The notes under the pieces: model-generated
What the model was told of the DNA's origin: nothing
Database searches by the model: none
The model's input: only the letters and a program-made list of their open reading frames with translations
In this document: piece by piece, positions 1 through 64,000 of the stretch
How positions within the stretch are numbered: the stretch's first letter is position 1
How the letters are laid out: each line of letters opens with the position of its first letter
Program-made: the position numbers and the translations under genes
Source: a virus
Length of the DNA stretch: 64,000 nt
Virus record (IMG/VR): IMGVR_UViG_3300050821_002136
Location: 1-64,000 of that record
Reading direction: 5' to 3' (one strand)

Positions 1-281
1 GGTGCCAGGGCGAACGATGCCCACTGCGAGCCAGTACCACGACCCATAGCATCTGCGTTGCCTGTTCCCTGGGCAATTGCCGCACCAGACTGCACGCGGA
101 ACGGAACACGGAACGATGCACGTACGGTGCCACCAGCGTTGGACTGGTTGCTAACCGGGACGTTTGTTGCTTCGGCCTTGAACAAAGAATAAGCCGTGGT
201 CCCGTGAAACACGAGATCAGGGATTTCCTTGGCAAAGGCGTCAAGTTCAACGGCTTCTACAGCCGCTTCCAAAAGTGCCAT
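1..281 (-). CDS. Major capsid protein, N-terminal part
   Basis: The first 93 codons of a leftward gene are present; the rest lies beyond base 1. The protein begins MALLEAAVEAVELDAFAKE and continues with a short beta-rich stretch, which resembles the N-arm of HK97-fold phage coat proteins. An AGAAGG ribosome site precedes the ATG at 281. The gene lies in the usual place for a coat protein, downstream in transcription of portal and scaffold-like genes. The call rests on this order and the N-terminal character; no full domain can be seen. Confidence 0.7.
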   Translation of the reverse strand, partial: MALLEAAVEAVELDAFAKEIPDLVFHGTTAYSLFKAEATNVPVSNQSNAGGTVRASFRVPFRVQSGAAIAQGTGNADAMGRGTGSQWASFALA

Positions 282-442
282 AAAGATTTACCTTCTGTTA
301 CTACGATAGTCCCACGTAGCAGACCTTTCTAAAGGGCCAACTGGGCTGTCGCTGAGTCGTTACTTTTTCGTACCTCATTCCGTGTCGAGATTATGGCTCT
401 TCGAGAGCGATTCGGGAAGTTGGTGCGAGAGTTCTAGATGTA

Positions 443-523
443 GCTCCGTAGTAGGTAACAGTTCCGTCTATTATGGTTTCAGGAACTTTCAAACACCATA
501 TGTCTAGTTACCTACTGCGGAGC
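443..523. repeat. Long inverted repeat upstream of the capsid gene
   Basis: Bases 443-459 and 507-523 are complementary at 16 of 17 positions. The 47-base loop contains a second AGTTCC/GGAACT stem. The element lies in the roughly 340-base non-coding stretch (282-619) that forms the 5' leader of the capsid message. It could stabilise or regulate that mRNA. I see no convincing sigma-70 promoter in this stretch. Confidence 0.7.
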
Positions 524-619
524 CACAACTGCGCTCCGTCCTACGATAGGCGTAGGTGCCAGCGTGGATGTTATTCAGTACGGTTATGCATTGTCTGCGC
601 CGGACTGCACCCACTTCGA

Positions 620-799
620 TTACTGAACGCCAAGGTGAATTTTGACGTGTTTGGGTTTTTGATTCTTACGACCTTTTTTGAACTTCGCTTTGGCATAGCG
701 AACAGACGCAGGGTACAGTGCAAAAACTTTTGCACGGTGAGCCTCGCGCTCTGCAGCTTTGCGCAGCTTGGTCGCCAGTTTTTCTTCTGGTGTACGCAT
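620..799 (-). CDS. Small basic protein of 59 residues
   Basis: The frame begins MRTPEEKLATKLRKAAERE and is rich in Lys and Arg throughout, ending in a Lys/Gly/Gln tail. A perfect AAGGAGGT ribosome site lies just upstream of the ATG at 799. The family is not recognised. Its position immediately before the capsid leader and its charge suggest a minor virion or nucleic-acid-binding protein, which is inference. Confidence 0.7.
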   Translation of the reverse strand: MRTPEEKLATKLRKAAEREAHRAKVFALYPASVRYAKAKFKKGRKNQKPKHVKIHLGVQ

Positions 800-811
800 G
801 AGAATACCTCC

Positions 812-829
812 TTAGAGTGTAATCGTCAT
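812..829 (-). other. Five-codon leader ORF (MTITL)
   Basis: An AGGAGGTGACCC site is followed by ATG, four codons and TAA. The stop codon overlaps the start of the ribosome site for the 59-residue gene at 620-799. The arrangement resembles a leader peptide that couples or attenuates translation of the next gene. It may also be a relic of a truncated gene. Confidence 0.45.
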
Positions 830-925
830 GGGTCACCTCCTGTTTTGAATTGTGGTCCGTAAAGTGTGGGACGGTTCGCACGTCCCTTCAGGTCCTTTCT
901 TTCTCTGACCCTGTTATCATTCTTT

Positions 926-1192
926 TTACAGAGACTGAGATGCAGCTACGTCAGCTGCGTACACGCCAGTCGCTGGGGGATTGGTGCCGCCACCAAGGGG
1001 CACTCCAATGGAGTACGAATAAACTCCACCTGGGGTCCCTGAGATGCCTGGGCCAGTAAGTGCTCCCGAACACAGAACCGTGAGATTTGCCGCTTCTCCG
1101 GTGCCTGTAACTGCGGTGACCACGCCAACAATGCTGACCTGATCCCCAACCTGAACGGGCTTTCCGTTGCGCGTTATTCCAGAATTTGCCAT
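926..1192 (-). CDS. Hypothetical Gly/Ser/Thr-rich virion-region protein
   Basis: This 88-residue protein starts MANSGITRNGKPVQVGDQVS after an AGGAG site. The N-terminal half looks like a small beta-barrel (GDQVSIVGVVTAVTG); the C-terminal half is Gly/Pro-rich. It lies in the structural block between the capsid side and a glycosyltransferase. A decoration or head protein is possible; no family is recognised. Confidence 0.6.
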   Translation of the reverse strand: MANSGITRNGKPVQVGDQVSIVGVVTAVTGTGEAANLTVLCSGALTGPGISGTPGGVYSYSIGVPLGGGTNPPATGVYAADVAASQSL

Positions 1193-1210
1193 TGTATTAT
1201 TTCTCCTGTT

Positions 1211-1741
1211 TTATCTCTTATTTTTTGTCCAACGATTGCTTCGACATTTCCTGCACAACTCACAACGACAGCCGTGGCGGTTATAGCAGTTTTCAGTTCC
1301 ATGTTTCCAAGGGGGTTTTGGTCTAGCATTGTGAGACGCTCTCATCTTCTTTTTAGTTTCCTCAGAAACTACTTTTCCTAGATGAGCTTCTCTATTTTTC
1401 CTCTTAGATTCTTCTGTGCTCTTTTTTCCAAGATTTGCTTTTCTTAACTTCTCAGAAAAGCCTTCTGGTTTAGGTATTCCTTTGTGGTTTGGAGGCTTCT
1501 CTCCTCCATCACTAAGGTTTCTAAGGCACCCTGTGCCCAAATCTATACGCCCCCAGAAATAAATCTGATAAATCTCGTAAGCAAGGGCGGTTGCCTCATC
1601 CGACCAATATTGAATAACAATTCTGCTTCGGTCTTTTGGGGGATAGTGGTTCTTCTCTTTTTTAAAAACTCTACGCCCTTCTCCTTTGCCTACATAATAG
1701 GGAGTACCGTCAGATCGTAGGTACAAATACGTGTAATACAT
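1211..1741 (-). CDS. GIY-YIG homing endonuclease with NUMOD3 repeats
   Basis: The N-terminus carries the GIY-YIG signature as YTYLYLRSDGTPYYVGKG (residues 3-20), which forms the nuclease core. A lysine-rich middle contains three NUMOD3-type DNA-binding motifs (around residues 85-140: GIPKPEGFSEKLRKANLGKK, then EAHLGK and TKKKMRASH). The C-terminus ends in a Cys cluster (CRCELCRKC) that probably binds zinc. Such genes are mobile and typically invade phage structural operons. It stands alone between two virion genes with no intron visible, so it is best read as a free-standing homing endonuclease. Confidence 0.85.
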   Translation of the reverse strand: MYYTYLYLRSDGTPYYVGKGEGRRVFKKEKNHYPPKDRSRIVIQYWSDEATALAYEIYQIYFWGRIDLGTGCLRNLSDGGEKPPNHKGIPKPEGFSEKLRKANLGKKSTEESKRKNREAHLGKVVSEETKKKMRASHNARPKPPWKHGTENCYNRHGCRCELCRKCRSNRWTKNKR

Positions 1742-1766
1742 TTCTTCCTCCTGATAAGGTCGAGAA

Positions 1767-1817
1767 GGGAGCAGTATCAGGCTGCTCCCAACTCTAGCTA
1801 AGGACCGCTAAGTCCTT
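1767..1817. other. Two intergenic stem-loops
   Basis: GGGAGCAG (1767-1774) pairs with CTGCTCCC (1782-1789), and AAGGAC (1800-1805) pairs with GTCCTT (1812-1817). They separate the glycosyltransferase from the GIY-YIG gene. On the + strand the second stem is followed by AGATTTTT; on the transcribed minus strand no T-run follows, so they are more likely processing or attenuation hairpins than terminators. Confidence 0.5.
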
Positions 1818-1831
1818 AGATTTTTAAGCTT

Positions 1832-2911
1832 TTACCAAATTTTCCACCAAGTCTTTTCTTTTTCGCCTAGAAGGAATCTTTCCCAGTACTCTAGGCTGTC
1901 TTCATTGTGCGCTCTGAGATATTCCAAGCCTTCTGCACGGTCTTCACAGTCTGTCAACAGCTTCAGGCCGACATTAGCTACGTTCATAGCGTTGTCAGGA
2001 TCTGCTTTCCAGCTTGGGGGTGCCCAGTAAATTGCTGGAGACACTACTGAGGGAACTCCTACGGATATTCCATCGGCCGTTATCATGTTGAATGATTCTG
2101 TGTAAGAGACTTGAATCATCAAATGCATAGATGAAACGATGCGTATGAATTTATCCCAATAGCACCATGGGTGACGAATCACAGGCACTTTCCCAGCGCA
2201 CATTTGGTCAATGGCTGCAGATGTAGTACCTAGTTCTCCTTCGCCTCCTGCCGACATGTGCAACTCTACGGGCATGTTCAACTCTGCCTGTATTGCCACA
2301 ACTGCTGCGGCAGCTGTCATGAAGTTTTTCTCGGAACGAGTAGCACCAAACACTCCAATTTTTAATGGCCAAGAACTTGTTTTTGATATTTCTTGAAGTG
2401 ACCATGGACATTGTAGAACTGGGTCGTCATCTGGGTACAAGTTTGGTAGGAGCAATACTTCGTCTCCGTAAACTTTTTCCATCCACTCCACAAACTTCTT
2501 AGAGTTTCCTCCAACCTTGAAATTCGTGAAACACTGGGCGAGTTTATGGTACTCTCTGAGAAGATGGACTCCCCGGGGGTCTGCTTGGAGAAATCCAACG
2601 TTAGAATGAGACAAAATCACAAATTGTATTTCTGGGAAACCATAGAGAAGACTTTTAAGATCGTGCACACTAAGCCAAGGGGCTGAAATTACCACATGGG
2701 TAAGACGTTTTCTGTGCGTCTCGTTGTATCTGTCTATGGCGTTCACTACATCTATGTTGTGCCGAACCGGATAGGTCTCAGTCTCGAATCCGTGGCGTTC
2801 TAGAACTTTCCTTGTGGCAAATCCAGCTACGTGCAAACCCACGCAGCTGGTGCGACACCATGAAGCAAAGTCCTTGAAAAAAAGTGCTAAGCGTACGTCT
2901 GTTCTCTTCAT
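1832..2911 (-). CDS. Glycosyltransferase, GT-B fold (GT4-like)
   Basis: The 359-residue protein has a two-Rossmann arrangement. The C-terminal half has a typical nucleotide-sugar site: a WPLKIGVFGATRSEKN segment near residue 185 and the EX7E-like region SYTESFNMITADGISVGVPS near residue 275. Phage enzymes of this class add sugars to virion proteins or to host surface or DNA. Its place inside the head-gene block favours modification of a virion component, which is inference. There is no signal peptide. Confidence 0.75.
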   Translation of the reverse strand: MKRTDVRLALFFKDFASWCRTSCVGLHVAGFATRKVLERHGFETETYPVRHNIDVVNAIDRYNETHRKRLTHVVISAPWLSVHDLKSLLYGFPEIQFVILSHSNVGFLQADPRGVHLLREYHKLAQCFTNFKVGGNSKKFVEWMEKVYGDEVLLLPNLYPDDDPVLQCPWSLQEISKTSSWPLKIGVFGATRSEKNFMTAAAAVVAIQAELNMPVELHMSAGGEGELGTTSAAIDQMCAGKVPVIRHPWCYWDKFIRIVSSMHLMIQVSYTESFNMITADGISVGVPSVVSPAIYWAPPSWKADPDNAMNVANVGLKLLTDCEDRAEGLEYLRAHNEDSLEYWERFLLGEKEKTWWKIW

Positions 2912-2951
2912 TGGGGGATCTTTCTTTGGCCAGAGTTAGGACGTTGTGGAG

Positions 2952-4373
2952 TTACTTACGCCAAGTGACTAGCTTATTCGTACCTTTAAGCCAAGCTTTT
3001 CCAGTGATGTATAGAAGCTGCTTAGGATCTTTGTCCCAATCAATGGCTTCCCACTTCGGCTTGGTCGCAACATACACAGGCTTACCAGAAGCTGCGGCCG
3101 TATCTTCTATCTTTGCTGCCGCAACCTTCTTCTCGGTAGCAGCGGCCACGCGGCCAGCTGCGGCTCCACCCTTTGCATAGCCGGGATACATCTTCTGGAC
3201 GGTGTCACGCACGATGTCTGCAGAAATAGACTGCACGCGAGCCTTGTGGTACTCTTCGATCTTGGCTCGATCAGGCTGTTTAGCTGCCCACATGGATTTC
3301 ATCTGTGCCTGATAAGCATTGTCCGCTTTTAGCGTTGCGTACAGGTTAGATTTGATCGTATTGCCAAGAGGAATCAGGTTTTCACGTCCGAAACCTTTGA
3401 AAAACGGCATTTTCAAGAATGTTCCAAGCTCTGCGCCGAGAGATTTGTTATTTACGCTCTCGCAGGACTTAGCAACGCTGTTTTTGAACTCTTCAGACTG
3501 ATTTGTCTTGAAAGTCTCCTGTTCCTTCATGAAAGCAGCGCGTTCAGCGTCCAAAGCCTTGCGCTCGGGGGAAACCACGGCATCCTTGGTCTTTTTGTTC
3601 TTGTCGCCAAGGTCTTTGTACCATGTTTTGAGATCTTCTGAGATTTCCTTAGCTGCGGCCAAGGCTTTTGCTGGATCTGGGTCAGAAAGTGCCTTAGCAA
3701 GGCCGTTAATGGCTCCCGGCAGGTTGGCAGTCTCCAGTCCCTCGAAGAAATGAGGAGCAAACGCGGCATAATAACCCTTTTCATCGTGGGCTTTCACTGC
3801 GTCCAAGAATGACGGGGCAAGTTTGCCAAGTGCGTCCAATTTTCCGTTGGATTTCAGGTCCTCAACGATATTTTGGATGAGCTGAGGGTCTCCAGAGTAG
3901 AGTTGAGTGTCACTGGCTTCTGCAGCGTGCACGGTGTTGGTCAGTTTCTCATATCCCTCGGCCCCACCTACGAGATCTGCGAATTCCTTCGCCTGTTGCA
4001 TCTCTTTTACGCCGCCTGGGTAGATGGCCTTAGCAGCTTCCCAGCGTTCAAACGCACCATGCAGCTGCTTTACTGCGTTACCGTTGGCAACGGGGTCCTG
4101 ATCACGAAAAGCCTTGAGGGCTTTGCGGATTTCCTGAGGAGTCTTATCGGTACCCGGAAGATCTTCTACCTTCGCTGCTGCTTCCTTGGGTGTTCCGTCA
4201 CTATTGTATTGCTGTTTAGCTTTTTCTGCAGGCTTTTCTGTAGTTTCTGCTCCGACTTCTGGGGTTTCTGCTGCTGCATCTATTTCAGGTGTGTCAACTA
4301 CTGCTGAGTCCACTACAGGCGCATCGGCAACTGCCGTGTCTAAACCTGCAAAGTCAATTACTGATTCTGACAT
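2952..4373 (-). CDS. Scaffold-like head protein
   Basis: This is 473 residues long. The first 80 residues are acidic and rich in Ala, Val, Asp and Glu (low complexity), followed by long predicted helices and a basic C-terminus. These are the traits of capsid scaffolding proteins, and the gene sits between portal and capsid as scaffolds do. No protease domain is evident. The assignment rests on composition and position, not on a recognised domain. Confidence 0.55.
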   Translation of the reverse strand: MSESVIDFAGLDTAVADAPVVDSAVVDTPEIDAAAETPEVGAETTEKPAEKAKQQYNSDGTPKEAAAKVEDLPGTDKTPQEIRKALKAFRDQDPVANGNAVKQLHGAFERWEAAKAIYPGGVKEMQQAKEFADLVGGAEGYEKLTNTVHAAEASDTQLYSGDPQLIQNIVEDLKSNGKLDALGKLAPSFLDAVKAHDEKGYYAAFAPHFFEGLETANLPGAINGLAKALSDPDPAKALAAAKEISEDLKTWYKDLGDKNKKTKDAVVSPERKALDAERAAFMKEQETFKTNQSEEFKNSVAKSCESVNNKSLGAELGTFLKMPFFKGFGRENLIPLGNTIKSNLYATLKADNAYQAQMKSMWAAKQPDRAKIEEYHKARVQSISADIVRDTVQKMYPGYAKGGAAAGRVAAATEKKVAAAKIEDTAAASGKPVYVATKPKWEAIDWDKDPKQLLYITGKAWLKGTNKLVTWRK

Positions 4374-4400
4374 TTTGTCTCCTTGAGTCTTTCTGAGTGC

Positions 4401-5027
4401 CTACGACCCGAAGGTCGCTGCTTTTTCAGCACCAAAAAGAACTTCGGTGCTGTAATTTCCTTCTGAGTCTACGTATATTCCCATGGCTCCCCCGGGCTCT
4501 ACCGATACTTCTGAGGATTCTGGTCTTCCCGCTGTTTTCCCTGCTATCAGTGTTTCTACAGTAACAATGTTGCTGTTGTGCGTGCAGTACACGGCTAGTT
4601 TGTCTTTTTTTAATTCTTTGTCAAAGTACTCGAATAGTCTTTGCTCCAGATCGTCTAAGGGTTCTCCTTCGGGAGGTACTAATTTTGGGTTATCTACAAA
4701 AAGATTAAGTATGTCTTCCCATTCATCTCTGTCCTTACCAGAGATCACACCCAAATTCCAAGAAATCAATGAGCGTTCTTGCTCTACTTCCAAGCCAAAA
4801 ACTGTTGCAATCTCATCAGCGGTTTGCACAGCTCTAAGCATGGGAGAAGCTACTACTCTCTTCACTTCCATGCCTTCATTCTTTAGGTCTTTGGCAGCTT
4901 TCTCGGCTTGCTTAACACCTTTTTCATCTAACGGAGGGTCCATTCGGCCACGGTACTTGTTATCTTCGTTGAGAGTAGTTGAGCCATGACGCTGTAGAAT
5001 CGCAATTAGCTTTTTGTCAGCCATCAT
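4401..5027 (-). CDS. Histidine phosphatase superfamily protein
   Basis: The RHG catalytic motif (residues 13-15 in LQRHGSTTLN) provides the phospho-accepting His. SPMLRAVQTADEIA near residue 61 matches the second Arg region, and a late YCTHNSNI near residue 147 gives the second catalytic His. The 208-residue length fits the phosphoglycerate mutase-like family. Substrates of the family range from sugar phosphates to phosphoproteins, so the substrate is unknown. Finding it between portal and scaffold genes is unusual. Two adjacent ATGs exist (5027 and 5024). Confidence 0.85.
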   Translation of the reverse strand: MMADKKLIAILQRHGSTTLNEDNKYRGRMDPPLDEKGVKQAEKAAKDLKNEGMEVKRVVASPMLRAVQTADEIATVFGLEVEQERSLISWNLGVISGKDRDEWEDILNLFVDNPKLVPPEGEPLDDLEQRLFEYFDKELKKDKLAVYCTHNSNIVTVETLIAGKTAGRPESSEVSVEPGGAMGIYVDSEGNYSTEVLFGAEKAATFGS

Positions 5028-5088
5028 GGCTCCTTTGTGTTATTTTGTTCACCCAAACTCCCCGAAAAAGGGTGTTTTGATGAAAAGA

Positions 5089-7746
5089 TTAACGTCTCAA
5101 CTGTCTGGGTTGACCCTGGGGTTGCCCGGGAGGTGCCTGGGATTGCGGTTTCTCCCCCTTCAATGCCTCAGGGATTGCTTTTTTCTGAACGGCCTGCTGT
5201 AGTTGTTCCTGATTATGCTGAGCAAAATCTGCAGGCGTTGCATTGATGCTCATTTTAGCAAGAGCCTGAACCGCTACTGCGGCTGGCATCTTAGAAACAT
5301 CAACGCTTATGCTCTCGGAAGGTGGTTTATCCGGTGGTGCATTAGCTGCGGCAATTTTCTTAGCCATAGCTACATGCTCTGTCCAATGCAAATGTACGTT
5401 GGCGAACGCTGCACGCTGTTGAGGAGTACCCCATTTGAATTTCTGGCCCTCTGAGCTGTTCATCCAGCTTAAACATGCCGAAGCTTCTAATGTATGCAGT
5501 TCACTTTCGTCCTGTGCGACCGGGACAGTGCTGACCATTGGGGGAAGCGTGGTCTGTTGCTGTTGTAACTGCTGAACCATGGCTATTTCTTTGGGATCAG
5601 CAGGTATTCCTTGAGCAACCTTGGGTCCCATTTCATCAGCGGCTTGTGCAAGTGTCTGCTGTATTTTAAGGAGCTGAGGATTCGGCATAGGGCCGGATCT
5701 CAAGAGCAACTCAAACTCCGACTTCTGTTTCGTAATAGAAGTTGCGCCAGTGACTTTGAAACCTTTCAAACGCAAACCGTCTTGCAACACAGGAAGATTC
5801 TCGGGAGAGAATATCCACGCTGCTAATGATGGATTAGCATTGCTTGTGTCTACTAAGCCTGTAAGCTTGGCTTCCCTTTGAGCAGAACTCTCGGGGAATG
5901 ACGGATCACTTTCTGGGTAGCAAAGAACATTGCCTGACAAATTGCTCGTGTTTACCGAAATACGTCCAATACCTTTGAACGTTTGTGAAATCTGTTTGCC
6001 TTCTCGGCAATCTGCCGCGCAACCAACTGCTTGTCTTGCGCACTCTGCAAAGAGTGCCTGGATATTGTTCCAAGGACACCCTATACGCTGCAGTGCTTGG
6101 TCCCTCTGTATCTGTGCATTACCTACTGTATTCTCACCAGTCGCCGCGCCAAACAATGATGGCAGTGCGCCACTAATCTCTTCTGAAAGATTAGTAATGA
6201 ACCATTTGATAAAATCAGCTAGAGACGCTTGCGGCTGAGGAGTAGGCTCGACCATGATGTACTGATCCATGGTTGTAAGCCCAGGTTGAGGTAGAAATGA
6301 TCCAGTGCTACCAGGGACATTGTTCTCGCTCTTAAGAACTTGTAGATCAAACGCGTCAGCATTCATCCACTTCTTAGGAACGGTACGTTTGAAGAAGTCA
6401 TCCTGCAGATCCACCCAGTCATTAATTCTTTTCTGAATAGAAATTAAGGAACTACCTAATGCTCTGCGATTTTGTCCTTTGCCTGTGAACGGATGGGCTA
6501 TTGCTAGATGGGCATCCATGCTCTCGTTTCTAGAGAATGCATAGTTAGCTCCGGCCTTTACTAACAAAGCTCCATTAGGAAACTTTTCAAGGAGTTCTGC
6601 GCGGACTGCGTCGTTTACTTTTTCGTCCATGAACATTGAAGGACGAAACCACGTATACTTTACAACCGTATGACGTTGTAGGGAATCTCCAGTTACGTAC
6701 GCTCCAAGCACAGCTTGCCTAGTGTTCTCTCGGGCAATCCTGTCCAATTCAACTTCTGTGTTTCCGTCTGAGCCAGTCCTAATTTTATCGGCAATCCACG
6801 GGAACTTAGCTTTTACAATGGCAACGTCTAGGTCCTCATAGAGCTGCACGAATTGCATGTCTTTGATGTTGTCTACTGCGATGGGTACCTTGTGATCCAA
6901 CTTTCCATGCAAGGTAGTGACTTCTCTTCCTCTGGGTTTCTTAGCAGGCTCAGGGGCTTCTGTGGTTTCTTCTTGCTCCTCGTCCTCTTCAGTCTCCGTG
7001 GGAGATTCTGTCTGTTCTAAGAAGGAGTCTAGGCCTTCTTGGCCTGTGGGTGCATCTTCTGGAGGATTGAGAATATCTTCGGCAGTGACTGGTGCAGTGT
7101 CTCCGTCGTCTCCATCAAACCCGTACAACTGGCCATTAAGCTCATAGCGCGTCCACGCTAACACTCGGTCTTCATTCCAGAAGATACGAGCGCAGTCGGT
7201 CAACAATGCATGTAAATTATTGTTACGCGACCAAATCTCTTTGAACTTGTCTGCTTCTTCTGCCGCAACTATGTCCGGCCCGTACTCTGGGTTGGCGGGA
7301 AAGAACTCTACCTTGGGGACTTCACGAGCAAGTGCGGATACAATGATGTCTCCTTTTGATCCGTACACATTCGTGTCATAGATGGTGTTGTTGTTCTTTT
7401 GAGAATTGGGTCCAAACCCTGAAGCCTGTCCAGGAAGAATCCATCCACCCTGCTTTCCTCTCAGTAGATGCTGATAACCTCTATCAAAGTGCAAAGCTTC
7501 CCAAGTTTGTTCGACTTCGAACCTACGCGCTGCAACGTCTGTCTTTGTGGCGATGATGTCCAGCTGCATAAGTACGCCCTGAGCATCTTCTGTTAAGTCT
7601 GCGAAAGGCTCGGAAGAATGAGGAAACGGGGCATAGACACCTAATGGGCTATCATTAGGAGACTCAGGTTTTACGTATGGCATGGGCATTGACGGAGCAT
7701 TGGTAGTCATGGTGTTTACGTCCTGCCCGGGTCCTTGGTCTGCCAT
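5089..7746 (-). CDS. Portal protein
   Basis: This 885-residue protein has the length, helical content and Pro/Gln-rich tail of the large portal proteins of phages with long packaging modules. It lies just downstream in transcription of the terminase block and upstream of scaffold and capsid. Features include a DWVDLQDDFFKRTVPKKW helix near residue 440, a Glu-rich insertion around 240-270, and a C-terminal Gln/Pro-rich region. Portals form the dodecameric DNA gate of the head. The AGGAAAAATAAC context before the ATG overlaps the end of the previous gene. Confidence 0.75.
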   Translation of the reverse strand: MADQGPGQDVNTMTTNAPSMPMPYVKPESPNDSPLGVYAPFPHSSEPFADLTEDAQGVLMQLDIIATKTDVAARRFEVEQTWEALHFDRGYQHLLRGKQGGWILPGQASGFGPNSQKNNNTIYDTNVYGSKGDIIVSALAREVPKVEFFPANPEYGPDIVAAEEADKFKEIWSRNNNLHALLTDCARIFWNEDRVLAWTRYELNGQLYGFDGDDGDTAPVTAEDILNPPEDAPTGQEGLDSFLEQTESPTETEEDEEQEETTEAPEPAKKPRGREVTTLHGKLDHKVPIAVDNIKDMQFVQLYEDLDVAIVKAKFPWIADKIRTGSDGNTEVELDRIARENTRQAVLGAYVTGDSLQRHTVVKYTWFRPSMFMDEKVNDAVRAELLEKFPNGALLVKAGANYAFSRNESMDAHLAIAHPFTGKGQNRRALGSSLISIQKRINDWVDLQDDFFKRTVPKKWMNADAFDLQVLKSENNVPGSTGSFLPQPGLTTMDQYIMVEPTPQPQASLADFIKWFITNLSEEISGALPSLFGAATGENTVGNAQIQRDQALQRIGCPWNNIQALFAECARQAVGCAADCREGKQISQTFKGIGRISVNTSNLSGNVLCYPESDPSFPESSAQREAKLTGLVDTSNANPSLAAWIFSPENLPVLQDGLRLKGFKVTGATSITKQKSEFELLLRSGPMPNPQLLKIQQTLAQAADEMGPKVAQGIPADPKEIAMVQQLQQQQTTLPPMVSTVPVAQDESELHTLEASACLSWMNSSEGQKFKWGTPQQRAAFANVHLHWTEHVAMAKKIAAANAPPDKPPSESISVDVSKMPAAVAVQALAKMSINATPADFAQHNQEQLQQAVQKKAIPEALKGEKPQSQAPPGQPQGQPRQLRR

Positions 7747-7747
7747 G

Positions 7748-8014
7748 TTATTTTTCCTTTTCTATAGCCTCGTGATAAATGCAGCATCCTTCGGCTTCTA
7801 CTTTAACTCTACCCTCTGATGTCTTAGGACGTTTGGATTTTTCCATGAAATCTTTTTGTCCACACGAGTTATCTTGGGTTTTAAAGTACTCGCATGTGCT
7901 ACATGAAAAGGGGCCGTCTTTTGGTCCTTCATAACCAGTTCCAGGCTCACCATGGATTGCTGCAGAGTTGATCTGTACAAGCTTGGGTTTTTCCCTACCA
8001 ATACCTAGGGGCAT
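7748..8014 (-). CDS. Small Cys-rich protein upstream of portal
   Basis: The start at 8014 (MPLGIGREKPKLVQINSA) is preferred because GAAGGGGG precedes it and it avoids most of the overlap with the next gene; an in-frame ATG at 8035 exists. Four or five Cys residues (CSTCEYF, a later single Cys, then CCIYH) suggest a metal or Fe-S site. Similar short proteins are common beside phage portals; the function is unknown. Confidence 0.7.
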   Translation of the reverse strand: MPLGIGREKPKLVQINSAAIHGEPGTGYEGPKDGPFSCSTCEYFKTQDNSCGQKDFMEKSKRPKTSEGRVKVEAEGCCIYHEAIEKEK

Positions 8015-8015
8015 A

Positions 8016-8171
8016 TTATTCCCCCTTCTTGGCATAAGAAAATTTCTTCTTCTTCTCTGGCAGAGTTTTAAAATTAGTAGCGCTGGACCACTCTGCCAGC
8101 TTTTTCTTTCCGCCTACTTTCTCAGGGTTGGCGTACAGAAAGCGTTGCTGCGCTTTCGAGGCAAACGGCAT
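8016..8171 (-). CDS. Short conserved phage protein (MPF-SKAQQRFLYA type)
   Basis: This 51-residue frame begins MPFASKAQQRFLYANPEK and ends with a Lys-rich LPEKKKKFSYAKKG tail. The N-terminal SKAQQRF-Y motif is recurrent in small proteins encoded near phage packaging genes. A TAAGGAG site precedes the ATG. It meets the downstream Cys-rich gene with a 2-base gap to the preferred start. Confidence 0.7.
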   Translation of the reverse strand: MPFASKAQQRFLYANPEKVGGKKKLAEWSSATNFKTLPEKKKKFSYAKKGE

Positions 8172-8180
8172 AGTTACTCC

Positions 8181-8585
8181 TTAGGCCAAGTCCGGCATCT
8201 CGTATCCGCGCTCTTCAGATTCAGCGCCTTGCTGGTCTGGGTGTGTGCGTTTCTTTACGTTAGAGGCCTGCTCTTCGCCGCCTGCTTCCAGAGAAAGTTG
8301 CTCAGCGGAGTCGTGAGCCTCTTTTGCAGAGCCGTGCTCCGTTTCGTGTGTGTGTCCGTCTTCATGTTCAGATGAGACAACGTGCTTCTTGCCCTCATGA
8401 TCGTGCGCGATGTGGATCGTGTGCGCCGGACCATGGGCTTTAGTTACGTCAGCTGCGCTAGAGCCCTCTTCTTTGGGTTCTGCAGAAACCTCAGGCTGCT
8501 CCCCATTATGGTACGCGTCAAATCTTTTTCCTCTAAACGCGCTGCCGAACTTACGGGAAGAATCGGTTGTTGATTGATATGCCAT
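8181..8585 (-). CDS. His-rich tandem paralogue A
   Basis: The 134-residue protein has a Lys/Gly-rich N-terminus and a central module HGPAHTIHIAHDHEGKKHVV followed by an SSEHEDGHTHE-type His cluster and GSAKEAHDSAEQLS. The neighbouring gene at 8597-9097 carries the same module. The His spacing suggests metal binding or a pH-sensitive surface. A minor virion role is inferred from the packaging context. Confidence 0.65.
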   Translation of the reverse strand: MAYQSTTDSSRKFGSAFRGKRFDAYHNGEQPEVSAEPKEEGSSAADVTKAHGPAHTIHIAHDHEGKKHVVSSEHEDGHTHETEHGSAKEAHDSAEQLSLEAGGEEQASNVKKRTHPDQQGAESEERGYEMPDLA

Positions 8586-8596
8586 TGTGTTTTCCT

Positions 8597-9097
8597 TTAC
8601 CCGAGATGCGGAACTTTGAATCCATCATTGCCAAACAAGTCGTCACCGCTCAATTGCTCAGCGTTGGCTGGCTTGCTGTCGTTTTCGGTGTGTTGTTCTC
8701 CAGATAGCTGCGCTGCAGCTTTGTGGGCGTCCGGCGCACTCCCAAAATCCCCTTTGTGCATATGTCCGTCAGCATGGCGACTCACAACGTGATGATTACC
8801 ACCCTTGTGGTCGTGATGGATAGTGACGGAATTTGCTGGGCCGTGCTCGGCCGCTACTGCTCCCGCGTCTACGCCTTCGGGCTCAGCCTTGGTGTCTGCT
8901 GTGTTCTCTACTTCGTGTCCTGGGTATGCTGAGGTTTTCTTGGCCATGCCCGATTCTGCTGTTCTGGGCTCTTCCTTAGGTTCCATAGGCTTATTGGGCT
9001 CATTGGTATCCATAGTGCGATTCTCGGGGGACATAGAGTCCTTCTTTTTGCCGACAAAACTACTACCAAATTTCTTACCAGATTTCGTTGTGTACAT
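8597..9097 (-). CDS. His-rich tandem paralogue B
   Basis: At 166 residues it shares with its neighbour the N-terminal KFGS-F-GK motif and the central HGPANSVTIHHDHKGGNHHV module, then HADGHMH and GSAPDAHKAAAQLS. The gene pair is a clear tandem duplication with divergence in the linkers. No enzymatic motif is visible. An AGGAG site precedes the ATG. Confidence 0.65.
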   Translation of the reverse strand: MYTTKSGKKFGSSFVGKKKDSMSPENRTMDTNEPNKPMEPKEEPRTAESGMAKKTSAYPGHEVENTADTKAEPEGVDAGAVAAEHGPANSVTIHHDHKGGNHHVVSRHADGHMHKGDFGSAPDAHKAAAQLSGEQHTENDSKPANAEQLSGDDLFGNDGFKVPHLG

Positions 9098-9126
9098 TTA
9101 TTTCTCCTGTCGGCATTGCCGAGATA

Positions 9127-9336
9127 TTACAGAATGTCTTTGATGCGTTTTAGAACTGCGTCTTTGGTCTTTTCCACGTAATCCTTGGATTCTCCATAAG
9201 AAGGAGGAATCCATCCTGCTCGTTGCCCCAGGGTTTGTTCTCCAGATTCATACTGACAGGAGATTTTATATCCGTTCTCAACCACGCAGATGGACACATG
9301 GCACACTTCCATCTTCTTTTCTTTGGCGTCTGCCAT
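9127..9336 (-). CDS. Hypothetical 69-residue protein
   Basis: It starts MADAKEKKMEVCHVSICVVE and combines a small beta portion with a C-terminal amphipathic helix ending KRIKDIL. It lies between the His-rich pair and a coiled-coil gene. The family is not recognised. Confidence 0.55.
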   Translation of the reverse strand: MADAKEKKMEVCHVSICVVENGYKISCQYESGEQTLGQRAGWIPPSYGESKDYVEKTKDAVLKRIKDIL

Positions 9337-9339
9337 ACG

Positions 9340-9741
9340 TTATCCTTTTGCGGCAGCAGCCGCCTTCTCTTCTTCTATTTCTTTTCTCATCTGCTCTTCG
9401 TGTTGGTCCTGGACTACCTGCCACCTAGATTTAGGGGCAGGGATCTCTGCGTAGGAGAAAAGGGGCTTGGTAGGTTTTTGGTAAGCAACAACCTCAGCTC
9501 CTGCTCGGGACGAGTGTGGCATGATTGTCATTTCGTACATGGTAACTTTGGACATGAGCAATTGCTTCTCTTCCCGTAGAGTTGCGACGAGGAGTGCTTG
9601 ATCTTGCAGCCGTTGTTCAAAGTCATTCCTGAGGTTTACCAGATCCAGTTCCAGGCGTTCTACGAGACGCGAGCCAAATAGATCCCGGAAGAATTGTCGT
9701 ACACCAGCTCCCCACGTTATAGTCCAGCTTTGCCCATCCAT
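9340..9741 (-). CDS. Coiled-coil protein overlapping the terminase end
   Basis: The 133-residue product has a heptad-rich segment (about residues 28-70) and a Lys/Glu/Ala-rich C-terminal helix. Its ATG at 9741 follows an AGGAG site and overlaps the last 25 bases of the terminase gene in another frame, so the two are probably translationally coupled. The function is unknown. Confidence 0.6.
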   Translation of the reverse strand: MDGQSWTITWGAGVRQFFRDLFGSRLVERLELDLVNLRNDFEQRLQDQALLVATLREEKQLLMSKVTMYEMTIMPHSSRAGAEVVAYQKPTKPLFSYAEIPAPKSRWQVVQDQHEEQMRKEIEEEKAAAAAKG

Positions 9742-11384
9742 ACTGGTTGCTCCTTCTGCACAAATGGTGCGCCTTCGTTTACCTTGTCATGCGCCATTTT
9801 CAGCCTATAAAAATGGGCTGCTATTGGGTCCAAAGTTTTGGCGTGTTCCTCTATGGTAATGTCTTGGGGCTTATTCTTGCCTCTAAGCATTCCGTACAGA
9901 CCATACCTAAACGAATCATAACAATCGTCTCCCTTAGTACTCACCTTGAGAACGTCATCCATGTTGTCTGGATCACGCATGAGGGAAGGTATGGATTGGA
10001 TTATGTCTTTGCAGTTGTCTAGTATTACCAAATCTCCATTTTTAAAGAGATTGTACATTAAAGACGCACCGCCAACACGATCCATGGCTGCACGGGAGAC
10101 TGGGGGAAGTCCTAGGGCTCTTAATTCCTTGGAGTATTCATCTGCGGGCGTATGTGCTGTAACCTGTTTTGAGAATTTCTCATGTGAGAAGAATATCGCC
10201 TTAGGTATAGCTTCTTGTCCATTGGGCAGTTTGCACATGCTCTTAAATATGGTCGCCCATTCTTTGTGGGTTTTCCCACCCTGAGACACAGATTCCTTAA
10301 AGCATACTGTCTTTAGCTTGTAATTTGTACCAAGGGTTCTAACCAAGGCTTTAGTAAACAGATAAGCCGCATTGTGGTGGCCTCCCATCGCCCAGTCCTG
10401 ACTACCCCAAACAGGTTGCCAAGGTTGCCATATGATGGCTTCTGGATCTTCACGAAGATCTATGACATGCTCATACTCATCAAAGCACTCGAAGTATTGT
10501 CCCTCGACAACTCCATCTAATCCTAAAAGCTTCTTGTCACGCTGAGCTTTAGGGAGACTGTTCATCCTAGCAATGAAGCCAGGGTCCCTCTTTAGGAATT
10601 CTGGGTTATCCATTGCTGTAGAACGCTGGTAGGCATATAGGCGTGGGTCATATACGTTAACCCACTCTCCAGATTCTTTGTTCCACCAAGTACCGTTCGT
10701 ATCATCTCTACGACTTCCCTCAGGCCTCTCGAAAGGTTCCTTCTGAACGAACACCGTACGGTAGTACTCATAGTACGGACCAAGAGGGTTTGTGCAGCCA
10801 ACTATAACGGGTATTGGGAGATGCCCATGCTTGTTGGGCTTGCATGCTGCGTTGACGATGTTTCGGGAATACAGCATTCCCCATGCGTCCGAAGAAAACT
10901 GACCACACTCATCTACGAGGATGAAAGAGTAAGCAGAACCTAAATACTGTTCCACGTCTCTCATTTTCAAATTTTGGCAGTGACCAAAGACTACACGGGA
11001 ACCATTCACCATTGTAGCTACGTGCTTCGTCTGGTCGTAGTTATAAAGTTCAGGAGGAGTAAAGGTAATGAAGTCCTTTATGGCTCCAGCCTCCAACTCC
11101 TTAAAGGTACGTCTAAGCACAAGTATGTCGCAATTGTCATACGCCAAAGAATAATTCATTACAGCGTACATCAACCATCCTGTGGTCTTACCACTACGAA
11201 AGCCTCCAACGCTCAAGCATTGCGGAGCAATCGGCATTATATAAGGGATGCCGTCTCGTGTACGCACTTGCAGCAATTCAGTCTGTTTCGGCTGCAGTGT
11301 GAATATCTTCGAAAAATTAAGGGTGCCGTCTGCATTCAAATAGGGTGGGCGTTCCTTGACTTCCACAACCTTTTTACGAGGCAT
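9717..11384 (-). CDS. terL: Terminase large subunit
   Basis: This 555-residue DNA-packaging motor shows a Walker A motif as GGFRSGKTTG (residues 60-69), Walker B with catalytic Glu as FILVDECGQ (154-162), and a C-terminal RNase H-like nuclease with an Asp in GSQDWAMGG near residue 338. The ATPase drives DNA into the procapsid through the portal, and the nuclease cuts concatemers. Length and motif order are normal for the family. The preceding gene is a small-subunit candidate. Confidence 0.93.
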   Translation of the reverse strand: MPRKKVVEVKERPPYLNADGTLNFSKIFTLQPKQTELLQVRTRDGIPYIMPIAPQCLSVGGFRSGKTTGWLMYAVMNYSLAYDNCDILVLRRTFKELEAGAIKDFITFTPPELYNYDQTKHVATMVNGSRVVFGHCQNLKMRDVEQYLGSAYSFILVDECGQFSSDAWGMLYSRNIVNAACKPNKHGHLPIPVIVGCTNPLGPYYEYYRTVFVQKEPFERPEGSRRDDTNGTWWNKESGEWVNVYDPRLYAYQRSTAMDNPEFLKRDPGFIARMNSLPKAQRDKKLLGLDGVVEGQYFECFDEYEHVIDLREDPEAIIWQPWQPVWGSQDWAMGGHHNAAYLFTKALVRTLGTNYKLKTVCFKESVSQGGKTHKEWATIFKSMCKLPNGQEAIPKAIFFSHEKFSKQVTAHTPADEYSKELRALGLPPVSRAAMDRVGGASLMYNLFKNGDLVILDNCKDIIQSIPSLMRDPDNMDDVLKVSTKGDDCYDSFRYGLYGMLRGKNKPQDITIEEHAKTLDPIAAHFYRLKMAHDKVNEGAPFVQKEQPVWMGKAGL

Positions 11385-11396
11385 AACTGAGTCCTT

Positions 11397-11999
11397 CTAA
11401 ATCTTGTCTTTGTCGTCTGTAAATTCGCCTTCGATAAAACTAGGCAACAACTTCTCCCTAGGTTTGTCCTCGGTCACTTCCCTATTTAACATCTCAGGAG
11501 GAGGTGTGATAACCACGATCTTCACTCCGTGCAGTTTCTGTGCTTCCAGGTCTTCTTCACTGGTTGCGTATTTGCCGTCTGCTCGAAGCATGATCTCTTT
11601 GAAGGCCTGAGTAGATGCCATCATAATCTTGGGGTCTGTTACCATAACCGGCTTCCCCTCTATCATTAAAGGGTTTCCAAATTTATCTAACACTGGTTGT
11701 GAAGCATCCATCATGGCATTCTTGATCTGATTGTCCAAGATCAACTGAAAGCGAGATTTACCTCCACGTTTAAACTTTCCATCTGGACCGGCAATGCCTG
11801 CATCCAACAAATTCCTAAGCACGTCCCGTCTTGCTTTGGACGTGGCTGCGGTTTTATTTTGCTTTACGTACTTTCCACCCGCGCCCCTAATCTGCACTAC
11901 TGGGGTGCCTGATCTGGGATGCAATACAATCTCTGTGGTGGTCTCAGGCTTAGCCGGAGGTGTCTCCGGCTGTCCTGGTTTCTTCTCTGAGTCTTCCAT
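11397..11999 (-). CDS. Candidate terminase small subunit
   Basis: The 200-residue protein lies directly upstream in transcription of the large terminase gene, 12 bases away. It has a disordered Pro/Glu-rich N-terminus, a basic helical middle (about 45-110: TSKARRDVLRNLLDAGI and later) that could bind DNA, and an acidic tail. This fits a small terminase subunit, but no helix-turn-helix can be proven by eye. Confidence 0.45.
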   Translation of the reverse strand: MEDSEKKPGQPETPPAKPETTTEIVLHPRSGTPVVQIRGAGGKYVKQNKTAATSKARRDVLRNLLDAGIAGPDGKFKRGGKSRFQLILDNQIKNAMMDASQPVLDKFGNPLMIEGKPVMVTDPKIMMASTQAFKEIMLRADGKYATSEEDLEAQKLHGVKIVVITPPPEMLNREVTEDKPREKLLPSFIEGEFTDDKDKI

Positions 12000-12004
12000 T
12001 TTGC

Positions 12005-12292
12005 CTACTTGCGTTTGAATGTGAGTGAAACATTATCGAACACCCACTCTGCTGGGGACACTGCGTACTTCTTGACGAGATTTTCTACGGTATCCGTAAA
12101 TCTCTTCTGAGCATTCTGAGTGATTTGGCTCAGGCGATTGATTTCGATCTGTGCTTTGAGATATTCGTTCTCTATCTCACGAATAACGAGCTTCTCTTCA
12201 GCTCCTAGTTCCTGAGTGGCCTTGACAACTTCCGCCTTGACTTCCTCGGCAACCTCCACAACTTCCTGCTTTACTGCGGTTTCTGCATTCAT
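12005..12292 (-). CDS. Helical coiled-coil protein, 95 residues
   Basis: The N-terminal two thirds are an acidic, Val/Glu/Lys heptad-like helix, and the C-terminus ends FDNVSLTFKRK. An AGGAGAACTCAG site precedes the ATG. It lies in the terminase operon. The function is unknown. Confidence 0.6.
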   Translation of the reverse strand: MNAETAVKQEVVEVAEEVKAEVVKATQELGAEEKLVIREIENEYLKAQIEINRLSQITQNAQKRFTDTVENLVKKYAVSPAEWVFDNVSLTFKRK

Positions 12293-12309
12293 CTGAGTTC
12301 TCCTGAGTT

Positions 12310-12675
12310 TTAAAATATGGTTAGGCCCTTTCTCAAGGCCCCTTTCTTAAAGATCCCACGATCACCTATGTACTGTCTCCAGTATTCAAATGCTGGTCCG
12401 TGATCGTCCTTCATTTTTGTTGCTATATGACACATCTCGTGTGCCAAAGTCAAAAGAGTAATGGATGGTGCGCTGCATTTTGATTCGCTGAGAACTATGA
12501 CCCATTCATGGTAGCCATCATCACAGGAATTCATGTACCCGAAGAATTTTTCTTCGTATTTCTCAATTTCGGCCTCATTAGCCCAGCGTACGCATACATT
12601 GTTGGTAAGTTTCTTGTCAAAGAACTTTTTGTTGATTACTCTGTACCACCTCTTGAGCGTTGGGTCCGACTTCAT
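12310..12675 (-). CDS. SprT-like zinc metallopeptidase
   Basis: The zinc-binding motif HEMCH lies at residues 79-83 (H79, E80 general base, H83) and a third ligand is probably H92 in DHGPAF. This is the pattern of SprT/Spartan-family proteins. Spartan relatives cleave DNA-protein crosslinks; phage members are short, as here (121 residues), and their substrate is unknown. A leftward terminator lies just upstream, so the gene probably has its own start of transcription or relies on read-through. Confidence 0.8.
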   Translation of the reverse strand: MKSDPTLKRWYRVINKKFFDKKLTNNVCVRWANEAEIEKYEEKFFGYMNSCDDGYHEWVIVLSESKCSAPSITLLTLAHEMCHIATKMKDDHGPAFEYWRQYIGDRGIFKKGALRKGLTIF

Positions 12676-12710
12676 CTGAGTTCTCCAAGCACAAGGTTAT
12701 TTTGGTCAAC

Positions 12711-12740
12711 AAAAAAGGCCCAGTCCGAAGACTGAGCCTT
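12711..12740 (-). terminator. Rho-independent terminator with UUCG loop
   Basis: On the minus strand AAGGCTCAGTC pairs with GACTGGGCCTT around a TTCG tetraloop, with one mismatch, and six Ts follow. It would end leftward transcripts coming from the tRNA region before the SprT-like and terminase genes. Confidence 0.85.
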
Positions 12741-12781
12741 TGTATTAACTCCTGGGTATTAACTTATGAAAAGTATGAAGC

Positions 12782-13093
12782 CTATTTCAGAAGCGCTTTC
12801 CATGCGCGAGCACCACGAATGTGCTTAATCACCAGCACGCCTAGTCCTGACAGGGTGCCGTATGCGCCTGGAACAGATCCTAGCAAGAACAGTGTCAAGG
12901 GTACTGCCGCAACTACTCCGGTTATCAATGCGTCACGGAGATAAAGAGCGAGTGCTGAGGGTTTTGGTCCGACAAGCCACGCGAACCCTTCCTGCGCGAC
13001 ACCTTTCTTCAATCCCTGTTCTGTCAACGTCACATCATAGATGTCCGCAGCAACCGCTGCCGCTAAACCGATCCCAAACAGTGTAAGAAACAT
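12782..13093 (-). CDS. Small integral membrane protein
   Basis: This 103-residue protein has an N-terminal hydrophobic segment (residues 1-17) and a second at about 55-75 (ITGVVAAVPLTLFLLGSV), followed by a basic tail. Two or three membrane spans are likely. A holin-like or membrane-remodelling role is possible but not shown. A terminator follows the gene. Confidence 0.6.
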   Translation of the reverse strand: MFLTLFGIGLAAAVAADIYDVTLTEQGLKKGVAQEGFAWLVGPKPSALALYLRDALITGVVAAVPLTLFLLGSVPGAYGTLSGLGVLVIKHIRGARAWKALLK

Positions 13094-13102
13094 GTTTCCT
13101 CC

Positions 13103-13312
13103 TTAAATTGATGTGGTACCGATAGCTTGACCAACGCTTCCGCCAGTCGTCGTGTATGGGTATCCTCCCCATGGCGTTGTTGTTGGATAGATGTACGGCT
13201 GAGGAACGAAAGGAACAAAATGTGGTTGAACGTATGGAGGATTACTGCGCCCACAGTGTGGGCAGTGTCCACAGTTGGGACAAGTGCCGTAGGGAGGATT
13301 TGGTATGTACAT
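13103..13312 (-). CDS. Pro/Tyr-rich protein with a zinc knuckle
   Basis: It starts MYIPNPPYGTCPNCGHCPHCGR, giving two overlapping CxxC pairs that could bind one zinc ion. The rest is Pro, Tyr and Thr rich and probably disordered. A TTAGGAG site precedes the ATG. The family is not recognised. The 100 bases between its start and tRNA-Asn hold a GTCAC/GTGAC hairpin nested in GTCAGT/ACTGAC. Confidence 0.55.
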   Translation of the reverse strand: MYIPNPPYGTCPNCGHCPHCGRSNPPYVQPHFVPFVPQPYIYPTTTPWGGYPYTTTGGSVGQAIGTTSI

Positions 13313-13413
13313 TTTCTGCGCTCCTAAAATTATTGCCTCAGCCCCTCACGGGCCGCTTGGGCGTCGGGTCAGTTGTCACACGAAGTGACCAACGCACTGA
13401 CGGGCGAACTTGG

Positions 13414-13486
<73 letters not shown>

Positions 13487-13494
13487 AAAATTGG

Positions 13495-13565
13495 TGGACC
13501 GTGAGAGAGTTGAACTCTCGTTTGAAGCTTGCAAAGCTACTGTCCTCCCACTAGACGAACAGCCC
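13495..13565 (-). tRNA. tRNA-Ala (TGC)
   Basis: The acceptor is GGGCTGT/ACGGTCC and includes the G3-U70 pair that specifies alanine. The anticodon loop is TTTGCAA and the T stem GAGAG/CTCTC. CCA is encoded at 13492-13494. The variable loop is short (4 bases) and the anticodon stem has one T-T mismatch. Confidence 0.9.
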
Positions 13566-13787
13566 ACATAAACTTGGATATTTCATTTCTTCGAAGAGGG
13601 AATGAAAATGCCTAAAGACCCTATTGTCGCCACATTCAGCTCTACGTATGGAGCAGGCACGCGACCGGCCTTTAGACGGCGTCGAATTCCGTAGCCTCAC
13701 CATCACCTCGGACGAGGGGTGAGTCTTTACTCGGCACGGGCTTATCAAGCCCTCACGGTCGCGTAGCGCCCATGGCCGAATCTTTGG
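13566..13787 (-). other. Structured spacer between tRNA-Ala and tRNA-Thr
   Basis: These 222 bases contain no convincing gene. On the minus strand several hairpins can form: GGGC/GCCC around TTGATAA, CCTC/GAGG, ACGG/CCGT, GCTC/GAGC, and TTTCATT/AATGAAA. ACGCGACC can also pair at a distance with GGTCGCGT. None of the arrangements gives a full tRNA. It may belong to the same structured RNA as 13,864-14,283, or be decayed tRNA genes. Confidence 0.4.
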
Positions 13788-13860
13788 AGCCCCTGGATGG
13801 GATTTAACCACCGGCCTCAACCGTACAAAGGGTGCGCTCTGTCTACTGAGCTACAAGGGC
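13788..13860 (-). tRNA. tRNA-Thr (TGT)
   Basis: The acceptor GCCCTTG/CAGGGGC, D stem GCTC/GAGC, anticodon loop TTTGTAC and T stem GGTGG/CCATC form. The discriminator is T, as expected for bacterial or phage Thr variants. CCA is encoded at 13785-13787. Confidence 0.92.
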
Positions 13861-13863
13861 ATG

Positions 13864-13897
13864 AAAAAAAGGTGGAGACTTTTGTATCGTGGTCTCC
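13864..13897 (-). terminator. Terminator closing the structured RNA
   Basis: On the minus strand GGAGAC (13897-13892) pairs with GTCTCC (13879-13874), followed by ACC and seven Ts. It lies just upstream of tRNA-Thr, so the tRNAs may be transcribed by read-through or by processing of a longer RNA. Confidence 0.7.
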
Positions 13898-14283
13898 GGC
13901 ACGTCGTTCGTGATATCAGGCTCTGTGGCTACTGACTCAACAGAACAAATTTTATAATGCGCCTACCTGAAATGCTTTGGCCAAACATTCAGATCCCTCG
14001 GCCAGCCAAATTATCGGCCCCTGGGAACCCTGAGGTTTAATCTCAGCGCATTAATACGCTGGGCATGCAGGATGGTTGTCACTGCACTTCTCGAAAAGAA
14101 TCAGGCCCAAACTAATTAAGCGCTGCATTCCGTAGTTGCAAAACTTGCGGAGGTTTTCCAGCGAGAAGGTTAAAGGCTTTGCAAGTCCTTCCTTCCCTAC
14201 CAGAGCGCTTAAACTTGGTGCTCTCCCGGGGCTCTACTCGGAAACTGCGAAAGGAGATACGCAGGAGGAGCCCCGGTGCGATT
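13864..14283 (-). ncRNA. Candidate large structured non-coding RNA
   Basis: About 420 bases without a credible gene form many helices on the minus strand. A 9-bp stem joins 14268-14276 to 14226-14234 and encloses CTGCG/CGCAG. TTAAGCGCT near 14,205 pairs with AGCGCTTAA near 14,115. A 7-bp hairpin with a TTAA loop lies at about 14,045-14,062 (CAGCGTA/TGCGCTG), and a terminator ends the stretch. It lies next to tRNA genes, as the large phage RNAs GOLLD and ROOL often do, but I cannot match it to either family from memory. Confidence 0.5.
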
Positions 14284-14619
14284 CTACATCTTGTTGATAA
14301 ACTCTATAAGTTCTGGTGCAGGAGAAAACCATTCCCCGTGTTGCCTGAGGTGCGCAAAGCGCTTGTGATATGTCTTTTCAACATTCCCTGACAGAGTCTT
14401 GGCAATATGTAACACATCGGGGCTTCCTACTTGCAGAGTGGCAAGGCGTTCGTTTAGGTTTTCTGTTTTCCCAATCTTTATAAGGCCAGTTGTTCTTCCT
14501 TGAATAAAGTAGGTGATTAAAATGCCTATCCTTTTAAAGCTACGACGTGCTTTGTCTCTTGCTCTCTTCTTGTCCTCTTCTGCTCTCCATTGCTTTTCTG
14601 TTCTAGGTGTAATGTTCAT
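14284..14619 (-). CDS. T5orf172/MUG113-type GIY-YIG domain protein
   Basis: The start at 14619 (MNITPRTEKQWRAEED) is chosen because GGAGGG precedes it; an upstream in-frame start at 14667 lacks support. Residues 35-105 have the short GIY-YIG variant seen in T5orf172 and MUG113 domains: YFIQGRTTGLIKIGKT, then NERLATLQVGSPDVL and EKTYHKRFAHLRQHGEWF. The N-terminus is basic and helical. The family includes presumed DNA nucleases of unclear role. It is the first gene of the leftward arm. Confidence 0.8.
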   Translation of the reverse strand: MNITPRTEKQWRAEEDKKRARDKARRSFKRIGILITYFIQGRTTGLIKIGKTENLNERLATLQVGSPDVLHIAKTLSGNVEKTYHKRFAHLRQHGEWFSPAPELIEFINKM

Positions 14620-14685
14620 TATTCCCTCCTCATAAGGGGTGGGCAGAGGTATGAGGCCTCCACCCACGTAAATCGGTATAAGATA

Positions 14686-14714
14686 ATTCTACCATGTCAT
14701 TTTTACTCTGTCAA
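14686..14714 (-). promoter_or_regulatory. Leftward sigma-70 promoter
   Basis: TTGACA (14714-14709), a 17-bp spacer and TAGAAT (14691-14686) on the minus strand give a near-consensus promoter. It would drive the T5orf172-like gene, the structured RNA and the tRNAs. Confidence 0.85.
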
Positions 14715-14748
14715 GTATCCAAGTAGTAAACAGTGTAAAAACTTCCTA

Positions 14749-14777
14749 TTGACTTCCGGCCGAAAAGGGTTTATGAT
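14749..14777 (+). promoter_or_regulatory. Rightward sigma-70 promoter
   Basis: TTGACT (14749-14754), a 17-bp spacer and TATGAT (14772-14777) precede the replication operon. It lies back to back with the leftward promoter, 34 bp between the two -35 boxes. The 210-base leader to the first gene holds no ORF that I can support. Confidence 0.8.
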
Positions 14778-14927
14778 AAACCTATTGGGTGGGCTGGGGA
14801 TATAGTATAGGGAGTAGAACACCTATGTAATCAAAGACTTAGAAGTAGAACCAAGAAAACAAAGGAGTTATGATAACCTAAGAAACCAAAGGACTTACAG
14901 GTTGACCTTAGGGGCTCAACGAGTTAC

Positions 14928-14956
14928 AGACATCAATACACTAACTCCTCTATAAT
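14928..14956 (+). promoter_or_regulatory. Possible second rightward promoter
   Basis: A perfect TATAAT lies at 14951-14956, 34 bases before the first early gene. The -35 region (AGACAT or nearby) is poor, so it is only a weak candidate or needs an activator. Confidence 0.3.
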
Positions 14957-14989
14957 CAACAACAAGAAAGCTGAGGTCAACCAGGGGTC

Positions 14990-15205
14990 ATGAAGAGAAC
15001 GCCCGATGAAGTGAGTAAAGCACGCCAAGCCGCTGGCCAGGAGATTAAGATTTGGAGAGCAGAGATCCGAGGAGCCAGCCTAGGTCTACAGCTAACGGCA
15101 GAATCAGAGGCCAAGATTGCTCTCTGCAAAGGCCAGATCAAAGCTTGTCAGAAAAAAATCGCAGAAACCTTCAGCAAAGGTAGGAAGCAATTTTGGGCAC
15201 ACTAG
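14990..15205 (+). CDS. Hypothetical 71-residue early protein
   Basis: It is a basic, helical protein starting MKRTPDEVSKARQAAGQEIK with an AGGGG ribosome site. It is the first gene after the rightward early promoter and precedes DNA polymerase. A run of seven G and one of six C between it and the polymerase form a strong hairpin (about 15,210-15,229). The family is not recognised. Confidence 0.6.
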   Translation: MKRTPDEVSKARQAAGQEIKIWRAEIRGASLGLQLTAESEAKIALCKGQIKACQKKIAETFSKGRKQFWAH

Positions 15206-15247
15206 GGATGTGGGGGGGGAAGTTCCCCCCAGATACAGAAAGGACCC

Positions 15248-17719
15248 ATGTCAGACACCGATAATCTCAAGCCGCTAGTTCTCTCTGCACTGCAGCCGCC
15301 AATGAACACAACGCTGGTCACACCTGAGTCAGGTATGGCAGAGCTGTCAAGTTTTATAGCAGAAAAACTTGCCACACGAGGACTGCTTGGGTTCGACACA
15401 GAGACCAACTGGGTTCATGATTTCTACTTCCGAGTAGTACGCACGATTCAAGTAGGTGATAAAGAAAAGCAATTCGTCATTGATCTGCGTGCTTTCCTGG
15501 GCTCCCTAGAGAAACTCAAGGAGACCCAAGGCCGCTACACACTGCACGAAGCATACAAGCCCATCTTCGACATTCTCACCCCAGCACTCTGCAGCGACAC
15601 GACACTAAAGGTGGGACAGAACCTTTCGTTCGAATACATGGTAATGTTCTGGAACTTCGGTCAGCGCATCTGGCATTTGTACTCGACAGATCTCGCGGAG
15701 CGCGTTATTCAGGCAGGAAACATCAGCTTGAAGAGGATGACTGAGTTCTCCATGAAAGCTATCGTGGCTCGACGCTTCGGTGTGCTGGTGGACAAAGAAG
15801 AGCAGGATACTTTCGGGGAAGATGCTCCTCTGACGCAGGCTCAAATTGAGTACGCAGCCTTCGATTCTCGTATGCCGCTGTCCATACGCGAGCATCAGAT
15901 TCGGGAGATGACCACCGATCAATTGCTCAGCACTGCTCAGCTTGAAAATGACTCCCTGGGGTCTTGGCAAGACATGCATCTTCACGGTATGAGAATTGAT
16001 AGCGAGCGCTGGATGAAGCGCATCGACGCAGTCATAGCGCGTAGAGTAGATGAGCTAAAACTGTTAGACCAAGAGTTCATTGCTAAGGTAGGCAGGAAAA
16101 CAGAGCACATAGACTTTGAAGAAATGGCAGCGCGTGAAAACGTATGGAGAACTGGCTTCGAAATTGCATCTCCTGAGGAGATGGCCAAGGCTGAGGAAGT
16201 GCGTTGCACGCGTGAACCTGTAAAAAAAGCTGAACTCAAGACTCAGTTGGAAGAATTGAAGAGAGCGCGAGCTGCTTTGAAAAAAGAAGCCCGCTCTCGG
16301 TACACTGAACTCAGCAAGAAATACACAAAGTTCAAACACAATCTTCCCAAGTGCGAGGGAGAAGCTTATCTTAATTACGGGTCCAATGATCAGTTGCTAG
16401 AAGCCCTGAAGAAATTCACAGGCATGAGCACTCTGTCCAGTGTAGGTGATGACCATCTCCTGAAGTACAACGACAGGCCCTTCATCCAGACTCTGCGAAA
16501 ATATCGCAAAGGGAAGAAGGACACAGGAACGTATGGTAAGCAGTGGACGGAGAAGTGGATCACCAAAGCCAGCAAGGAAGAAGGCTGGAGACACCCATGG
16601 GATGGCCGCATACACGCAAAGTTCAATCAGCTAGAAGCTGAGACTGGGCGCAGCTCTTGCGTACAGCCCAACATGCAGAACTTGACGAACGATGAAGAGG
16701 GAGAAGTGCATGCCTGCTTCATCTGCGACCCACCTGACGCAGAAGAGCCTGATGGTTATGTTCTGGTCACCACAGACATGTCCGGTGCAGAGCTGCGCAT
16801 CATTGCAGAACTCTCTGGAGATCCCGCGTGGATCAAAGCATTTTCTTTGGGGCATGATGTTCACTCAGTTTCCACAGAAATCTTGGAACCTGAAAAGTGG
16901 GCAGCGGGAACCGAAGCAGGCTGCTTATACTTCGAGCTTGATGCCGAAGGAAGTCCTAAGCGGCTCAAGTGCGAATGCAAAGCTCACAAGAAGCTGAGAA
17001 AGAATACTAAAGCCATCAACTTCATGCTTTGTTACGGTGGTGGTCCTGATGCTCTGGCTGATGAACTTGATATCACTGTAGATGCAGCCAAGGATCTGAT
17101 GCGTCAACACGAGAAGAAATTTCCTATCGTGTGGGCGTACCTCAAAGAATCTGGGGACCGTGCGCAGCGCACAAATGAAGCCCGAGATCTTTACGGCCGT
17201 AGACGTTTATTGCCTAAGCCGACCTGGGAAAGTTCCAAGGAGTATTACAAAGACGAACACGCAGACCGTCTTGAACTTGAAGAAGAAGACCAGGAAAAAA
17301 ATATCTTCAATTTCAAAGCGGCGTACATGCGTGAGCCCACCGAGGAGGAAGAATACAAACTCACCCACAGAGAGCCCAACGAAAGCGAAATCAAATCAGC
17401 GATGCGTAGTTTGTGGGGTTCAATTGGTAGACGAGGGAAGAACCATTGCATTCAAGGCACCAACGTTTCAATTATCAAGCGTGCTATGGGTTGTGGCTTT
17501 GACAAGGATGGGAAACCGTTTCTTTGGCATACTCTTCCTCAGTTCAAAGCGAAGCTTCTCTCCATGGTGCACGATGAATTGATTGTGCAGTGCCCTAAGA
17601 GATTTGGGGAACAAGTAGCACGCCTTGTAGCCGACGCATTCAAACGTGCAGCGGCCGAGGTAATGTCAAAAGTAGTCATGGAGGCCGATTGGCACATAGC
17701 GAATTGTTGGCAAAAGTAA
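15248..17719 (+). CDS. Family A DNA polymerase with 3'-5' exonuclease
   Basis: This 823-residue enzyme is the replicative polymerase of the phage. The DEDD exonuclease is visible: GFDTET at residues 48-53 (D50, E52), KVGQNLSFEY near 122, and YAAFDSRM near 207. Polymerase motif A is DMSGAELRIIAEL near 510, motif B is NTKAINFMLCYGG near 590, and motif C is VHDEL near 775. A Lys/Glu-rich insertion near 265-370 lies between the exonuclease and palm. No 5'-nuclease domain is present. The last codons overlap a small zinc-ribbon gene. Confidence 0.95.
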   Translation: MSDTDNLKPLVLSALQPPMNTTLVTPESGMAELSSFIAEKLATRGLLGFDTETNWVHDFYFRVVRTIQVGDKEKQFVIDLRAFLGSLEKLKETQGRYTLHEAYKPIFDILTPALCSDTTLKVGQNLSFEYMVMFWNFGQRIWHLYSTDLAERVIQAGNISLKRMTEFSMKAIVARRFGVLVDKEEQDTFGEDAPLTQAQIEYAAFDSRMPLSIREHQIREMTTDQLLSTAQLENDSLGSWQDMHLHGMRIDSERWMKRIDAVIARRVDELKLLDQEFIAKVGRKTEHIDFEEMAARENVWRTGFEIASPEEMAKAEEVRCTREPVKKAELKTQLEELKRARAALKKEARSRYTELSKKYTKFKHNLPKCEGEAYLNYGSNDQLLEALKKFTGMSTLSSVGDDHLLKYNDRPFIQTLRKYRKGKKDTGTYGKQWTEKWITKASKEEGWRHPWDGRIHAKFNQLEAETGRSSCVQPNMQNLTNDEEGEVHACFICDPPDAEEPDGYVLVTTDMSGAELRIIAELSGDPAWIKAFSLGHDVHSVSTEILEPEKWAAGTEAGCLYFELDAEGSPKRLKCECKAHKKLRKNTKAINFMLCYGGGPDALADELDITVDAAKDLMRQHEKKFPIVWAYLKESGDRAQRTNEARDLYGRRRLLPKPTWESSKEYYKDEHADRLELEEEDQEKNIFNFKAAYMREPTEEEEYKLTHREPNESEIKSAMRSLWGSIGRRGKNHCIQGTNVSIIKRAMGCGFDKDGKPFLWHTLPQFKAKLLSMVHDELIVQCPKRFGEQVARLVADAFKRAAAEVMSKVVMEADWHIANCWQK

Positions 17720-17859
17720 AACATCCGTACCTGAACTGTCCATATTGTCCTTCTCAATCCTTCCCTGAGGGTCCTGTACTATACATAGACCTTCAAACAT
17801 ACAAATGCCCAGCAGGCCATGAATTTTTCGTGGCCCCAGAAAAAGAAAGAGAAAGTTAA
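17707..17859 (+). CDS. Small zinc-ribbon protein with TTG start
   Basis: The 50-residue frame has CPYC near residue 11 and CPAGH near residue 35, a plausible zinc ribbon, and ends in a charged tail. The only usable start is TTG at 17707, inside the polymerase stop region. The TAA overlaps the ATG of the reductase gene (TAATG), so translation of the three genes is probably coupled. Confidence 0.5.
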   Translation: MAKVKHPYLNCPYCPSQSFPEGPVLYIDLQTYKCPAGHEFFVAPEKERES

Positions 17860-19502
17860 TGTCGAAGATGAGTAGTTTCTCCAATAGGATCATGCAGCAA
17901 AAGTATTCCCACGAACACAAAGATGGTACCAAGGAAACTTGGGAAGACATTGCAGAACGCGTTAGCAGATACGTGCTCAAAGCTGTAGGAGCGAATAAAT
18001 CCCTCGTTGGACAAGTGAAGCAATACATCATTGAGCGCAAGTTCATTCCCGGTGGGCGTTATTTGTACGCCACAGGCAGACCCTATCACCAAGTCAACAA
18101 TTGCTTACTCATGCGAGCAGATGACAGCCGCGAAGGGTGGGCGGATCTGATCCACAAAAACACTCTGGGCCTCATGACGGGAGCAGGGATAGGCACAGAC
18201 TACTCCGCAGTTCGTCCTGAAGGTAAACCCATACGTAAAACAGGAGGCTTTGCTACAGGTCCGTTAGCTCTCATGCAAATGATCAATGAAGCCGGTAGAG
18301 GAGTCATGCAAGGAGGGAGCCGACGCTCTGCGTTGTGGGCAGGTTTGAATTGGTCGCACGCAGACATCATGAAGTTCATTGTCATGAAGAACTGGATCAA
18401 AGAAGTACGCGACCTGAAAGCTAAAGACTTCAATTTTCCTGCGACGTTGGATGGGACTAACATCAGTGCGGGGTTGGACGATGAATTCTTTGAAGCGTAC
18501 TCAAACGAAAAGCACGAGAAGAATTCCCATGCCAACATAGTGTACTGGGCAGCAGTAGAGCGCATGCTTAGGACGGGCGAGCCTGGGTTCAGTATTGATA
18601 CTGGTAAGAACCACAAGGAGACCTTGCGCAATGCCTGCACAGAGTTGACCAGTGAGGACGACAGCGACGTGTGCAACCTGGGATCTATCAACATGGCACG
18701 CATCACCAGCTTAGAAGAGATGAAAGGCGTGGTTGAAGTAGCTACTGCTTTCCTGTTGGCAGGGACAGTTTACAGCGATGTGCCGTTCGCTAAAGTAGAC
18801 ACAGTCAGAACTAAGAACCGTAGGCTAGGACTGGGCACTATGGGCATTCACGAGTGGCTCCTGGTTAATGGAAAGAAGTACGGAGCCGATGCTGAGCTGG
18901 ACAAGTACTTAGCGGTGTACGCTACCAGCGGAGATTATGCCAAATCATATTCCAAGGAATGGGATTTGTCTTGCCCAGTAAAGACACGAGCCATCGCACC
19001 CACGGGAACAATTGGAATTATCGCAGAGACGACCACGGGCATTGAGCCCATCTTCTGCGTAGCCTACAAGCGGCGTTACCTCAAGGGCAGCATTTGGAAC
19101 TACGAGTATGTCGTAGACCCAACGGCCAAGCGTCTCATTGAAGAGAAAGGCGTACGTCCTGCGGACATTGAAGATGCGTACGTGCTGGCTGAGGACGTAG
19201 AGCGTAGGCTAGCATTTCAGGCCCACGTTCAGAAGTATGTGGACCATGGAATTTCTAGTACCATAAACTTGCCGCAGTGGGGCAGCGAACTTAATAACAA
19301 AGACACTGTGCAGAAGTTTGGTAAGATCCTCATGAAATACCTGCCGCACTTGCGCGGCGTAACGACGTACCCCGATGGCGCACGAAATGGCCAGCCTCTG
19401 ACTCCTGTGAGTTGGAAGACAGCCAACGAGCACATCGGAGAAGTTTTTGTGGAAGCTGGAGATGCTTGTGAACTACGTGGTGGAGGGACCTGCGGGTCCT
19501 AA
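17859..19502 (+). CDS. Ribonucleotide reductase, class II-like
   Basis: The 547-residue protein reduces ribonucleotides to deoxyribonucleotides for phage DNA synthesis. Key parts: a first active-site Cys in NNCLLM near residue 80, NACTELTSEDDSDVCNLGS near 255 with the Asn, Cys and Glu of the radical site, PTGTIGIIAETTTGIEP near 385, and a C-terminal redox pair CELRGGGTCGS. No class I small subunit or class III activase is nearby and the layout fits adenosylcobalamin-dependent enzymes. It is shorter than many bacterial NrdJ proteins. Confidence 0.88.
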   Translation: MSKMSSFSNRIMQQKYSHEHKDGTKETWEDIAERVSRYVLKAVGANKSLVGQVKQYIIERKFIPGGRYLYATGRPYHQVNNCLLMRADDSREGWADLIHKNTLGLMTGAGIGTDYSAVRPEGKPIRKTGGFATGPLALMQMINEAGRGVMQGGSRRSALWAGLNWSHADIMKFIVMKNWIKEVRDLKAKDFNFPATLDGTNISAGLDDEFFEAYSNEKHEKNSHANIVYWAAVERMLRTGEPGFSIDTGKNHKETLRNACTELTSEDDSDVCNLGSINMARITSLEEMKGVVEVATAFLLAGTVYSDVPFAKVDTVRTKNRRLGLGTMGIHEWLLVNGKKYGADAELDKYLAVYATSGDYAKSYSKEWDLSCPVKTRAIAPTGTIGIIAETTTGIEPIFCVAYKRRYLKGSIWNYEYVVDPTAKRLIEEKGVRPADIEDAYVLAEDVERRLAFQAHVQKYVDHGISSTINLPQWGSELNNKDTVQKFGKILMKYLPHLRGVTTYPDGARNGQPLTPVSWKTANEHIGEVFVEAGDACELRGGGTCGS

Positions 19503-19512
19503 AAGGAGAACA

Positions 19513-19854
19513 ATGAACTTTGATAATTACCAAGAATTAGCCGTGTCAACAGCGATGTACGAAAACATAGGACAGAACCTTGTGTACCCAGCCATGGGTT
19601 TGGCTGGGGAAACCGGGGAGTATGTAGACAAGGTCAAGAAAAATTGGCGAAACAAAGGAAGCATGTCCGCAGCCAACCTCTCCTTTGAAGAGAAGATGGG
19701 ATTCGCCAAAGAGTTGGGAGACATTTTGTGGTACATAGCTGCCTCGGCCAAGGAGCTGGGTGTTGACCTAGAGGAAATAGCTGTGCTGAACATTGCTAAG
19801 CTTTCCGACCGAAGAAACCGTGGCGTGATAAAAAGTGAGGGAGACAATAGGTGA
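19513..19854 (+). CDS. MazG-like nucleotide pyrophosphohydrolase
   Basis: The start at 19513 follows AAAAGGAG. The 113-residue protein has the all-alpha NTP-PPase pattern: LAGETGEYVDKVKK near residue 30 and KELGDILWYIAASA near residue 67, which supply the Glu/Asp ligands for magnesium. Phage MazG-like enzymes hydrolyse dNTPs or lower alarmone-type nucleotides. It lies just after ribonucleotide reductase, and its TGA overlaps the GTG of the next gene. Confidence 0.88.
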   Translation: MNFDNYQELAVSTAMYENIGQNLVYPAMGLAGETGEYVDKVKKNWRNKGSMSAANLSFEEKMGFAKELGDILWYIAASAKELGVDLEEIAVLNIAKLSDRRNRGVIKSEGDNR

Positions 19855-20153
19855 CCACAGTCGTCAAGGTAAACCAGAGAACTAACAACTTCACCCTGTA
19901 TATCGGTCGTGCATTCGCTGGGTTTCCCAGGTCGAAGTGGGCTAATCCATACTGGATAACTAGTGGGTCACCAAGAGAGACAGTTCTTGCGTGCTACGAG
20001 GATTATGTAAGAGCACTTCCTGAACTCATGGATGCTCTGCACGAGATTGACGATCAGACCCTAGGCTGCTGGTGTCATCCTCAGCCTTGCCATGGAGATG
20101 TCTTGATTAAACTCAGAAAGGAACAACTTGATAGCTTACACGGACGGAGCTAG
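19851..20153 (+). CDS. DUF4326 family protein
   Basis: This 100-residue protein begins at GTG (19851), overlapping the MazG-like stop. It shows the family pattern: YIGRAFAGFPRSKWANPYW near residue 17 and LGCWCHPQPCHGDVL near residue 72, whose Cys and His may bind metal. The domain is common in phages and has no established reaction. Confidence 0.8.
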   Translation: MTTVVKVNQRTNNFTLYIGRAFAGFPRSKWANPYWITSGSPRETVLACYEDYVRALPELMDALHEIDDQTLGCWCHPQPCHGDVLIKLRKEQLDSLHGRS

Positions 20154-20553
20154 GCGAGGTTCCCATACAAAACCCGGGAATTGCTCAGCAGCTTTTGCAA
20201 TCTACAACGGCAAAGCTCTGGTACACACTAGCGCTAGGTATCTGGGTCCCGGCACCAACAACTTTGCAGAGTACCAGGGACTGCTGGACTGCTTGAAGTG
20301 GGCCGAGAAGGAAAACATAAAAGGCCTGGATATAAACAGCGATTCTCAATTAATGATTCGTCAAGTCAATGGGGAGTGGCACGTCAAAAAAGAAGAACTA
20401 AGACCCTTAAGAGATCTTGCCTACGCTCTCTTGGTGCGCGGTGAGCACACCCTGGAATGGGTGAGGGGCCACAACGGAAACCCAGGCAACGAGTATGTGG
20501 ACAATCTGTGTAACGAAGTTTTGGACAAGGAGCTAAATGAGAAATCCATTTGA
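20128..20553 (+). CDS. rnhA: Ribonuclease H, type I
   Basis: The start is TTG at 20128 after AAAGGA; this places MIAYTDGA at the N-terminus. The four catalytic acids are visible: D6 (YTDGA), E48 (NNFAEYQG), D72 (NSDSQ) and D125 (NEYVDNL). The enzyme removes RNA primers from RNA-DNA hybrids during replication. It overlaps the DUF4326 gene by 26 bases and the next gene by 17. Confidence 0.92.
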   Translation: MIAYTDGARRGSHTKPGNCSAAFAIYNGKALVHTSARYLGPGTNNFAEYQGLLDCLKWAEKENIKGLDINSDSQLMIRQVNGEWHVKKEELRPLRDLAYALLVRGEHTLEWVRGHNGNPGNEYVDNLCNEVLDKELNEKSI

Positions 20554-20704
20554 AAATCTAGTGTTGGTGTTCGACACTGCTAAGGCGTACGCTGAGCGCA
20601 CAGGAAAGAACTTCTGGGATGACCTCAGCCTTATCGAGCAGCGCAAAGAGATTGAAAATTACATGGAGGACCATGTGTACGACAAAGGAGGATACGGACT
20701 ATGA
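20537..20704 (+). CDS. Hypothetical 55-residue protein
   Basis: It starts MRNPFENLVLVFDTAKAYAE with AAGGAG just upstream and stops within the ATGA start of the HAD gene. It looks like a small acidic helical protein. The tight overlaps on both sides support that it is expressed. Confidence 0.65.
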   Translation: MRNPFENLVLVFDTAKAYAERTGKNFWDDLSLIEQRKEIENYMEDHVYDKGGYGL

Positions 20705-21135
20705 TCTACATTTTCGACATCGACGGCACTTTATCAAGCTGTTCTCATCGCTTGCATTTAATACAGAAAGAACCCAAGGACTGGCCAGCCTTCTTTGCAG
20801 CCGCTACGGCCGACGTGCCTATCTGGGAAATCATCACCGTGGCTAGGGCCTTGAGTGCTGCTGCACATGAGGTAGTACTTATGACAGGTCGCCCAGAATC
20901 CTCCAGGGCTTTAACTGTTGCATGGATGGGCAAATACCGTGTGCCTTTCAGCAGACTCCTGATGCGCAAAGAGGGAGACCATAGAGAAGACTTCGTAATC
21001 AAAGCAGAACTCTTGGAGAGCCCAGTGTTCCTAGGAGGAAAGCTTGGTGGAGTTTTCGAGGACCGTCAGCAGAACGTAGACATGTTCCGAGAGAAGGGCC
21101 TCAAGGTCTTCCAAGTTGACAAAGGAGCTTATTAG
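20701..21135 (+). CDS. HAD-family phosphatase (PNK 3'-phosphatase-like)
   Basis: Motif I is FDIDGTL (residues 5-11), motif II LMTGRPES near 61, a Lys in DFVIKAELL near 100, and motif IV GVFEDRQQNV near 119. This layout matches the 3'-phosphatase domain of T4 polynucleotide kinase, which heals nucleic-acid ends. An RNA ligase is encoded at 53,664, so the two could cooperate in end repair. The kinase domain is absent here. Confidence 0.82.
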   Translation: MIYIFDIDGTLSSCSHRLHLIQKEPKDWPAFFAAATADVPIWEIITVARALSAAAHEVVLMTGRPESSRALTVAWMGKYRVPFSRLLMRKEGDHREDFVIKAELLESPVFLGGKLGGVFEDRQQNVDMFREKGLKVFQVDKGAY

Positions 21136-21363
21136 ATGAACCAAATGTCTAAGCTATATCCCGAGGGATGGCTGCTCTATTGCCCAGACTGCTATGAGTA
21201 TATTAAGCAATCAGATCCGCAGAACGACAGCCGACGCAAGTCAGTCGTCATAGATGATACGCCTTGCAAAGCGTGTACCGAGAAAAGAGAAGCAGAGATT
21301 CAGGAAGCACAGCAAATCATGGGTCGCCTAGGGTTACCCAAAGGAGAAGAAAAGAATGGCTAA
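21136..21363 (+). CDS. Zinc-ribbon-like protein, 75 residues
   Basis: Two CxxC pairs (CPDC near residue 16 and CKAC near residue 44) could bind zinc. The start follows the TAG of the HAD gene directly, with AAAGGAG upstream. The function is unknown. Confidence 0.65.
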   Translation: MNQMSKLYPEGWLLYCPDCYEYIKQSDPQNDSRRKSVVIDDTPCKACTEKREAEIQEAQQIMGRLGLPKGEEKNG

Positions 21364-22108
21364 AGGAGCAGTAGCATCGTTTTGGCGTAAGATGTACTAC
21401 GATCTCGCCAACGAAGTTGAACAAGTCCTAGGGAAGGCCTTGGGGTACCCGAAGTACTCAGACGACCAGAAGAACTTCCCGGGAACCACTGAGGCAGACG
21501 GAGTGTGCGTGGGAGACTCTGTGCCGGAATCTTTAGTGGCCCAGGCCGCAGGGCATGTTGCCGATAATAGAGCAGCAAAGATGACCCTACAGGCAGTCTT
21601 GGACAGAGACTGGAACAACGAAACTCTTCGTCAAACGGCCAACATTGCTGCCAATGCCATCTACTGGAGAGATGAGCAGATCAAGGATCTCAAGAGACGC
21701 ATAGTCAACTTTGAGGATGAGACCACTAGCAGAGCTACTACTAGTCTATGGTCAGAGTACGTTAAGAAGACTAACTACCCAGCAATGTTTGGAGGTCTTT
21801 TGTTCCCCGACCGACCAATCATACCTTACAAGATTGCAGTTTTCGATGACTCAGACAACGTGCCCTGCACGGCCGAGATCGAAGTTGCGTTTGAGAAGCT
21901 AGCCTCGTACTTCGAGAAGAGATCCAAGGAGAACGCTAGGCGTGCTGAGAAGGAAGAGAAAAAAGTAGAAATGGAGCAGCAAAAATCTCTCAAGGATTGG
22001 AGATACCACGAAGAAGTGGGAGCAGACCGCAGCGGCTACTACTTCTCAGGGAAGGCCGACAGCTACAAGAGAGCTGCCGAGAAAGTGAGGGAGATCCTTG
22101 GGAAGTAA
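21356..22108 (+). CDS. Hypothetical 250-residue protein
   Basis: The N-terminal 100 residues, WRKMYYDLANEVEQVLGK and onward, resemble a small helical unit seen in phage proteins of unknown role. The C-terminus is a charged Lys/Glu helix (about 185-215) followed by a short globular tail. It overlaps both neighbours. No family is assigned. Confidence 0.65.
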   Translation: MAKGAVASFWRKMYYDLANEVEQVLGKALGYPKYSDDQKNFPGTTEADGVCVGDSVPESLVAQAAGHVADNRAAKMTLQAVLDRDWNNETLRQTANIAANAIYWRDEQIKDLKRRIVNFEDETTSRATTSLWSEYVKKTNYPAMFGGLLFPDRPIIPYKIAVFDDSDNVPCTAEIEVAFEKLASYFEKRSKENARRAEKEEKKVEMEQQKSLKDWRYHEEVGADRSGYYFSGKADSYKRAAEKVREILGK

Positions 22109-22268
22109 CATCTATATCGTAGAGTACAAGTCTCCCTTTGGGTTCTGGCACAGGCTACAATACCTCTTTGATACTAGAGCAGAAGCCCAAGAGGCCATAG
22201 AGAGAGACGCTAAAAACTACACAGTAAGATTGAAGTACCGAGTGGCAAAGTTCAAACGAGCAGACTGA
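22098..22268 (+). CDS. Small protein of 56 residues with TTG start
   Basis: TTG at 22098 follows GAGGGAG. The product (GSNIYIVEYKSPFGFWHRLQ, then RAEAQEAIERDAKNY and a basic end) has the same layout as the tandem small proteins at 39,746-40,080: a YIV strand, an Ala/Arg helix and a YR strand. It ends just before a terminator. Confidence 0.6.
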   Translation: MGSNIYIVEYKSPFGFWHRLQYLFDTRAEAQEAIERDAKNYTVRLKYRVAKFKRAD

Positions 22269-22274
22269 AATGAC

Positions 22275-22325
22275 AAAAGCCCCAGAGGAGCCGGATGATG
22301 AGTCCAGTTCTTCTGGGGCTTTTTG
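22275..22325. terminator. Bidirectional terminator between converging operons
   Basis: AAAAGCCCCAGA pairs with TCTGGGGCTTTT over 12 bp. A T-run follows on the + strand and a matching run lies on the minus strand, so it ends both the replication operon and the leftward island. Confidence 0.9.
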
Positions 22326-22328
22326 TGT

Positions 22329-22748
22329 TTATGAGTGTGTGTATATGTTGAACAGTCGTTCTACTTCCTGCATCAAGGTGAACTTTATTGTACGTCCGTA
22401 GTCTGCGTCGTACCTGTCTAGGAGGTCATAGATCTCCCAGCGAAGACTCTTCAGACTCGTCGGTGTGTTCTTGTCTGCGACTGGCGGCTGTGTATGCCCA
22501 GCAGACCCATTAAGCAGTTTGTCTACATAAGGATATTTCTCCGCAAAAGTAGTGCTTCCTGCCTGACCTCCCTCTTCATAGGCTCCCGGCTGGTTACCAA
22601 AAGTAGTTCCAGGCACATACTCTTCTACAACCTTGTCTACTGCTCGGGTGATATCGGACATGCGCGGCCTCTCCCTTCGGTTACGCTCTGTGAAAGGATT
22701 TTCTTCTTTGTTCTCTTTTCGTAATGAGTCCTCTTTTTTGTACGCCAT
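22329..22748 (-). CDS. Hypothetical 139-residue protein
   Basis: The start at 22748 (MAYKKEDSLRKENKEENPF) follows GGAGG; its ATG overlaps the phosphatase stop (TAATG). The first half is charged and disordered, the second helical (SLRWEIYDLLDRYDADYGR). No family is recognised. Confidence 0.65.
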   Translation of the reverse strand: MAYKKEDSLRKENKEENPFTERNRRERPRMSDITRAVDKVVEEYVPGTTFGNQPGAYEEGGQAGSTTFAEKYPYVDKLLNGSAGHTQPPVADKNTPTSLKSLRWEIYDLLDRYDADYGRTIKFTLMQEVERLFNIYTHS

Positions 22749-23281
22749 TATTTTCCTCCTTGTTTCATCAGCCACTCCTCAAAAGTCTTATTGCAGAGTA
22801 CTGCAGGAGATCTAGACTCCCTCAGCAGCGCGATTGCTGCCGCAGGGTCCATCCCGGCCCTGACTAGGGACAACCCAGCCAGGAGCCCTGAGCGATTCAG
22901 GCCAGCTTGGCAATGCACTAGGGTGGGTCCATTGTCACGGCAGATGTTGATCCAGCGTGCCAGGGTCTCCAGTTGCTCTTCATCTGGGATAGTACCACGG
23001 TCATAGAGCCTGACTTCCACAAGGCTATCCAGAGGCCCACCAAAGATGTACTGCTCCCAAGGGTACAGACTGATGACGTGCTTAAACAATCCCTTGAGGC
23101 TGACGCCGCCTTTGCAGCCGCCCTGCCACAGGTTCCCCTCGACGTGACTGATGAGTGGAGCTGAGAAAGGCTTGTTCCCCTCCCGGGCAATGCCTTCGAT
23201 GTGGTGAGTCTTGAGATCTGCTTCCAGTTCTCTAAATTCTCTTGCGATGATGCTTGCATCTAATTCTTTGATTGATCTCAT
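22748..23281 (-). CDS. Dual-specificity/tyrosine phosphatase-like protein
   Basis: The start at 23281 follows AAAAGGAG. The P-loop is HCQAGLNRSG with Cys124 and Arg130; Asp94 in LYDRG is the likely general acid. This is the cysteine phosphatase family, which removes phosphate from proteins, nucleotides or lipids. In a phage it could counter a host signalling pathway; the substrate is unknown. The N-terminal 35 residues are helical and charged. Confidence 0.85.
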   Translation of the reverse strand: MRSIKELDASIIAREFRELEADLKTHHIEGIAREGNKPFSAPLISHVEGNLWQGGCKGGVSLKGLFKHVISLYPWEQYIFGGPLDSLVEVRLYDRGTIPDEEQLETLARWINICRDNGPTLVHCQAGLNRSGLLAGLSLVRAGMDPAAAIALLRESRSPAVLCNKTFEEWLMKQGGK

Positions 23282-23420
23282 GGTTCTCCTTTTCATATTC
23301 TTCTTCGCACACCTCACAGAATTCTGCCGGAGGTACTACAGGCAGGCTGCATCGGGTACAACTTGGGTACAGTGACCAATCTGTGTAGTCGTCTTCGCCT
23401 TCACTTATGTGTTCTCCCAT
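23232..23420 (-). CDS. Zinc-ribbon protein overlapping the phosphatase start
   Basis: The ATG at 23420 follows AAAGGAG. The 62-residue product contains CTRC and CEVC pairs (near residues 20 and 34) and a basic C-terminus. Its last 50 bases overlap the phosphatase gene in another frame and contain that gene's ribosome site, implying coupled translation. Confidence 0.65.
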   Translation of the reverse strand: MGEHISEGEDDYTDWSLYPSCTRCSLPVVPPAEFCEVCEEEYEKENHEINQRIRCKHHRKRI

Positions 23421-23440
23421 AGTTCTCCTTTGAAGTTTGG

Positions 23441-23512
23441 TGGGCAATGCAGGACTCGAACCTGCGACATCCTGCGTGTAAGGCAGGCGCTCTGCCGCTG
23501 AGCTAATTGCCC
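23441..23512 (-). tRNA. tRNA-Val (TAC)
   Basis: The acceptor GGGCAAT/ATTGCCC, D stem GCTC/GAGC, anticodon stem CCTGC/GCAGG around CTTACAC, and T stem GCAGG/CCTGC are all perfect. CCA is encoded at 23438-23440. The 5' end overlaps the stop of the upstream protein gene. Confidence 0.96.
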
Positions 23513-23868
23513 GTTATACTTCTCGCTTGTTTTGGACTAAGAGCAACAAGCTCCCATGCGCCGTCAAGAAACATCATTACCTTTGCTGGAGATTCGCTGA
23601 TGTCAATTACCTGTCCATCCTCGATCCATCCGTGAAAGCATGGGTATTGAATTGACGGAGAGACTGTAAGTTCATCAACAAATTTTCCCTCACGTTTCCA
23701 TAGAGGTTTTTGCCAAGGAGCGGGATTGTACCCATCCAGAGGGTTTTCAAAGTATACACACAGCCGATGGTTTGGTCCACACTTTGGACAGTCTAAGGTC
23801 ATTCCTTCTCCACTGTCGGGACGAAGTAGTCCACAAAATTTAGGATTTAAATTAATCAATGGAAGCAT
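23503..23868 (-). CDS. DUF6527-like protein
   Basis: The 121-residue protein has CPKCGPNHRLCVYF near residue 27, LTVSPSIQYPC near 68, and FHGWIEDGQVID near 78. This layout of Cys/His and a WI-DG-V strand resembles DUF6527. The function is unknown. Its last codons (GGC AAT TAG) are also the first bases of tRNA-Val, so message and tRNA share ten bases. Confidence 0.75.
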   Translation of the reverse strand: MLPLINLNPKFCGLLRPDSGEGMTLDCPKCGPNHRLCVYFENPLDGYNPAPWQKPLWKREGKFVDELTVSPSIQYPCFHGWIEDGQVIDISESPAKVMMFLDGAWELVALSPKQARSITGN

Positions 23869-23890
23869 TGCTCTCTCCTTTGAAATTTGG

Positions 23891-23963
23891 TTGGCGCGGC
23901 AGGCTTCGAACCTGCGACCTCTCGGTTATCATCCGAGGGCTCTACCAATTGAGCTACGCGCCA
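23891..23963 (-). tRNA. tRNA-Ile (GAT)
   Basis: The acceptor TGGCGCG/CGCGCCA, D stem GCTC/GAGC, anticodon stem CTCGG/CCGAG around ATGATAA, and T stem GCAGG/CCTGC form. CCA is encoded at 23888-23890. Confidence 0.96.
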
Positions 23964-24267
23964 GTGGAGGGTACGTGAGGTAACGCTCCTCATTCACATG
24001 GCGTCACAGGCCACTGCCGGTCCTTCCCGGTGCCGCACCCTTGGCTTGTGGCTGAGTGAGGCACGGCCATTCTCATTTAATCCTTGACCCACTGCTTCAA
24101 GGAACCACTAGCAAGACTAGTATACCACACCACCGGCCGGAAATGCAAATCCCTTGGGGTCCTCCTGGGGCTCCGCTCGGGTCCGGTCTTCGACACCGGC
24201 GAGGGTGTCTGGGTTCCTGCCACGTCCATTAGTAACGGACACCCAAGGACACACCCAAGGACACCCT

Positions 24268-24323
24268 TTGTCAACCTTAGGCTCCCGGATTGTCAACCTT
24301 AAGCCTGTTCATTGTCAACCTTT
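24268..24323. repeat. Three direct repeats at exact 22-bp spacing
   Basis: TTGTCAACCTTA occurs at 24268 and 24290, and TTGTCAACCTTT at 24312. The identical 22-bp period (two helical turns) puts the copies on one face of DNA, as in iterons or cooperative operator arrays. On the minus strand each reads AAGGTTGACAA, but no -10 boxes are correctly spaced, so these are not plain promoters. Confidence 0.75.
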
Positions 24324-24340
24324 GTTCATGATTCGTGAAC
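24324..24340. promoter_or_regulatory. Operator-like dyad
   Basis: The 17-bp sequence GTTCATGATTCGTGAAC is a dyad with a single central base and one G-T type mismatch. It directly abuts the 22-bp repeat array, which supports a protein-binding role. Confidence 0.55.
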
Positions 24341-25060
24341 GCCCCGCGTATATACCCCTGAAAAATTTTGGGAGTATGCTCCGCATATTCTGCGTCTAAT
24401 AGACCTCCTAAGCTACGCAGGTTCCGGCCAGGGTGTGACCTATACATCACAGTGTAGAATTTACCTAGGGAGCCCCTCCGCATTAGGGAAAAATTGCACA
24501 GGTGTGCCCCCGCGTCTGCCGAGTGGGTCCCTTGCAAGGGGTGTACCCCGGGTCCTCCTTGGCCAGCCGGATCGCTCCTTAGGTAACCTGACCAAGGGTC
24601 AACCCAAGGTCCACCCAAGTGGGAAGCCAAGTCCAACTCCAGTTTGGTGGTGGGATTGCATGGTGGGACAAAGTGTACGTTCTCATGTACGCTCAGGAGT
24701 CGGGCCTCTCGGTGTGGCAGCAGAGGGAGGAGCAAGGGGTCAGGTTGGGGTCACCTCGGGTTACCTAAGGTCCGCTAAGCAAGCAAAGGAGTTAGCTTGG
24801 GAGGGGCTTGTAAGTATGTCATTCTAAAGGCCAAGGGAAACCCAAGGTCACACCGAGGTCAGCCGAGGTCAGCCCCGGGCATGCTGGGGTTACTAAGGTA
24901 ACTTTGGGGAAGACCAAAGTGCTCCCAAGGTTGAGCCGAGGGAGAGTAGAGGGAGCCTGATCGCTCCTAAGTGGTTGCTATGGTTGAGCTTAGGTCAGGT
25001 GCTTGGGTGTTATAGTCAGGTAACACACCTCCTGCTTATGGCTATACCTATGATCGGTAC

Positions 25061-25073
25061 AGTGCTTGACCTA
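25061..25073 (+). repeat. Copy 1 of AGTGCTTGACCTA
   Basis: The same 13 bases recur at 25801-25813, where they carry the -35 box of a promoter. Here no good -10 follows at normal spacing. Confidence 0.6.
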
Positions 25074-25237
25074 AGCTTGACCCTAGTCCTTTCATATACA
25101 TACGAACTGGCCAAGAGCTGAGCTGACCGCATACACCCTAGGGTGGCTTGGGACACCTCAGGCGCTGTCCTAGGACACCGTAGGGGGCCTGCTGGTCATA
25201 TGGTGACTACCTGTCTGTCCTACTGGTGACATTCCGA

Positions 25238-25672
25238 TTAGAGCACGGGGTTCGAACGTACATGGCAGCGTATGCGCTCAGAGTCAGCAACGATTGCTCG
25301 AAGCTCTTCCAAGGTTGCATTGCTCTTCAGAGCATTAGCACGGTAAGAGATGACACGGACATTCCCAGACACATAACCCATGGCCGGAATGATTCGGTCA
25401 AGCGAAGGGGAAGAATCACAGGGCCTGCCACTCCCAGATTGAAGCTTAAGGCCGAGCACTGGGCAAACCTCAGGAATTGAAATGTCAGCGTCAGTCAGGT
25501 TGAAAGGCAAGCCAAGTTCTGAAGCTCTCTTCTTAGCAGCGTAGAGCATTGGCTTGTAAGGTTTTAGACGCCTGAACCGAGCCCATGCTGTCATCTTAAA
25601 CTCATTAGGATCATATACATCCGGGGGTTGTCTGTCTTTCATGTCTATTTGTCTCTGCTCTAGTGTTTTCAT
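25238..25672 (-). CDS. His-Me/HNH-like nuclease (endonuclease VII-like)
   Basis: The 144-residue protein has YAAKKRASELGLPFNLTDAD near residue 44, a CPVLGLKL turn near 71, then SLDRIIPAMGYVSGNVRVIS near 90 and a RANALKSNATLEEL tail. This order is typical of small phage His-Me finger nucleases, often mobile. The first ATG lies only 7 bases from a -10 box, so translation may be leaderless; an in-frame ATG at 25642 is the alternative. Confidence 0.72.
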   Translation of the reverse strand: MKTLEQRQIDMKDRQPPDVYDPNEFKMTAWARFRRLKPYKPMLYAAKKRASELGLPFNLTDADISIPEVCPVLGLKLQSGSGRPCDSSPSLDRIIPAMGYVSGNVRVISYRANALKSNATLEELRAIVADSERIRCHVRSNPVL

Positions 25673-25679
25673 ATACTTA

Positions 25680-25709
25680 ATTATAGCATGTACACCTGCT
25701 AAAAGTCAA
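25680..25709 (-). promoter_or_regulatory. Leftward promoter of the nuclease gene
   Basis: TTGACT (25709-25704), an 18-bp spacer and TATAAT (25685-25680) on the minus strand. The start of transcription would be at or next to the ATG at 25672. Confidence 0.8.
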
Positions 25710-25805
25710 GTAGAAATTACACTGTGGGTAAAATAGTTCCCTCGAAGGGAAAAGACTTTCCCATTCATAGCCTGAGACCTGTTGAAAACAAAGCGACTAT
25801 AGTGC

Positions 25806-25834
25806 TTGACCTATGGCCAGTGCTTTGCTAGTAT
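25806..25834 (+). promoter_or_regulatory. Rightward promoter of the small-gene operon
   Basis: TTGACC (25806-25811), a 17-bp spacer and TAGTAT (25829-25834). It would drive the 26-34 kb operon through a roughly 410-base leader. Confidence 0.75.
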
Positions 25835-26251
25835 CCATACCAGTAAGCGGTACGGACAGGATAGGCTGAAAGTAGTGGCACGGAGCAGGTAACGGTTACC
25901 GGAGCAGGCCATGCCGTAGCGGCCAGTGAGGCGACCTGAGAAACTGAAGCGGGACAGGAAAGCCGCTTCGAACACCTCCGGTGCTGACGAACCAGCCGAC
26001 TCGGTCCAAGCCAAGCGATAGGACAAGAGTACGACATACGCGTGAATGGAAAAGCCGTCCGGTGTTCGAACCGGAGCGAAGTACAGCAAACGCGAAAGAC
26101 TCATCAGCAAACCCGTCATGGAAGGCTAGAGCCGAACGGGGTTCAGGATGCGATGCAGTCGCGGGGAAGTTTACGGGGCCTTACAAGTCCGCTCCCTTTA
26201 CTCACTGGATAACCCAGCCTATCGCGGTAACCTTACAGATTGGAAAACAAA
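25835..26251 (+). other. Long structured leader before the HNH gene
   Basis: No gene is supported in these 417 bases. The RNA has a perfect GGTAAC-G-GTTACC dyad near 25,891, and a CTTCGAACACC segment near 25,966 that can pair with GGTGTTCGAA near 26,070, itself part of a CCGG/CCGG hairpin. A riboregulator or a mobile-element arm linked to the HNH gene are both possible. Confidence 0.45.
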
Positions 26252-26578
26252 ATGAAGCACGGTCATCGTGCGAACTATCGGCACACTCCCGAGTATCAGG
26301 CATACATGCACGCTAAGCACAGATGCACAAACCCGAACCATCCCAGATTCAAATACTGGGGCGGTCGCGGTATCCTGTTTAGGTTTGCATCGTTTGCTCA
26401 GTTTCTCGCGGACGTTGGGCCAAGACCTGCTGGAATGAGGCTAGATCGTAGCAATAATGACGGGCACTATGAACCCGGCAATGTGCGATGGGTCACACCT
26501 CTGGAAAGCAACCAAAACAAGCGACAAAGGCAAAGCAAGAAGATTAAGTCTTCATCATGCACTGCACCTAAGCTGTGA
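26252..26578 (+). CDS. HNH endonuclease, mobile type (copy 1)
   Basis: The 108-residue protein runs TPEYQAYMHAKHRCTNPNHP, then YWGGRGI, and LDRSNNDGHYEPGNVRWVT with the N and H of the active site near residue 75. The paralogue at 53,302 shares the whole layout. Such genes are typical free-standing phage HNH nucleases. The ATG at 26252 is preferred over an in-frame TTG at 26240. Confidence 0.8.
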   Translation: MKHGHRANYRHTPEYQAYMHAKHRCTNPNHPRFKYWGGRGILFRFASFAQFLADVGPRPAGMRLDRSNNDGHYEPGNVRWVTPLESNQNKRQRQSKKIKSSSCTAPKL

Positions 26579-26648
26579 TTACAGGACCGAAAGGCCGCTT
26601 CACTGTTAGGCTTCAGTGCATGAATGAACACTTAGGAGGCAGCACATT

Positions 26649-26846
26649 ATGATGGGAGCATCGTATCCAACCAAGAAAGCCCTGAAGGAAAACGTTGGCC
26701 AACCTTTGCGATACATAGAGACCAGCGCATTCGGTCTTGAGTACGTGGCAACGGGCAAGTTCTGCGTTGTTGGCCCCTCGCCTTACAATCGCAAGTGGTT
26801 CGCTGAAGTGACCATGAAAGACGGCGTCATTGCCAAGGTAAGCTAG
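26649..26846 (+). CDS. Hypothetical 65-residue protein
   Basis: It starts MMGASYPTKKALKENVGQPL after AGGAGGCAGCACATT, one of the stereotyped ribosome cassettes of this operon. A short beta-rich fold is likely (LEYVATGKFCVVG). The function is unknown. Confidence 0.65.
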   Translation: MMGASYPTKKALKENVGQPLRYIETSAFGLEYVATGKFCVVGPSPYNRKWFAEVTMKDGVIAKVS

Positions 26847-26880
26847 TACCTGAATCCAATCCCGCACTGAGGAGACGATC

Positions 26881-27108
26881 ATGACCACCACATTCACGCA
26901 CAAACATTATGAGAAGCTTGCTAGCTTCTTCCGCTACGAACTGGAAGTCAGCGACATGAGAGGCACGTTTAATCAAGTGCACAACGACATTCGAGTCAAC
27001 ACCATCAAGGGCTTGATCCGCTTGCTGGCCAACAATCTGGCCAACGACAACCCCAAGTTCAACACACAGCGTTTCTACAAGGCCGCAGGCCTGAAGGAGA
27101 CAGTATGA
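26881..27108 (+). CDS. Hypothetical 75-residue protein
   Basis: It begins MTTTFTHKHYEKLASFFRYE after GAGGAGACGATC and is mainly helical. Its stop overlaps the next start (ATGA). The family is not recognised. Confidence 0.65.
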   Translation: MTTTFTHKHYEKLASFFRYELEVSDMRGTFNQVHNDIRVNTIKGLIRLLANNLANDNPKFNTQRFYKAAGLKETV

Positions 27109-27296
27109 GCGCATATAAGCGCAAGACTGAAGACGAGTATCAGGTGCATGGGCTCTACTCTGGTGCATGGGAAGAAGTGACGTGCGAGACCACCAGAAGC
27201 GAAGCACGAGCACGGTTGAAAGAGTATCGGGAAAACGAACCGGGAACACCGTTCCGACTTGTTGTGCGCAGAGTCAAGATCGAAGCAACAATCTAA
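27105..27296 (+). CDS. Hypothetical 63-residue protein
   Basis: It starts MSAYKRKTEDEYQVHGLYSG and has a strand-helix-strand layout (WEEVTCETTRSEARARLKEY, then FRLVVRRVKI). Proteins of this layout are common in phage and plasmid accessory operons. The role is unknown. Confidence 0.7.
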   Translation: MSAYKRKTEDEYQVHGLYSGAWEEVTCETTRSEARARLKEYRENEPGTPFRLVVRRVKIEATI

Positions 27297-27307
27297 GATA
27301 TGCAAGG

Positions 27308-27342
27308 CATGCCCTGAAGACCTGAGAAGCCCTCAGGGCATG
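27308..27342 (+). other. Ten-base-pair intercistronic hairpin
   Basis: CATGCCCTGA (27308-27317) pairs perfectly with TCAGGGCATG (27333-27342). No T-run follows, so it may be an RNA-processing or stability element rather than a terminator. Confidence 0.6.
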
Positions 27343-27366
27343 ACTGGTACATCTTAGGAGGCAACA

Positions 27367-27651
27367 ATGCCGCGAATCACGAAGGACAATCCACTCACGA
27401 ACTACATCAGCCGCGCTGAAATACAAAGCTGGCGTGACAATCACGACCGCGCCATCGTAGCTCAGGAGAACCAGAAGCTAGCACGCATCCAACTGGTGGA
27501 CGCGCTACAAACTGTGCTTGAGATGTTCGAGACCAACTCTACATTACCAGCAGGGCGAACCCTACAAGAACTTGACGCTGCATTCCCACGCGGCTCTGTG
27601 TACGGCATAGTCAAGGCCGCTGTAGCACGCATTCAGGAAGCGAGACTCTAA
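27367..27651 (+). CDS. Hypothetical 94-residue helical protein
   Basis: It begins MPRITKDNPLTNYISRAEIQ after TTAGGAGGCAACA. Long predicted helices span residues 17-55. No motif is recognised. Confidence 0.65.
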   Translation: MPRITKDNPLTNYISRAEIQSWRDNHDRAIVAQENQKLARIQLVDALQTVLEMFETNSTLPAGRTLQELDAAFPRGSVYGIVKAAVARIQEARL

Positions 27652-27666
27652 CCTTAGGAGGACACC

Positions 27667-27888
27667 ATGACCGCACCAAAGCTAATTGCAGAACGCAGAT
27701 TCGGGGATGTACGGGCGATGCTGGGCGACATCCAAGCCATGTTGGCGATTGCCAACCTGAAGTGGACCGACGTTGTATATGTGAAGACGTTCGAACCTGA
27801 AGAAGCCTACGCCTATGCCAGTATCGCTAGGCTCTGGGAAGAGAAACTGACTGATGGCAGCAAAGTTTACGAGCTGCACATCCTGTAA
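27667..27888 (+). CDS. Hypothetical 73-residue protein
   Basis: It begins MTAPKLIAERRFGDVRAMLG after AGGAGGACACC, an exact copy of the cassette used at 29,156 and 29,357. The function is unknown. Confidence 0.65.
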   Translation: MTAPKLIAERRFGDVRAMLGDIQAMLAIANLKWTDVVYVKTFEPEEAYAYASIARLWEEKLTDGSKVYELHIL

Positions 27889-27903
27889 CCCTGAGGAGGG
27901 ACC

Positions 27904-28086
27904 ATGGCGCGATATCGTGAGACACCTGATGTAGAGCGTGAGCGTATGCCAAGCGTGCAAGGCGTTTGTAAGGATTGCAACGCTGGCACGCTCAACAACG
28001 AACTGAACCCCGCCTTCGACCTGTACGACGAAGGCATAACCTGCATACGCTGTGGCAGCTCGCACGTTGATGTCGTAGCATTCTAA
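27904..28086 (+). CDS. Zinc-ribbon-like protein, 60 residues
   Basis: CKDC near residue 22 and CIRC near residue 47 could form a zinc ribbon; the ends are short. The start follows GAGGAGGGACC. The role is unknown. Confidence 0.65.
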   Translation: MARYRETPDVERERMPSVQGVCKDCNAGTLNNELNPAFDLYDEGITCIRCGSSHVDVVAF

Positions 28087-28110
28087 ACAGGAGCGGGTTC
28101 GAAAGAGCCC

Positions 28111-28192
28111 TGCTCACCCTGCACTGAACCGTCCTCGATAATGACACGGGCCATAATGCCTTAGTGAAGGTAACGGGAGTGCAGAGTGAGCA
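28111..28192 (+). other. Structured intercistronic RNA element
   Basis: TGCTCACCCTGCACT (28111-28125) pairs with AGTGCAGAGTGAGCA (28178-28192) at 14 of 15 positions, enclosing smaller hairpins such as CCGT/ACGG. It lies just before the ribosome site of the gene at 28,208 and could control it. Confidence 0.6.
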
Positions 28193-28207
28193 ATCCAAGG
28201 AGAGACC

Positions 28208-28495
28208 ATGGCAAACCATAAGTCTGGAGCAGAAAGATACAACGATAGAATGGCTAAAATTTGGGAAGATGCCAAGCGTTTGGAACGTGAGCGATTGAAG
28301 CGCGGAGAGAAGCCAAACTCTAACCTCACCTCTCCAGAAGAGGCGCAGAAGTATCAGGCCTTGAGAGATGCCGTGACCAATGCCATGGAGACCTTGGCAG
28401 ATGCGCTTGACCCTACCTCTGCATTGGACCGGGGAGAGATAGTAGAACTGCACAAAGAACTAACGCGTGCTAGGAAAGCACTGGAGGCAGCATGA
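28208..28495 (+). CDS. Hypothetical 95-residue helical protein
   Basis: It begins MANHKSGAERYNDRMAKIWE, is highly charged in the first 45 residues, and has a C-terminal helix ending ARKALEAA. The stop overlaps the next start (ATGA). Confidence 0.65.
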   Translation: MANHKSGAERYNDRMAKIWEDAKRLERERLKRGEKPNSNLTSPEEAQKYQALRDAVTNAMETLADALDPTSALDRGEIVELHKELTRARKALEAA

Positions 28496-28713
28496 CCACA
28501 ATCAAGTACAATGGTGAGACACTCGAAGTCAGCAACGATGGCCGCGTGGCACGCATCAAGCCCGAGGCCATCTATGCACTGACGCGGGACCAAGACGTAC
28601 ACGAGGCAGTGGCCAAGGCGATTGAATGCCGAGGTGAGCTTGTGTACGTGCCAAGCACGAGCGCTGCACGCGGCCTGAAGCCGAGGAGTGCTCAGAAGTA
28701 CTTTGTCCAATAG
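28492..28713 (+). CDS. Hypothetical 73-residue protein
   Basis: It begins MTTIKYNGETLEVSNDGRVA after GGAGGCAGC. A beta hairpin is followed by a helix (DVHEAVAKAIECRG). The function is unknown. Confidence 0.65.
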   Translation: MTTIKYNGETLEVSNDGRVARIKPEAIYALTRDQDVHEAVAKAIECRGELVYVPSTSAARGLKPRSAQKYFVQ

Positions 28714-28722
28714 GAGGACATC

Positions 28723-29139
28723 ATGGGATACTTTGAAGCACTAAAAGCCGCTGGCGCAAAGCTATTGGCCAGCTCAACGTTTGGTAGTTATCAGGGCGAT
28801 TGGTTTGCCAAGGTAGTTTATCAAGGCCGCACATTCTGGGTACACGGTTCGTATGGCTCGTGCTCCTACTGTGACGCTTTCCAAAGCGAATTTGATTACG
28901 CTGCGGGAGACACCTGCGACGAACACAAGTACGAAGGTGACTCACCAGAGTCTAAGGCCTGTGAAGCCTGCAAGGCCGCACCTGCTACTTATCAGGCCAA
29001 GCTGGCCGCGTTTGGCCTAGGCTACCTGACTTCAGGAGACATGACCCAAGCTGAAGCCGAGGCACTAGCAAGCCGAAACCTAGAATGGGACGAAGACGCA
29101 ACGGAAATGTTGACCTTCGTACAAGCTAACGCAATCTAA
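28723..29139 (+). CDS. Hypothetical Cys-containing protein, 138 residues
   Basis: Cys and His residues cluster as CSYCDAF near 47, CDEHKY near 65 and CEACKAA near 80, suggesting a structural zinc site between an N-terminal beta part and a C-terminal helix. The start follows AGGAGGACATC. The role is unknown. Confidence 0.65.
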   Translation: MGYFEALKAAGAKLLASSTFGSYQGDWFAKVVYQGRTFWVHGSYGSCSYCDAFQSEFDYAAGDTCDEHKYEGDSPESKACEACKAAPATYQAKLAAFGLGYLTSGDMTQAEAEALASRNLEWDEDATEMLTFVQANAI

Positions 29140-29155
29140 ACCTCAGGAGGACACC

Positions 29156-29329
29156 ATGCATATTCAAATTGTTGAGGATGCGCAAGCACCAGCGTATGTG
29201 GTGATCGTACATCACACAGATTATGAGCAGACCATCAGATACTACCTTAGTGAGCAAGCTGCTAGGGATGAGTATGCAAAGCAGTCAGCTCTGCACAATG
29301 AAGTTTACATTGCCAAGCTTTTGGCATAA
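29156..29329 (+). CDS. Hypothetical 57-residue protein
   Basis: It begins MHIQIVEDAQAPAYVVIVHH after CAGGAGGACACC. A beta hairpin is followed by a helix (SEQAARDEYAKQS), similar to single-domain proteins elsewhere in this operon. The function is unknown. Confidence 0.65.
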   Translation: MHIQIVEDAQAPAYVVIVHHTDYEQTIRYYLSEQAARDEYAKQSALHNEVYIAKLLA

Positions 29330-29356
29330 CCTGTTCCAAGTCCTCAGGAGGACACC

Positions 29357-29704
29357 ATGGCAAAGATGAAAGCAACACCCAAGTCATACTCAGAAGCAGC
29401 AGCGTTACTCAATGGTCGGGAGCAGGTCAAGCTGGGCAACAACACTTGGCTTGAACGCCTCGAAGGCCTTCAGTTCATCGGTGTGCGTTTGCACAATACG
29501 TACATCGTACGCTTCCACTACAACGGCAAGGTGACGCTCCACACTGGTGGGTACCACACGGTGACCACCAAGGAGCGCATGAACCAGTTCATCTATGGTC
29601 GCGTGTATCAGAAGGCGTACGATTGGTACTTCTACGTTAACCGTGGCACGCTTGCCGGGGAAGTGACCGTGATCTTCTCAGAAGGTATGGAGGTACAGCC
29701 GTGA
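29357..29704 (+). CDS. Conserved-type hypothetical protein, 115 residues
   Basis: It has a beta-rich central part (KLGNNTWLERL, then IGVRLHNTYIVRFHYNGKV and THTG-like YHTVTTKERMNQFI). The layout recurs in phage accessory operons without a known role. The start follows CAGGAGGACACC, and its stop overlaps the next start (GTGA). Confidence 0.7.
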   Translation: MAKMKATPKSYSEAAALLNGREQVKLGNNTWLERLEGLQFIGVRLHNTYIVRFHYNGKVTLHTGGYHTVTTKERMNQFIYGRVYQKAYDWYFYVNRGTLAGEVTVIFSEGMEVQP

Positions 29705-29967
29705 TCGACTACGAACGAGCAAAGCGCAACAATCCCAAGCTGAAGGCCGCACTGACACGCGCTATGAAAGTGTCGGACCCATTGAAGCGCAGCGAAGCTG
29801 TAATCGCCGCGTGTCGCAAGGCTGTGCAAGAATGGAACGAGTGGGGAGCGTGGCCGGATAACTGGTCACACTGGCAACGTGCCTTGAGTGATTCGCTGCT
29901 GAAGGCGAGGTACGCAGGCGACAATCAGATGCACGTCGGTGTCAATCAACTGGAGGACTTAGCATGA
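29701..29967 (+). CDS. Conserved-type helical protein, 88 residues
   Basis: It begins at GTG with MIDYERAKRNNPKLKAALTR. A WNEWGAWPDNWSHWQRAL segment near residue 45 is Trp-rich and typical of small helical phage proteins. No activity can be assigned. It overlaps its neighbours at both ends. Confidence 0.7.
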   Translation: MIDYERAKRNNPKLKAALTRAMKVSDPLKRSEAVIAACRKAVQEWNEWGAWPDNWSHWQRALSDSLLKARYAGDNQMHVGVNQLEDLA

Positions 29968-30170
29968 GTCGTAACGCAACTGCAAAGGCCATACGCTTGG
30001 CCAAGGAAGCACATCCTGAGCGCTACTGCACATTGACTAAGTGTCTGCGCAGAGCGCCGTGCTCCCTGCACAGCGATGTGCTTTATGTCGCAGCAGAGCA
30101 TGCATCGCGTGAAGAGCAACACGCACGTTACATTGACTGCGGCCCCCAAGCATGGGACGACCGCGACTAG
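29964..30170 (+). CDS. Hypothetical 68-residue protein
   Basis: It starts MSRNATAKAIRLAKEAHPER and contains spaced Cys (YCTLTKCLRRAPC). The ATG overlaps the previous stop. The function is unknown. Confidence 0.6.
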   Translation: MSRNATAKAIRLAKEAHPERYCTLTKCLRRAPCSLHSDVLYVAAEHASREEQHARYIDCGPQAWDDRD

Positions 30171-30179
30171 GGAGGCAGT

Positions 30180-30524
30180 ATGACATGGCATCAAGCAATG
30201 GCTAAGATAGGCTCATCCAAGAGCACTGAGGAGTGGCTAAGGGCTATGGGCAGTCTGCCAACAACTGTGCGAACACGCGCAGTGTTTACAGTCGAAATGC
30301 TTGCTGGCCTAGAGTGGCAGCAAGTTGTTCCTATGCAAACTCCTCAGCATCTCTATCGCGTGGAGATTACGTGGGCTCTGGATCGCTACCGCATCACGGT
30401 GATTGATCTAGCGTCTGGGCATACGAAGCGCCGTGTGTCTTCATGGTATGCACGTACAGCAGTGGCGAGGGCTAACAAATTTCTGCGCCACTTCACAAAG
30501 CTTGAACCTCAGGAGGCAGCATGA
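30180..30524 (+). CDS. Hypothetical 114-residue protein
   Basis: It starts after GGGAGGCAGT, one of the stereotyped cassettes. The N-terminal half is helical, the second half a beta sheet followed by a helix (YARTAVARANKFLRHF). The stop overlaps the next start. Confidence 0.6.
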   Translation: MTWHQAMAKIGSSKSTEEWLRAMGSLPTTVRTRAVFTVEMLAGLEWQQVVPMQTPQHLYRVEITWALDRYRITVIDLASGHTKRRVSSWYARTAVARANKFLRHFTKLEPQEAA

Positions 30525-31261
30525 GCTACATTGTAACCGAGCAAGAGAAAAACCCGATTGTTCCTATCTCAGAACTACCAAACGGCACGCTTGCCATTGC
30601 GATTAACGGTGGATTCAAAGGCGAGTTGTTTTACAAGAACGTCGCAGGCATTATCGGAATCTCAGTTGACCGCTATTGGGCCAGCGCTTACATGGAGAAA
30701 ACTACTCGTGCTTACGTGCCGAACTTCTACGTCCGCGCCGTCACAGAGAAGCATAACGATCACACCTCGGGAGGCAGTATGAGCATTCACAACGGGCAGG
30801 ACATCATCGACAGCCGGGATGTAATCGCACGCATCGAAGAGTTGCAAGACGACCGCGAGGCATACCAAGACGCCTCAAACACCGCTGCTGAAGCCTTAAA
30901 GAACGTTGCTCCTGAGGATGCCAACGAAGATCACATGTTCGAACTTCAGGACGAGGCTGACGGCACTCTGGACGAACTCAACAACTGGGACCAAGTCAAC
31001 GGAGAAGAACTCAAGGCACTTCGAGCGCTAGACAGCGAAGGCCGCGATGCCACCTCAGAGTGGAGCCATGGAGAAGCTTTGATTCGTGACTCGTACTTTG
31101 AGGACTATGCAATGCAGCTCGCAGATGACATCGGAGCAATTGATCGCAACGCTGAGTGGCCTGTGAACTGCATCGACTGGAAGCAAGCCGCTGAGCAACT
31201 ACAGCAGGACTACTCCTCGGTAAACTTCGAGGGTGAGGACTACTGGATTCGTAGCGCCTAA
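30521..31261 (+). CDS. Two-part protein with internal start
   Basis: The 246-residue frame joins an 86-residue beta-rich N-terminal part to an acidic helical C-terminal part without a stop. At 30779 an internal ATG (MSIHNGQDIIDSRDVIARIE) follows CGGGAGGCAGT, the same cassette used by separate genes here. The C-terminal part (LIRDSYFEDYAMQLADDIGA, then a WPVNCIDWKQAAEQL segment) resembles a stand-alone family common in phages and plasmids. Two products, long and short, are likely. The function is unknown. Confidence 0.7.
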   Translation: MSYIVTEQEKNPIVPISELPNGTLAIAINGGFKGELFYKNVAGIIGISVDRYWASAYMEKTTRAYVPNFYVRAVTEKHNDHTSGGSMSIHNGQDIIDSRDVIARIEELQDDREAYQDASNTAAEALKNVAPEDANEDHMFELQDEADGTLDELNNWDQVNGEELKALRALDSEGRDATSEWSHGEALIRDSYFEDYAMQLADDIGAIDRNAEWPVNCIDWKQAAEQLQQDYSSVNFEGEDYWIRSA

Positions 31262-31278
31262 GAGAGGAGGTGGGAGTC

Positions 31279-31494
31279 ATGACTACAGAAGAACTGACAA
31301 GCCGTGGCTTCCACGTCTTCTGCTTCACCACACGCACGGCACGCGCAGAGTTTAGCTTGCGCACTGATCCAAGCTTCGCCTGTGTCGAGGTAGACGAAGT
31401 GTACACGCCCAAGCGCTTCGAGGTTTTCTACCTCGGAGTACGGAAGCTTCACCATGTACCAGTCAAGTTCACGAGACCAACGGAGGCAGTATGA
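31279..31494 (+). CDS. Hypothetical 71-residue protein
   Basis: The ATG at 31279 (MTTEELTSRGFHVFCFTTRT) follows GAGGAGG. It is predicted to be mixed alpha-beta. The stop overlaps the next start. Confidence 0.6.
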   Translation: MTTEELTSRGFHVFCFTTRTARAEFSLRTDPSFACVEVDEVYTPKRFEVFYLGVRKLHHVPVKFTRPTEAV

Positions 31495-31763
31495 AGACTT
31501 ACATTGTAGAGATCGTGGGGTACGAGGGAAAAGACACTGGCATCACGATTGACGGTGACTTTGAGGATACCGAGAACGACATTTACAGTGGCGAGAGTCT
31601 AGACAGGCTCTACGCCATTGTCCAAGTAGATGATCACGGTGCTTCCATTGTTGACAACGGATACAGATCGGTTGCAGAAGCGCATGCAACTTGGCCTGAG
31701 GCCTTGGAACCGGGGCTGGACCATCTAGTCAGTGGTGGCCGCGCATTCGCTAAGGAGATCTAA
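31491..31763 (+). CDS. Hypothetical 90-residue acidic protein
   Basis: It begins MKTYIVEIVGYEGKDTGITI after ACGGAGGCAGT. It has a Tyr/Ile strand at the N-terminus and an Asp/Glu-rich centre. No family is recognised. Confidence 0.6.
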   Translation: MKTYIVEIVGYEGKDTGITIDGDFEDTENDIYSGESLDRLYAIVQVDDHGASIVDNGYRSVAEAHATWPEALEPGLDHLVSGGRAFAKEI

Positions 31764-31765
31764 CC

Positions 31766-32164
31766 ATGGCGTTCTACAGTGAAAATGCTCAATGGAGGCG
31801 TATGACAACTAAAAGTGGTGGACGAAAACCAGCGCCAAAGAAGTACACGCTTGCAGACCTTGAGTCTGTGTCTGGTGTTACTGCGGAATTCTTCTCAACC
31901 GCAATGTCACGCACGTTCTATGAAGAGTACTGCGATGACCTAAGCGGCATGAGCGGAGTATGGCAGTATGTCAGGGATGCCGCTCTAATACTGGAGAAGG
32001 AAAGCAAGGCATTCGGCACGGCAGGCGAGGACTTTGACTGGTTTCAATCAGTGCAAGACTTCGCATGTTCTCTGATGCCAAAGCGTCTAGACCCTTCGCA
32101 GATGAGGAAGCTGGCAAAGCAAGTTCTCGCAGACAACAAATACTTTGACACGGAGGCAGTATGA
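31766..32164 (+). CDS. Hypothetical 132-residue protein
   Basis: Basic at the N-terminus (KSGGRKPAPKKYTLADLESV) and helical beyond. An in-frame ATG at 31802 could be the true start. The stop overlaps the next ATG. Confidence 0.6.
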   Translation: MAFYSENAQWRRMTTKSGGRKPAPKKYTLADLESVSGVTAEFFSTAMSRTFYEEYCDDLSGMSGVWQYVRDAALILEKESKAFGTAGEDFDWFQSVQDFACSLMPKRLDPSQMRKLAKQVLADNKYFDTEAV

Positions 32165-32298
32165 ACAAAGCCACATCGAAGAGCGGACGCCGCGCTGCAC
32201 GCAAGCTGTTCCCCAAAGCCAAGCAGTCAACGCGACCATTCACCAGTGCGGATTACACAGCACTGCCGAGCATTCCCAACCGACCACCAACGAAGTAA
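32161..32298 (+). CDS. Small basic protein, 45 residues
   Basis: It begins MNKATSKSGRRAARKLFPKA after CGGAGGCAGT and is strongly basic with a Pro-rich tail. Nucleic-acid binding is possible. The ATG overlaps the previous stop. Confidence 0.6.
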   Translation: MNKATSKSGRRAARKLFPKAKQSTRPFTSADYTALPSIPNRPPTK

Positions 32299-32415
32299 AG
32301 CAACGTGGGTGTAAACATCACATCAAAGGTGGATGAAGCCCACGATCCCCTCTCTCAGGTAGGCTGAGGCAGCACATAGCAGCACATCATACGGAGGCAG
32401 AGACCATATGCAATC

Positions 32416-32519
32416 GAGCTGAGGCAAGCTCAGCAACGCAGGGAAAGTGTCCTGCGTGATACTACAACGCACGCGCAACTGCTTGCTAGAGATTCGCTAG
32501 GGCAGCGCCTTGTAGTGTC
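32416..32519 (+). ncRNA. Structured RNA element in the small-gene operon
   Basis: Four helices are visible: GAGCT/AGCTC (32416/32427), CGCAGG/CCTGCG (32437/32451), GATACTACAA/TTGTAGTGTC (32458/32510, one G-U) and inner CTGC/GCAG (32479/32502). They lie in a 233-base gene-free gap (32,299-32,531). A ribosome cassette at 32,393 is followed by a four-codon ORF (ATG at 32408). A cis-acting control element or small RNA is likely. Confidence 0.5.
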
Positions 32520-32531
32520 ACGGAGGGCATC

Positions 32532-32717
32532 ATGAATACTGTGGAGATTCGCAATCTGACTGACTTGGAGATTCGTACACTTAGGACTGCTCTGGAGACC
32601 TTGAGTGTCACTAGTCCAAGCAAGAGTACTGACCGCTGGGCCAGTGACGTTATGCTCGAAGACGATGCCAAGTTTATCAAGCAGCTTCTATGGATCGAGA
32701 AAGGAAACATCTCATGA
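32532..32717 (+). CDS. Hypothetical 61-residue helical protein
   Basis: It begins MNTVEIRNLTDLEIRTLRTA after CGGAGGGCATC. Two amphipathic helices with a charged end suggest a small regulator or partner protein. The stop overlaps the next start. Confidence 0.6.
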   Translation: MNTVEIRNLTDLEIRTLRTALETLSVTSPSKSTDRWASDVMLEDDAKFIKQLLWIEKGNIS

Positions 32718-32932
32718 TCAAACTGGAAATTACGGACAGCCAATTCGATACCATCTTGGCAGCACTGTGGAACGCCAAGGCGCAAGCTTCCAACACTGGT
32801 ACGCACGTAAACGACATGTACATCGGTTCCCCCATTGTTGTGGAACTGACTAACCTCATGGCAAAGATCGGCAACCAACGCGACTCACAAATTCGAGCGG
32901 AGGCACTCCTTGATTACCAACTTAACGGATGA
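32714..32932 (+). CDS. Hypothetical 72-residue protein
   Basis: The ATG at 32714 (MIKLEITDSQFDTILAALWN) follows AAAGGA and overlaps the previous stop. It is mostly helical. The next gene begins inside it. Confidence 0.6.
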   Translation: MIKLEITDSQFDTILAALWNAKAQASNTGTHVNDMYIGSPIVVELTNLMAKIGNQRDSQIRAEALLDYQLNG

Positions 32933-33212
32933 TGAACAGCATCGACATCCAAACGGCCTTGGCTGGGTTGCCAATACAGCCAAGGTTGACCCCAGCGTTT
33001 ATGTAGGTCCGCATGCGCTTGTCTATGGCCAAGCCGAGCTGACAGACAAAGTACGCATCCTAGATGTAGCTCAGGTGTCTGGGCATGCCAAGCTAAGCGG
33101 GGACGTAGTTGTCTCACGGCATGCTTGGGTGGACGGGAACACCAAAGCAACCACTGGGCACTTCTACAAGAACGAACGGGCGCAGGCCACTAAACAGGAG
33201 CGTATCAGATGA
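32910..33212 (+). CDS. Left-handed beta-helix (hexapeptide repeat) protein
   Basis: Residues 20-80 contain hexapeptide-type repeats (VANTAK, VDPSVY, VGPHAL, VYGQAE, VSGHAK, LSGDVV). This builds a left-handed parallel beta-helix as in acyltransferases, but the catalytic His region is missing and the protein is short (100 residues). The start is TTG at 32910 after GGAGG. A structural role is as likely as enzymatic. Confidence 0.75.
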   Translation: MITNLTDDEQHRHPNGLGWVANTAKVDPSVYVGPHALVYGQAELTDKVRILDVAQVSGHAKLSGDVVVSRHAWVDGNTKATTGHFYKNERAQATKQERIR

Positions 33213-33286
33213 ATGAAGAAAAAGAAGAGGCAAGAGCAGAAAAACTGCATCAAGCTATTGAGGAAGTTCTCACAGAGGTGCAATGA
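33209..33286 (+). CDS. Very small acidic protein, 25 residues
   Basis: It begins MNEEKEEARAEKLHQAIEEV after CAGGAG and ends in the start of the next gene. The charge pattern forms one amphipathic helix. It may be a real micro-protein or a coupling ORF. Confidence 0.5.
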   Translation: MNEEKEEARAEKLHQAIEEVLTEVQ

Positions 33287-33603
33287 TGATCAAGGGCTAC
33301 AAGCTGTTTCGCTTACGCAAGGACGGCACACTTGGGCCTTTGTTTATCGGCGCGAGACTGCGCGTGCCTGTAGGACTGTGGCAGGAAGCTCAGGGCATAT
33401 ACGTCAAGGGCTTTGCCTATCGTCCCGGTTGGCACGCGTGCTCTAGGCCGGAAGCTCCGCACCTATCGAAGCGCGGCAGAGTGTGGTGCGAGGTATCGCT
33501 CAGTGGCGTGCAGGAGCACCGCAGGCCTGAGACTCAGGGTGGGCTCTGGTACGTTTGCCAATGGCTACGGGTAGATCGTATAATGGTGGAGGGTGGAAAA
33601 TGA
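33283..33603 (+). CDS. Conserved-type hypothetical protein, 106 residues
   Basis: It has a YKLFRLRKDGTLGPLFI opening, GFAYRPGWHACSRPEAPHLS near residue 43, and GRVWCEVSL near 64. This combination recurs in phage and plasmid accessory proteins of unknown role. The His and Cys could bind metal. Confidence 0.75.
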   Translation: MMIKGYKLFRLRKDGTLGPLFIGARLRVPVGLWQEAQGIYVKGFAYRPGWHACSRPEAPHLSKRGRVWCEVSLSGVQEHRRPETQGGLWYVCQWLRVDRIMVEGGK

Positions 33604-33812
33604 AGACTCGCAACGAAGAGCGCGTTTATAAAAGTTTGTGGCACCTGCTCATTGCAGGCATGGGAGTGTATGAGCTACGCAACCACAAGACAAAGCTGTC
33701 CAAGGTGCTTGCAGTGGGCCTGATCGCGTTCCACGTAGATGCCGCACTCTGTGACGCTATGGATATTCCCACAACAATGCAACGGTGGTTGAGAAAGCTG
33801 AGGCCGGAATGA
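33600..33812 (+). CDS. Small protein with possible membrane segment, 70 residues
   Basis: The ATG at 33600 (MKTRNEERVYKSLWHLLIAG) follows GGAGGG. A hydrophobic stretch near residue 40 (VLAVGLIAFHVDAAL) could be membrane-associated. The stop overlaps the next ATG. Confidence 0.6.
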   Translation: MKTRNEERVYKSLWHLLIAGMGVYELRNHKTKLSKVLAVGLIAFHVDAALCDAMDIPTTMQRWLRKLRPE

Positions 33813-34168
33813 GTGGCATCATGGGTAGATGTGAAAAGTGTGGCCATGTGTTCGATGTGCTACTTGGCTTCAACTGTCCTGCATGCGTGGCTTGGAGAAC
33901 AGAGCGTGTACGTGAAGCCTTCGCGCCTATTGATCCACTACGCACAGCGCTGGGGATACATGGCTTGCGCGAGGATGCCGAGCTGGATGGGGTATGGCAC
34001 TGGCACGGTGACCCGGGAGAATTTTACCGGAAGATGCAGCATAGGGAAGAATACCCGGGGCGGCTATGTGCGCCCAACGAAAATCAAGCAGAGGTACCCC
34101 GAGGGTGCAAGATGCCGACATCTGAAGAAGCTCAGGTGTACGAACTCAAACGAAGATTCAGACTGTAA
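33809..34168 (+). CDS. Zinc-finger protein, 119 residues
   Basis: The start at 33809 overlaps the previous stop. CEKCGHVFD near residue 8 and CPAC near 23 form a Cys4 zinc ribbon; the rest is Glu/Arg-rich and helical. DNA or protein binding is likely; the target is unknown. Confidence 0.65.
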   Translation: MSGIMGRCEKCGHVFDVLLGFNCPACVAWRTERVREAFAPIDPLRTALGIHGLREDAELDGVWHWHGDPGEFYRKMQHREEYPGRLCAPNENQAEVPRGCKMPTSEEAQVYELKRRFRL

Positions 34169-34182
34169 CAACGGAGGATACA

Positions 34183-34353
34183 ATGGTTTACTTTGACAAA
34201 GTTTTCGAAACGCACGAACAAGCCGACAAGTTCATTGAGGAATACTACGCTGCATACCACCCCGCTGGGTATGGTACGTGGTGTCGTAAAGAAGACTTGC
34301 CGAACGATGGTGGGGTGAAAGTCAAAGTCAGTCGCGGATCGTCTTGCGACTAA
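34183..34353 (+). CDS. Small conserved-type protein, 56 residues
   Basis: It begins MVYFDKVFETHEQADKFIEE after ACGGAGG. A helix is followed by YHPAGYGTWC, a motif seen in other short phage proteins. The function is unknown. Confidence 0.65.
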   Translation: MVYFDKVFETHEQADKFIEEYYAAYHPAGYGTWCRKEDLPNDGGVKVKVSRGSSCD

Positions 34354-34363
34354 AGGAGAAAAC

Positions 34364-34504
34364 ATGAGAGGTTTCGTAGCTCTGGCTCTGCTCGTACTGG
34401 TACCGCTAGCCTTAGGCTTTCCCGCGCTTTGGCTAGTGGTGGTCCCCATGGTGCTGTGGCTGCTGGGGAGTGACAAGGTACGCTTAGGAGATGATGACCT
34501 ATGA
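34364..34504 (+). CDS. Two-span membrane protein, 46 residues
   Basis: It starts MRGFVALALLVLVPLALGF after AAAGGAG; a second hydrophobic segment follows (WLVVVPMVLWLLG). It overlaps the next start (ATGA). Confidence 0.6.
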   Translation: MRGFVALALLVLVPLALGFPALWLVVVPMVLWLLGSDKVRLGDDDL

Positions 34505-34587
34505 TCGCAGAGATGCTGAAGTTTTTCGCTGGTCAGTTTGTAATCTGGGTAGTTGTAGCGTCCACACTCAAGGCGGCAGGTTTATAA
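34501..34587 (+). CDS. Single-span membrane micro-protein, 28 residues
   Basis: The frame MIAEMLKFFAGQFVIWVVVA followed by a short polar end could insert in the membrane. It overlaps the previous gene. It might be a spurious frame, but coupling and hydrophobicity favour expression. Confidence 0.45.
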   Translation: MIAEMLKFFAGQFVIWVVVASTLKAAGL

Positions 34588-34606
34588 TAATAAGAAGGGA
34601 GACAAC

Positions 34607-36430
34607 ATGCTACGTTCCTATCAGCAAGAGCAACTCGATTCCGCTTTGACCGAATACGTTAGTGGCGTCAATCAGCAACTGTTCGTTGCCGCGACAGGCA
34701 CAGGGAAGACTGTGATGTTTTCCAATCTGCCGGACAAGTTCAAGCATGTTCTCCCCGGCAAGATGCTTGTGACTGTGCATCGTGAAGAGCTGGTCAACCA
34801 AGCCATCTCTGCTATTCGCCACTGGAACCCAAGCCTAAAAGTAGGCAAGGAGATGGCCGAGCACTTCGCGGATACTGACTGCGATGTGATCGTGTCGTGC
34901 ATTGCCAGCATCGGACGCGAAGGTGCAACGCGCATGGAGCGCTTTGGATGGGACAATATCGACAAGTTCGTCATCGACGAAGCTCATCACGCCATCGCTT
35001 CAACGTACATGAACGTGCTGCAAGCCGGAGGATTCTTACAGCCGGGAACCAAGAAGCTGCTCATCGGAGTGACAGCTACGCCCAAGCGCAAGAACCTGAC
35101 GCGCACTGAGAAGAAGCAGCTCACCACACTGGACGACGAGGAGATCGTCTCGCTCAAGAGTGTGTTCAAGAAGATCGTACACAAGTACACCATACGTCAG
35201 GCTATTCGTGACGGCTGGTTAGTTCCATTGCGCGGACTCAAGCTGAAGACTGAGACCGACCTGAGCAACGTCAAGAGCACTGCTGGGGACTACCAACAGG
35301 ACCAACTGTCTGAGGCAGTCAACACAGCAACACGCAACCAGCAGATCGTGAAGTTCTGGCTGGACCATGCTGAGCAGCGCCATACCATAGCTTTCACTGT
35401 GGACATTGCACACGCTAAAGACTTGGCCCAAACGTTTGCAAGTACAGGCGTGAAGGCTGAGGCCATCTGGGGAGTTGATCCAGACCGAGCTGAGAAGCTG
35501 GCAAGGTTCAAGGCTGGGGACATCACAGTCCTATGCAATTGCGCTTTGCTGACCGAGGGCTTCGACGCGTGGCAGGTACAGTGCATCATCCTCGCGGCAC
35601 CTACCAAGAGCAGCTCCAAGTTCACGCAAGAGGTAGGGCGAGGCACACGTCTGGAAGAAGGCACTGGCAATCTTCTGGAAGCACTCAAGGCAGGCAAGTT
35701 TCTGCGCAAGAAAGACTGTCTCATTCTGGATGTGGTGGACAACAACAAGCGTTGCTCACTGGTGACATTCCCTAGTCTGTTGGGATTGAATCCAGACTTC
35801 GACCTGCAAGGTAAGTCTGTTACAGCAGCCATCGAAGAGATCGAAGTGTTACAAGAGAAGAACCCCGGCATCGACTTCGCACACCTCACTGACTTGAGCA
35901 AGGTGAAGATATATGTCGAATCGCTGGACATGTTCTCAGAGCCCTACACCCAAGAGGTGAAAGAATTCTCTGAGCTGACATGGATGCAGACTCAGGACGG
36001 TGCGTACGTCCTCTCTGTGCCTGAAGCCCGGGAAGTGAAGGAAGCCAAACAGTACTGGAACTTCCAACACGAGAAGCTCCACATCACGCCCAACGAACTG
36101 GACGAGTACGAGCTGAGCATTACAACGGTGAACACCGACCGTAAGCTTGGCACGTACAACACGCTCCAAGAGGCATTCACAACAGCTGATGAAGTCGTGC
36201 GTAGATGCCGTGCGGATCGTGTGCGTTTGCTCAAGCGTGAGGAGTCGTGGCACGCTGGGCCTGCAAGCGATGCAGCTAAGAAGTACCTGAGGACACTGAC
36301 CAAGGGCAAGCCATTCCTCTATTGCCTGTGCGCGGGTTCAGTAGGCACAGTCTGTGGAGCATGCATGAAGCAGAAAGGCATTACCGCAGGACAGGCCGCA
36401 CTGGCCATCAACAAACTCAAAGTCAAATAA
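34607..36430 (+). CDS. SF2 DEAH-type helicase
   Basis: This 607-residue protein is an ATP-dependent nucleic-acid translocase. Walker A is ATGTGKT (29-35), motif II is DEAH (124-127), motif III is VTATPKR near 152, and motif VI is QEVGRGTRLEE near 338. Its C-terminal 250 residues are unique, with a Cys cluster near the end (CLCAGSVGTVCGACM). The layout resembles phage UvsW/RadD-like branch-migration helicases. The start follows AAGGGAG. Confidence 0.9.
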   Translation: MLRSYQQEQLDSALTEYVSGVNQQLFVAATGTGKTVMFSNLPDKFKHVLPGKMLVTVHREELVNQAISAIRHWNPSLKVGKEMAEHFADTDCDVIVSCIASIGREGATRMERFGWDNIDKFVIDEAHHAIASTYMNVLQAGGFLQPGTKKLLIGVTATPKRKNLTRTEKKQLTTLDDEEIVSLKSVFKKIVHKYTIRQAIRDGWLVPLRGLKLKTETDLSNVKSTAGDYQQDQLSEAVNTATRNQQIVKFWLDHAEQRHTIAFTVDIAHAKDLAQTFASTGVKAEAIWGVDPDRAEKLARFKAGDITVLCNCALLTEGFDAWQVQCIILAAPTKSSSKFTQEVGRGTRLEEGTGNLLEALKAGKFLRKKDCLILDVVDNNKRCSLVTFPSLLGLNPDFDLQGKSVTAAIEEIEVLQEKNPGIDFAHLTDLSKVKIYVESLDMFSEPYTQEVKEFSELTWMQTQDGAYVLSVPEAREVKEAKQYWNFQHEKLHITPNELDEYELSITTVNTDRKLGTYNTLQEAFTTADEVVRRCRADRVRLLKREESWHAGPASDAAKKYLRTLTKGKPFLYCLCAGSVGTVCGACMKQKGITAGQAALAINKLKVK

Positions 36431-36441
36431 GGAGAACAGTT

Positions 36442-36747
36442 ATGAACAGCAGAGAACTCGCAGTAGAACTTCGCAACGTCGCAAACTTCTTGGACACACG
36501 CCCTGAATTCGAGTTGCCTTCGTACTACAAAGCGAAGCAGTACATCACGTTCTGGGATAAGCAGGAGTTCATAGAGGCTGCGAAAAGTTTGGGAGACGCG
36601 ACCAAAGACTATACAGACTACGACTTCCAACTGACATCCAAGCATGCCCCGGTGGTTTTCAGCATTGCGCGGGACAAGGTCTGCAAGAAGACGGTGACCT
36701 TCGATTGCGAACCATTGTTCAGCATAGCAGAAGTGGAGGCGTTTTAG
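36442..36747 (+). CDS. Hypothetical 101-residue protein
   Basis: It starts MNSRELAVELRNVANFLDTR after AAGGAG. A helical start is followed by a beta-rich half. Its last base is shared with the next gene's GTG. The family is not recognised. Confidence 0.65.
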   Translation: MNSRELAVELRNVANFLDTRPEFELPSYYKAKQYITFWDKQEFIEAAKSLGDATKDYTDYDFQLTSKHAPVVFSIARDKVCKKTVTFDCEPLFSIAEVEAF

Positions 36748-36905
36748 TGGCTTGTGAGAAATGTTGGACAGATGCGTACTTCCGACATCGGTACCTTGAT
36801 CCCAACAAAAGCCAGTCGGATCACTACCATGAAATATTGGCCGAACGAGTGCTGAAGCCCTGCTCCGAAAAAGAGCAGGCAGGGGAAATAGGAGAAAAAG
36901 AATGA
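36747..36905 (+). CDS. Small Cys-containing protein (MACEKCW type)
   Basis: The GTG at 36747 overlaps the previous TAG. The 52-residue product begins MACEKCWTDAYFRHRYLDPN, with SQSDHYHEILAERVLKPCS and EQAGE following. Such CEKCW short proteins are widespread in phage genomes. The role is unknown. Confidence 0.65.
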   Translation: MACEKCWTDAYFRHRYLDPNKSQSDHYHEILAERVLKPCSEKEQAGEIGEKE

Positions 36906-37156
36906 AAAAAGTAATTGTAATTGCTCTGGTGTTTCTGGCAACACTTCTCGTCGCGGAAGAGAAGTACCGCATAGAGCGCTTGTCCGGCCAGCAACTAGGA
37001 AACGGTTTGCAGGTAGTTGCTTATCACGATACAGAGAGCGGTATAGAAATTTTGTGTTTCTATGACAACTCCGACGCTACTAACGGCATGCACTTGAATA
37101 CGGCGATTCCACAAGGCATTAGCTGCGTGACTACGGGAAGGCGGTGGACGAAATGA
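36902..37156 (+). CDS. Secreted small protein, 84 residues
   Basis: An N-terminal hydrophobic segment (residues 3-18, VIVIALVFLATLLVA) is a signal peptide or anchor, followed by a mature part with two Cys. It may act at the cell envelope, for instance in superinfection control. The function is unknown. Confidence 0.6.
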   Translation: MKKVIVIALVFLATLLVAEEKYRIERLSGQQLGNGLQVVAYHDTESGIEILCFYDNSDATNGMHLNTAIPQGISCVTTGRRWTK

Positions 37157-37344
37157 CGTACATGACACAAGACATGTTGCCGGATACGTACATCTTGCTG
37201 TTCACGTTCTTTGGGCTTGGACTAGTGGGCCTGGGAGGCTTAGTCTTCCTAGGCTATGTCGTAGTCAAGCGCATCACTACACGGAAACCACAGACCAAAT
37301 GGAAACGCGACTGGGCAAAGATTGAGGAGGACCTAAGCCGATGA
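37153..37344 (+). CDS. Single-span membrane protein, 63 residues
   Basis: The ATG at 37153 overlaps the previous stop. A 24-residue hydrophobic segment (about 14-37: ILLFTFFGLGLVGLGGLVF) is followed by a basic, cytoplasmic tail. The function is unknown. Confidence 0.6.
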   Translation: MTYMTQDMLPDTYILLFTFFGLGLVGLGGLVFLGYVVVKRITTRKPQTKWKRDWAKIEEDLSR

Positions 37345-37655
37345 AGCTAACCGAGAGGGCAAGCACATACCTACGCGAGCATGGCATCACTCTGCTTCGC
37401 ATAGGTGTGCAGGGTGGTGGATGCAGCGGCTTTCAATACCTCATAGAAGAGCCCGGGCCGGAAGACCAGTCTCCTCTGCCTGCTGACAAGGTCTTCACGT
37501 TCGATGGCGTCACTGTCTACGTGGACCCCATGTCCTACATGTACCTGTCTGAGTGCGAAGTAGACTATGTCTCGTCTCTGGAGATGTCCGGCTTCGTCTT
37601 CAACAATGCAGCGGCCAAGAGTACCTGTGGCTGCGGAAAGAGCTTCAACTCATGA
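37341..37655 (+). CDS. A-type iron-sulfur carrier (IscA/ErpA-like)
   Basis: The 104-residue protein has the three cysteines of A-type carriers: C28 in GGGCSGFQY and C96/C98 in STCGCGKSF. These ligands hold and pass Fe-S clusters to target enzymes. Length and spacing match bacterial IscA. Its phage targets are unknown; the Cas4-like nuclease at 41,062 is one candidate, since many of that family bind a 4Fe-4S cluster. The ATG overlaps the previous stop. Confidence 0.9.
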   Translation: MKLTERASTYLREHGITLLRIGVQGGGCSGFQYLIEEPGPEDQSPLPADKVFTFDGVTVYVDPMSYMYLSECEVDYVSSLEMSGFVFNNAAAKSTCGCGKSFNS

Positions 37656-37780
37656 CGCAAAAAGTAGTTGATAAAGAACTACTAAAGCTGACCAAGCGTC
37701 CCCCGAAAACAAAGGCTGAGAAGAACTTTCACGAGTGGCTGCTGTACTGCAAAACAGTACTAGAGAAAGGAAAATCATGA
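37652..37780 (+). CDS. Hypothetical 42-residue basic protein
   Basis: It starts MTQKVVDKELLKLTKRPPKT, overlapping the Fe-S carrier stop, and ends in the next start. It is a short basic helix with a KNFHEWLLYCK segment. Confidence 0.55.
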   Translation: MTQKVVDKELLKLTKRPPKTKAEKNFHEWLLYCKTVLEKGKS

Positions 37781-37965
37781 CTCCATCACTTTTAGCAATC
37801 CTCGCTCGCTTCGATGGTGATCCCAAGCAGGCCCGGGATTACTGTGCAATCATGGCCTTGACCTACCCAGCTCTGGCCGAGGAGTACCAAGGGTATGCTT
37901 ACGCTCTGGAGGAGGAGTTCGTATATGAACCACTACGTGATCATCGACGGGCAGCTACAGCGTAG
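37777..37965 (+). CDS. Hypothetical 62-residue protein
   Basis: The frame MTPSLLAILARFDGDPKQAR begins with an ATGA overlap after AAAGGAAA. It is helical, with DYCAIMALTYPALAEEYQGY in the centre. Its 3' end overlaps the next gene. Confidence 0.6.
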   Translation: MTPSLLAILARFDGDPKQARDYCAIMALTYPALAEEYQGYAYALEEEFVYEPLRDHRRAATA

Positions 37966-38113
37966 TTCTCCCGAGACCAAGCGCTGGTCACGTAGGGCTG
38001 CTAAGGAGGTTCCTAAGAGTGCCCCGGAGGACATGCACGAGAATGTGCAATATCCAAAAATTGCACAAAACACAGATTGGGAGATCATTGAATCTCTGGA
38101 GGAACACGAATGA
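37925..38113 (+). CDS. Hypothetical 62-residue protein
   Basis: The ATG at 37925 (MNHYVIIDGQLQRSSPETKR) follows GGAGGAGGAG inside the previous gene. A beta hairpin is followed by charged residues. The stop overlaps the next start. Confidence 0.6.
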   Translation: MNHYVIIDGQLQRSSPETKRWSRRAAKEVPKSAPEDMHENVQYPKIAQNTDWEIIESLEEHE

Positions 38114-38250
38114 ACGGAAAGAAAATGCTAACGTGCCCAAAGTGTGGTCGCTCAATTTGCATATACGAAAGGTGTGTGACCTACAGACCCGCAAGCTCTC
38201 CGCATCCTATTTTCTACAAACACCGATGCGCGGACAAGTTGACAAAGTGA
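38110..38250 (+). CDS. Zinc-finger-like protein, 46 residues
   Basis: CPKCG near residue 9 and two later Cys (ICIYERC, then HRC) could bind zinc. The end of the gene is overlapped by the strong promoter at 38,239. Confidence 0.55.
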   Translation: MNGKKMLTCPKCGRSICIYERCVTYRPASSPHPIFYKHRCADKLTK

Positions 38251-38267
38251 CCAAAGTTTGGTATAAT
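38239..38267 (+). promoter_or_regulatory. Perfect-consensus promoter with internal operator dyad
   Basis: TTGACA (38239-38244), a 17-bp spacer and TATAAT (38262-38267) match the sigma-70 consensus exactly. The spacer and first -10 base contain the perfect dyad ACCAAA-G-TTTGGT (38250-38262), where a repressor could block polymerase. It drives the ParB-like gene and the recombination genes downstream. Confidence 0.92.
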
Positions 38268-38296
38268 CATTACACTGGTCAATACGAAGGAGTCAC

Positions 38297-38515
38297 ATGA
38301 AGGGTGCGTTCATCGAAGCAACTCTGCCGGAACTTAAGGGCGGGAAGATGTATCAATCAGGGCGAGGCGAGGGAGCCAATGCCAAAGCCGCCATCAGCCG
38401 AGCAATGGGTGACATGCTCAAGAAGATCAAGGGAAAGCGCATCAGCATCATCCAAGCACGCATCACATTGACAACCAAAGTCGAACAGGAGGTCGCTCAT
38501 GAAACTGAAGTTTAA
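38297..38515 (+). CDS. Hypothetical 72-residue protein
   Basis: This is the first gene after the strong promoter. It begins MKGAFIEATLPELKGGKMYQ and has a strand-helix-strand layout with KAAISRAMGDMLKKIKGK. It overlaps the ParB-like gene by 17 bases. Confidence 0.65.
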   Translation: MKGAFIEATLPELKGGKMYQSGRGEGANAKAAISRAMGDMLKKIKGKRISIIQARITLTTKVEQEVAHETEV

Positions 38516-39746
38516 AGATATCCTCAGCAATCCCTACCGCGACCTGAAGAGCAATCCTCTGCTCAAAGATAAGATTGTCGAGCTGGTCGCTTCCATCAAC
38601 ACGACGGGCTTCTGGGACAACGTCGTGGTACGCAAGAACAAAGCCGGGAAGTACGAGATCGCTTGCGGTGGGCATCACCGCATTGCCGCCGCCAAGGAAG
38701 CAGGGCTCACCGAGGCTGACTTCATAGTCAAGGAGTTCACAGACGCGCAGATGATTCAGGTAATGGACGCCGAAAATCGGGAAGTCTATGCCTCAAGTCC
38801 TGCGTCTGTGATCGAGTCGGTCAAGGCTGTAGTGGCTGCACTGACTGATGGGACCATTCCCGCATTCGAGGTGGACCCCAAAACAAACGCGCAGCACATA
38901 CGCTACGCACCCTCATACGTCGCTGGAAAGGAACCCGTTGCAGGTGCGCGAGCATACCCATATACCTCTACATTGATTGCCAAGTTCCTAGGTAGGGTAT
39001 ACCTAAATGGCCGAGCGGACACAGCGGTTGAAGCTGCTTTAAATTTCTTGCACCTGAAAGAGATGGGAGCTATCACTAACGCCATACTCGTGAAGGACAA
39101 GCAACCCATCACCGCTAGAAAGCTATTTGACATCACTGCGGACATCAAGAAGCGCACCGAGACCATAACGGAGCGCCGAGGAAAAACCCAAGAAGAACTG
39201 AACAAACTCCGCGAACAACAGCTAGCCGCACAGGCCAAAGCCAAAGCCGATGCCAAGCAAGCCGAAGACGAGCACAAGGCCCTCCTGAAGAAGGAAGCTG
39301 ACGCAAGGCGCGAGGAGAACAACCGCAAGGCTGACGCACTGGCCAAGCAGATCAAGGAGAAAGACGAACGCGCAAAGGCCAAGGAAGTTCTGAACCAACT
39401 AGCGATGGCTGACTTAGAAGCGAAAGTCGCTCAGAAGAAAGTCTGGGAAGCGGAGCAGCGCGTGCAGGATGTGTACCTTCCAATCCGACGAGATGTAGAA
39501 GTCATGCTTGGTAAGTTCGAGACCATGGTGTCTGAGCGCAATCCTCTGCGTGAAGACGTGAAGGCTCTGGCAAAGCTCAAGGCATTACGGCCGGAAGATC
39601 GCAAGCGCTTACGCACTGCCGCCGTAGCCGTGGCAGATTGGTTTTCCTCATGGGTAGCAGCACAGTTCGCACCGTTGCCCACTGCGAAAGCCGAGCTGAA
39701 AGAAATGGCTAAGAAAGAAAAATCGAAACGGTCAAAGGAGACCTAA
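38499..39746 (+). CDS. ParB/Srx-domain protein with coiled coil
   Basis: The first 100 residues have the ParB-N pattern: NPYRDLKSNP near 11, and CGGHHRIAAAKEAGL near 57 with the GxxRxxA-type nucleotide-binding motif (here HHRIAAA). A central predicted coiled coil (about 225-315) is very rich in Lys, Ala and Glu. The C-terminal part is helical. Phage ParB-like proteins act in DNA partition, nuclease or modification roles; which applies is unclear. No ParA is in the window. Confidence 0.78.
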   Translation: MKLKFKDILSNPYRDLKSNPLLKDKIVELVASINTTGFWDNVVVRKNKAGKYEIACGGHHRIAAAKEAGLTEADFIVKEFTDAQMIQVMDAENREVYASSPASVIESVKAVVAALTDGTIPAFEVDPKTNAQHIRYAPSYVAGKEPVAGARAYPYTSTLIAKFLGRVYLNGRADTAVEAALNFLHLKEMGAITNAILVKDKQPITARKLFDITADIKKRTETITERRGKTQEELNKLREQQLAAQAKAKADAKQAEDEHKALLKKEADARREENNRKADALAKQIKEKDERAKAKEVLNQLAMADLEAKVAQKKVWEAEQRVQDVYLPIRRDVEVMLGKFETMVSERNPLREDVKALAKLKALRPEDRKRLRTAAVAVADWFSSWVAAQFAPLPTAKAELKEMAKKEKSKRSKET

Positions 39747-39913
39747 TGGAAACCAAGAAGTACATTGTGCAAGCGCATTTTGACTGGGGCTGGAAGCGGT
39801 CTGGAAACACAGGAGCTGATGGCAAGTACACCAAAGAGAGCGCACAGAGACGCGCTCGCTATCAGGAAAAGAACGGAATGGGACTCAAGTACCGCATCAA
39901 GGAGATCAAATGA
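39746..39913 (+). CDS. Tandem small paralogue 1
   Basis: The 55-residue METKKYIVQAHFDWGWKRSG protein continues with a GADGKYT segment, ESAQRRARYQ and a YRIKEIK end. It is a clear paralogue of the next gene. It starts in the TAATG overlap with the ParB-like gene. The function is unknown. Confidence 0.7.
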   Translation: METKKYIVQAHFDWGWKRSGNTGADGKYTKESAQRRARYQEKNGMGLKYRIKEIK

Positions 39914-40080
39914 AAACTAAGAAATACATCGTGCAGTTTATGTTGCCAGCCAGCCGTCGTTGGGTGCAGTCTGGTAATACGGGGTCTGATGGCAAGTACA
40001 CCGAAGGAAGCGCACAGAGACGAGCCCGTTACCAAGCACGAAAAAATGAACTTGAATACCGCATCAAGGAGAGCAAATGA
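39910..40080 (+). CDS. Tandem small paralogue 2
   Basis: The 56-residue MKTKKYIVQFMLPASRRWVQ protein keeps SGNTGSDGKYTEGSAQRRAR and YRIKESK. It overlaps paralogue 1 by four bases (ATGA). The pair shows recent tandem duplication. Confidence 0.7.
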   Translation: MKTKKYIVQFMLPASRRWVQSGNTGSDGKYTEGSAQRRARYQARKNELEYRIKESK

Positions 40081-40334
40081 GAAAGCTGATTGAAGTGAAG
40101 GAGAGTCACATCAAGAACGGCAAGCCACGAAGTTATTCCTCTTGCCCCATTGCCTTGTCTCTAAAAGAGTATGGATACAAAGCAGTAGGAGTGGATGACG
40201 ACTGTGCAGAAGTTGATGGGTATTCTGTAGAGCTACCTACAAGGGCTACACGTTTCATACACAAGTTTGATAACAACAGGCCTGTGAAGGCTTTTAAGTT
40301 TTGGCTTAACGACCTGATAACGGAGGCTCAGTGA
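40077..40334 (+). CDS. Conserved-type hypothetical protein, 85 residues
   Basis: It contains SSCPIALSLKEYGYKAVGVD and an LPTRATRFIHKFDNN segment. This CPIALAL plus FI-KFD layout is frequent in phage genomes and has no known function. It starts by overlap with the previous gene. Confidence 0.7.
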   Translation: MRKLIEVKESHIKNGKPRSYSSCPIALSLKEYGYKAVGVDDDCAEVDGYSVELPTRATRFIHKFDNNRPVKAFKFWLNDLITEAQ

Positions 40335-40720
40335 GAACGGACACCCAAGTAATCCATAGCGATGACATAGGTGAGGTCGTGGGCAGCTTCTATGGTGTCC
40401 CTATCAACTCCTTGAATCCCATTGCCTCAGAACTGAGGGAACTGGACGATGCTCAAGTTCGTGCTAGGGCTGGCCTAGGTACTGAACCAAGCCTTGCTGA
40501 GGTTCTTCCTGGGGAAGTTGCCAAGGACAACCTCATTCGACGCGAGACGACCGCTGAAGTCGTAGGTGAGACATTCTACGCCGAGGATATTCCTAAGGGA
40601 CGACAAGTGCCCATCTCAGAAGTCCCTGATGGAGTCTTAGTAACTTGGCGTCCGAACAACCTTGAATTTGCCGTCATCCACGAGGAGGTGACCGATGAAA
40701 TTTCCACACAAGGACGATAA
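40331..40720 (+). CDS. Hypothetical 129-residue protein
   Basis: It starts at GTG (40331) overlapping the previous stop. It is acidic, with predicted strands in both halves. Its end overlaps the next gene by 26 bases. Confidence 0.6.
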   Translation: MRTDTQVIHSDDIGEVVGSFYGVPINSLNPIASELRELDDAQVRARAGLGTEPSLAEVLPGEVAKDNLIRRETTAEVVGETFYAEDIPKGRQVPISEVPDGVLVTWRPNNLEFAVIHEEVTDEISTQGR

Positions 40721-40910
40721 GGACATGGCAGCTCTAGCGCGTCTGCCAAGCACAGCGTACGCTCACGACGACAGGCCTTACTTGTCTACCCAACGCTATA
40801 GCCTGAGCCCTGACTTCGAAGCCAGTGACGTGGTTGCTAAAGCCCGAGTGGACATGCAGTCTGCTCAGGAAAACCAATGGTGGATGAACCAGTGGAAGGA
40901 GAGCACATAA
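40695..40910 (+). CDS. Hypothetical 71-residue protein
   Basis: It begins MKFPHKDDKDMAALARLPST after GAGGAGGTGACC. No motif is visible. The stop shares TAATG with the next gene. Confidence 0.6.
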   Translation: MKFPHKDDKDMAALARLPSTAYAHDDRPYLSTQRYSLSPDFEASDVVAKARVDMQSAQENQWWMNQWKEST

Positions 40911-41062
40911 TGGAACTGAATGACTTTATTTTGTTGGCCGCTGCATCCATTAGAGCAACTACCCTGAATGTTAAAAGGTATGAATATCTTCTCCGAAAAG
41001 AAGCTGTGGAAGAGGCCAAGCTTTTGTGGGAAGAAGTCCTCAGACAGGACCGAGAGCGATAA
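40910..41062 (+). CDS. Hypothetical 50-residue helical protein
   Basis: It starts MELNDFILLAAASIRATTLN in a TAATG overlap after AAGGAGAG, and its stop overlaps the nuclease start. It is fully helical and probably works with a neighbour. Confidence 0.6.
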   Translation: MELNDFILLAAASIRATTLNVKRYEYLLRKEAVEEAKLLWEEVLRQDRER

Positions 41063-42507
41063 TGGGAAGTGCAGAAAACTTTCTGAGCAGGTTCGGTGGA
41101 GGCGCAGAAGCCGTGCCTGAGACCAACCTGCTCAGCGCCGGAGCGCCAAACGCTCTGGCTTCCTTCATGGACACATTCACAACGTCCATGGAGATTCTGT
41201 GGTTTTACAATCACACAGAAGAGGTTCGTTACAACAAAGAAGATCACGTTTATTTTCGTGTGGACCCGGACCTCGGCAACCTGATAGAATTGTACGGAGT
41301 CACCAATGTCCTGAAGAAAGCTATTGATCGCTCAGTCATGCTCGTACCGTGGGCAGCTAAGATGGCGATTGAGAAGCTGCTGAGGACAATCCCAGTTGTA
41401 CAGGACACCTCGGGAGTTTCTTGGATCGCTCCAATGACTCTCACAGACTTCACCAAGCTCGCCTTGGAAGCCAAAGGTGCACACAAAGAAAAGCTGGAAG
41501 AGGCTGGGGACATCGGGCACATTGCGCACCTGTGTCTATCTGATTCCATTCAGCACGCGATTGATCACACGAACAGCACAGTACTTGAACTGCGCAACAT
41601 TCCGACTGACGAGAAAGCCAAGGCGTGCGCTGAGGCTGGCTTAGCATGGATGCGGCTACACAATGTGCGCTGGATAAAAACTGAACAGAAGATCTATTCC
41701 CGTGAGTACGGTTACGCCGGGACCATGGACGGGCTCGCCACAGTGGACTCCTGTGGTGACCCGTCGTGCTGCACTGAGCAATTCAAGGATCGTCTATCGC
41801 TCATCGACTTCAAGAGCAGCAATGCTTTGCATATCGAGTATCTTTTTCAAACAGCGAGCTACCAACACGCGGAGCAAGAAGAGCAGGGCCTTGACATCAA
41901 GGATCGCTGGATACTTCGCCTCGGCAAGAACGAAGAAGAAGCTGGAAAGTTTGAACCATGGCACTGCACGGCTAAGGACTTCAAGGAAGACTTTGAGGGC
42001 TTCTTAACGTGCCTTGCACTCAACAAGCTTCTGGACTCCGTAAAGGAGCGCATGAGCCTGCAAAAAAAGGGCGTACGCGAAGCCAAGAAACAACTAAAGG
42101 CTATCCAGAAAGAAATAGACAAAGCTGCGGCCAAGGTCAAGAAGGAAGCCGATAAGGCACAGCTAAAGTTGGACAGAGCAGCTGAGAAAGAGAGGATCAA
42201 AGCTGATGCGAAGAAAGCCAGGGAGGAAGCCAAGCTTGCGAAGACACAAGATGCTAAAGAAAATACCTTGGTACCTGAGGACGAGGTGAAGCATGCTGAA
42301 GTGGAGCGAGTCAAAGAATCAGTATTGCCCATTGTGTCCGAGAATGCCGAACCAACCGACGTTTGCGTACACACTGTGGAACGACCCAAGCATGCAGAGG
42401 CACCTGCTATCCCACTCGTGGTTGCAGATCCTGTTTCTTCATCTCGGCCTATTGAGGAAGAAGCCCCAATAGAACGCAAGCCGTTTGTGGTACCCATGGA
42501 GGGATGA
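41062..42507 (+). CDS. Cas4/RecB-like PD-(D/E)XK exonuclease
   Basis: Residues 1-330 form the nuclease. An AHLCLSDSIQHAID helix near 155 supplies the motif His. The core carries GTMDGL near 222 and LIDFKSS near 251 (D and ExK-type residues), then FQTASYQHAE near 270 as the motif IV region and RWILRLGK near 290. The C-terminal 150 residues are a Lys/Ala coiled coil and a Pro/Glu-rich linker ending KPFVVPMEG. Next to a candidate ssDNA-binding protein it probably serves in recombination or end resection. Confidence 0.85.
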   Translation: MGSAENFLSRFGGGAEAVPETNLLSAGAPNALASFMDTFTTSMEILWFYNHTEEVRYNKEDHVYFRVDPDLGNLIELYGVTNVLKKAIDRSVMLVPWAAKMAIEKLLRTIPVVQDTSGVSWIAPMTLTDFTKLALEAKGAHKEKLEEAGDIGHIAHLCLSDSIQHAIDHTNSTVLELRNIPTDEKAKACAEAGLAWMRLHNVRWIKTEQKIYSREYGYAGTMDGLATVDSCGDPSCCTEQFKDRLSLIDFKSSNALHIEYLFQTASYQHAEQEEQGLDIKDRWILRLGKNEEEAGKFEPWHCTAKDFKEDFEGFLTCLALNKLLDSVKERMSLQKKGVREAKKQLKAIQKEIDKAAAKVKKEADKAQLKLDRAAEKERIKADAKKAREEAKLAKTQDAKENTLVPEDEVKHAEVERVKESVLPIVSENAEPTDVCVHTVERPKHAEAPAIPLVVADPVSSSRPIEEEAPIERKPFVVPMEG

Positions 42508-42689
42508 TGACACCAGCGGACGTTATCAAGACAATAGAGGAGCTGGACCCTACGAAGGACTGCTGGTTCGTCAGACACAATGACGACCAGCTGGTGTACA
42601 TCGTAGGACATCTGCCTGATGGACAAAGAGTCTGTACAGCACTTCCCACAGCTATTCACAAAACTGAAATCAAACAGGAGAAACAATGA
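42504..42689 (+). CDS. Hypothetical 61-residue protein
   Basis: It begins MMTPADVIKTIEELDPTKDC, overlapping the nuclease stop, and ends in the next start. It looks like a small beta-alpha protein, possibly a partner of its neighbours. Confidence 0.6.
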   Translation: MMTPADVIKTIEELDPTKDCWFVRHNDDQLVYIVGHLPDGQRVCTALPTAIHKTEIKQEKQ

Positions 42690-43633
42690 GCGATGCACTG
42701 GTAGTACTGAACAACAACACAGCTATAATGTCTGGGGGCGTAGGTCTCGGCTCCTCGATTTTCAAAGCACGCCCTAGCTTTCTGGAACTGGTCCATAAGA
42801 GCAGCCGTCAAGAGAATGTGGTGCCCGGGGAATTCCGAGTGTTGTCAACGAATGAGCACCTGGGCAAGACCATTCGCGCAGTGCTCTTGGCCGTACCTCA
42901 GCCACGTCGTGAGTGGTACCGTGATCCCACCGTGTTCTCTAAGGACAACAAGGCATGCTTCTCGCTGGACGGCATTCGTCCACATGACCGTGCAGCTGAC
43001 CCTCAGGCCATGTACTGCGCAAAGTGCCCCAAGGGAGACATCAACTGGAACACATGGCGCAAGACGAAGGACCCCAAGGATCTCCCTCCGTGCGGTGCGT
43101 ATTGGCACTTGTTACTCGCTGATCGTGCAACACAGACGCCTTACTACCTCGACATCAAGGGCACAAGCGCTTCGCCCTTCAAGCAAGCCATGGAAACTCA
43201 GATGTCCGGCCTGCTTGCGAAGTTGATGGCCAATGTACGTGCTGAGAATAAGCAGCGCGGATATTCGCTAGTGACTCTGCAAAATCAGGAAACCGGAGAG
43301 CAGTTCCAAGAGTTCCGTACGACGCCTGGGTTTACTGTGCCAGAAACTGGGCAGCTCCCAATCTTGCCGATGCCGAACATCTTTGACATCAGCTTCGATA
43401 TCTACGCTGCAAGCAAAGATGGTGGACCGTACGTCATGGGCTTCAAGAACTTTGCTCTAATGAAGCCTGAGGACAAAGCTGAGTTTGGTCAGTTGTACCT
43501 CGACCTGATGCAGCAACGCGCAGAAGCACAGCAAGTGCAGCAGAACGACGAAGCCGAGGTAGATGCGGCAGTGGCCGAAGCCCCTGCTCAGCAAGCCAAG
43601 GGTGGTGAAGTTCTGCCGCCAATCACAATCTAA
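42686..43633 (+). CDS. Candidate ssDNA-binding or annealing protein
   Basis: The 315-residue protein has a basic beta-rich core with a Cys cluster CAKCPKGDINW near residue 112 and PPCGAYWHL near 134, which could be a zinc site. A Gln/Glu/Ala-rich acidic linker leads to the tip LPPITI. This layout, with an acidic tail and a Zn insertion next to a nuclease gene, suggests a replication or recombination ssDNA-binding protein. No OB fold can be confirmed by eye. Confidence 0.55.
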   Translation: MSDALVVLNNNTAIMSGGVGLGSSIFKARPSFLELVHKSSRQENVVPGEFRVLSTNEHLGKTIRAVLLAVPQPRREWYRDPTVFSKDNKACFSLDGIRPHDRAADPQAMYCAKCPKGDINWNTWRKTKDPKDLPPCGAYWHLLLADRATQTPYYLDIKGTSASPFKQAMETQMSGLLAKLMANVRAENKQRGYSLVTLQNQETGEQFQEFRTTPGFTVPETGQLPILPMPNIFDISFDIYAASKDGGPYVMGFKNFALMKPEDKAEFGQLYLDLMQQRAEAQQVQQNDEAEVDAAVAEAPAQQAKGGEVLPPITI

Positions 43634-43646
43634 AAAGGAGAAAATA

Positions 43647-43868
43647 ATGTTGAAAATAGAACTCAACGGGGAAAGGAACTATGAGCTTGCTAAGTTGTCA
43701 GCCAAGCTTATCGACGGAGACTTAGTGATCACTGACGAAACCGCTGGTTGGTCTCTGGTTGCTTTGCGTATCGTGGACAATAAGATCAACCTTGTGCGCT
43801 ACAACAGCATCGCTGATAAGAATTACAACACAGACAAACAGGGCAGGCTTGTAGAAGTGCCCGAGTAG
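43647..43868 (+). CDS. Hypothetical 73-residue beta protein
   Basis: The start at 43647 (MLKIELNGERNYELAKLSAK) follows AAAAGGAG. Alternating strands predict a small beta sheet. It ends two bases before the first helix of the tmRNA gene. Confidence 0.65.
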   Translation: MLKIELNGERNYELAKLSAKLIDGDLVITDETAGWSLVALRIVDNKINLVRYNSIADKNYNTDKQGRLVEVPE

Positions 43869-43870
43869 GT

Positions 43871-44294
43871 CGTCGCGGCGACGTTAAGCCGATGGTGGAG
43901 GCGTGCGGTTCTACAGGGGGAGGGCTTAGCGGCCCTGGTGGAAATCTGAGCACTAAGGTGAGGCAAAGATGAAATCTCAGATATGAACTCCCTTCCCCTG
44001 TAGGGCCGTACGCCCCGTAAGTTATGGATGTATGAAGCTGAGGTACGAGTTGCAAGACCCGGTTTCGATACCGGCAGGTCCACCACAACGCTTCAGGTAT
44101 AACGGCATTACCGGCGTACACCCGGAGAGCGGGTCTCGCTGAAGCGTTTTGATGGGCCTGAAAGGTTTCGATTGCGACTACGAGACAGCAGTGGACATCC
44201 CGAGATGACGTGGCCCTCGTTAAAAGGACACGTAACAACCAACCGCGACTGAAAAGCCGATGGTTATGGCAGCTGCCGCAGGGCGCTAGCCATA
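43871..44294 (+). ncRNA. ssrA: Circularly permuted two-piece tmRNA
   Basis: Acceptor piece, 43,871-44,085: it ends CAGGTCC-A-CCA (44075-44085), preceded by a T arm CCGGT/ACCGG with a TTCGAT loop. A 68-base intervening hairpin (CGCTTCAG/CTGAAGCG) follows. The coding piece starts GGGCCTG (44154-44160), pairing with CAGGTCC including G3-U70, then the conserved AAAGGTTTCGA. Helix P2: TTGCGACT (44172) with AGTTGCAA (44048), then CAGC/GCTG. PK1: CGAG/CTCG (44201/44216) and ACGTGGCC/GGACACGT (44208/44226). The resume codon GCG (44245) lies 11 bases downstream; the frame reads ATEKPMVMAAAAGR, then TAG. The acceptor piece also has a 14-bp plus 9-bp long helix (43,900-44,014). The exact processed ends are not visible. 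Confidence 0.9.
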
Positions 44295-44330
44295 GGGTGG
44301 GCAGGGTCAAACCTGCCCTACCGATTTTAG
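44295..44330 (+). terminator. tmRNA terminator
   Basis: GGGCAGG (44299-44305) pairs with CCTGCCC (44312-44318) around GTCAAA, with an outer GG/CC, and GATTTTAG follows. It lies six bases after the tag stop codon and should end the tmRNA precursor. Confidence 0.75.
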
Positions 44331-44368
44331 ATTCAGATGTACAAACCCAAACAGGAGAAACAACATCA

Positions 44369-44899
44369 ATGAAGTACCTTAGCTCCATCTTAGCAATTCT
44401 CGTTCTTTCCATTGCGGCCTTTTCTCAGGATTACCCAGTAGGCCCGAACGTAGGCAAGGCAACCACGCCGTACGCAACCACCAACTTCTCGGCCACATTC
44501 GACGGCCCAGTGACTGCAATGTTGCCAACGAGGAATGGCGAGAACACCAGCACCGATTACAAGTACGTTTCTCAGAACGGCAAAGTTGCAGAAGCAGTCA
44601 CGGTTCGCTTTATTGACCATGACATTGCTGTGGACTATACGTCCTCCGACTTCTACGCCAACGACGACCGCACGGGCGGCACGGTAGACACGGCTAACAC
44701 CAGTCATGATTCGTGGAATGGTGCGCCGTTCACTTATACGTACCGTACCTTTACGCTCGATGGTGTGATACTGACCAAGCGTACTCGTTACATCATCGTG
44801 AATGCTCGTGAGGCCATCTTCATTCAGCAAATCACGGCTGTTGGATATGAAGATCGGCCGGAATGGCTGGACTTCGAGTACTCGTTACGCATCAAGTGA
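44369..44899 (+). CDS. Secreted protein with signal peptide, 176 residues
   Basis: The ATG at 44369 follows AACAGGAG. A signal peptide (MKYLSSILAILVLSIAAFS) is followed by a beta-rich domain with no recognised motif (YPVGPNVGKATTPYATTNF onward). It is exported by the host and may act at the envelope or outside the cell. It ends before a strong terminator. Confidence 0.7.
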   Translation: MKYLSSILAILVLSIAAFSQDYPVGPNVGKATTPYATTNFSATFDGPVTAMLPTRNGENTSTDYKYVSQNGKVAEAVTVRFIDHDIAVDYTSSDFYANDDRTGGTVDTANTSHDSWNGAPFTYTYRTFTLDGVILTKRTRYIIVNAREAIFIQQITAVGYEDRPEWLDFEYSLRIK

Positions 44900-44908
44900 A
44901 CGAACAAT

Positions 44909-44937
44909 GGGGAGGGTCAAACCTCCCCTCTATTTTT
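44909..44937 (+). terminator. Rho-independent terminator
   Basis: GGGGAGG (44909-44915) pairs with CCTCCCC (44922-44928) around GTCAAA, then TCTATTTTT. The loop is the same as in the tmRNA terminator. Confidence 0.85.
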
Positions 44938-44955
44938 CTGTTAAGGAGGAAAATA

Positions 44956-45132
44956 ATGGAAGAACATGTCAAAAACATTCTGGCTTTAGCCTGGGCCTCG
45001 TTCGATACGCCGCTCTGGCACGCTCGTAAAGAGATGCAAGAATACCTTGAGAAACATTTTGAGCTAAAGAAAGTAGCCACAGCTGCCGACGCTGCGGAAG
45101 GTTGGAACGGGCGCATGCCTAAGTACTTCTAA
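44956..45132 (+). CDS. Hypothetical 58-residue protein
   Basis: The start at 44956 (MEEHVKNILALAWASFDTPL) follows AAGGAGG. A helix leads to a basic WNGRMPKYF end. The function is unknown. Confidence 0.65.
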   Translation: MEEHVKNILALAWASFDTPLWHARKEMQEYLEKHFELKKVATAADAAEGWNGRMPKYF

Positions 45133-45140
45133 GGAGAACC

Positions 45141-45971
45141 ATGGAGCCCATTGTAATCGTAGGAGAAGCCGTAGCAGGCCGAGAAGCCAAGCTAGCCGCT
45201 CTGCGTAAACGCATACGAGCCTTGGCCAATGACATAGAGATAAACACCTTCGACTTGGCTGAGGCTTTTTTTCAAGCTCAGGAATCCCATTGCTATGTTG
45301 AGTGGGGCTTCGAATCTCTCGGTGAGTACGCGTCGTTGGAGCTAGGCATCAAGCATAGGAAGGCGCAGTACCTCGCTCGAATAGTTCGTGTCTGCCGTGC
45401 CTGTGGAGTAGCTAGGAAGGACTACGAGCCTGTAGGTGTATCCAAGCTTCGCGTCATTACAGGGTTGGACCCTGAAAGCTCCTTCTTCAACACAGAGACA
45501 AAGACCAACGAGCCCATGGTTGAGCATATCGTGCGCCTTATTGCTGAAGCTCCTGAACTAACCACAGTTGAAGTAGAGGACGAAGTGCAGCGGCTGATGG
45601 GCAACGTGGGCGAGAATGCCATGGTGACTAAGAGCTACCGAGTCACCAAGAGTGCCTATGAGAACACCGTGCAACGTTGCTTCGAGTCAGTACGGAAGCG
45701 ACTAGGCAGCAAAGGCCGGGACGGCACAGGTGCAGCCGTGGAGTATACGGACGGCAATTGCTTGGAAGCTGTCTGCGCCGAGTACAATAGTGATCCAAGA
45801 AATTTCATGGAAGAGCTGGACGAAAGCAAAGAACAAATCGAAGTACCGGAGGAACCAAATGCACACATTAGAGATGTCACCGGAGCACCCGTTCATGTGG
45901 CTAGCGAGGAAGCAGCACAAGACTCACTTCCGAGAACGCACGTCCCGTTCATCGTACCTACCGAAGACTAA
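45141..45971 (+). CDS. Hypothetical helical protein, 276 residues
   Basis: It starts MEPIVIVGEAVAGREAKLAA after AAGGAG. The central part (ESLGEYASLELGIKHRKAQY near 57) resembles a helical DNA-binding domain seen in some phage regulators. The C-terminal 100 residues are acidic and disordered, ending VPFIVPTED, similar to the Cas4-like nuclease tip. A recombination partner or regulator is possible. Confidence 0.65.
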   Translation: MEPIVIVGEAVAGREAKLAALRKRIRALANDIEINTFDLAEAFFQAQESHCYVEWGFESLGEYASLELGIKHRKAQYLARIVRVCRACGVARKDYEPVGVSKLRVITGLDPESSFFNTETKTNEPMVEHIVRLIAEAPELTTVEVEDEVQRLMGNVGENAMVTKSYRVTKSAYENTVQRCFESVRKRLGSKGRDGTGAAVEYTDGNCLEAVCAEYNSDPRNFMEELDESKEQIEVPEEPNAHIRDVTGAPVHVASEEAAQDSLPRTHVPFIVPTED

Positions 45972-46245
45972 TACCCTGGGTCTCTATGATGGAAGCGCAG
46001 AAGCCCGGGCTATCGTGAACAACGCTATGCAAGAAGTGGAAGCAAGAGAAGTGCTTGCTGCTTGTATACTTTTGCATGTCCTGCACTATCTAAAAGGTAT
46101 GGACACTGTGGAAGGCTCTTTTACTGCTGAGTTCTTTGAGGGTACTGATCCTTTCAAAGAGGAAGAAAAGGACTTTGAAGACTCCGTGGAAAAGAACAAA
46201 GAATTACTGGAGAAACTCTCTGATGAGTCTACGTCTGGAAGTTGA
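45859..46245 (+). CDS. Hypothetical protein overlapping the previous gene
   Basis: The 128-residue frame begins MHTLEMSPEHPFMWLARKQH after CCGGAGG, 113 bases inside the previous gene in another frame. The second half is a Glu-rich helix (FKEEEKDFEDSVEKNKELLE). The N-terminal MSPEHPFMWLARKQHKTHF part looks native. Either frame of the overlap could be the newer one. Confidence 0.55.
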   Translation: MHTLEMSPEHPFMWLARKQHKTHFRERTSRSSYLPKTNTLGLYDGSAEARAIVNNAMQEVEAREVLAACILLHVLHYLKGMDTVEGSFTAEFFEGTDPFKEEEKDFEDSVEKNKELLEKLSDESTSGS

Positions 46246-46537
46246 GGAGTACCGTGCGCTCTGGATGAGCGTCCTTGAACGTGACGGATGGAGATGCCGT
46301 AATCCCAGGTGTGGTATGAGAAATAATCTTCATGTGCACCATGTAATTTATAGAAGTGAATTAGGGCCGGACGAAAGCTGGAACCTAGTCACTCTGTGCA
46401 GCGATTGTCATGATGCTGTACACAACTACAAGCTCTTCATCGGTGTTGGTCCTGACTGCACGATAGGGGTTGGTGGTGGGGCTGACGGACGTTTGATCTT
46501 CACAGGAGGCTATCTTGCTAATTATTCTGGCACATAA
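46223..46537 (+). CDS. HNH endonuclease with zinc knuckles
   Basis: The start at 46223 gives 104 residues. CRNPRCGMRNNLHVHHVIYR near 27-46 supplies a zinc pair and the catalytic HH, and NLVTLCSDCHDAVH near 56 supplies Asn, CxxC and His. This is the classic HNH fold of phage and restriction-linked nucleases. In phages it may be mobile or assist packaging. It overlaps its neighbours. Confidence 0.85.
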   Translation: MSLRLEVEEYRALWMSVLERDGWRCRNPRCGMRNNLHVHHVIYRSELGPDESWNLVTLCSDCHDAVHNYKLFIGVGPDCTIGVGGGADGRLIFTGGYLANYSGT

Positions 46538-46712
46538 CACAACTGGGACCAAAGAGGACGGCACCTCAGACTACAATGTAGAAGCCAGAGTTAACGAGCG
46601 AGTGATTGCCAAGATGGTCGTCAAAGGCCACATCAGAAACGCAGGCGCGGCAGTACTGCTCAGGAAAATAGCCGACACTTGGGAGAACGGAGCAGGTTAT
46701 CGCGCTCCTTAA
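46515..46712 (+). CDS. Hypothetical 65-residue protein with TTG start
   Basis: TTG at 46515 follows AGGAGG. The product (MLIILAHNTTGTKEDGTSDY) has a beta hairpin followed by a helix (NAGAAVLLRKIADTW). The function is unknown. Confidence 0.6.
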   Translation: MLIILAHNTTGTKEDGTSDYNVEARVNERVIAKMVVKGHIRNAGAAVLLRKIADTWENGAGYRAP

Positions 46713-46726
46713 GAAAAGAGAAAATA

Positions 46727-47500
46727 ATGAGAACACTTAATATGCTTCTGATTGCGCTGGCACTATGTTGTACACCCGCGCTCGCTAATAACTGTAAGGG
46801 CAACGACGCACGAGACCACGCCACGACCGAAGGCAAGGGAGACGACCACGGCAAGGGGGACGACAATTGCAAGACACATGAGCCCGAACGTCCCGAAAGA
46901 CCCGAGCGTCCCGAACCTCCCAAACACATACGGCCCACTCCTCCCCCAGTCAACGTAACAAGCACTAATACGAACACCAACACCGCGACATCTTCATCCA
47001 GCAGCACAGCGTCTGCTAATGGCAACGGCAACAACTCGAATAACACCACGGTAGAAGCCCCCAAGATTCCCGTGTCGTCCGCTATTACTCCTCCCATCAT
47101 GCCTACCGTGCCTTGCTTCAAGGGTTTCGGTGGCAGTGCTCAGACCATGGCCTTCGGCGCATCCTTCGGTGGTGGTAAGATCGACAAGGGCTGCAACGCT
47201 AGAGAGCTGGCACGATCCTTCTCAGGACCACAGACGGTTGCATCATGTAAGATTCTGTTGGCAACCAAGGAAGCAAAGGCCGCAGGGATCACCATGGAAG
47301 ACTGTCTTCCTCCTCTGGTACTTACTCCTGTAGCTGAACCTATCACCCCGGTAGTTGCTCCTATTCCCGTCACCGTGAACATTGTGTTGCCGAACGGTGA
47401 CTTTCTTGAAAGTAAGCGAACGGTGACACCGAGTGTTACAAAGAAGGCTGTACAACGTCACAGACACATGACACCTAGCTGCCAGAACGTCGTGCAGTAG
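46727..47500 (+). CDS. Secreted low-complexity protein, 257 residues
   Basis: A signal peptide (MRTLNMLLIALALCCTPALA) precedes Asp/Gly/His-rich repeats, a PERPERPERPEPPKH run, an Asn/Thr/Ser-rich stretch with many NT repeats, and a C-terminal domain with four Cys. Such composition suits an extracellular or cell-surface protein. No enzyme motif is seen. It starts after AAGAG. Confidence 0.65.
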   Translation: MRTLNMLLIALALCCTPALANNCKGNDARDHATTEGKGDDHGKGDDNCKTHEPERPERPERPEPPKHIRPTPPPVNVTSTNTNTNTATSSSSSTASANGNGNNSNNTTVEAPKIPVSSAITPPIMPTVPCFKGFGGSAQTMAFGASFGGGKIDKGCNARELARSFSGPQTVASCKILLATKEAKAAGITMEDCLPPLVLTPVAEPITPVVAPIPVTVNIVLPNGDFLESKRTVTPSVTKKAVQRHRHMTPSCQNVVQ

Positions 47501-47522
47501 GTTTGCAAAGGAGAAAAATAAC

Positions 47523-47753
47523 ATGAACAGAATTTCACCGAGCACTACCAGAAAACCTAATGGTAAAGTGAAAGACCTTAAGAACGGTTCCATAGTAAGA
47601 TGGGGTGGTGGTTTTTACGTTGTCCTTCTTTACATGGCCAACGCTTCACAAATCGGAGCAGTTTCTCTGCAAGACGGTGGCTATCTGACCCCAGATACTG
47701 TCGTGGAAATTGTGCCTGCGGGAGATGTACTCACACTCACAGTCGGTGAATAG
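47523..47753 (+). CDS. Hypothetical 76-residue beta protein
   Basis: It begins MNRISPSTTRKPNGKVKDLK after AAAGGAGA and contains NGSIVRWGGGFYVVLLYMAN, typical of a small SH3-like barrel. The function is unknown. Confidence 0.6.
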   Translation: MNRISPSTTRKPNGKVKDLKNGSIVRWGGGFYVVLLYMANASQIGAVSLQDGGYLTPDTVVEIVPAGDVLTLTVGE

Positions 47754-47763
47754 GAGAATTGAC

Positions 47764-48351
47764 ATGTTGAAATGGACTCTGGTACTTTGCTTAGCCTTCC
47801 TCCTTGGCATTACAGCAAGTGCCAGGGTCCGTCCGCGAGGGCACAAAAATTTTCCGGCGACACACGATTCAGTGCATTTGGAAAATGAAGTTGCGAATTC
47901 CATGGGGGCCTACAGGTATTTTACTCAGGCCCAAGTGGACACAGATGTGATTAACCGGCACCTTTCTGCCATTCATGAGTGCACAGTGTACGTAGTCGCA
48001 CCAAAGCTGTCGATTGAACGCAGATATGCACTGCCTGCCACAACTGCTTTTCTGTACGAGCTGTCCAAGGAGTACTACGAAGTATTCAAGCAGCCACTGA
48101 TGGTAGACAGTGCAATTAGACCCGCTACAGTGCAACGCGGCTTGCACATGCGCAATGCTGCCCCTGCGTACGGAGAGAACGCAAGTAGCCATGAACGCGG
48201 CACTACTGTGGATCTCTCCCGCAAGATGAGCAAGACTGAGTACAAGTGGCTGATAGTAAAACTGCTGTACTACAGAGCGATAGGGAGAATCCTGGTGATC
48301 GAAGAACGACATTGCTTTCACATTTTCGTCATAGGAGACCTGTCGCAATGA
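47764..48351 (+). CDS. Secreted DUF5715/peptidase M15-like protein
   Basis: A signal peptide (MLKWTLVLCLAFLLGITASA) precedes a 175-residue domain. SAIRPATVQRGLHMRNA near 123 is followed by SSHERGTTVDLSRK near 148 and IEERHCFHIFV near 184. The SxHxxGxxxD and HxF-type motifs resemble zinc peptidases of the VanY/M15 group acting on peptidoglycan. The whole matches DUF5715, a family I recall mainly from Acidobacteriota. It may aid lysis or entry. Confidence 0.75.
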   Translation: MLKWTLVLCLAFLLGITASARVRPRGHKNFPATHDSVHLENEVANSMGAYRYFTQAQVDTDVINRHLSAIHECTVYVVAPKLSIERRYALPATTAFLYELSKEYYEVFKQPLMVDSAIRPATVQRGLHMRNAAPAYGENASSHERGTTVDLSRKMSKTEYKWLIVKLLYYRAIGRILVIEERHCFHIFVIGDLSQ

Positions 48352-48935
48352 CAGACTTTTGGACTACAGACAAGCGTTTGCGTAAGGCCCTAGACGACAT
48401 TCATCGTCAACTGGTGTGTCACTGTGGTTGCTATAGACATCACGGACTCGATTGGATGCCAGAAGGTTCTGGTGAAGGACTAGCTGAGGCTATGGGAATT
48501 CTGCGGGACCTGTTAGACGAAGGCACAGGTACCACCTGCAAAACTACTAAGGGGTATCCTAGATGCACCTCAGGGCCTCTACGACACAAGTACATTCATC
48601 GCATCGTAGCAGCAGCTCTTATCGGCCGAGAGCTGGAACGCTCCGAGGAAGTCCACCACAAAGATGGGGACAGACGCAATTTCAACTGGGACAATCTGCT
48701 CGTGCTAGGCCAGAAAGATCATGGCTGGGTCTCAGCTAAGCAAGCATGGTACATGAAGGAAATAGACGTTAAGCTGAAGACTGAATGGGAAGACTTCATG
48801 AAGTCTGAGGAGAAGCGTTTCGACGCTGAAGTACGGGCCTGCAAAGCTGATGGCCGTGCATACGGAGTAGAAGACGGAACAATGAAAGAAAGATTCGAAG
48901 GAGGACGCCTTGGAATTCCCAGCACTAGCACGTAA
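48348..48935 (+). CDS. HNH endonuclease (NUMOD4/HNH_3-like)
   Basis: The 195-residue protein carries YIHRIVAAALIGRELERSEE and then VHHKDGDRRNFNWDNLLVL (about 83-125). This is the HNH_3 core with HH, N and N residues and an N-terminal recognition helix. A charged C-terminal helix follows. It is probably a mobile nuclease. It overlaps both neighbours. Confidence 0.85.
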   Translation: MTDFWTTDKRLRKALDDIHRQLVCHCGCYRHHGLDWMPEGSGEGLAEAMGILRDLLDEGTGTTCKTTKGYPRCTSGPLRHKYIHRIVAAALIGRELERSEEVHHKDGDRRNFNWDNLLVLGQKDHGWVSAKQAWYMKEIDVKLKTEWEDFMKSEEKRFDAEVRACKADGRAYGVEDGTMKERFEGGRLGIPSTST

Positions 48936-49680
48936 TATGTACGGCATGACCAAGCAGGAAGCTCTACTCAACGGTATATGCGTAAGATGCAAACTGCCGC
49001 CAACCTTCTACAGCATGGCAGGCCGCGCAGAGTACCCGATCACCGGCCTATGTGAACCATGCTTTGACCTTGTCACAGAAGCATTTGACCTTGTCACAGA
49101 AGCAGAAGAAGAGCCCATGGAAATTAAACAGAGCATCCCTATGACGGACGCTGAATACGACTTTGAAACCATAGCCAGCAGCCAAGCATACAAAGACGCA
49201 GAGAGGCTAGGACTCGAAGTGGTTCTGCCCCAGGACAATCAGCTGCAGATCGACATTGACGACGAGGCGTCCTACCAAGTATACTTAGGAAACCTTAAGC
49301 GCTACAAGCTGCACTTCGCAGACAACCCAGTCATCGGTGAAGAGATCCATCCCTCGAAAAGCAACGTGTTTGAAAAGAAGCACATCACGGTAACCTTGGC
49401 AGAGCCTATAATTTCTAAGGGAGGATGGCATCGTGATAACGAAAAACGTATTCTTCTCCAAGTTCTGCTAGGGTCAGACCCCGTGCGTGAGATGCTGAGC
49501 TACATCAGACTGATTAACGATGACGAGCATCCTACGCTGTTCATGGAGAAACCTGCGCAGAAGCTGCTTGAGACGCCTCCTGATCACCTTATGCTAGGGC
49601 CGGGAGACTACGTAAAACCAAATAACGAAGACACCTGGATCAAAAAGCAAGCGACAGAAGAAGATGGAGCATACTTATGA
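48910..49680 (+). CDS. Hypothetical protein with zinc knuckle, 256 residues
   Basis: The start is TTG at 48910 after GAAGGAGG; an ATG at 48937 is the alternative. CVRCKLPP near residue 25 and CEPCFDLV near 49 form a Cys4 site. An exact 21-bp tandem repeat at 49063-49104 duplicates FDLVTEA. The rest is acidic and mixed alpha-beta. No family is recognised. Confidence 0.65.
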   Translation: MEFPALARNMYGMTKQEALLNGICVRCKLPPTFYSMAGRAEYPITGLCEPCFDLVTEAFDLVTEAEEEPMEIKQSIPMTDAEYDFETIASSQAYKDAERLGLEVVLPQDNQLQIDIDDEASYQVYLGNLKRYKLHFADNPVIGEEIHPSKSNVFEKKHITVTLAEPIISKGGWHRDNEKRILLQVLLGSDPVREMLSYIRLINDDEHPTLFMEKPAQKLLETPPDHLMLGPGDYVKPNNEDTWIKKQATEEDGAYL

Positions 49681-49991
49681 GCGACATTCCTAGCATCACC
49701 GAAAGCCAAGTAGCACTGATGAAGCTGGTCTGTTTTGACCCGGAGATGTCCGTGTTCTCTCAGACCTCCCCCAAGCCGTCTGACCCACTGCAAAGCGCTA
49801 TTGATATGCGACAAGCTGCGGACGACGCGGATCGCTTAGCTTCCCTAGGGTTCCTGAAGAACATCACAGCTGACCATCAGGAGCGCATAGATCAAATGGG
49901 CGCGAACACAGGACGTATGTGGAGAGTCTTTGAAATTTCGGCAATGGGACGAGCGATGTTCCAAGCTACTACGAGCACTACGGTTCACTAA
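49677..49991 (+). CDS. Hypothetical 104-residue protein
   Basis: It begins MSDIPSITESQVALMKLVCF and overlaps the previous stop. ADRLASLGFLKNIT followed by WRVFEISAMGRAMF looks like a winged-helix hairpin, so DNA binding is possible. Confidence 0.6.
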   Translation: MSDIPSITESQVALMKLVCFDPEMSVFSQTSPKPSDPLQSAIDMRQAADDADRLASLGFLKNITADHQERIDQMGANTGRMWRVFEISAMGRAMFQATTSTTVH

Positions 49992-50000
49992 GGAGAAACC

Positions 50001-50243
50001 ATGAAAACAAAAGCCATCATTGAAGGTTTACAAGTCCTTCTTCCATTCTACAACGACCAAGACGGGTTCCATAACGGAGCTGAACATGATACCTTCTATG
50101 CTTACGCTACAGACACTGAGCTGCCAGAAGCAGCGGTAAAATGGTTGATAGAATTGGGATGGTTTCAACCGGATGTTGAGTATGAAGACGACTTCTTGCC
50201 AGAACATTACGATCCCTCTGAGGGGTGGGTAGCTTACTTATAG
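50001..50243 (+). CDS. Hypothetical 80-residue acidic protein
   Basis: It starts MKTKAIIEGLQVLLPFYNDQ after AAGGAGA and is Tyr/Asp/Glu-rich (FHNGAEHDTFYAYATDTELP, then AVKWLIELGWF). The layout recurs in small phage proteins of unknown role. Confidence 0.65.
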   Translation: MKTKAIIEGLQVLLPFYNDQDGFHNGAEHDTFYAYATDTELPEAAVKWLIELGWFQPDVEYEDDFLPEHYDPSEGWVAYL

Positions 50244-50254
50244 AAAGGGTAACC

Positions 50255-52303
50255 ATGTCGAAAGCAATTCCCGAGAACCTGCGAACCAGCAACGCTCTGA
50301 AATTCATAATCGAGCAAGGCTGGAACTGGCAGGGCGATGGCAGCGGTGGACAAATTCAAATAGAGACGTGCCCTTTCTGCAACAAAAAAGACTTCAAGCT
50401 CTATATGGCAGTCGGAGACCCAAGAGAGACCAGTAGAGATGGCCTTTGGTTCTGTCACCACGGTTCCTGCGCTAAGACTGGGAACCTCCGTACGCTGGCC
50501 GAACATGTAGGCGTACGCATAGCCGGTGTGGACTCGCGCAAGGAGTGGGCCGGGAGTGGGGACAGCAAGCCGGACACTCTGCCTGATGTTGAGCTGTGCC
50601 ATGCAACCCTACTAGGTGACGCGGAAGCTATGGATTATTTGTTGAACGTCAGAGGCTTCTCAAAGGAGATCATTGAAAAACAAAAGCTTGGACTCAAAGA
50701 GAAAGTCTGGTTCCGTGAAGCGGGGGAATCGAAAGCCCTGGTCATACCCTATCTCGTTGGCGGAAATGTTGTCTTCGCAAAATTCAGAACGCTTCCTCCG
50801 AAACCAAAAGACTTTGTCACACCTTCTGGCTGGGAAGCTCCTCTCTATAATGGAGAAATTCTCCAAGAAGGACTCAACGAAGTCATCTTCGTAGAGGGCG
50901 AAGCAGACGCCATAAGTATGATGTCTAATGGTGTAGAGAATGTTGTGGGCGTACCTGGGGCCAATGTTAAGAAGGCCGCATGGATCGACACTCTGGACAA
51001 GATCGCACCTAAGAAGATCTACATCCTCTACGACAACGACAAAGTAGGCAAGAAGGCCGCGCAGGAAATCGCATCACGCATCGGCATAGACAAGTGCCTG
51101 AAGCTGGTGCTTCCGCCATTCAGCGTAACGCTAGAAGGCGTAACCCGAGACGGCAAGGACATCAATGAGTGGTTCCGCTACGGTGGGGGAACCTTAGAGG
51201 TGTTCAACAAACTGAAGGAGTCCGCAGTCCTGTTCGATGTGACTGGTGTGACCTCTTCAGTGGATGCCTTGACGCAGCTCGAAGACGAATTGAATGGCAA
51301 GGTTGATCTGGCCCCTAAGTACGTATTCCAATGGCCGGAACTCAACAAGCTGATCGGAATGGAAGACGGTGATGTGCTCGATATCGTTGCGCCGGAGAAG
51401 GTAGGGAAGACGACCTTCGGCCTCAACATACTTGACCACATGGTCGCCGCATACGGTGAGGACGGCCTGCTTGTGTGCCTTGAGATGACTCAGGCTAGAC
51501 TGGCACGCAAGTGGGTTGCCCTCGTGACTGGCTTCGAAGACACTCTGACTGAACCTGGGACAGAGGAATCGAAGCTTAAGTTAGCTGAGCTGAAGGGGTG
51601 CGTAGTAAAGGCACGCTCGATTCAACAGAGTCGTGGCGCAGACCTGTACTTCGCATACCCTCAGCTTGTGAAGGAGCCAGAAGATGTTTACAAACTTGTC
51701 CGAGACTGCATTCGTCGTTACGGTGTCAAATGGGTCATGTTTGATAATCTGCAAAGATTGTGCGATGATACACTCAAAAACCAAGGCCACCGTACAGTGC
51801 AGCTTTCTCAAATCTCCAAAAACTTCGCAAAACTTGCCAAGGACTACCGTATCAAACTTATTCGCATCCTTCAGCCCAAACGAATAATGCCCGGGGCAAC
51901 CATCAGCACCAACGACGTAGACGGAAGCTCACAGATTGCTAAGGACTGCGATGGCATGATAACGTTGTGGCGCAGTGTAGTAGGAGAGATGAAGAAGTCT
52001 GAATGGGAGACCCAACAACAAGGCTTCGAAGAAAGCAATGAATCCTTCGAGCCTGTCATGAAGGTCACCGTGGGGCTCTCTCGCTATTCAGCTGGAGGCT
52101 CTACTAAGCTCTTCTATGATGGAGCCCGATCCCAGGTGCGTTCACTGCCTGAAAGCCAAAAGGCACAGATGAATGCGAACCGAGACTACAACAAGCTGGT
52201 AGCCAATAACATCCCCATGGAAGGTGGAGGTGTTCTGCATGTCGTACCAGAGGAAAACCAAGCCGTAGCCGTCGTTGCAACAGAGTCAGACATCACAATC
52301 TAA
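50255..52303 (+). CDS. Primase-helicase (T7 gp4-like)
   Basis: The start at 50255 follows AAAGGG. The 682-residue protein has a zinc site C39-C42 (CPFC) and C67-C72 (CHHGSC), a TOPRIM domain (EVIFVEGEADA near 210, then YILYDNDKVG near 255), and a RecA-like helicase core with Walker A APEKVGKTT (379-387) and Walker B VKWVMFDNLQRL near 492. It unwinds the fork and makes primers. The C-terminus ends in an acidic TESDITI tip. Confidence 0.93.
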   Translation: MSKAIPENLRTSNALKFIIEQGWNWQGDGSGGQIQIETCPFCNKKDFKLYMAVGDPRETSRDGLWFCHHGSCAKTGNLRTLAEHVGVRIAGVDSRKEWAGSGDSKPDTLPDVELCHATLLGDAEAMDYLLNVRGFSKEIIEKQKLGLKEKVWFREAGESKALVIPYLVGGNVVFAKFRTLPPKPKDFVTPSGWEAPLYNGEILQEGLNEVIFVEGEADAISMMSNGVENVVGVPGANVKKAAWIDTLDKIAPKKIYILYDNDKVGKKAAQEIASRIGIDKCLKLVLPPFSVTLEGVTRDGKDINEWFRYGGGTLEVFNKLKESAVLFDVTGVTSSVDALTQLEDELNGKVDLAPKYVFQWPELNKLIGMEDGDVLDIVAPEKVGKTTFGLNILDHMVAAYGEDGLLVCLEMTQARLARKWVALVTGFEDTLTEPGTEESKLKLAELKGCVVKARSIQQSRGADLYFAYPQLVKEPEDVYKLVRDCIRRYGVKWVMFDNLQRLCDDTLKNQGHRTVQLSQISKNFAKLAKDYRIKLIRILQPKRIMPGATISTNDVDGSSQIAKDCDGMITLWRSVVGEMKKSEWETQQQGFEESNESFEPVMKVTVGLSRYSAGGSTKLFYDGARSQVRSLPESQKAQMNANRDYNKLVANNIPMEGGGVLHVVPEENQAVAVVATESDITI

Positions 52304-52311
52304 GGAGGCAT

Positions 52312-52533
52312 ATGCCATTTGTCGAAGAGGTAATTGAGGAGCAGCAACCTATGTGGGGTGAATACCTACCAACCAGCAGCGCTAAGGGACTGAAAGACAG
52401 GAGCCGCAGTTGCGTCAAGGTCAGAGACGTAGGTTGTGTCTTCATCGGTACAGCGCAGGAGTGTCAAGAGTACATCCGAAACAACGAGTGGCGGTATGAA
52501 AAGAAAGACTCACAAAAACTGATAACAGCCTAA
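52312..52533 (+). CDS. Hypothetical 73-residue protein
   Basis: It begins MPFVEEVIEEQQPMWGEYLP after AAGGAGG. It has a beta hairpin and a short helix (AQECQEYIRNNEW). The function is unknown. Confidence 0.6.
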   Translation: MPFVEEVIEEQQPMWGEYLPTSSAKGLKDRSRSCVKVRDVGCVFIGTAQECQEYIRNNEWRYEKKDSQKLITA

Positions 52534-52543
52534 GGAGAAAACA

Positions 52544-52924
52544 ATGAAACCGTTCAATCTGCAAGAAGCACTCGCAGGCAAGTCCGTGATTACCAGAGAT
52601 GGTAAAGCAATAAAGCAGGTAGCTTTCTTTCCAGACGCTGAGTCATACCCTGTTCTGGCTTATTCTGAAGGTAAAGAAGTTGATACGTACACAGCAGCAG
52701 GAAGGCGTTTTTTCGGTACATCACCACTAAGCAGTGGCAAGGATCTCTTCATGGGTGCTCCCAAAGTCACGAAGTGGGTCAACCTCTACCGGAAGTCGAA
52801 ATACCTGCAAACTTCTAATGCCGACGTAGCGGTTGGTATCTCAACCTTCGATACTGAAGAGGAAGCACGTCGCTCAGGCGGCGAAAATCGTGTCGGAACA
52901 TTACAAGTAGAGTGGGAGGAATAA
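52544..52924 (+). CDS. Tandem paralogue (MKPFNLQEAL family), copy 1
   Basis: This 126-residue protein begins MKPFNLQEALAGKSVITRDG and ends LQVEWEE. The domain recurs in phages as a DUF of unknown role with a small beta fold (KWVNLYRK near 85). The next gene is a paralogue with an almost identical 5' end. Confidence 0.7.
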   Translation: MKPFNLQEALAGKSVITRDGKAIKQVAFFPDAESYPVLAYSEGKEVDTYTAAGRRFFGTSPLSSGKDLFMGAPKVTKWVNLYRKSKYLQTSNADVAVGISTFDTEEEARRSGGENRVGTLQVEWEE

Positions 52925-53301
52925 TGAAACCGTTCAATCTGCAAGAAGCACTCGCAGGCAAGCCTGTGGTCACCCGAGATGGAAGAGAAGTCACAGATGT
53001 CACTTACTTCTCTACCTTGCGTAACTCCACTTCTTTCAAACTTCGTGGCGTCCTTGAGGGTTATCTGAGGAAATTCAATGACGCCGGTATGTATTTAACC
53101 AACAAAAATTTAGATCTCTTCATGGCTTCTACCAAGAAGACTGGGTGGGTAAACATCTACCGAGAGAACATCACTACGTGGCCTGCGCTAAAATTACTCC
53201 CAGGTGGAGCTGTCATCCACCCCAGCAAAGCTATAGCCGATAAACAGCAAGAGACTGCTAAGGAACGCATCGCTGTTGTTGAACTCACTTGGGAGGAGTA
53301 G
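52924..53301 (+). CDS. Tandem paralogue (MKPFNLQEAL family), copy 2
   Basis: The ATG at 52924 follows GGGAGG. The first 39 bases are identical to copy 1; later parts diverge but keep GWVNIYRE and end ELTWEE. The pair is a duplication with strong conservation of the start region only. Confidence 0.7.
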   Translation: MKPFNLQEALAGKPVVTRDGREVTDVTYFSTLRNSTSFKLRGVLEGYLRKFNDAGMYLTNKNLDLFMASTKKTGWVNIYRENITTWPALKLLPGGAVIHPSKAIADKQQETAKERIAVVELTWEE

Positions 53302-53667
53302 ATGCCTTGGCCTATAAAGCACGGACTTGCTTTCCATCCACTCTACCGTGTATGGATGTCCGTAAAGCAAAAGTGCACTAACCCAAAAAGCCTTGTTTAT
53401 AAAGACTACGGTGGGCGCGGCATTAAAATGCACAAACCTTGGGAAAGAGACGTACGTCGGTTTGTGCACTACGTTATGGAAAACCTAGGAGAACGCCCTT
53501 CAAAACGGCACTCTTTGGATCGTAGAAATAACAATGGTCATTACGTGCCTGGAAACATAAGATGGGCAACATGGGAAGAACAAGCTAGAAATCGAAGACC
53601 CGTTCGTTGCTTGGGAAACTACTCTGATGCAGAGCTACTACAAGAAATAAAGAAACGAGGAATATGA
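53302..53667 (+). CDS. HNH endonuclease, mobile type (copy 2)
   Basis: This 121-residue paralogue of the gene at 26,252 has FHPLYRVWMSVKQKCTNPKS, YGGRGI, and SLDRRNNNGHYVPGNIRWAT near 75-95, with an added C-terminal tail (YSDAELLQEIKKRG). It lies just before the RNA ligase and overlaps it by 4 bases. A free-standing homing-type HNH nuclease is likely. Confidence 0.82.
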   Translation: MPWPIKHGLAFHPLYRVWMSVKQKCTNPKSLVYKDYGGRGIKMHKPWERDVRRFVHYVMENLGERPSKRHSLDRRNNNGHYVPGNIRWATWEEQARNRRPVRCLGNYSDAELLQEIKKRGI

Positions 53668-54785
53668 AAAAGGCCAATCACCAAGCAAACGTTGTAAGGA
53701 TTGCGGAAGTATTACCACACTCTAATGCCGACAGCTTGGAAATCATACACATCGGCGCATTCCAAGTAGTGACCAAGAAGGGCAACTTCAAAACTGGGGA
53801 TCTCGGTGTCTACATTCAGCCTGACAGCGTCGTACCTCAGACTGAGCCCTTCAAGTTCATTTGGGAAACCTATGTAGGCTTGGATGGTACTGTGCCTGAG
53901 AAACGCAGGCGCATCACCGTAAAGCGTTTGCGAAAGGAGTGGAGCGAAGGATTGCTCATGCCTCTCTCTGACTTCCCTGAGCTTTCTGTGTTCAATCTAC
54001 CTGAAGGCGCAGATGTCTCAGAACTCCTGGGCATCACTCACTATGACCCAGACAAAGGCAAGGAACCTGCTGCGGACAACGAGACCTTCAAGAAGAAGCG
54101 TAGCAAGTACCCAAGGAGTCTCAAGGGATGGTGGTATCTCATCCTGCACAAGCTGGGCATTTACACCAGCGGTGGGCAGAACCATGGGTTCGACAATGAG
54201 GAGGGAACAGACATGCCCGTGTTCGACGTAGATGCGTTCAAGCACTACAAGAACGCATTCGAACGTGAGGAGCTGGTAGAGGTAACTGAGAAGATCCATG
54301 GGAGCAATGCACGCTTCGTGTTCCGAGAGGGACACATGTACGCAGGGTCACGAACTCAGTGGAAAGCTGAGAACGCCAATTGTATCTGGCGCAATGTGCT
54401 CAGGGCTCAGCCATGGATTGAAGCATGGTGCCGTACGCATGAGGGCTATGGGCTCTACGGTGAGGTCACTCCCACCCAGGGTGAGAATTTTCAATATGGA
54501 AGCGCTGAACCTCAGTTCTTCCCATTTGACATTAGGACCCCTGAGGGAACTTGGCTGGAAGAAATAGAAACCGGACCAGCACAATGGGTACCCGTGCTAT
54601 ACCAAGGTCCGTTCTACTGGGAAGAAATCAGTAAGTTGGTTGACGGACAGACCGCTGTGCCAAATGCTAAGGGCATCCGAGAAGGCATAGTGATTCGTCC
54701 AGTGAAAGAACGGCATGTACGCGGCCTCGGCCGATTAATTCTCAAATGTGTCTCAAATTCGTACCTCGAAAAGGATGGAAAATAA
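53664..54785 (+). CDS. RNA ligase, Rnl2/DRB0094-like
   Basis: The nucleotidyl-accepting Lys is K210 in EKIHGSNARF (motif I KxxG). GLYGEVTP near 267 gives motif IIIa-like residues, EGIVIRPVKE near 338 gives motif IV, and RLILKCVS near 357 motif V. The first 130 residues form an N-terminal OB-like domain as in the DRB0094 group. The 373-residue protein seals RNA nicks or tRNA breaks. The HAD phosphatase at 20,701 could prepare its ends. Confidence 0.88.
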   Translation: MKKANHQANVVRIAEVLPHSNADSLEIIHIGAFQVVTKKGNFKTGDLGVYIQPDSVVPQTEPFKFIWETYVGLDGTVPEKRRRITVKRLRKEWSEGLLMPLSDFPELSVFNLPEGADVSELLGITHYDPDKGKEPAADNETFKKKRSKYPRSLKGWWYLILHKLGIYTSGGQNHGFDNEEGTDMPVFDVDAFKHYKNAFEREELVEVTEKIHGSNARFVFREGHMYAGSRTQWKAENANCIWRNVLRAQPWIEAWCRTHEGYGLYGEVTPTQGENFQYGSAEPQFFPFDIRTPEGTWLEEIETGPAQWVPVLYQGPFYWEEISKLVDGQTAVPNAKGIREGIVIRPVKERHVRGLGRLILKCVSNSYLEKDGK

Positions 54786-54787
54786 CC

Positions 54788-55090
54788 ATGGCAACAAATA
54801 CCATACAAACACAGCAGTTGAACCGAGTAGCAGCTACGACATCTGAGGCCATCTTGGAATTCATTCGGCAACGCTTGGCTGACACAGAAACCAAGGGAGC
54901 CTTCACAGCTGACCAGCTCCGCTTCTACGTTACCAACCATGTGAGCGGAGGAGTTTCACCATCCTCGGCTGACCGTGTACTGCGTATGCTGCGTCAAAAG
55001 GGCGCGTTGGATTACGTCGTGCTCAACCGTGGGAAGAGCCTGTACCGTGCTATGCCCATCACTGAAGTCAGGGCCACTGTGGTTTCCTAG
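54788..55090 (+). CDS. Winged-helix-like protein, 100 residues
   Basis: The start at 54788 gives MATNTIQTQQLNRVAATTSE. SEAILEFIRQRLADTETKGA followed by SSADRVLRMLRQKGAL and a short strand matches a winged-helix layout, so DNA binding is likely. It begins two bases after the ligase stop. Confidence 0.6.
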   Translation: MATNTIQTQQLNRVAATTSEAILEFIRQRLADTETKGAFTADQLRFYVTNHVSGGVSPSSADRVLRMLRQKGALDYVVLNRGKSLYRAMPITEVRATVVS

Positions 55091-55092
55091 CC

Positions 55093-55722
55093 ATGGGATA
55101 TAAAGACCCAGAAAAGAGGCTCTCGGACGCCAAACGACGGAGCAAACTTAGGTACAAGGAAAAGAAGGACGAAATCTTGGCCAAAGCCAAAGAAGACTAC
55201 GCCTCAAACCCTGAGTTTAAAGAGAAGGCCAAACAAAGAGCAGCTAAGTACTACAAAGAGAATCCAGACAAAGTCAAAGAATCCGCCATGAAAAGCCATG
55301 AAAATAACCGAGAGCAAAAGAAGATTGATGCGAGACGCAATCGTCTTTGGAGATTTTTTAGGCTTACTCCAGAGGACTACGAAAGTATAAAAAAGTACCA
55401 AGAAGAGCACTTCTTGTTTAGGTGTCTTATAGGTAAAGACAAAAAAAGAAATGCCGTTGAACATCGACACAAAGACGGATTGGTACGAGGTTTAATGGCA
55501 GTAATACTGAACAGGGCTTATGGGATAATAGAAAGGCTGTATCCAAATAACACCTCAGAAGTGCTTAGAGCCCTTGCTGAATTCCATGACAACCCGCCTG
55601 CAACGTCAGCCTTGGGGTCTCCTAGGTACGGTATATTGGGAATATCAAGGTCCAAGAAAAAGATGATTTACGGCTCCCCAGATGGCCCAATCACAGCTCC
55701 GAAGAAAGTGAGAACAAAGTGA
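55093..55722 (+). CDS. Recombination endonuclease VII-like protein
   Basis: The 209-residue protein starts with Lys/Glu-rich repeats (KYYKENPDKVKESAMKSHEN) typical of basic leader arms. The His-Me core is FLFRCLIGKDKKRNAVEHRH near 115, then KDGLVRGLM and LNRAYGIIERL. These are endonuclease VII family features, which resolve DNA junctions. The CxxC zinc pairs of T4 endonuclease VII are missing, so it may be a reduced mobile version. Confidence 0.78.
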   Translation: MGYKDPEKRLSDAKRRSKLRYKEKKDEILAKAKEDYASNPEFKEKAKQRAAKYYKENPDKVKESAMKSHENNREQKKIDARRNRLWRFFRLTPEDYESIKKYQEEHFLFRCLIGKDKKRNAVEHRHKDGLVRGLMAVILNRAYGIIERLYPNNTSEVLRALAEFHDNPPATSALGSPRYGILGISRSKKKMIYGSPDGPITAPKKVRTK

Positions 55723-56123
55723 GCGAAAACAAAGTCGAAGCACAGCTCTACCAGGACACGTTCCTGAATGTCATGGCACTTTACACGGCACTCAAGGGCC
55801 AGCCATCCCGAGGTGTACGCCGAGCTGAACTCAAGCAAGGTGAGGTGACCCCGGAAGCAATTGACTTCCTCGCGGACGTAGAGATCAAAGCTAAGCGCAC
55901 CCTGTCATCTTACGATTACACAAGGCTCATGAATCTTGCGGGTCTAGACAGATACCAAGAAGCCCCCATAGATCTGCAGAACGAACTTGGTCAGGTTTTC
56001 TTGGAACATTCCCTCAACTATGACGGGGACTACCGAGTACTCTACTACCGTGCCAAGAACGCTCGAATGCAAGACCGAGAAGAACCACAGCAGTTTCCCG
56101 AGGAGACAGAATACAATGACTGA
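55719..56123 (+). CDS. Hypothetical 134-residue protein
   Basis: It starts at GTG (55719) overlapping the previous stop. Mostly helical, with a FLEHSLNYDGDYRVLYYR segment near 92 and an acidic Gln/Glu tail. Its end overlaps the next gene by 8 bases. Confidence 0.6.
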   Translation: MSENKVEAQLYQDTFLNVMALYTALKGQPSRGVRRAELKQGEVTPEAIDFLADVEIKAKRTLSSYDYTRLMNLAGLDRYQEAPIDLQNELGQVFLEHSLNYDGDYRVLYYRAKNARMQDREEPQQFPEETEYND

Positions 56124-56694
56124 GGAGATTAACAATGGAAACGATATTCAATCATCCGATAACGTCCGTAGTGCTTCTAGTGATAGTGCTGACGTTCATT
56201 CTGAGAGTTCTAGAGTTGATGAACAAAAGCTTCGACTAGACTCAGCTCTGCCACACCCAGCAGACGTTCCTGCGGAGGCCGTAACGAGGACTATAGAAGA
56301 CGCGGACCTGGGGGCATCTAAGCCAGTCCCTGTAGCCAAGCCAGAACCTAAGCACACTGTAGAGCACGCCATTGTCAAGGCATGCGGACACAGCATTGAC
56401 CTGAGGCATCCACCTACGCAAGCGAACTGTGAAGATTGCTGGACTGCATTCTTTACACTGGCTGTGGATACTCCGAGCATCCATAAGATCCTCGTGGAGC
56501 AAGGACGGACGGGATTGGAACGTATGGTAGGGAAGAAGTTCGTGAAACACTTTGGCAAGTTCCTCCAAAACCGACTCAATGCTTTTACTCCTGAGGAAAT
56601 AGCTAAAGTGGAACCAACCATAGAAGGCAGCATCATGAGCGTCAAGGAGGAAATAAATGCAGTATCCAATCTACAAACTTCTCAAGAACGATAA
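56116..56694 (+). CDS. Hypothetical 192-residue protein
   Basis: The N-terminal 80 residues are a disordered, acidic Ser/Asp/Val-rich linker. The C-terminal domain contains KACGHSIDLRHPP near 92 and CEDCWTAFF near 111, a possible His/Cys metal site, and then helices. No known family is assigned. The next gene starts inside it. Confidence 0.6.
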   Translation: MTEEINNGNDIQSSDNVRSASSDSADVHSESSRVDEQKLRLDSALPHPADVPAEAVTRTIEDADLGASKPVPVAKPEPKHTVEHAIVKACGHSIDLRHPPTQANCEDCWTAFFTLAVDTPSIHKILVEQGRTGLERMVGKKFVKHFGKFLQNRLNAFTPEEIAKVEPTIEGSIMSVKEEINAVSNLQTSQER

Positions 56695-56812
56695 CCTGAA
56701 ACTATGGGACGGTCCTTCGCTCTCTAAGGAGCAAGCGGAGACGCTGTTGAAGCAGAGACAGGCAGAGAACCCTAAGGCAAAGTTTCTCATCATCAGAATG
56801 AAGGAGAGCTAA
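56657..56812 (+). CDS. Small protein of 51 residues before recA
   Basis: The ATG at 56657 (MQYPIYKLLKNDNLKLWDGP) follows AAGGAGG. The helix KEQAETLLKQRQAENPKAKF is followed by a short strand. The TAA overlaps the recA ATG, so the two are coupled. Confidence 0.65.
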   Translation: MQYPIYKLLKNDNLKLWDGPSLSKEQAETLLKQRQAENPKAKFLIIRMKES

Positions 56813-57900
56813 TGGCGTTTGGAAAAAAGAAAGAGGAGCAGAAGGCTCCTAAGGTGGTGGTCACAGCTCCGACTAGCGATGTTGAGAAGTTCAAATCATT
56901 GTTTGCTGTGTCCAAAGCTCTGGATGCCAAGCATGAGACGAGCAATTCCTTGATGCGCTTGGGGGCCAAGAACATCATACGCATCCCTAGCATCAGCACC
57001 AAGTTGCCCACTGTGGATTACGACATGCTAGGCTGCGGTGGTGTACCTAGAGGCAGAGTAGTTGAGATCTTCGGACCTGAATCCTCCGGGAAAACTACAT
57101 GGTGCTTATGGCTTGCTGCACAGGCTCAGGCTCAGGGTGATGTAGTTGTTTATATTGACGCAGAACATGCACTAGACATAGGCTATGCTCAGCAGCTAGG
57201 CGTAAATGTGGACAACGTACTTATTAGCCAGCCCAACAGCGGAGAGCAAGCCTTGCAAGTTGCCGATGCAGTTGTGGAATCAAAATGTGCAGGACTAATT
57301 ATCGTGGATTCAGTAGCAGCTCTCGTACCTGAGGCTGAGTTGGCAGGAGACATTGGAGATGCGCATGTTGGCCTACAAGCCCGTATGATGTCGCAAGCTC
57401 TGCGTATACTCACAGCCAAGGCAGACGTAAACAAAGTAACGGTAGTCTTCATCAATCAAATACGCGAGAAGATCGGTGTCATGTTTGGCAACCCTGAGAC
57501 AACGACGGGAGGTAGGGCACTGAAGTTTTACTCTAGCATTCGAATTGACATACGCCGTAAGGAAGAGATCAAGCAAGGGACGGAACTGGTAGGCCACACG
57601 ATTCGCCTAAAGGCAGTCAAGAATAAAGTGGGCACACCTCTCAGGGAGACCATGATTGACCTGTACTACCCTGGCACTAGCTTTACCCCGGGCTTTGATC
57701 ACATTGGAGACCTGATCACCTTTGCTTCTAAACGGGGCCTGTTCGAGATGTCTGGATCGTGGTATAATCTCAATGGTGAGAGACTAGCCAACGGCTTAGC
57801 GAATCTTAAGGAACGCCTGCGAGAGGACGACGCAATCCTCTTACATCTACGCAAGAAAATCGAGAAGTTATCCGAGGCAGATACTGAGGTGAAAATATGA
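56812..57900 (+). CDS. recA: RecA-like recombinase
   Basis: This 362-residue protein has Walker A GPESSGKTT (88-96), YIDAEHALD near 117, Walker B LIIVDSVAALVPEAEL near 164, and loop-2 TTGGRALKFYSS near 229. It is similar in length to bacterial RecA. It promotes strand exchange in phage recombination-dependent replication. A 20-residue basic linker precedes the core, and the C-terminal acidic tail is short. Confidence 0.95.
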   Translation: MAFGKKKEEQKAPKVVVTAPTSDVEKFKSLFAVSKALDAKHETSNSLMRLGAKNIIRIPSISTKLPTVDYDMLGCGGVPRGRVVEIFGPESSGKTTWCLWLAAQAQAQGDVVVYIDAEHALDIGYAQQLGVNVDNVLISQPNSGEQALQVADAVVESKCAGLIIVDSVAALVPEAELAGDIGDAHVGLQARMMSQALRILTAKADVNKVTVVFINQIREKIGVMFGNPETTTGGRALKFYSSIRIDIRRKEEIKQGTELVGHTIRLKAVKNKVGTPLRETMIDLYYPGTSFTPGFDHIGDLITFASKRGLFEMSGSWYNLNGERLANGLANLKERLREDDAILLHLRKKIEKLSEADTEVKI

Positions 57901-58160
57901 AAAACATCTACGAAGGTGAGTACGAAGGGTACTCCGACAAAGCCAATGACATAGAGAATAGACTTCGTCCCATCATCGACCAAATGTTGAATGAATTATG
58001 GGACGAGGGATACTCACTGCGGCAGGCTTCTCACCTCATGCAGGAACTCATCTCCATCACAGCAGTTGAGAAGATCATACGCAGAAACACAAAAAGGAGA
58101 ACAGCGCCTTCCATCAAGAAGAATGAACATTTCTATGTTCCCGGGGAGCTAGAGTCGTGA
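57897..58160 (+). CDS. Hypothetical 87-residue protein
   Basis: It starts MKNIYEGEYEGYSDKANDIE in an ATGA overlap with recA. Mainly helical with a basic middle (IIRRNTKRRTAP). The next gene begins at its stop. Confidence 0.6.
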   Translation: MKNIYEGEYEGYSDKANDIENRLRPIIDQMLNELWDEGYSLRQASHLMQELISITAVEKIIRRNTKRRTAPSIKKNEHFYVPGELES

Positions 58161-58690
58161 AGCCTATAGGCAGCGCCATCAGGACATACACTGGAGTGCT
58201 ATTTGACTTTGTATGTCCTGAGAAATCTCCTATCAGTATAGAAGATATTTCTCATTCATTAAGTCTTTTATGTAGATTCGCTGGGCACTGCAAGAAGTTC
58301 TACAGCGTGGCTGAGCACTCCGTACGTGTCAGTGAAATAGTCCCTCCCGAGCACGCCTTATGGGGACTGATGCACGATGCTGGAGAAGCCTACTGCGTTG
58401 ATGTACCTCGGCCGCTCAAGCACATGGCCGGTATGGAGTCATATCGTGCCCATGAAAAGCGTGTAATGGCCGCGATATGCGCATGGTTCCACATGGACCC
58501 AACTGAGCCCCCTGAGGTGAAGACTGCAGACACCATCATGCTAGTCACTGAGCAACGTGACTTGCTGAAAAACTCTCATCCAGACTTTGCCAATATCACA
58601 CCTCGGTGCGAGGTCATTGAACCGTGGACATCAAGGAAAGCTGAACAGAAGTTCCTTAACAGGTTCTACGAACTAACCGAAGAAAAATAA
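58157..58690 (+). CDS. HD-domain phosphohydrolase (YfbR-like)
   Basis: It starts at GTG (58157) overlapping the previous TGA. H33 (ISHSLS), H54 (VAEHSVRV), H73-D74 (LMHDAGEAY) and a later Asp in KTADTIMLV form the HD metal site. The 177-residue length matches 5'-deoxynucleotidase-type proteins, so it probably trims nucleotides and shapes the dNTP pool. It goes with the ribonucleotide reductase and MazG-like genes. Confidence 0.88.
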   Translation: MKPIGSAIRTYTGVLFDFVCPEKSPISIEDISHSLSLLCRFAGHCKKFYSVAEHSVRVSEIVPPEHALWGLMHDAGEAYCVDVPRPLKHMAGMESYRAHEKRVMAAICAWFHMDPTEPPEVKTADTIMLVTEQRDLLKNSHPDFANITPRCEVIEPWTSRKAEQKFLNRFYELTEEK

Positions 58691-58705
58691 ATCCAAGGAG
58701 ATCCG

Positions 58706-58882
58706 ATGTATGCCGAATACTACGCAGGAAACGCAAGTGAAGACTGGGAACTCTCAATCACCTTCTACCCCACAGAAGACTGGGCGTACACGGCCTACAT
58801 CACAGGGCTCCCGGTTTTCTACTGGGACGAAAAAAGACAAGCGTGGGAGCAGCAAGTACGCCCAGAAGTCCCGAGGGAATAA
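58706..58882 (+). CDS. Small acidic protein sharing its start region
   Basis: The first ATG after the AAGGAG site gives a 58-residue protein beginning MYAEYYAGNASEDWELSITF, continuing with YPTEDWAYTAYITG. The composition looks native. The gene at 58,710 starts four bases later in another frame from the same ribosome site. Confidence 0.6.
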   Translation: MYAEYYAGNASEDWELSITFYPTEDWAYTAYITGLPVFYWDEKRQAWEQQVRPEVPRE

Positions 58883-59162
58883 ATTCGTAAATTTAGTACG
58901 AAAGCCCCAGGGTCCCGTCAACACGTACACGAGTGTGTGCTGCTCTGTACCTGCTACTAAGACTCCATGCATTGCTGTCAGCAAGAAGGACGCACTGGTA
59001 CAGGGCTTAGGGAAGTTCCGCTGCTCCGCGTGCAAGAAGAGGTGTAAGGTCACTGTGAGCAAGTTCAAGGCTCCCGAGTCATTAACGAAGGATGGCTGGA
59101 AGCCCAGTGACGAAGTAAAACCCGGAGAAGAAGTGATTGCGGAGGTCAACAGTGCTGGCTAA
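58710..59162 (+). CDS. Zinc-ribbon protein with disordered N-terminus
   Basis: The 150-residue frame starts MPNTTQETQVKTGNSQSPST. The first 65 residues are basic, Ser/Thr-rich and disordered. The C-terminal part has CCSVPATKTPCIAV near 77 and LGKFRCSACKKRCKVTV near 99, a solid zinc ribbon. An internal GTG start near 58,934 could give only the ribbon. The first 173 bases overlap the gene at 58,706 in a different frame. Confidence 0.6.
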   Translation: MPNTTQETQVKTGNSQSPSTPQKTGRTRPTSQGSRFSTGTKKDKRGSSKYAQKSRGNKFVNLVRKPQGPVNTYTSVCCSVPATKTPCIAVSKKDALVQGLGKFRCSACKKRCKVTVSKFKAPESLTKDGWKPSDEVKPGEEVIAEVNSAG

Positions 59163-59385
59163 GATCCACCTGAAAACTGCCTGCGGTTGTACTAGGGTGT
59201 TCTTCCAACCTGTAGACACTGTACCCAGGCAAGTGCATATACCGCTACGTGCCACAGATGTAACCTACCCTTTCGGTGGCCCTTTAAAATCGGTTTACGA
59301 CAAACGTGCTTTCTCTGTGGTGGAAGGACTGTGGAAATCTACTCGTCGTATTGAACTATGGTGTGAGGAGATTGTCAATGTCTAA
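59152..59385 (+). CDS. Hypothetical 77-residue protein
   Basis: GTG at 59152 follows GGAGG. It begins MLAKIHLKTACGCTRVFFQP and is beta-rich. The Cys pair CGC is near residue 11. The next gene overlaps its end. Confidence 0.65.
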   Translation: MLAKIHLKTACGCTRVFFQPVDTVPRQVHIPLRATDVTYPFGGPLKSVYDKRAFSVVEGLWKSTRRIELWCEEIVNV

Positions 59386-59524
59386 AAATGATAAGGAATA
59401 TTGGGTAGGAGTACTGTGCATTGTCTTCTCCCTTGTGTTTGCAACGAGCAATTCTTGGCTGGCTTTAAGCTTTGCTGTTCTGGCTGTTGTAATTCTAGGA
59501 AATTTGCTGAGGAGGATTTTGTGA
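59378..59524 (+). CDS. Two-span membrane protein, 48 residues
   Basis: It begins MSKNDKEYWVGVLCIVFSLV and has two hydrophobic segments separated by TSNSW. The ATG follows GTGAGGAG. It may belong with the lysis genes downstream. Confidence 0.6.
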   Translation: MSKNDKEYWVGVLCIVFSLVFATSNSWLALSFAVLAVVILGNLLRRIL

Positions 59525-59916
59525 GAAGGACCGTAGAAAATCTCGTAATATGGCTCAGCATTCTCGTCCTAGCTTTATTCCTAGCAGTTGCTTTCATGGT
59601 CTCTTTAGGGCATGCCTCGACTACTAAGGCACGACCAAACTCCCTAGGGGCTCCTCAGTTTTTTGACAACCCATACACGTACCTCTTCGGACTCCCTATC
59701 GAAGGCAAGTACGTGGACGGCAACCTCAACCTCAGAGTGCAGCCCTATGCTACTGCTGAGTTGTTTGATGAGTCAGTGCTGTTTTGTGGGGACGTGTCCG
59801 TAGCGTTCGAAGGCAAGAAGGGTCCGCTCGTGATCACATACCGTACACAGGCAGGACGCATGGTCCAAGGTATTGGATGCCATGAACTCCTGAGTGTCTT
59901 CGAGGTGAAACCATGA
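59521..59916 (+). CDS. Membrane-anchored or exported protein, 131 residues
   Basis: GTG at 59521 follows GAGGAGG. A hydrophobic N-terminal segment (about 9-30: VIWLSILVLALFLAVAFMV) precedes a domain with two Cys (LFCGDV and GIGCHE) likely joined by a disulfide outside the cytoplasm. The function is unknown. Confidence 0.65.
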   Translation: MRRTVENLVIWLSILVLALFLAVAFMVSLGHASTTKARPNSLGAPQFFDNPYTYLFGLPIEGKYVDGNLNLRVQPYATAELFDESVLFCGDVSVAFEGKKGPLVITYRTQAGRMVQGIGCHELLSVFEVKP

Positions 59917-59958
59917 GCCCGTCCGTGAGAAGGAAAAAAATTTTCGGAGGAGATTCAC

Positions 59959-60399
59959 ATGGCAATTGACAACATCATCGACCAACTCAAAAGAGACGAA
60001 GGCCTACGCTTAGACGTTTACATGGACACCGTGGGCAAGCGCACCATCGGCTACGGCCACAACCTTGACGCCAACCCTATACCCGCATTGGTGACTCCTA
60101 TCAACGAGACTCTAGCGAGTCAAATCCTAGGTGTAGACGTAGAGCGCATCTCTAGATTCCTCGTGTCTCAGCTGCCTTGGGTAGTAAGCCTAGACGATGC
60201 GCGTCTTGGCGTCATGCAGAATATGAGCTTCAACCTGGGAGTCCCGGGACTATTGCAGTTCCACCATGACTTGGCAGATACGCAGGCCGGTAACTACGAG
60301 CAGGCCGCTGCTGATATGAAAGCATCCAAGTGGTATACTGAAGTTGGAGACCGAGCTGTACGCTTGGTTGAACAAATGAGGAGCGGAATATGGCAGTAA
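59959..60399 (+). CDS. Endolysin, T4-type lysozyme (GH24)
   Basis: The catalytic pattern E14-x8-D23-x5-T29 is complete (DEGLRLDVYMDTVGKRTIGY). GYGHNLD follows. The 146-residue length is slightly short for the family. The enzyme cuts the glycan chains of peptidoglycan to release progeny. No signal peptide is present, so a holin is needed; a candidate is 275 bases downstream at 60,674. Confidence 0.92.
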   Translation: MAIDNIIDQLKRDEGLRLDVYMDTVGKRTIGYGHNLDANPIPALVTPINETLASQILGVDVERISRFLVSQLPWVVSLDDARLGVMQNMSFNLGVPGLLQFHHDLADTQAGNYEQAAADMKASKWYTEVGDRAVRLVEQMRSGIWQ

Positions 60400-60677
60400 G
60401 CACATGGTGGAAGGTAAACAAGTATGCGGTGGAAATCACTCCCGTAGGGGTAGTAAAAGAGACAGAAAAGTTTATCACCCTTGCTCCTACAGTGTGGTTT
60501 AAAAGAGAAATGCGTGTTGCCAAGTCTAACGAGTATTTCCCTACATTTGCTGCAGCACGTACATATCTTTTGGAACACTTTTCTAGGAACATGGAAAGTG
60601 CTAGACAGCAAATAACCACTTACAAGAAGTATTGGGACAAAGTCTTCCTGATGGAACCTCCTAAGGATACAAAATGA
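60390..60677 (+). CDS. Hypothetical 95-residue protein
   Basis: It begins MAVSTWWKVNKYAVEITPVG, overlapping the lysozyme stop. A beta-rich start is followed by a helix (AAARTYLLEHFSRNMESARQ). The layout resembles small DUF proteins seen throughout phages. Confidence 0.6.
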   Translation: MAVSTWWKVNKYAVEITPVGVVKETEKFITLAPTVWFKREMRVAKSNEYFPTFAAARTYLLEHFSRNMESARQQITTYKKYWDKVFLMEPPKDTK

Positions 60678-60820
60678 ACTGGGGGAAATTGGCAGCTATG
60701 GGAGGCCTTGGATGGGGCTTAGCAACGTCCTTGGGTTACCTTGTCTACGGAGATTGGCGCAAAGCTTTGTACTTTTTCCTAGGAGCTGCAATTACTGCGG
60801 TCGTTATATGGCTGCTGTGA
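60674..60820 (+). CDS. Candidate holin, 48 residues
   Basis: It begins MNWGKLAAMGGLGWGLATSL with a second hydrophobic segment (LYFFLGAAITAVVIWLL), separated by a short basic loop. Two spans and the position after lysozyme fit a class II holin, but no family match can be seen. Confidence 0.5.
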   Translation: MNWGKLAAMGGLGWGLATSLGYLVYGDWRKALYFFLGAAITAVVIWLL

Positions 60821-60833
60821 GAAAGGAAAACCC

Positions 60834-61127
60834 ATGCTAGACGGAGAGAAGATCAATCACGCACTCAAGACGGGTACCATGGATGACATGGGCACACGCA
60901 TGGAGCACCTAACACAGCTCTATGAGCTTTGGAAGACTGGGCTGGATGTCATAGAACGCTTCGATAAGAACAGTCCTTTCTACGAAGAAAGGAAGCAAGA
61001 ACTTGAAAGTGCCTTGAAGTTGCTGGCTTATCATTTTGAGAAGGACTACTCAGAAAATTCCTACAGGCAAGCGGTAGATACCCTTCCTGCAAACGCAGAG
61101 GACTTCAAGGACCCGGAGAAATCATAA
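60834..61127 (+). CDS. Hypothetical 97-residue helical protein
   Basis: It begins MLDGEKINHALKTGTMDDMG after AGAAAGGAAAA and is helical and acidic. It ends in the TAATG start of the AAA+ gene, so it may be an adaptor or partner of that protein; this is inference. Confidence 0.6.
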   Translation: MLDGEKINHALKTGTMDDMGTRMEHLTQLYELWKTGLDVIERFDKNSPFYEERKQELESALKLLAYHFEKDYSENSYRQAVDTLPANAEDFKDPEKS

Positions 61128-62149
61128 TGAGCACAGCTGGAACGCAGCGCAAACTCGACATCACGCAGAGCAGCAAGCTTTATGCACAACTAGCCAAGGA
61201 CTTCTCAGCTAAGATCGTAGGCCAAGAGGAAGCTACTCAGGCCCTTCTGAATATTGTTGAGTCCCACCAAGCAGGCTTCTCGGATGCCAGCCACCCCGCT
61301 GGCGTAGCTCTGTTCCTCGGTCCAACAGGCACTGGCAAGACGCTAGTGGCTGAGACCCTGGCCGCATCCTTACTTGGTAGCAAGCTCGCCTGCCTGCGTA
61401 TTGACTGCGCTGAGTACCAGCACGGACATGAGATCGCCAAATTAGTGGGATCTCCCCCGGGATACTTGGGCCATCGTGAGACGCACCCGCTGCTGACACA
61501 GGAAGCACTTAACCAGTGGCACACGGACAAGATGAAGCTTTCCATTCTTCTCTTCGACGAGATCGAGAAGGCCAGTGATACGCTCTGGGCTTTGCTACTA
61601 GGCATCCTCGATAATGCTACGGTGACCTTAGGAGACAACCGCAAGGTTAACTTTAGCAATGTGATCATTGTCATGACAAGCAACCTCGGCGCACGTAAGA
61701 TGTCTAGTCGTGACATAGGATTCATGGACCCATCCGAAGAGACTGACAACGCTCGCATGGAGACGCAGGCCAGGAGCGCAGCAAAGAGCAAGTTCTCACC
61801 TGAGTTCATGAATCGTTTGCAGTCCATAGTGGTCTTCAAGACTTTGTCCGAGGAGCAAATTGAGAACATCCTTGAACTTGAATTGAAGGCGCTAGAGTAT
61901 CGCTTGTTCATGGTCAGCAAACCGTTCTTCACCATAGCCGTATCACCTAAAGCCAAACGTACGTTGCTGGCTGAGGGCTACGACAAGGCCTACGGTGCGC
62001 GGTATCTCAAACGCACTATCGAGAGACGCATACAGCAGCCGCTGGCAAGACTAGCAGCCAGTGGGCAAGTAGCAGAGCACGACAAAATCATCATTGATGA
62101 CCTCGGAGACAAGAGCTTCGAGTTCTACGTACAGGGGAGAAACTTATGA
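61127..62149 (+). CDS. Clp-type AAA+ unfoldase (ClpA/ClpB D2-like)
   Basis: The 340-residue protein is a single AAA+ module. Walker A is GPTGTGKT (65-72), the pore loop GSPPGYLG (108-115), Walker B LLFDEIEK (141-148), sensor 1 TSNLG (184-188), an arginine finger in FMNRL (R230), and a small domain YGARYLKRTIERRIQQPLAR near 283. The IGF tripeptide (197-199, in RDIGFMDP) is at the place of the ClpP-docking loop of ClpA. N-domain and first AAA+ ring are absent. It probably unfolds proteins, alone or with host ClpP. Confidence 0.88.
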   Translation: MSTAGTQRKLDITQSSKLYAQLAKDFSAKIVGQEEATQALLNIVESHQAGFSDASHPAGVALFLGPTGTGKTLVAETLAASLLGSKLACLRIDCAEYQHGHEIAKLVGSPPGYLGHRETHPLLTQEALNQWHTDKMKLSILLFDEIEKASDTLWALLLGILDNATVTLGDNRKVNFSNVIIVMTSNLGARKMSSRDIGFMDPSEETDNARMETQARSAAKSKFSPEFMNRLQSIVVFKTLSEEQIENILELELKALEYRLFMVSKPFFTIAVSPKAKRTLLAEGYDKAYGARYLKRTIERRIQQPLARLAASGQVAEHDKIIIDDLGDKSFEFYVQGRNL

Positions 62150-62367
62150 CCAAAAAGAAAATTCTAGGGTACATCGTGTACAGCAGGTTTGGCGTTAAGA
62201 TGCTGGGAGAGTTTAATGTTCTTTGGTTAGACGCCTCGGCTACTCTGTTTAAGAGCAGAGGGAGTGCAAAGGCCGCTATAAAGCGTTCCGAGAAGTACGC
62301 AGCATCACGGTTCTACGGCACAGATGGACCGTGGTTCAACAACGAGATCATGCCAGTCACAAACTAG
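62146..62367 (+). CDS. Hypothetical 73-residue protein
   Basis: It starts MTKKKILGYIVYSRFGVKML in an ATGA overlap with the AAA+ gene. It has a beta hairpin and an Ala/Arg helix (GSAKAAIKRSEKYAASRF), similar in layout to the small tandem proteins at 39,746. It is the last gene of the rightward arm. Confidence 0.65.
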   Translation: MTKKKILGYIVYSRFGVKMLGEFNVLWLDASATLFKSRGSAKAAIKRSEKYAASRFYGTDGPWFNNEIMPVTN

Positions 62368-62376
62368 GCACAAAAA

Positions 62377-62429
62377 AATAGCCCCAAGCATTCACTCAGG
62401 ATCTTCTCTGGGTGGTGCTTGGGGCTATT
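62377..62429 (-). terminator. Terminator between converging operons
   Basis: AATAGCCCCAAGCA (62377-62390) pairs with TGCTTGGGGCTATT (62416-62429) over 14 bp. On the minus strand seven Ts follow; on the + strand the stem itself may still stop rightward transcription. Confidence 0.88.
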
Positions 62430-62442
62430 CGTGTTTCTGGGG

Positions 62443-63162
62443 TTAGATCTTGTGTCCTACGTACGCTCCGGCCGCAAACGCTGCGGCTGTCTTCATGCCG
62501 CCGAGGAACTTCTGCCACTTCGAACGCACGGCCAATTTCTTGAATCCGGCAATGTCGGCCTGGGCCTTTGTATTCAATAGCTTGCATTGATTTAGATCAT
62601 TAGAAAGGCTGAGATTGGTGCCGTTTAAGAGGGAAACCATGGATTTCTCATCAGCAAGATCGGCCGAGGCCTTGTCAAATCCTACCTTAGCTTCCACAGT
62701 AGCCTGTGCCTGGGGCACGCTGAGCGATACTTGTCCCCCCGGGGTAGCCGTGGCCTGCCCGAAGGCTGGGTTCTTGCTGTAGGCCGTCGTTACCGCTCTG
62801 GCAACCGTCTCAGCTGTGGCGTCTGGAAGCAATCCTGCCTGGACCTCCTTGGGAAGGGGCTCAGCATTCCTGTGGGCTATCTGAGCCTCCAAGGAAGCAA
62901 TCTGAGTGGCCTGCGCGGCACGCTCTGCGTCATGTGCGCTCAGCTGATCCATGAAGACCTTGCGGTCCTGATTGTACTGAGCATCCTTGACTTCCTGACG
63001 TGCAAGCTGAGCATCAAACGCTTTGACTCCGAGGTATCCACCGAAGCCCATGAGAACCAAGAGAAGAACTAGGGTCCCCACTAGCGCATAGGAAAAGCTA
63101 AGGTGCCTATGCGCGAGTACTGAGACCTCGCTCTGTACTGCTGTGGTAACACTGTCTGCCAT
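62443..63162 (-). CDS. Membrane coiled-coil protein, 239 residues
   Basis: An N-terminal membrane span (about 26-50: LVGTLVLLLVLMGFGGYLGV) is followed by a long coiled coil with an AHDAERAAQATQIASLEAQI segment, a Pro/Gly linker and a C-terminal Ala/Gly-rich segment (MKTAAAFAAGAYVGHK). The layout resembles an i-spanin or membrane tether. Lysis function is possible, but no partner o-spanin is visible. Confidence 0.6.
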   Translation of the reverse strand: MADSVTTAVQSEVSVLAHRHLSFSYALVGTLVLLLVLMGFGGYLGVKAFDAQLARQEVKDAQYNQDRKVFMDQLSAHDAERAAQATQIASLEAQIAHRNAEPLPKEVQAGLLPDATAETVARAVTTAYSKNPAFGQATATPGGQVSLSVPQAQATVEAKVGFDKASADLADEKSMVSLLNGTNLSLSNDLNQCKLLNTKAQADIAGFKKLAVRSKWQKFLGGMKTAAAFAAGAYVGHKI

Positions 63163-63171
63163 GAGTCTCCT

Positions 63172-63864
63172 TTATTCTACAAGTTTTGGTACATACGTAC
63201 GCGCTGCATCGAGGTGCTGAGCATCGAAGTTTAGAGAAAACCCAATGGCACTTGTATCTCCGTTGTCCTCTTCAGCAGAATACGTGACCAAGCCTACAAT
63301 TTCCCCTTTGGTATTGAATATGGCTGAGCCACTATCGCCATGGTCTACTTTCAGAGAATAGCAAGCCTCTCCAGCTGCCACGTCCAATTCGCTGTAGTCG
63401 TCACACTCAAGCACTTTACCGTAACGAGGAATGGCTGGGTACTCTCCTCGGATGTCTCCATAGATGGTGACGGTCTCTCCAACCATTGCGGCTTTGGTCT
63501 TCACTGTTTCGATGTGAGTGAACGGAGACCCGTAAAACAAGTAGATCACATGATCTCGGTTGTCAGTTGCGGAAGCTATGAGGATGTGCTTCTCTGTAGA
63601 GAGATCAAAGGATACCAACGTTCCTTCTCCAGATTCGTTACAATGTTCGGCCGTAAGAAAAGCGTTCGGCCCAATTGCTGTGCTTGTACAATCTCCTAGT
63701 TTCTTTCCCTTCTCATCAAAGAAGGTTACCATGTGGGAAGTACGTTGCTCTGTTGTGGGGGCTGAGTGTTTGTGAGTCTTGAAGTGAGGAACCTCGTGAG
63801 GTCCAAGGAGGAACAACGAGAGAAGTCCCACGGAAAGAAAATAGTAGAAGTCTAAGCGAGTCAT
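63172..63864 (-). CDS. Secreted trypsin-like serine protease
   Basis: A signal peptide or anchor covers residues 5-21. H74 (TAEHC), an Asp at 101 or 104 (DNRDHVIYLF) and S178 (DHGDSGSA) make the chymotrypsin-fold triad; two Cys pairs could form disulfides. The protease would act outside the cytoplasm, on host envelope proteins or on incoming material. It is uncommon in phage. The gene starts at 63864 and opens the leftward block at this end. Confidence 0.82.
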   Translation of the reverse strand: MTRLDFYYFLSVGLLSLFLLGPHEVPHFKTHKHSAPTTEQRTSHMVTFFDEKGKKLGDCTSTAIGPNAFLTAEHCNESGEGTLVSFDLSTEKHILIASATDNRDHVIYLFYGSPFTHIETVKTKAAMVGETVTIYGDIRGEYPAIPRYGKVLECDDYSELDVAAGEACYSLKVDHGDSGSAIFNTKGEIVGLVTYSAEEDNGDTSAIGFSLNFDAQHLDAARTYVPKLVE

Positions 63865-63910
63865 TTATTGGTGCTCCGAGTGAAATTTTACCGCCGAGGA
63901 GTTCCCAGCA

Positions 63911-64000
63911 CTACTCCAGGAATACTACAGCGGCTGTCTTAGGATTAAGCCAAAGCTGGGCGCTGCGTCGGAACCATTGAGAGCACCATGTCAAAGACAA
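63911..64000 (-). CDS. End of a leftward gene, frame uncertain
   Basis: One minus-strand frame runs from the window edge to TAG at 63911 (SLTWCSQWFRRSAQLWLNPK, then TAAVVFLE). A second frame ends at TAA 63945 (VFDMVLSMVPTQRPALA). Either could be the true C-terminus of the next virion gene; the sequence does not decide. Confidence 0.3.
   Translation of the reverse strand: MSLTWCSQWFRRSAQLWLNPKTAAVVFLE

Follow-up and report, generated by a model that had tools for sequence, protein, structure and literature searches.

Two kinds of described gene are closest to the locus reported here: the permuted (two-piece) tmRNA genes of bacteria, and the tmRNA genes carried by phages. Phage tmRNA genes of the Bxz1 type are one-piece. 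Phage-borne tmRNAs are on record for mycobacteriophages Bxz1, Wildcat and others and for Bacillus phage G, all with other hosts (accessible text of PMC4131195), and a 2025 database paper gives 79 unique phage tmRNA sequences (accessible text of PMC11915505). Permuted tmRNAs are known from Alphaproteobacteria, Betaproteobacteria and Cyanobacteria (RF04321; clade models RF01849, RF01850 and RF01851). An earlier note on this DNA, made from the sequence alone, had held that a permuted form is rarely or never described in a phage. This is contradicted by the two-piece tmRNA of the OM43 phage Melnitz and by the 53 two-piece forms among 133 unique phage tmRNA structures found by ARAGORN, of which 50 are marine or aquatic (accessible text of PMC9004378). 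The Melnitz-type genes share with ours a permuted tmRNA borne by a phage; they differ in being marine and in mostly following host lineages with permuted genes, and the accessible text of that paper tells of neither an odd tag end nor a link to an ATPase.

In a literature search, with subscription journals and preprints outside its scope, we found no earlier report joining a permuted tmRNA with Acidobacteriota, and no paper joining a phage-encoded Clp ATPase, ClpP and tmRNA. As far as no earlier report was found, the phage group, the probable host phylum, a conserved odd tag end and a six-base T-loop are novel here, while the kind of gene is already known.

The permuted tmRNA gene and its surroundings

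The window, i.e., the whole stretch of 64,000 bases that was analyzed, covers positions 1-64,000 of an IMG/VR virus record that is linear and 108,277 bases long. It contains phage genes for the large terminase subunit, DNA polymerase, ribonucleotide reductase, helicase, primase-helicase, RNA ligase and phage lysozyme, and the tmRNA site is a gap of about 500 bases amid small genes. The earlier note had proposed a phage-encoded permuted tmRNA here, to be checked with the Rfam covariance models and with ARAGORN. The Rfam model tmRNA_permuted (RF04321) matched positions 44026-44283 on the plus strand with 66.6 bits (E 1.2e-10 when the 64-kb window is searched), above the gathering score of 47, and the match spans model positions 1-213 of 213. 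No other Rfam tmRNA family scored above its own gathering score at 44026-44283, and the betaproteobacterial clade model reached 35 bits, below its cut-off of 84. ARAGORN called no tmRNA at the locus and no tRNA at the acceptor half. The elements of the gene are as follows:

44026..44085, plus strand: acceptor (3') half (RF04321, helices recounted)
44195-44200 with 44026-44031, plus strand: helix ACATCC/GGATGT, 6/6 pairs, absent from the list in the earlier note
44172-44179 with 44048-44055, plus strand: P2, TTGCGACT with AGTTGCAA, 8/8 pairs
44186-44189, plus strand: CAGC, pairing with GCTG in the acceptor half, 4/4 pairs
44059-44074, plus strand: T arm, stem CCGGT/ACCGG with 5/5 pairs and six-base loop TTCGAT
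44154-44160 with 44075-44081, plus strand: acceptor stem GGGCCTG/CAGGTCC, 7/7 pairs, G3-U70
44082-44085, plus strand: encoded ACCA, recounted on the window letters
44086..44153, plus strand: intervening sequence of 68 bases, predicted to be excised
44087-44096 with 44139-44148, plus strand: 10-bp helix extending the acceptor stem in the precursor
44154..44244, plus strand: start of the coding half, including GGTTTCGA after the acceptor 5' strand (RF04321, helices recounted)
44201-44233, plus strand: pseudoknot PK1, CGAG/CTCG with 4/4 and ACGTG/CACGT with 5/5 pairs
44234-44244, plus strand: 11-base spacer from PK1 to the GCG codon
44245..44289, plus strand: tag frame ATEKPMVMAAAAGR, with GCG at 44245, 14 sense codons and stop TAG at 44287-44289
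44295..44322, plus strand: hairpin 3' of the tag; the related locus L251 has a hairpin in the same place, differing in stem sequence but with an identical flank, CTACCGATTT

The recount bore out the earlier description in all its parts: the acceptor half with encoded CCA lying 5' of the coding half, the seven-base-pair stem with G3-U70, the T arm with TTCGAT, the 8-bp P2, CAGC/GCTG and PK1 with every pair present, and the 11-base gap to GCG, the 14-codon frame and the TAG. Taken with the RF04321 score, the relatives with the same locus, the acceptor stems intact in 28/28 loci (see below) and the phage gene content, this comparison of sequences confirms the reading of window positions 44026-44289 as a phage permuted tmRNA gene.

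In its gene order, G3-U70 acceptor stem, T arm, P2, PK1, tag frame and intervening sequence, the locus resembles the RF04321 family. Unlike the bacterial genes of that family, it has a six-base T-loop and a tag ending in AAAAGR, and it belongs to a phage, the probable hosts of which use the one-piece form. In place of the seven-base TTCRANN loop the window has TTCGAT; we treat this as a variant and do not use the seven-base loop to define the family. The shorter loop might weaken the tRNA-like fold. The region 43860-44350 folds better than 100/100 dinucleotide shuffles, with the z-score of -6.41 being due in part to a separate hairpin at 43900-44014.

This long, imperfect hairpin lies just 5' of the tmRNA. 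The fold of 43885-44022 has a z-score of -5.27, with 0/200 shuffles as good, and no Rfam family matched 43900-44014 above its gathering score. A scan of window positions 43600-44500 found no promoters or terminators. Comparison of window positions 43400-44700 with phage and plasmid records by blastn gave no match. The record IMGVR_UViG_3300021168_000039 is identical to the window across 1,101 bases; among the loci and records discussed below, L024 is an identical copy of the window locus, and record G002 is the copy of the window. The exact acceptor-half pattern was found in one IMG/VR contig, of the same phage, and a search of IMG/VR with the neighboring exonuclease led to the same phage only; for the neighbor protein, a search of genome contigs yielded none that was confirmed. 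Elsewhere in the window we noted a trypsin-like protease (63172-63864, minus strand), the RNA ligase (53664-54785, plus strand) and, at 13411-13860 and 23438-23963 (both minus strand), five tRNA genes, i.e., Asn, Ala, Thr, Val and Ile.

Related phages with permuted tmRNA

The locus L004 (record G001) has a permuted tmRNA in the same place, with 92.8 bits, an ARAGORN call and the tag AKTNKSRKAYGMFFGGNTVGQLSVAA; its neighbor protein is 51% identical to that of the window in the best segment. A blastn search of phages with the L004 tmRNA gave three short T-arm matches only. In L026, where the neighbor protein is 64% identical, the acceptor half and the first coding-half bases are followed by the contig end, and the score of 43.2 bits is below the RF04321 cut-off because the gene is cut; L026 encodes AAAA instead of ACCA. 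It should be noted that in L026 the small gene is separated from the tmRNA by an HNH-endonuclease-like open frame (by eye, about 6681-7069), at the position of the window's hairpin.

The neighbor protein also leads to the cultured phages Tunturi_4 and Tunturi_3 (31.6% and 30.2%), whose full-length DNA polymerases are 40.9% and 39.7% identical to that of the window. These phages (PP885687 and PP885686; PMC11924767), which share the polymerase family, have permuted tmRNAs of 79.2 and 63.3 bits, above the cut-off. Their record tables list no RNA feature, so that the permuted tmRNAs are unannotated, and the word 'tmRNA' is absent from the main text of the Tunturi phage paper (PMC11924767).

A scan with three polymerases gave 52 loci, of which the last four (24-33% identity over short parts) were left out, resulting in 48 related IMG/VR records. 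A permuted tmRNA above the cut-off was found in 25 of these 48, including the already known G001 and G002, and in 12 of the 14 that are 80 kb or longer. Most of the 23 records with no match are short; G443 and G453 are two long relatives with no RF04321 match, and in G453, which has the same polymerase as the tmRNA-bearing G426, the region may be missing because the record is a fragment. ARAGORN called a tmRNA in just 13 of the 23 new loci.

The acceptor stem has 7/7 pairs and G3-U70 in all 28 loci, a set that includes the near-identical L240/L242 and L244-L247, and L024 standing for the window. At stem position 4, all four Watson-Crick pairs occur among the 28. Because both the parser and the model reward pairing, such pair counts lean toward structure, and an exchange control is the fairer figure: there are 13 distinct acceptor stems, each matching its own partner, and when partners are swapped, full pairing results in 12 of 156 combinations. 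The encoded 3' ends of the 28 loci are ACCA (26), ACCC (1) and AAAA (1). Insert length varies from 11 to 219 bases over 25 loci, the insert and T-loop lists leaving out L163, L253 and L026. The six-base TTCGAT loop with a full 5-bp stem is present in the window, L233, L236, L249 and L253, closed by U-A or C-G. L241 and L252 have T-loops lacking TTCGA (GGCGGCA in the former, around AGCATA in the latter) in permuted tmRNAs that are otherwise intact.

Two readings of the ARAGORN results were rejected. The tRNA-Leu called at the L238 acceptor half has a supposed 5' strand with 4/7 pairs and the motif GCATGTAG is present, and Rfam gives a permuted tmRNA and no tRNA. The six-base T-loop alone does not account for the missed calls: 0/5 such loci were called, yet the seven-base L234, L237, L238 and L251 were also missed.

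We also observed small RF-1-domain proteins with GGQ in Tunturi_4 (PP885687, 43946-44293) and Tunturi_3 (PP885686, about 82616-82783), i.e., in 2/7 records searched; in Tunturi_4 the protein directly adjoins the tmRNA. These are possible peptidyl-tRNA hydrolases.

Control for composite matches

A scan of 396 Acidobacteriota genomes, run with stricter filters at the expense of weak matches, gave RF04321 scores above the cut-off in 13. We rejected the idea that Acidobacteriota have a permuted tmRNA of their own, as 10 of these 13 loci, when inspected, proved to be nine cases of a tRNA-Asp just 5' of a one-piece tmRNA and one tandem of one-piece copies (L170). In the eight composites with stems compared, position 3-70 is G-C, and six or seven of the seven bases pair. 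The RF04321 score alone is insufficient, because composites reach the same score class, and acceptor pairing by itself likewise cannot exclude a composite. The window is distinguished from a composite by its G3-U70, by an acceptor half in which no tRNA was called and by the lack of a second acceptor end 3' of the gene (L024). Of the phage loci tested for a downstream one-piece 3' end, which leaves out L163, L253 and L026, 23/25 have no candidate; the near-identical L240/L242 have a candidate that lacks CCA.

The L170 locus (genome G169) carries tandem one-piece tmRNAs on the minus strand at 1264-1617 and 1696-2028 (155.2 and 110.5 bits), and the match to the permuted model is made up of the first copy's 3' end and the second copy's 5' end. 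This is the arrangement that one would expect ahead of a circular permutation arising. At L176, a one-piece tmRNA of 158.8 bits is present.

Probable host

The window phage is a soil phage, as are its relatives, and its host is most likely in Acidobacteriota, as judged from Tunturi_3 and Tunturi_4, which infect Tunturiibacter (Acidobacteriota). All five Terriglobia genomes analyzed have a one-piece tmRNA, with scores from 164 to 198 bits: Edaphobacter lichenicola M8UP30, Granulicella mallensis X5P3, Terriglobus albidus DSM 26559, Acidobacteriaceae KBS 83 and Occallatibacter savannae AB23, with the actual Tunturi_3 and Tunturi_4 hosts outside these five. Their tags are AEPQFALAA, ANNNLALAA or ANDNLALAA. 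The permuted model gave weak matches in four of the five, all below the cut-off. As the form in use among the probable hosts checked is not the permuted one, the phage gene was probably not simply acquired from the present host.

Tag peptide

The window tag ATEKPMVMAAAAGR ends in AAAAGR in place of the hydrophobic proteolysis end -(L/V)AA. Record G459 (locus L251) has the tag ATEKPMVMAAACGR, i.e., the window tag except for a single Ala-to-Cys replacement, with the frame conserved; other tags with this type of end are ANDGVIVTAPKAKAMGAAAGR (G421), ANDNIVSAPMKAMGAAAGR (G424), ANDNTVVTPKAKAMGAAAGV (G430) and ANTNVLAMSAAAGA (G450). An AAAG[RVA] or AACGR end is common to six phages, the window phage and five relatives. 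Across the 15 pairs among these six, the AAAG codons differ at 10/120 first and second positions and at 37/60 third positions, and all 10 of the former are the single Cys. The odd end is not damage: codon changes among the six phages are almost confined to third positions, and G459 has nearly the same tag although its tRNA-like domain and its insert differ strongly from those of the window.

Other relatives have VAA or LAA ends (L004/G001, G426, G434-G437, G438, G449, Tunturi_4 and Tunturi_3; the two Tunturi tags end in LAA and VAA), VMA or VLA (G442, G452, G454, G439 and G462), MAA (G431 and G433), MAAAA (G447), ATA (G457) and perhaps VKV (G445), with the tag ends of G444 and L026 cut off. 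Frames were picked by eye where ARAGORN gave no tag. The ARAGORN tag for L244-L247, ending in VGG, was replaced by a frame ending in QLLAA.

A candidate partner ATPase

61127..62149, plus strand: single-ring AAA+ ATPase of 340 aa, resembling the second domain of ClpA/ClpB/ClpC (Pfam), candidate tag partner

This protein has AAA_2 and D2-small domains above the Pfam cut-offs, a GYLG pore loop and an IGF loop, and in AAA_2 plus D2-small, GYLG and the GF loop it is like the second AAA+ domain of ClpA, ClpC and ClpB. Unlike these, it forms a predicted single ring, with one AAA+ domain and no N-terminal domain, and is far from the full-length cut-offs of NCBIfam. Its identification as ClpX was rejected in favor of the ClpB/ClpA/ClpC D2-like type.

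Among 21 records, a set that leaves out shorter or duplicate tmRNA-bearing ones, an AAA_2 ATPase above the cut-off was found in eight: the six AAAG[RVA]/AACGR phages, G447 (MAAAA) and G014, which has no tmRNA match. It was found in 0/11 records with other tags, of which eight are at least 80 kb and three are shorter, maybe fragments. Tunturi_4 and G443, the latter with no tmRNA, have weak AAA_2 matches below the cut-off; Tunturi_3 and Tunturi_4 thus differ from the window both in their LAA/VAA tags and in having no AAA_2 protein above the cut-off. An I/L/F/Y-G-F/Y (GF) loop is present in 8/8 phage ATPases; the profile aligns the ClpC loop there and shows a gap in Thermus thermophilus ClpB. The ClpC loop docks on ClpP, and the phage loop is a candidate for the same role. 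Phage ClpP was found in 0/3 records, and ATPases of such type are common elsewhere, with 153 records from other phages.

The association of tag end and ATPase is 7/7 versus 0/11 by record, but a quickly built polymerase tree requires three changes for either trait. There are two supported independent pairs, and no pair contradicts the link (p 0.5 by sign test), with G447 on a long branch and coded as not G-ending. We therefore rejected the link as statistically secure, with two to three independent changes; judged from these sequences, the association is suggestive only, and is not significant after phylogeny is taken into account.

Proposed mechanism and alternative explanations

We consider it very probable that the phage has a working two-piece tmRNA, which would act with host SmpB in rescue and tagging; SmpB itself was found in 0/20 phage records. 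The precursor would be transcribed with the acceptor half first, host tRNA-processing enzymes would excise the 68-base insert, and the two RNAs would stay joined via the acceptor stem and P2. Alanine would be charged through G3-U70, host SmpB would bring the RNA into stalled ribosomes, the tag ATEKPMVMAAAAGR would be added, and the ribosome would be freed. ClpX reads a C-terminal LAA, and -LAA-tagged products would go to host ClpXP. Since the tag lacks -(L/V)AA, the -AAAGR product of the window phage and the five relatives is probably not destined for host ClpXP.

Several other explanations have to be considered. It is hardly credible that the window match is an artefact, in which a tRNA 5' of a one-piece tmRNA was misread as permuted: RF04321 does make this error in acidobacterial chromosomes, but the tRNA call and second acceptor end that mark such cases are missing here and in L024, respectively, and position 3-70 is G-U in the phage versus G-C in the eight composites compared. 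A decaying or chance gene, functionless in the window phage, would be consistent with the lower score (66.6 versus 92.8 bits for L004), the six-base T-loop, the tag without -AA and the missing ARAGORN call. This is very improbable, however, as the acceptor stem, P2, PK1 and tag are intact, and the tag end and the six-base loop recur in relatives. The phage RNA could instead bind host SmpB or ribosomes as a decoy and thereby block host trans-translation, an effect shown for an RNA consisting of the tRNA-like domain only, which resembles that of mycobacteriophage DS6A (accessible text of PMC4131195 and PMC11915505). The lack of SmpB in the phage and the shortened T-loop in the window and four relatives are in line with such a role, but the gene retains a complete tag frame, conserved at the protein level, for which a decoy would have no use, and we regard this role as improbable.

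The working two-piece tmRNA can be extended further, in a manner compatible with it. The AAAG[RVA] tag would be read by the phage ClpA/ClpC-like ATPase, docked on host ClpP via the GF loop; in a variant, the ATPase would act alone as a refolding machine, and the phage would set the fate of the products of stalled ribosomes. This extension is tentative and, on balance, doubtful. It draws on the presence of the ATPase in all six AAAG[RVA]/AACGR records and G447 as opposed to none of the 11 with other tags, and on the GF-type loop at the ClpC loop site in every phage ATPase. Against it stand the few independent changes on the tree, the distance of about 17 kb between the tmRNA and ATPase genes in the window, the G014 ATPase that has no tmRNA match, the frequency of such ATPases in other phages, and the ClpP search, which found none in the phage records. 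Similarly speculative is the wider proposal of an acidobacteriophage clade with its own branch of trans-translation, in which a permuted tmRNA, as opposed to the one-piece host gene, would write a tag invisible to the host reader of -LAA, and the ATPase, having evolved with this tag, would pass on or refold the tagged products.

Implications

A ribosome-rescue RNA is a common gene in this group of soil phages, in a form unused by the probable hosts checked. The odd but conserved tag end makes one question testable: is the phage tmRNA kept for freeing ribosomes, for destroying the tagged proteins or for redirecting them? Tunturi_3 and Tunturi_4 are cultured with their hosts, and these systems allow a direct search for the RNA ends and for tagged proteins. 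If the tag is indeed read by the phage ATPase, the phage itself would decide the fate of proteins from stalled ribosomes.
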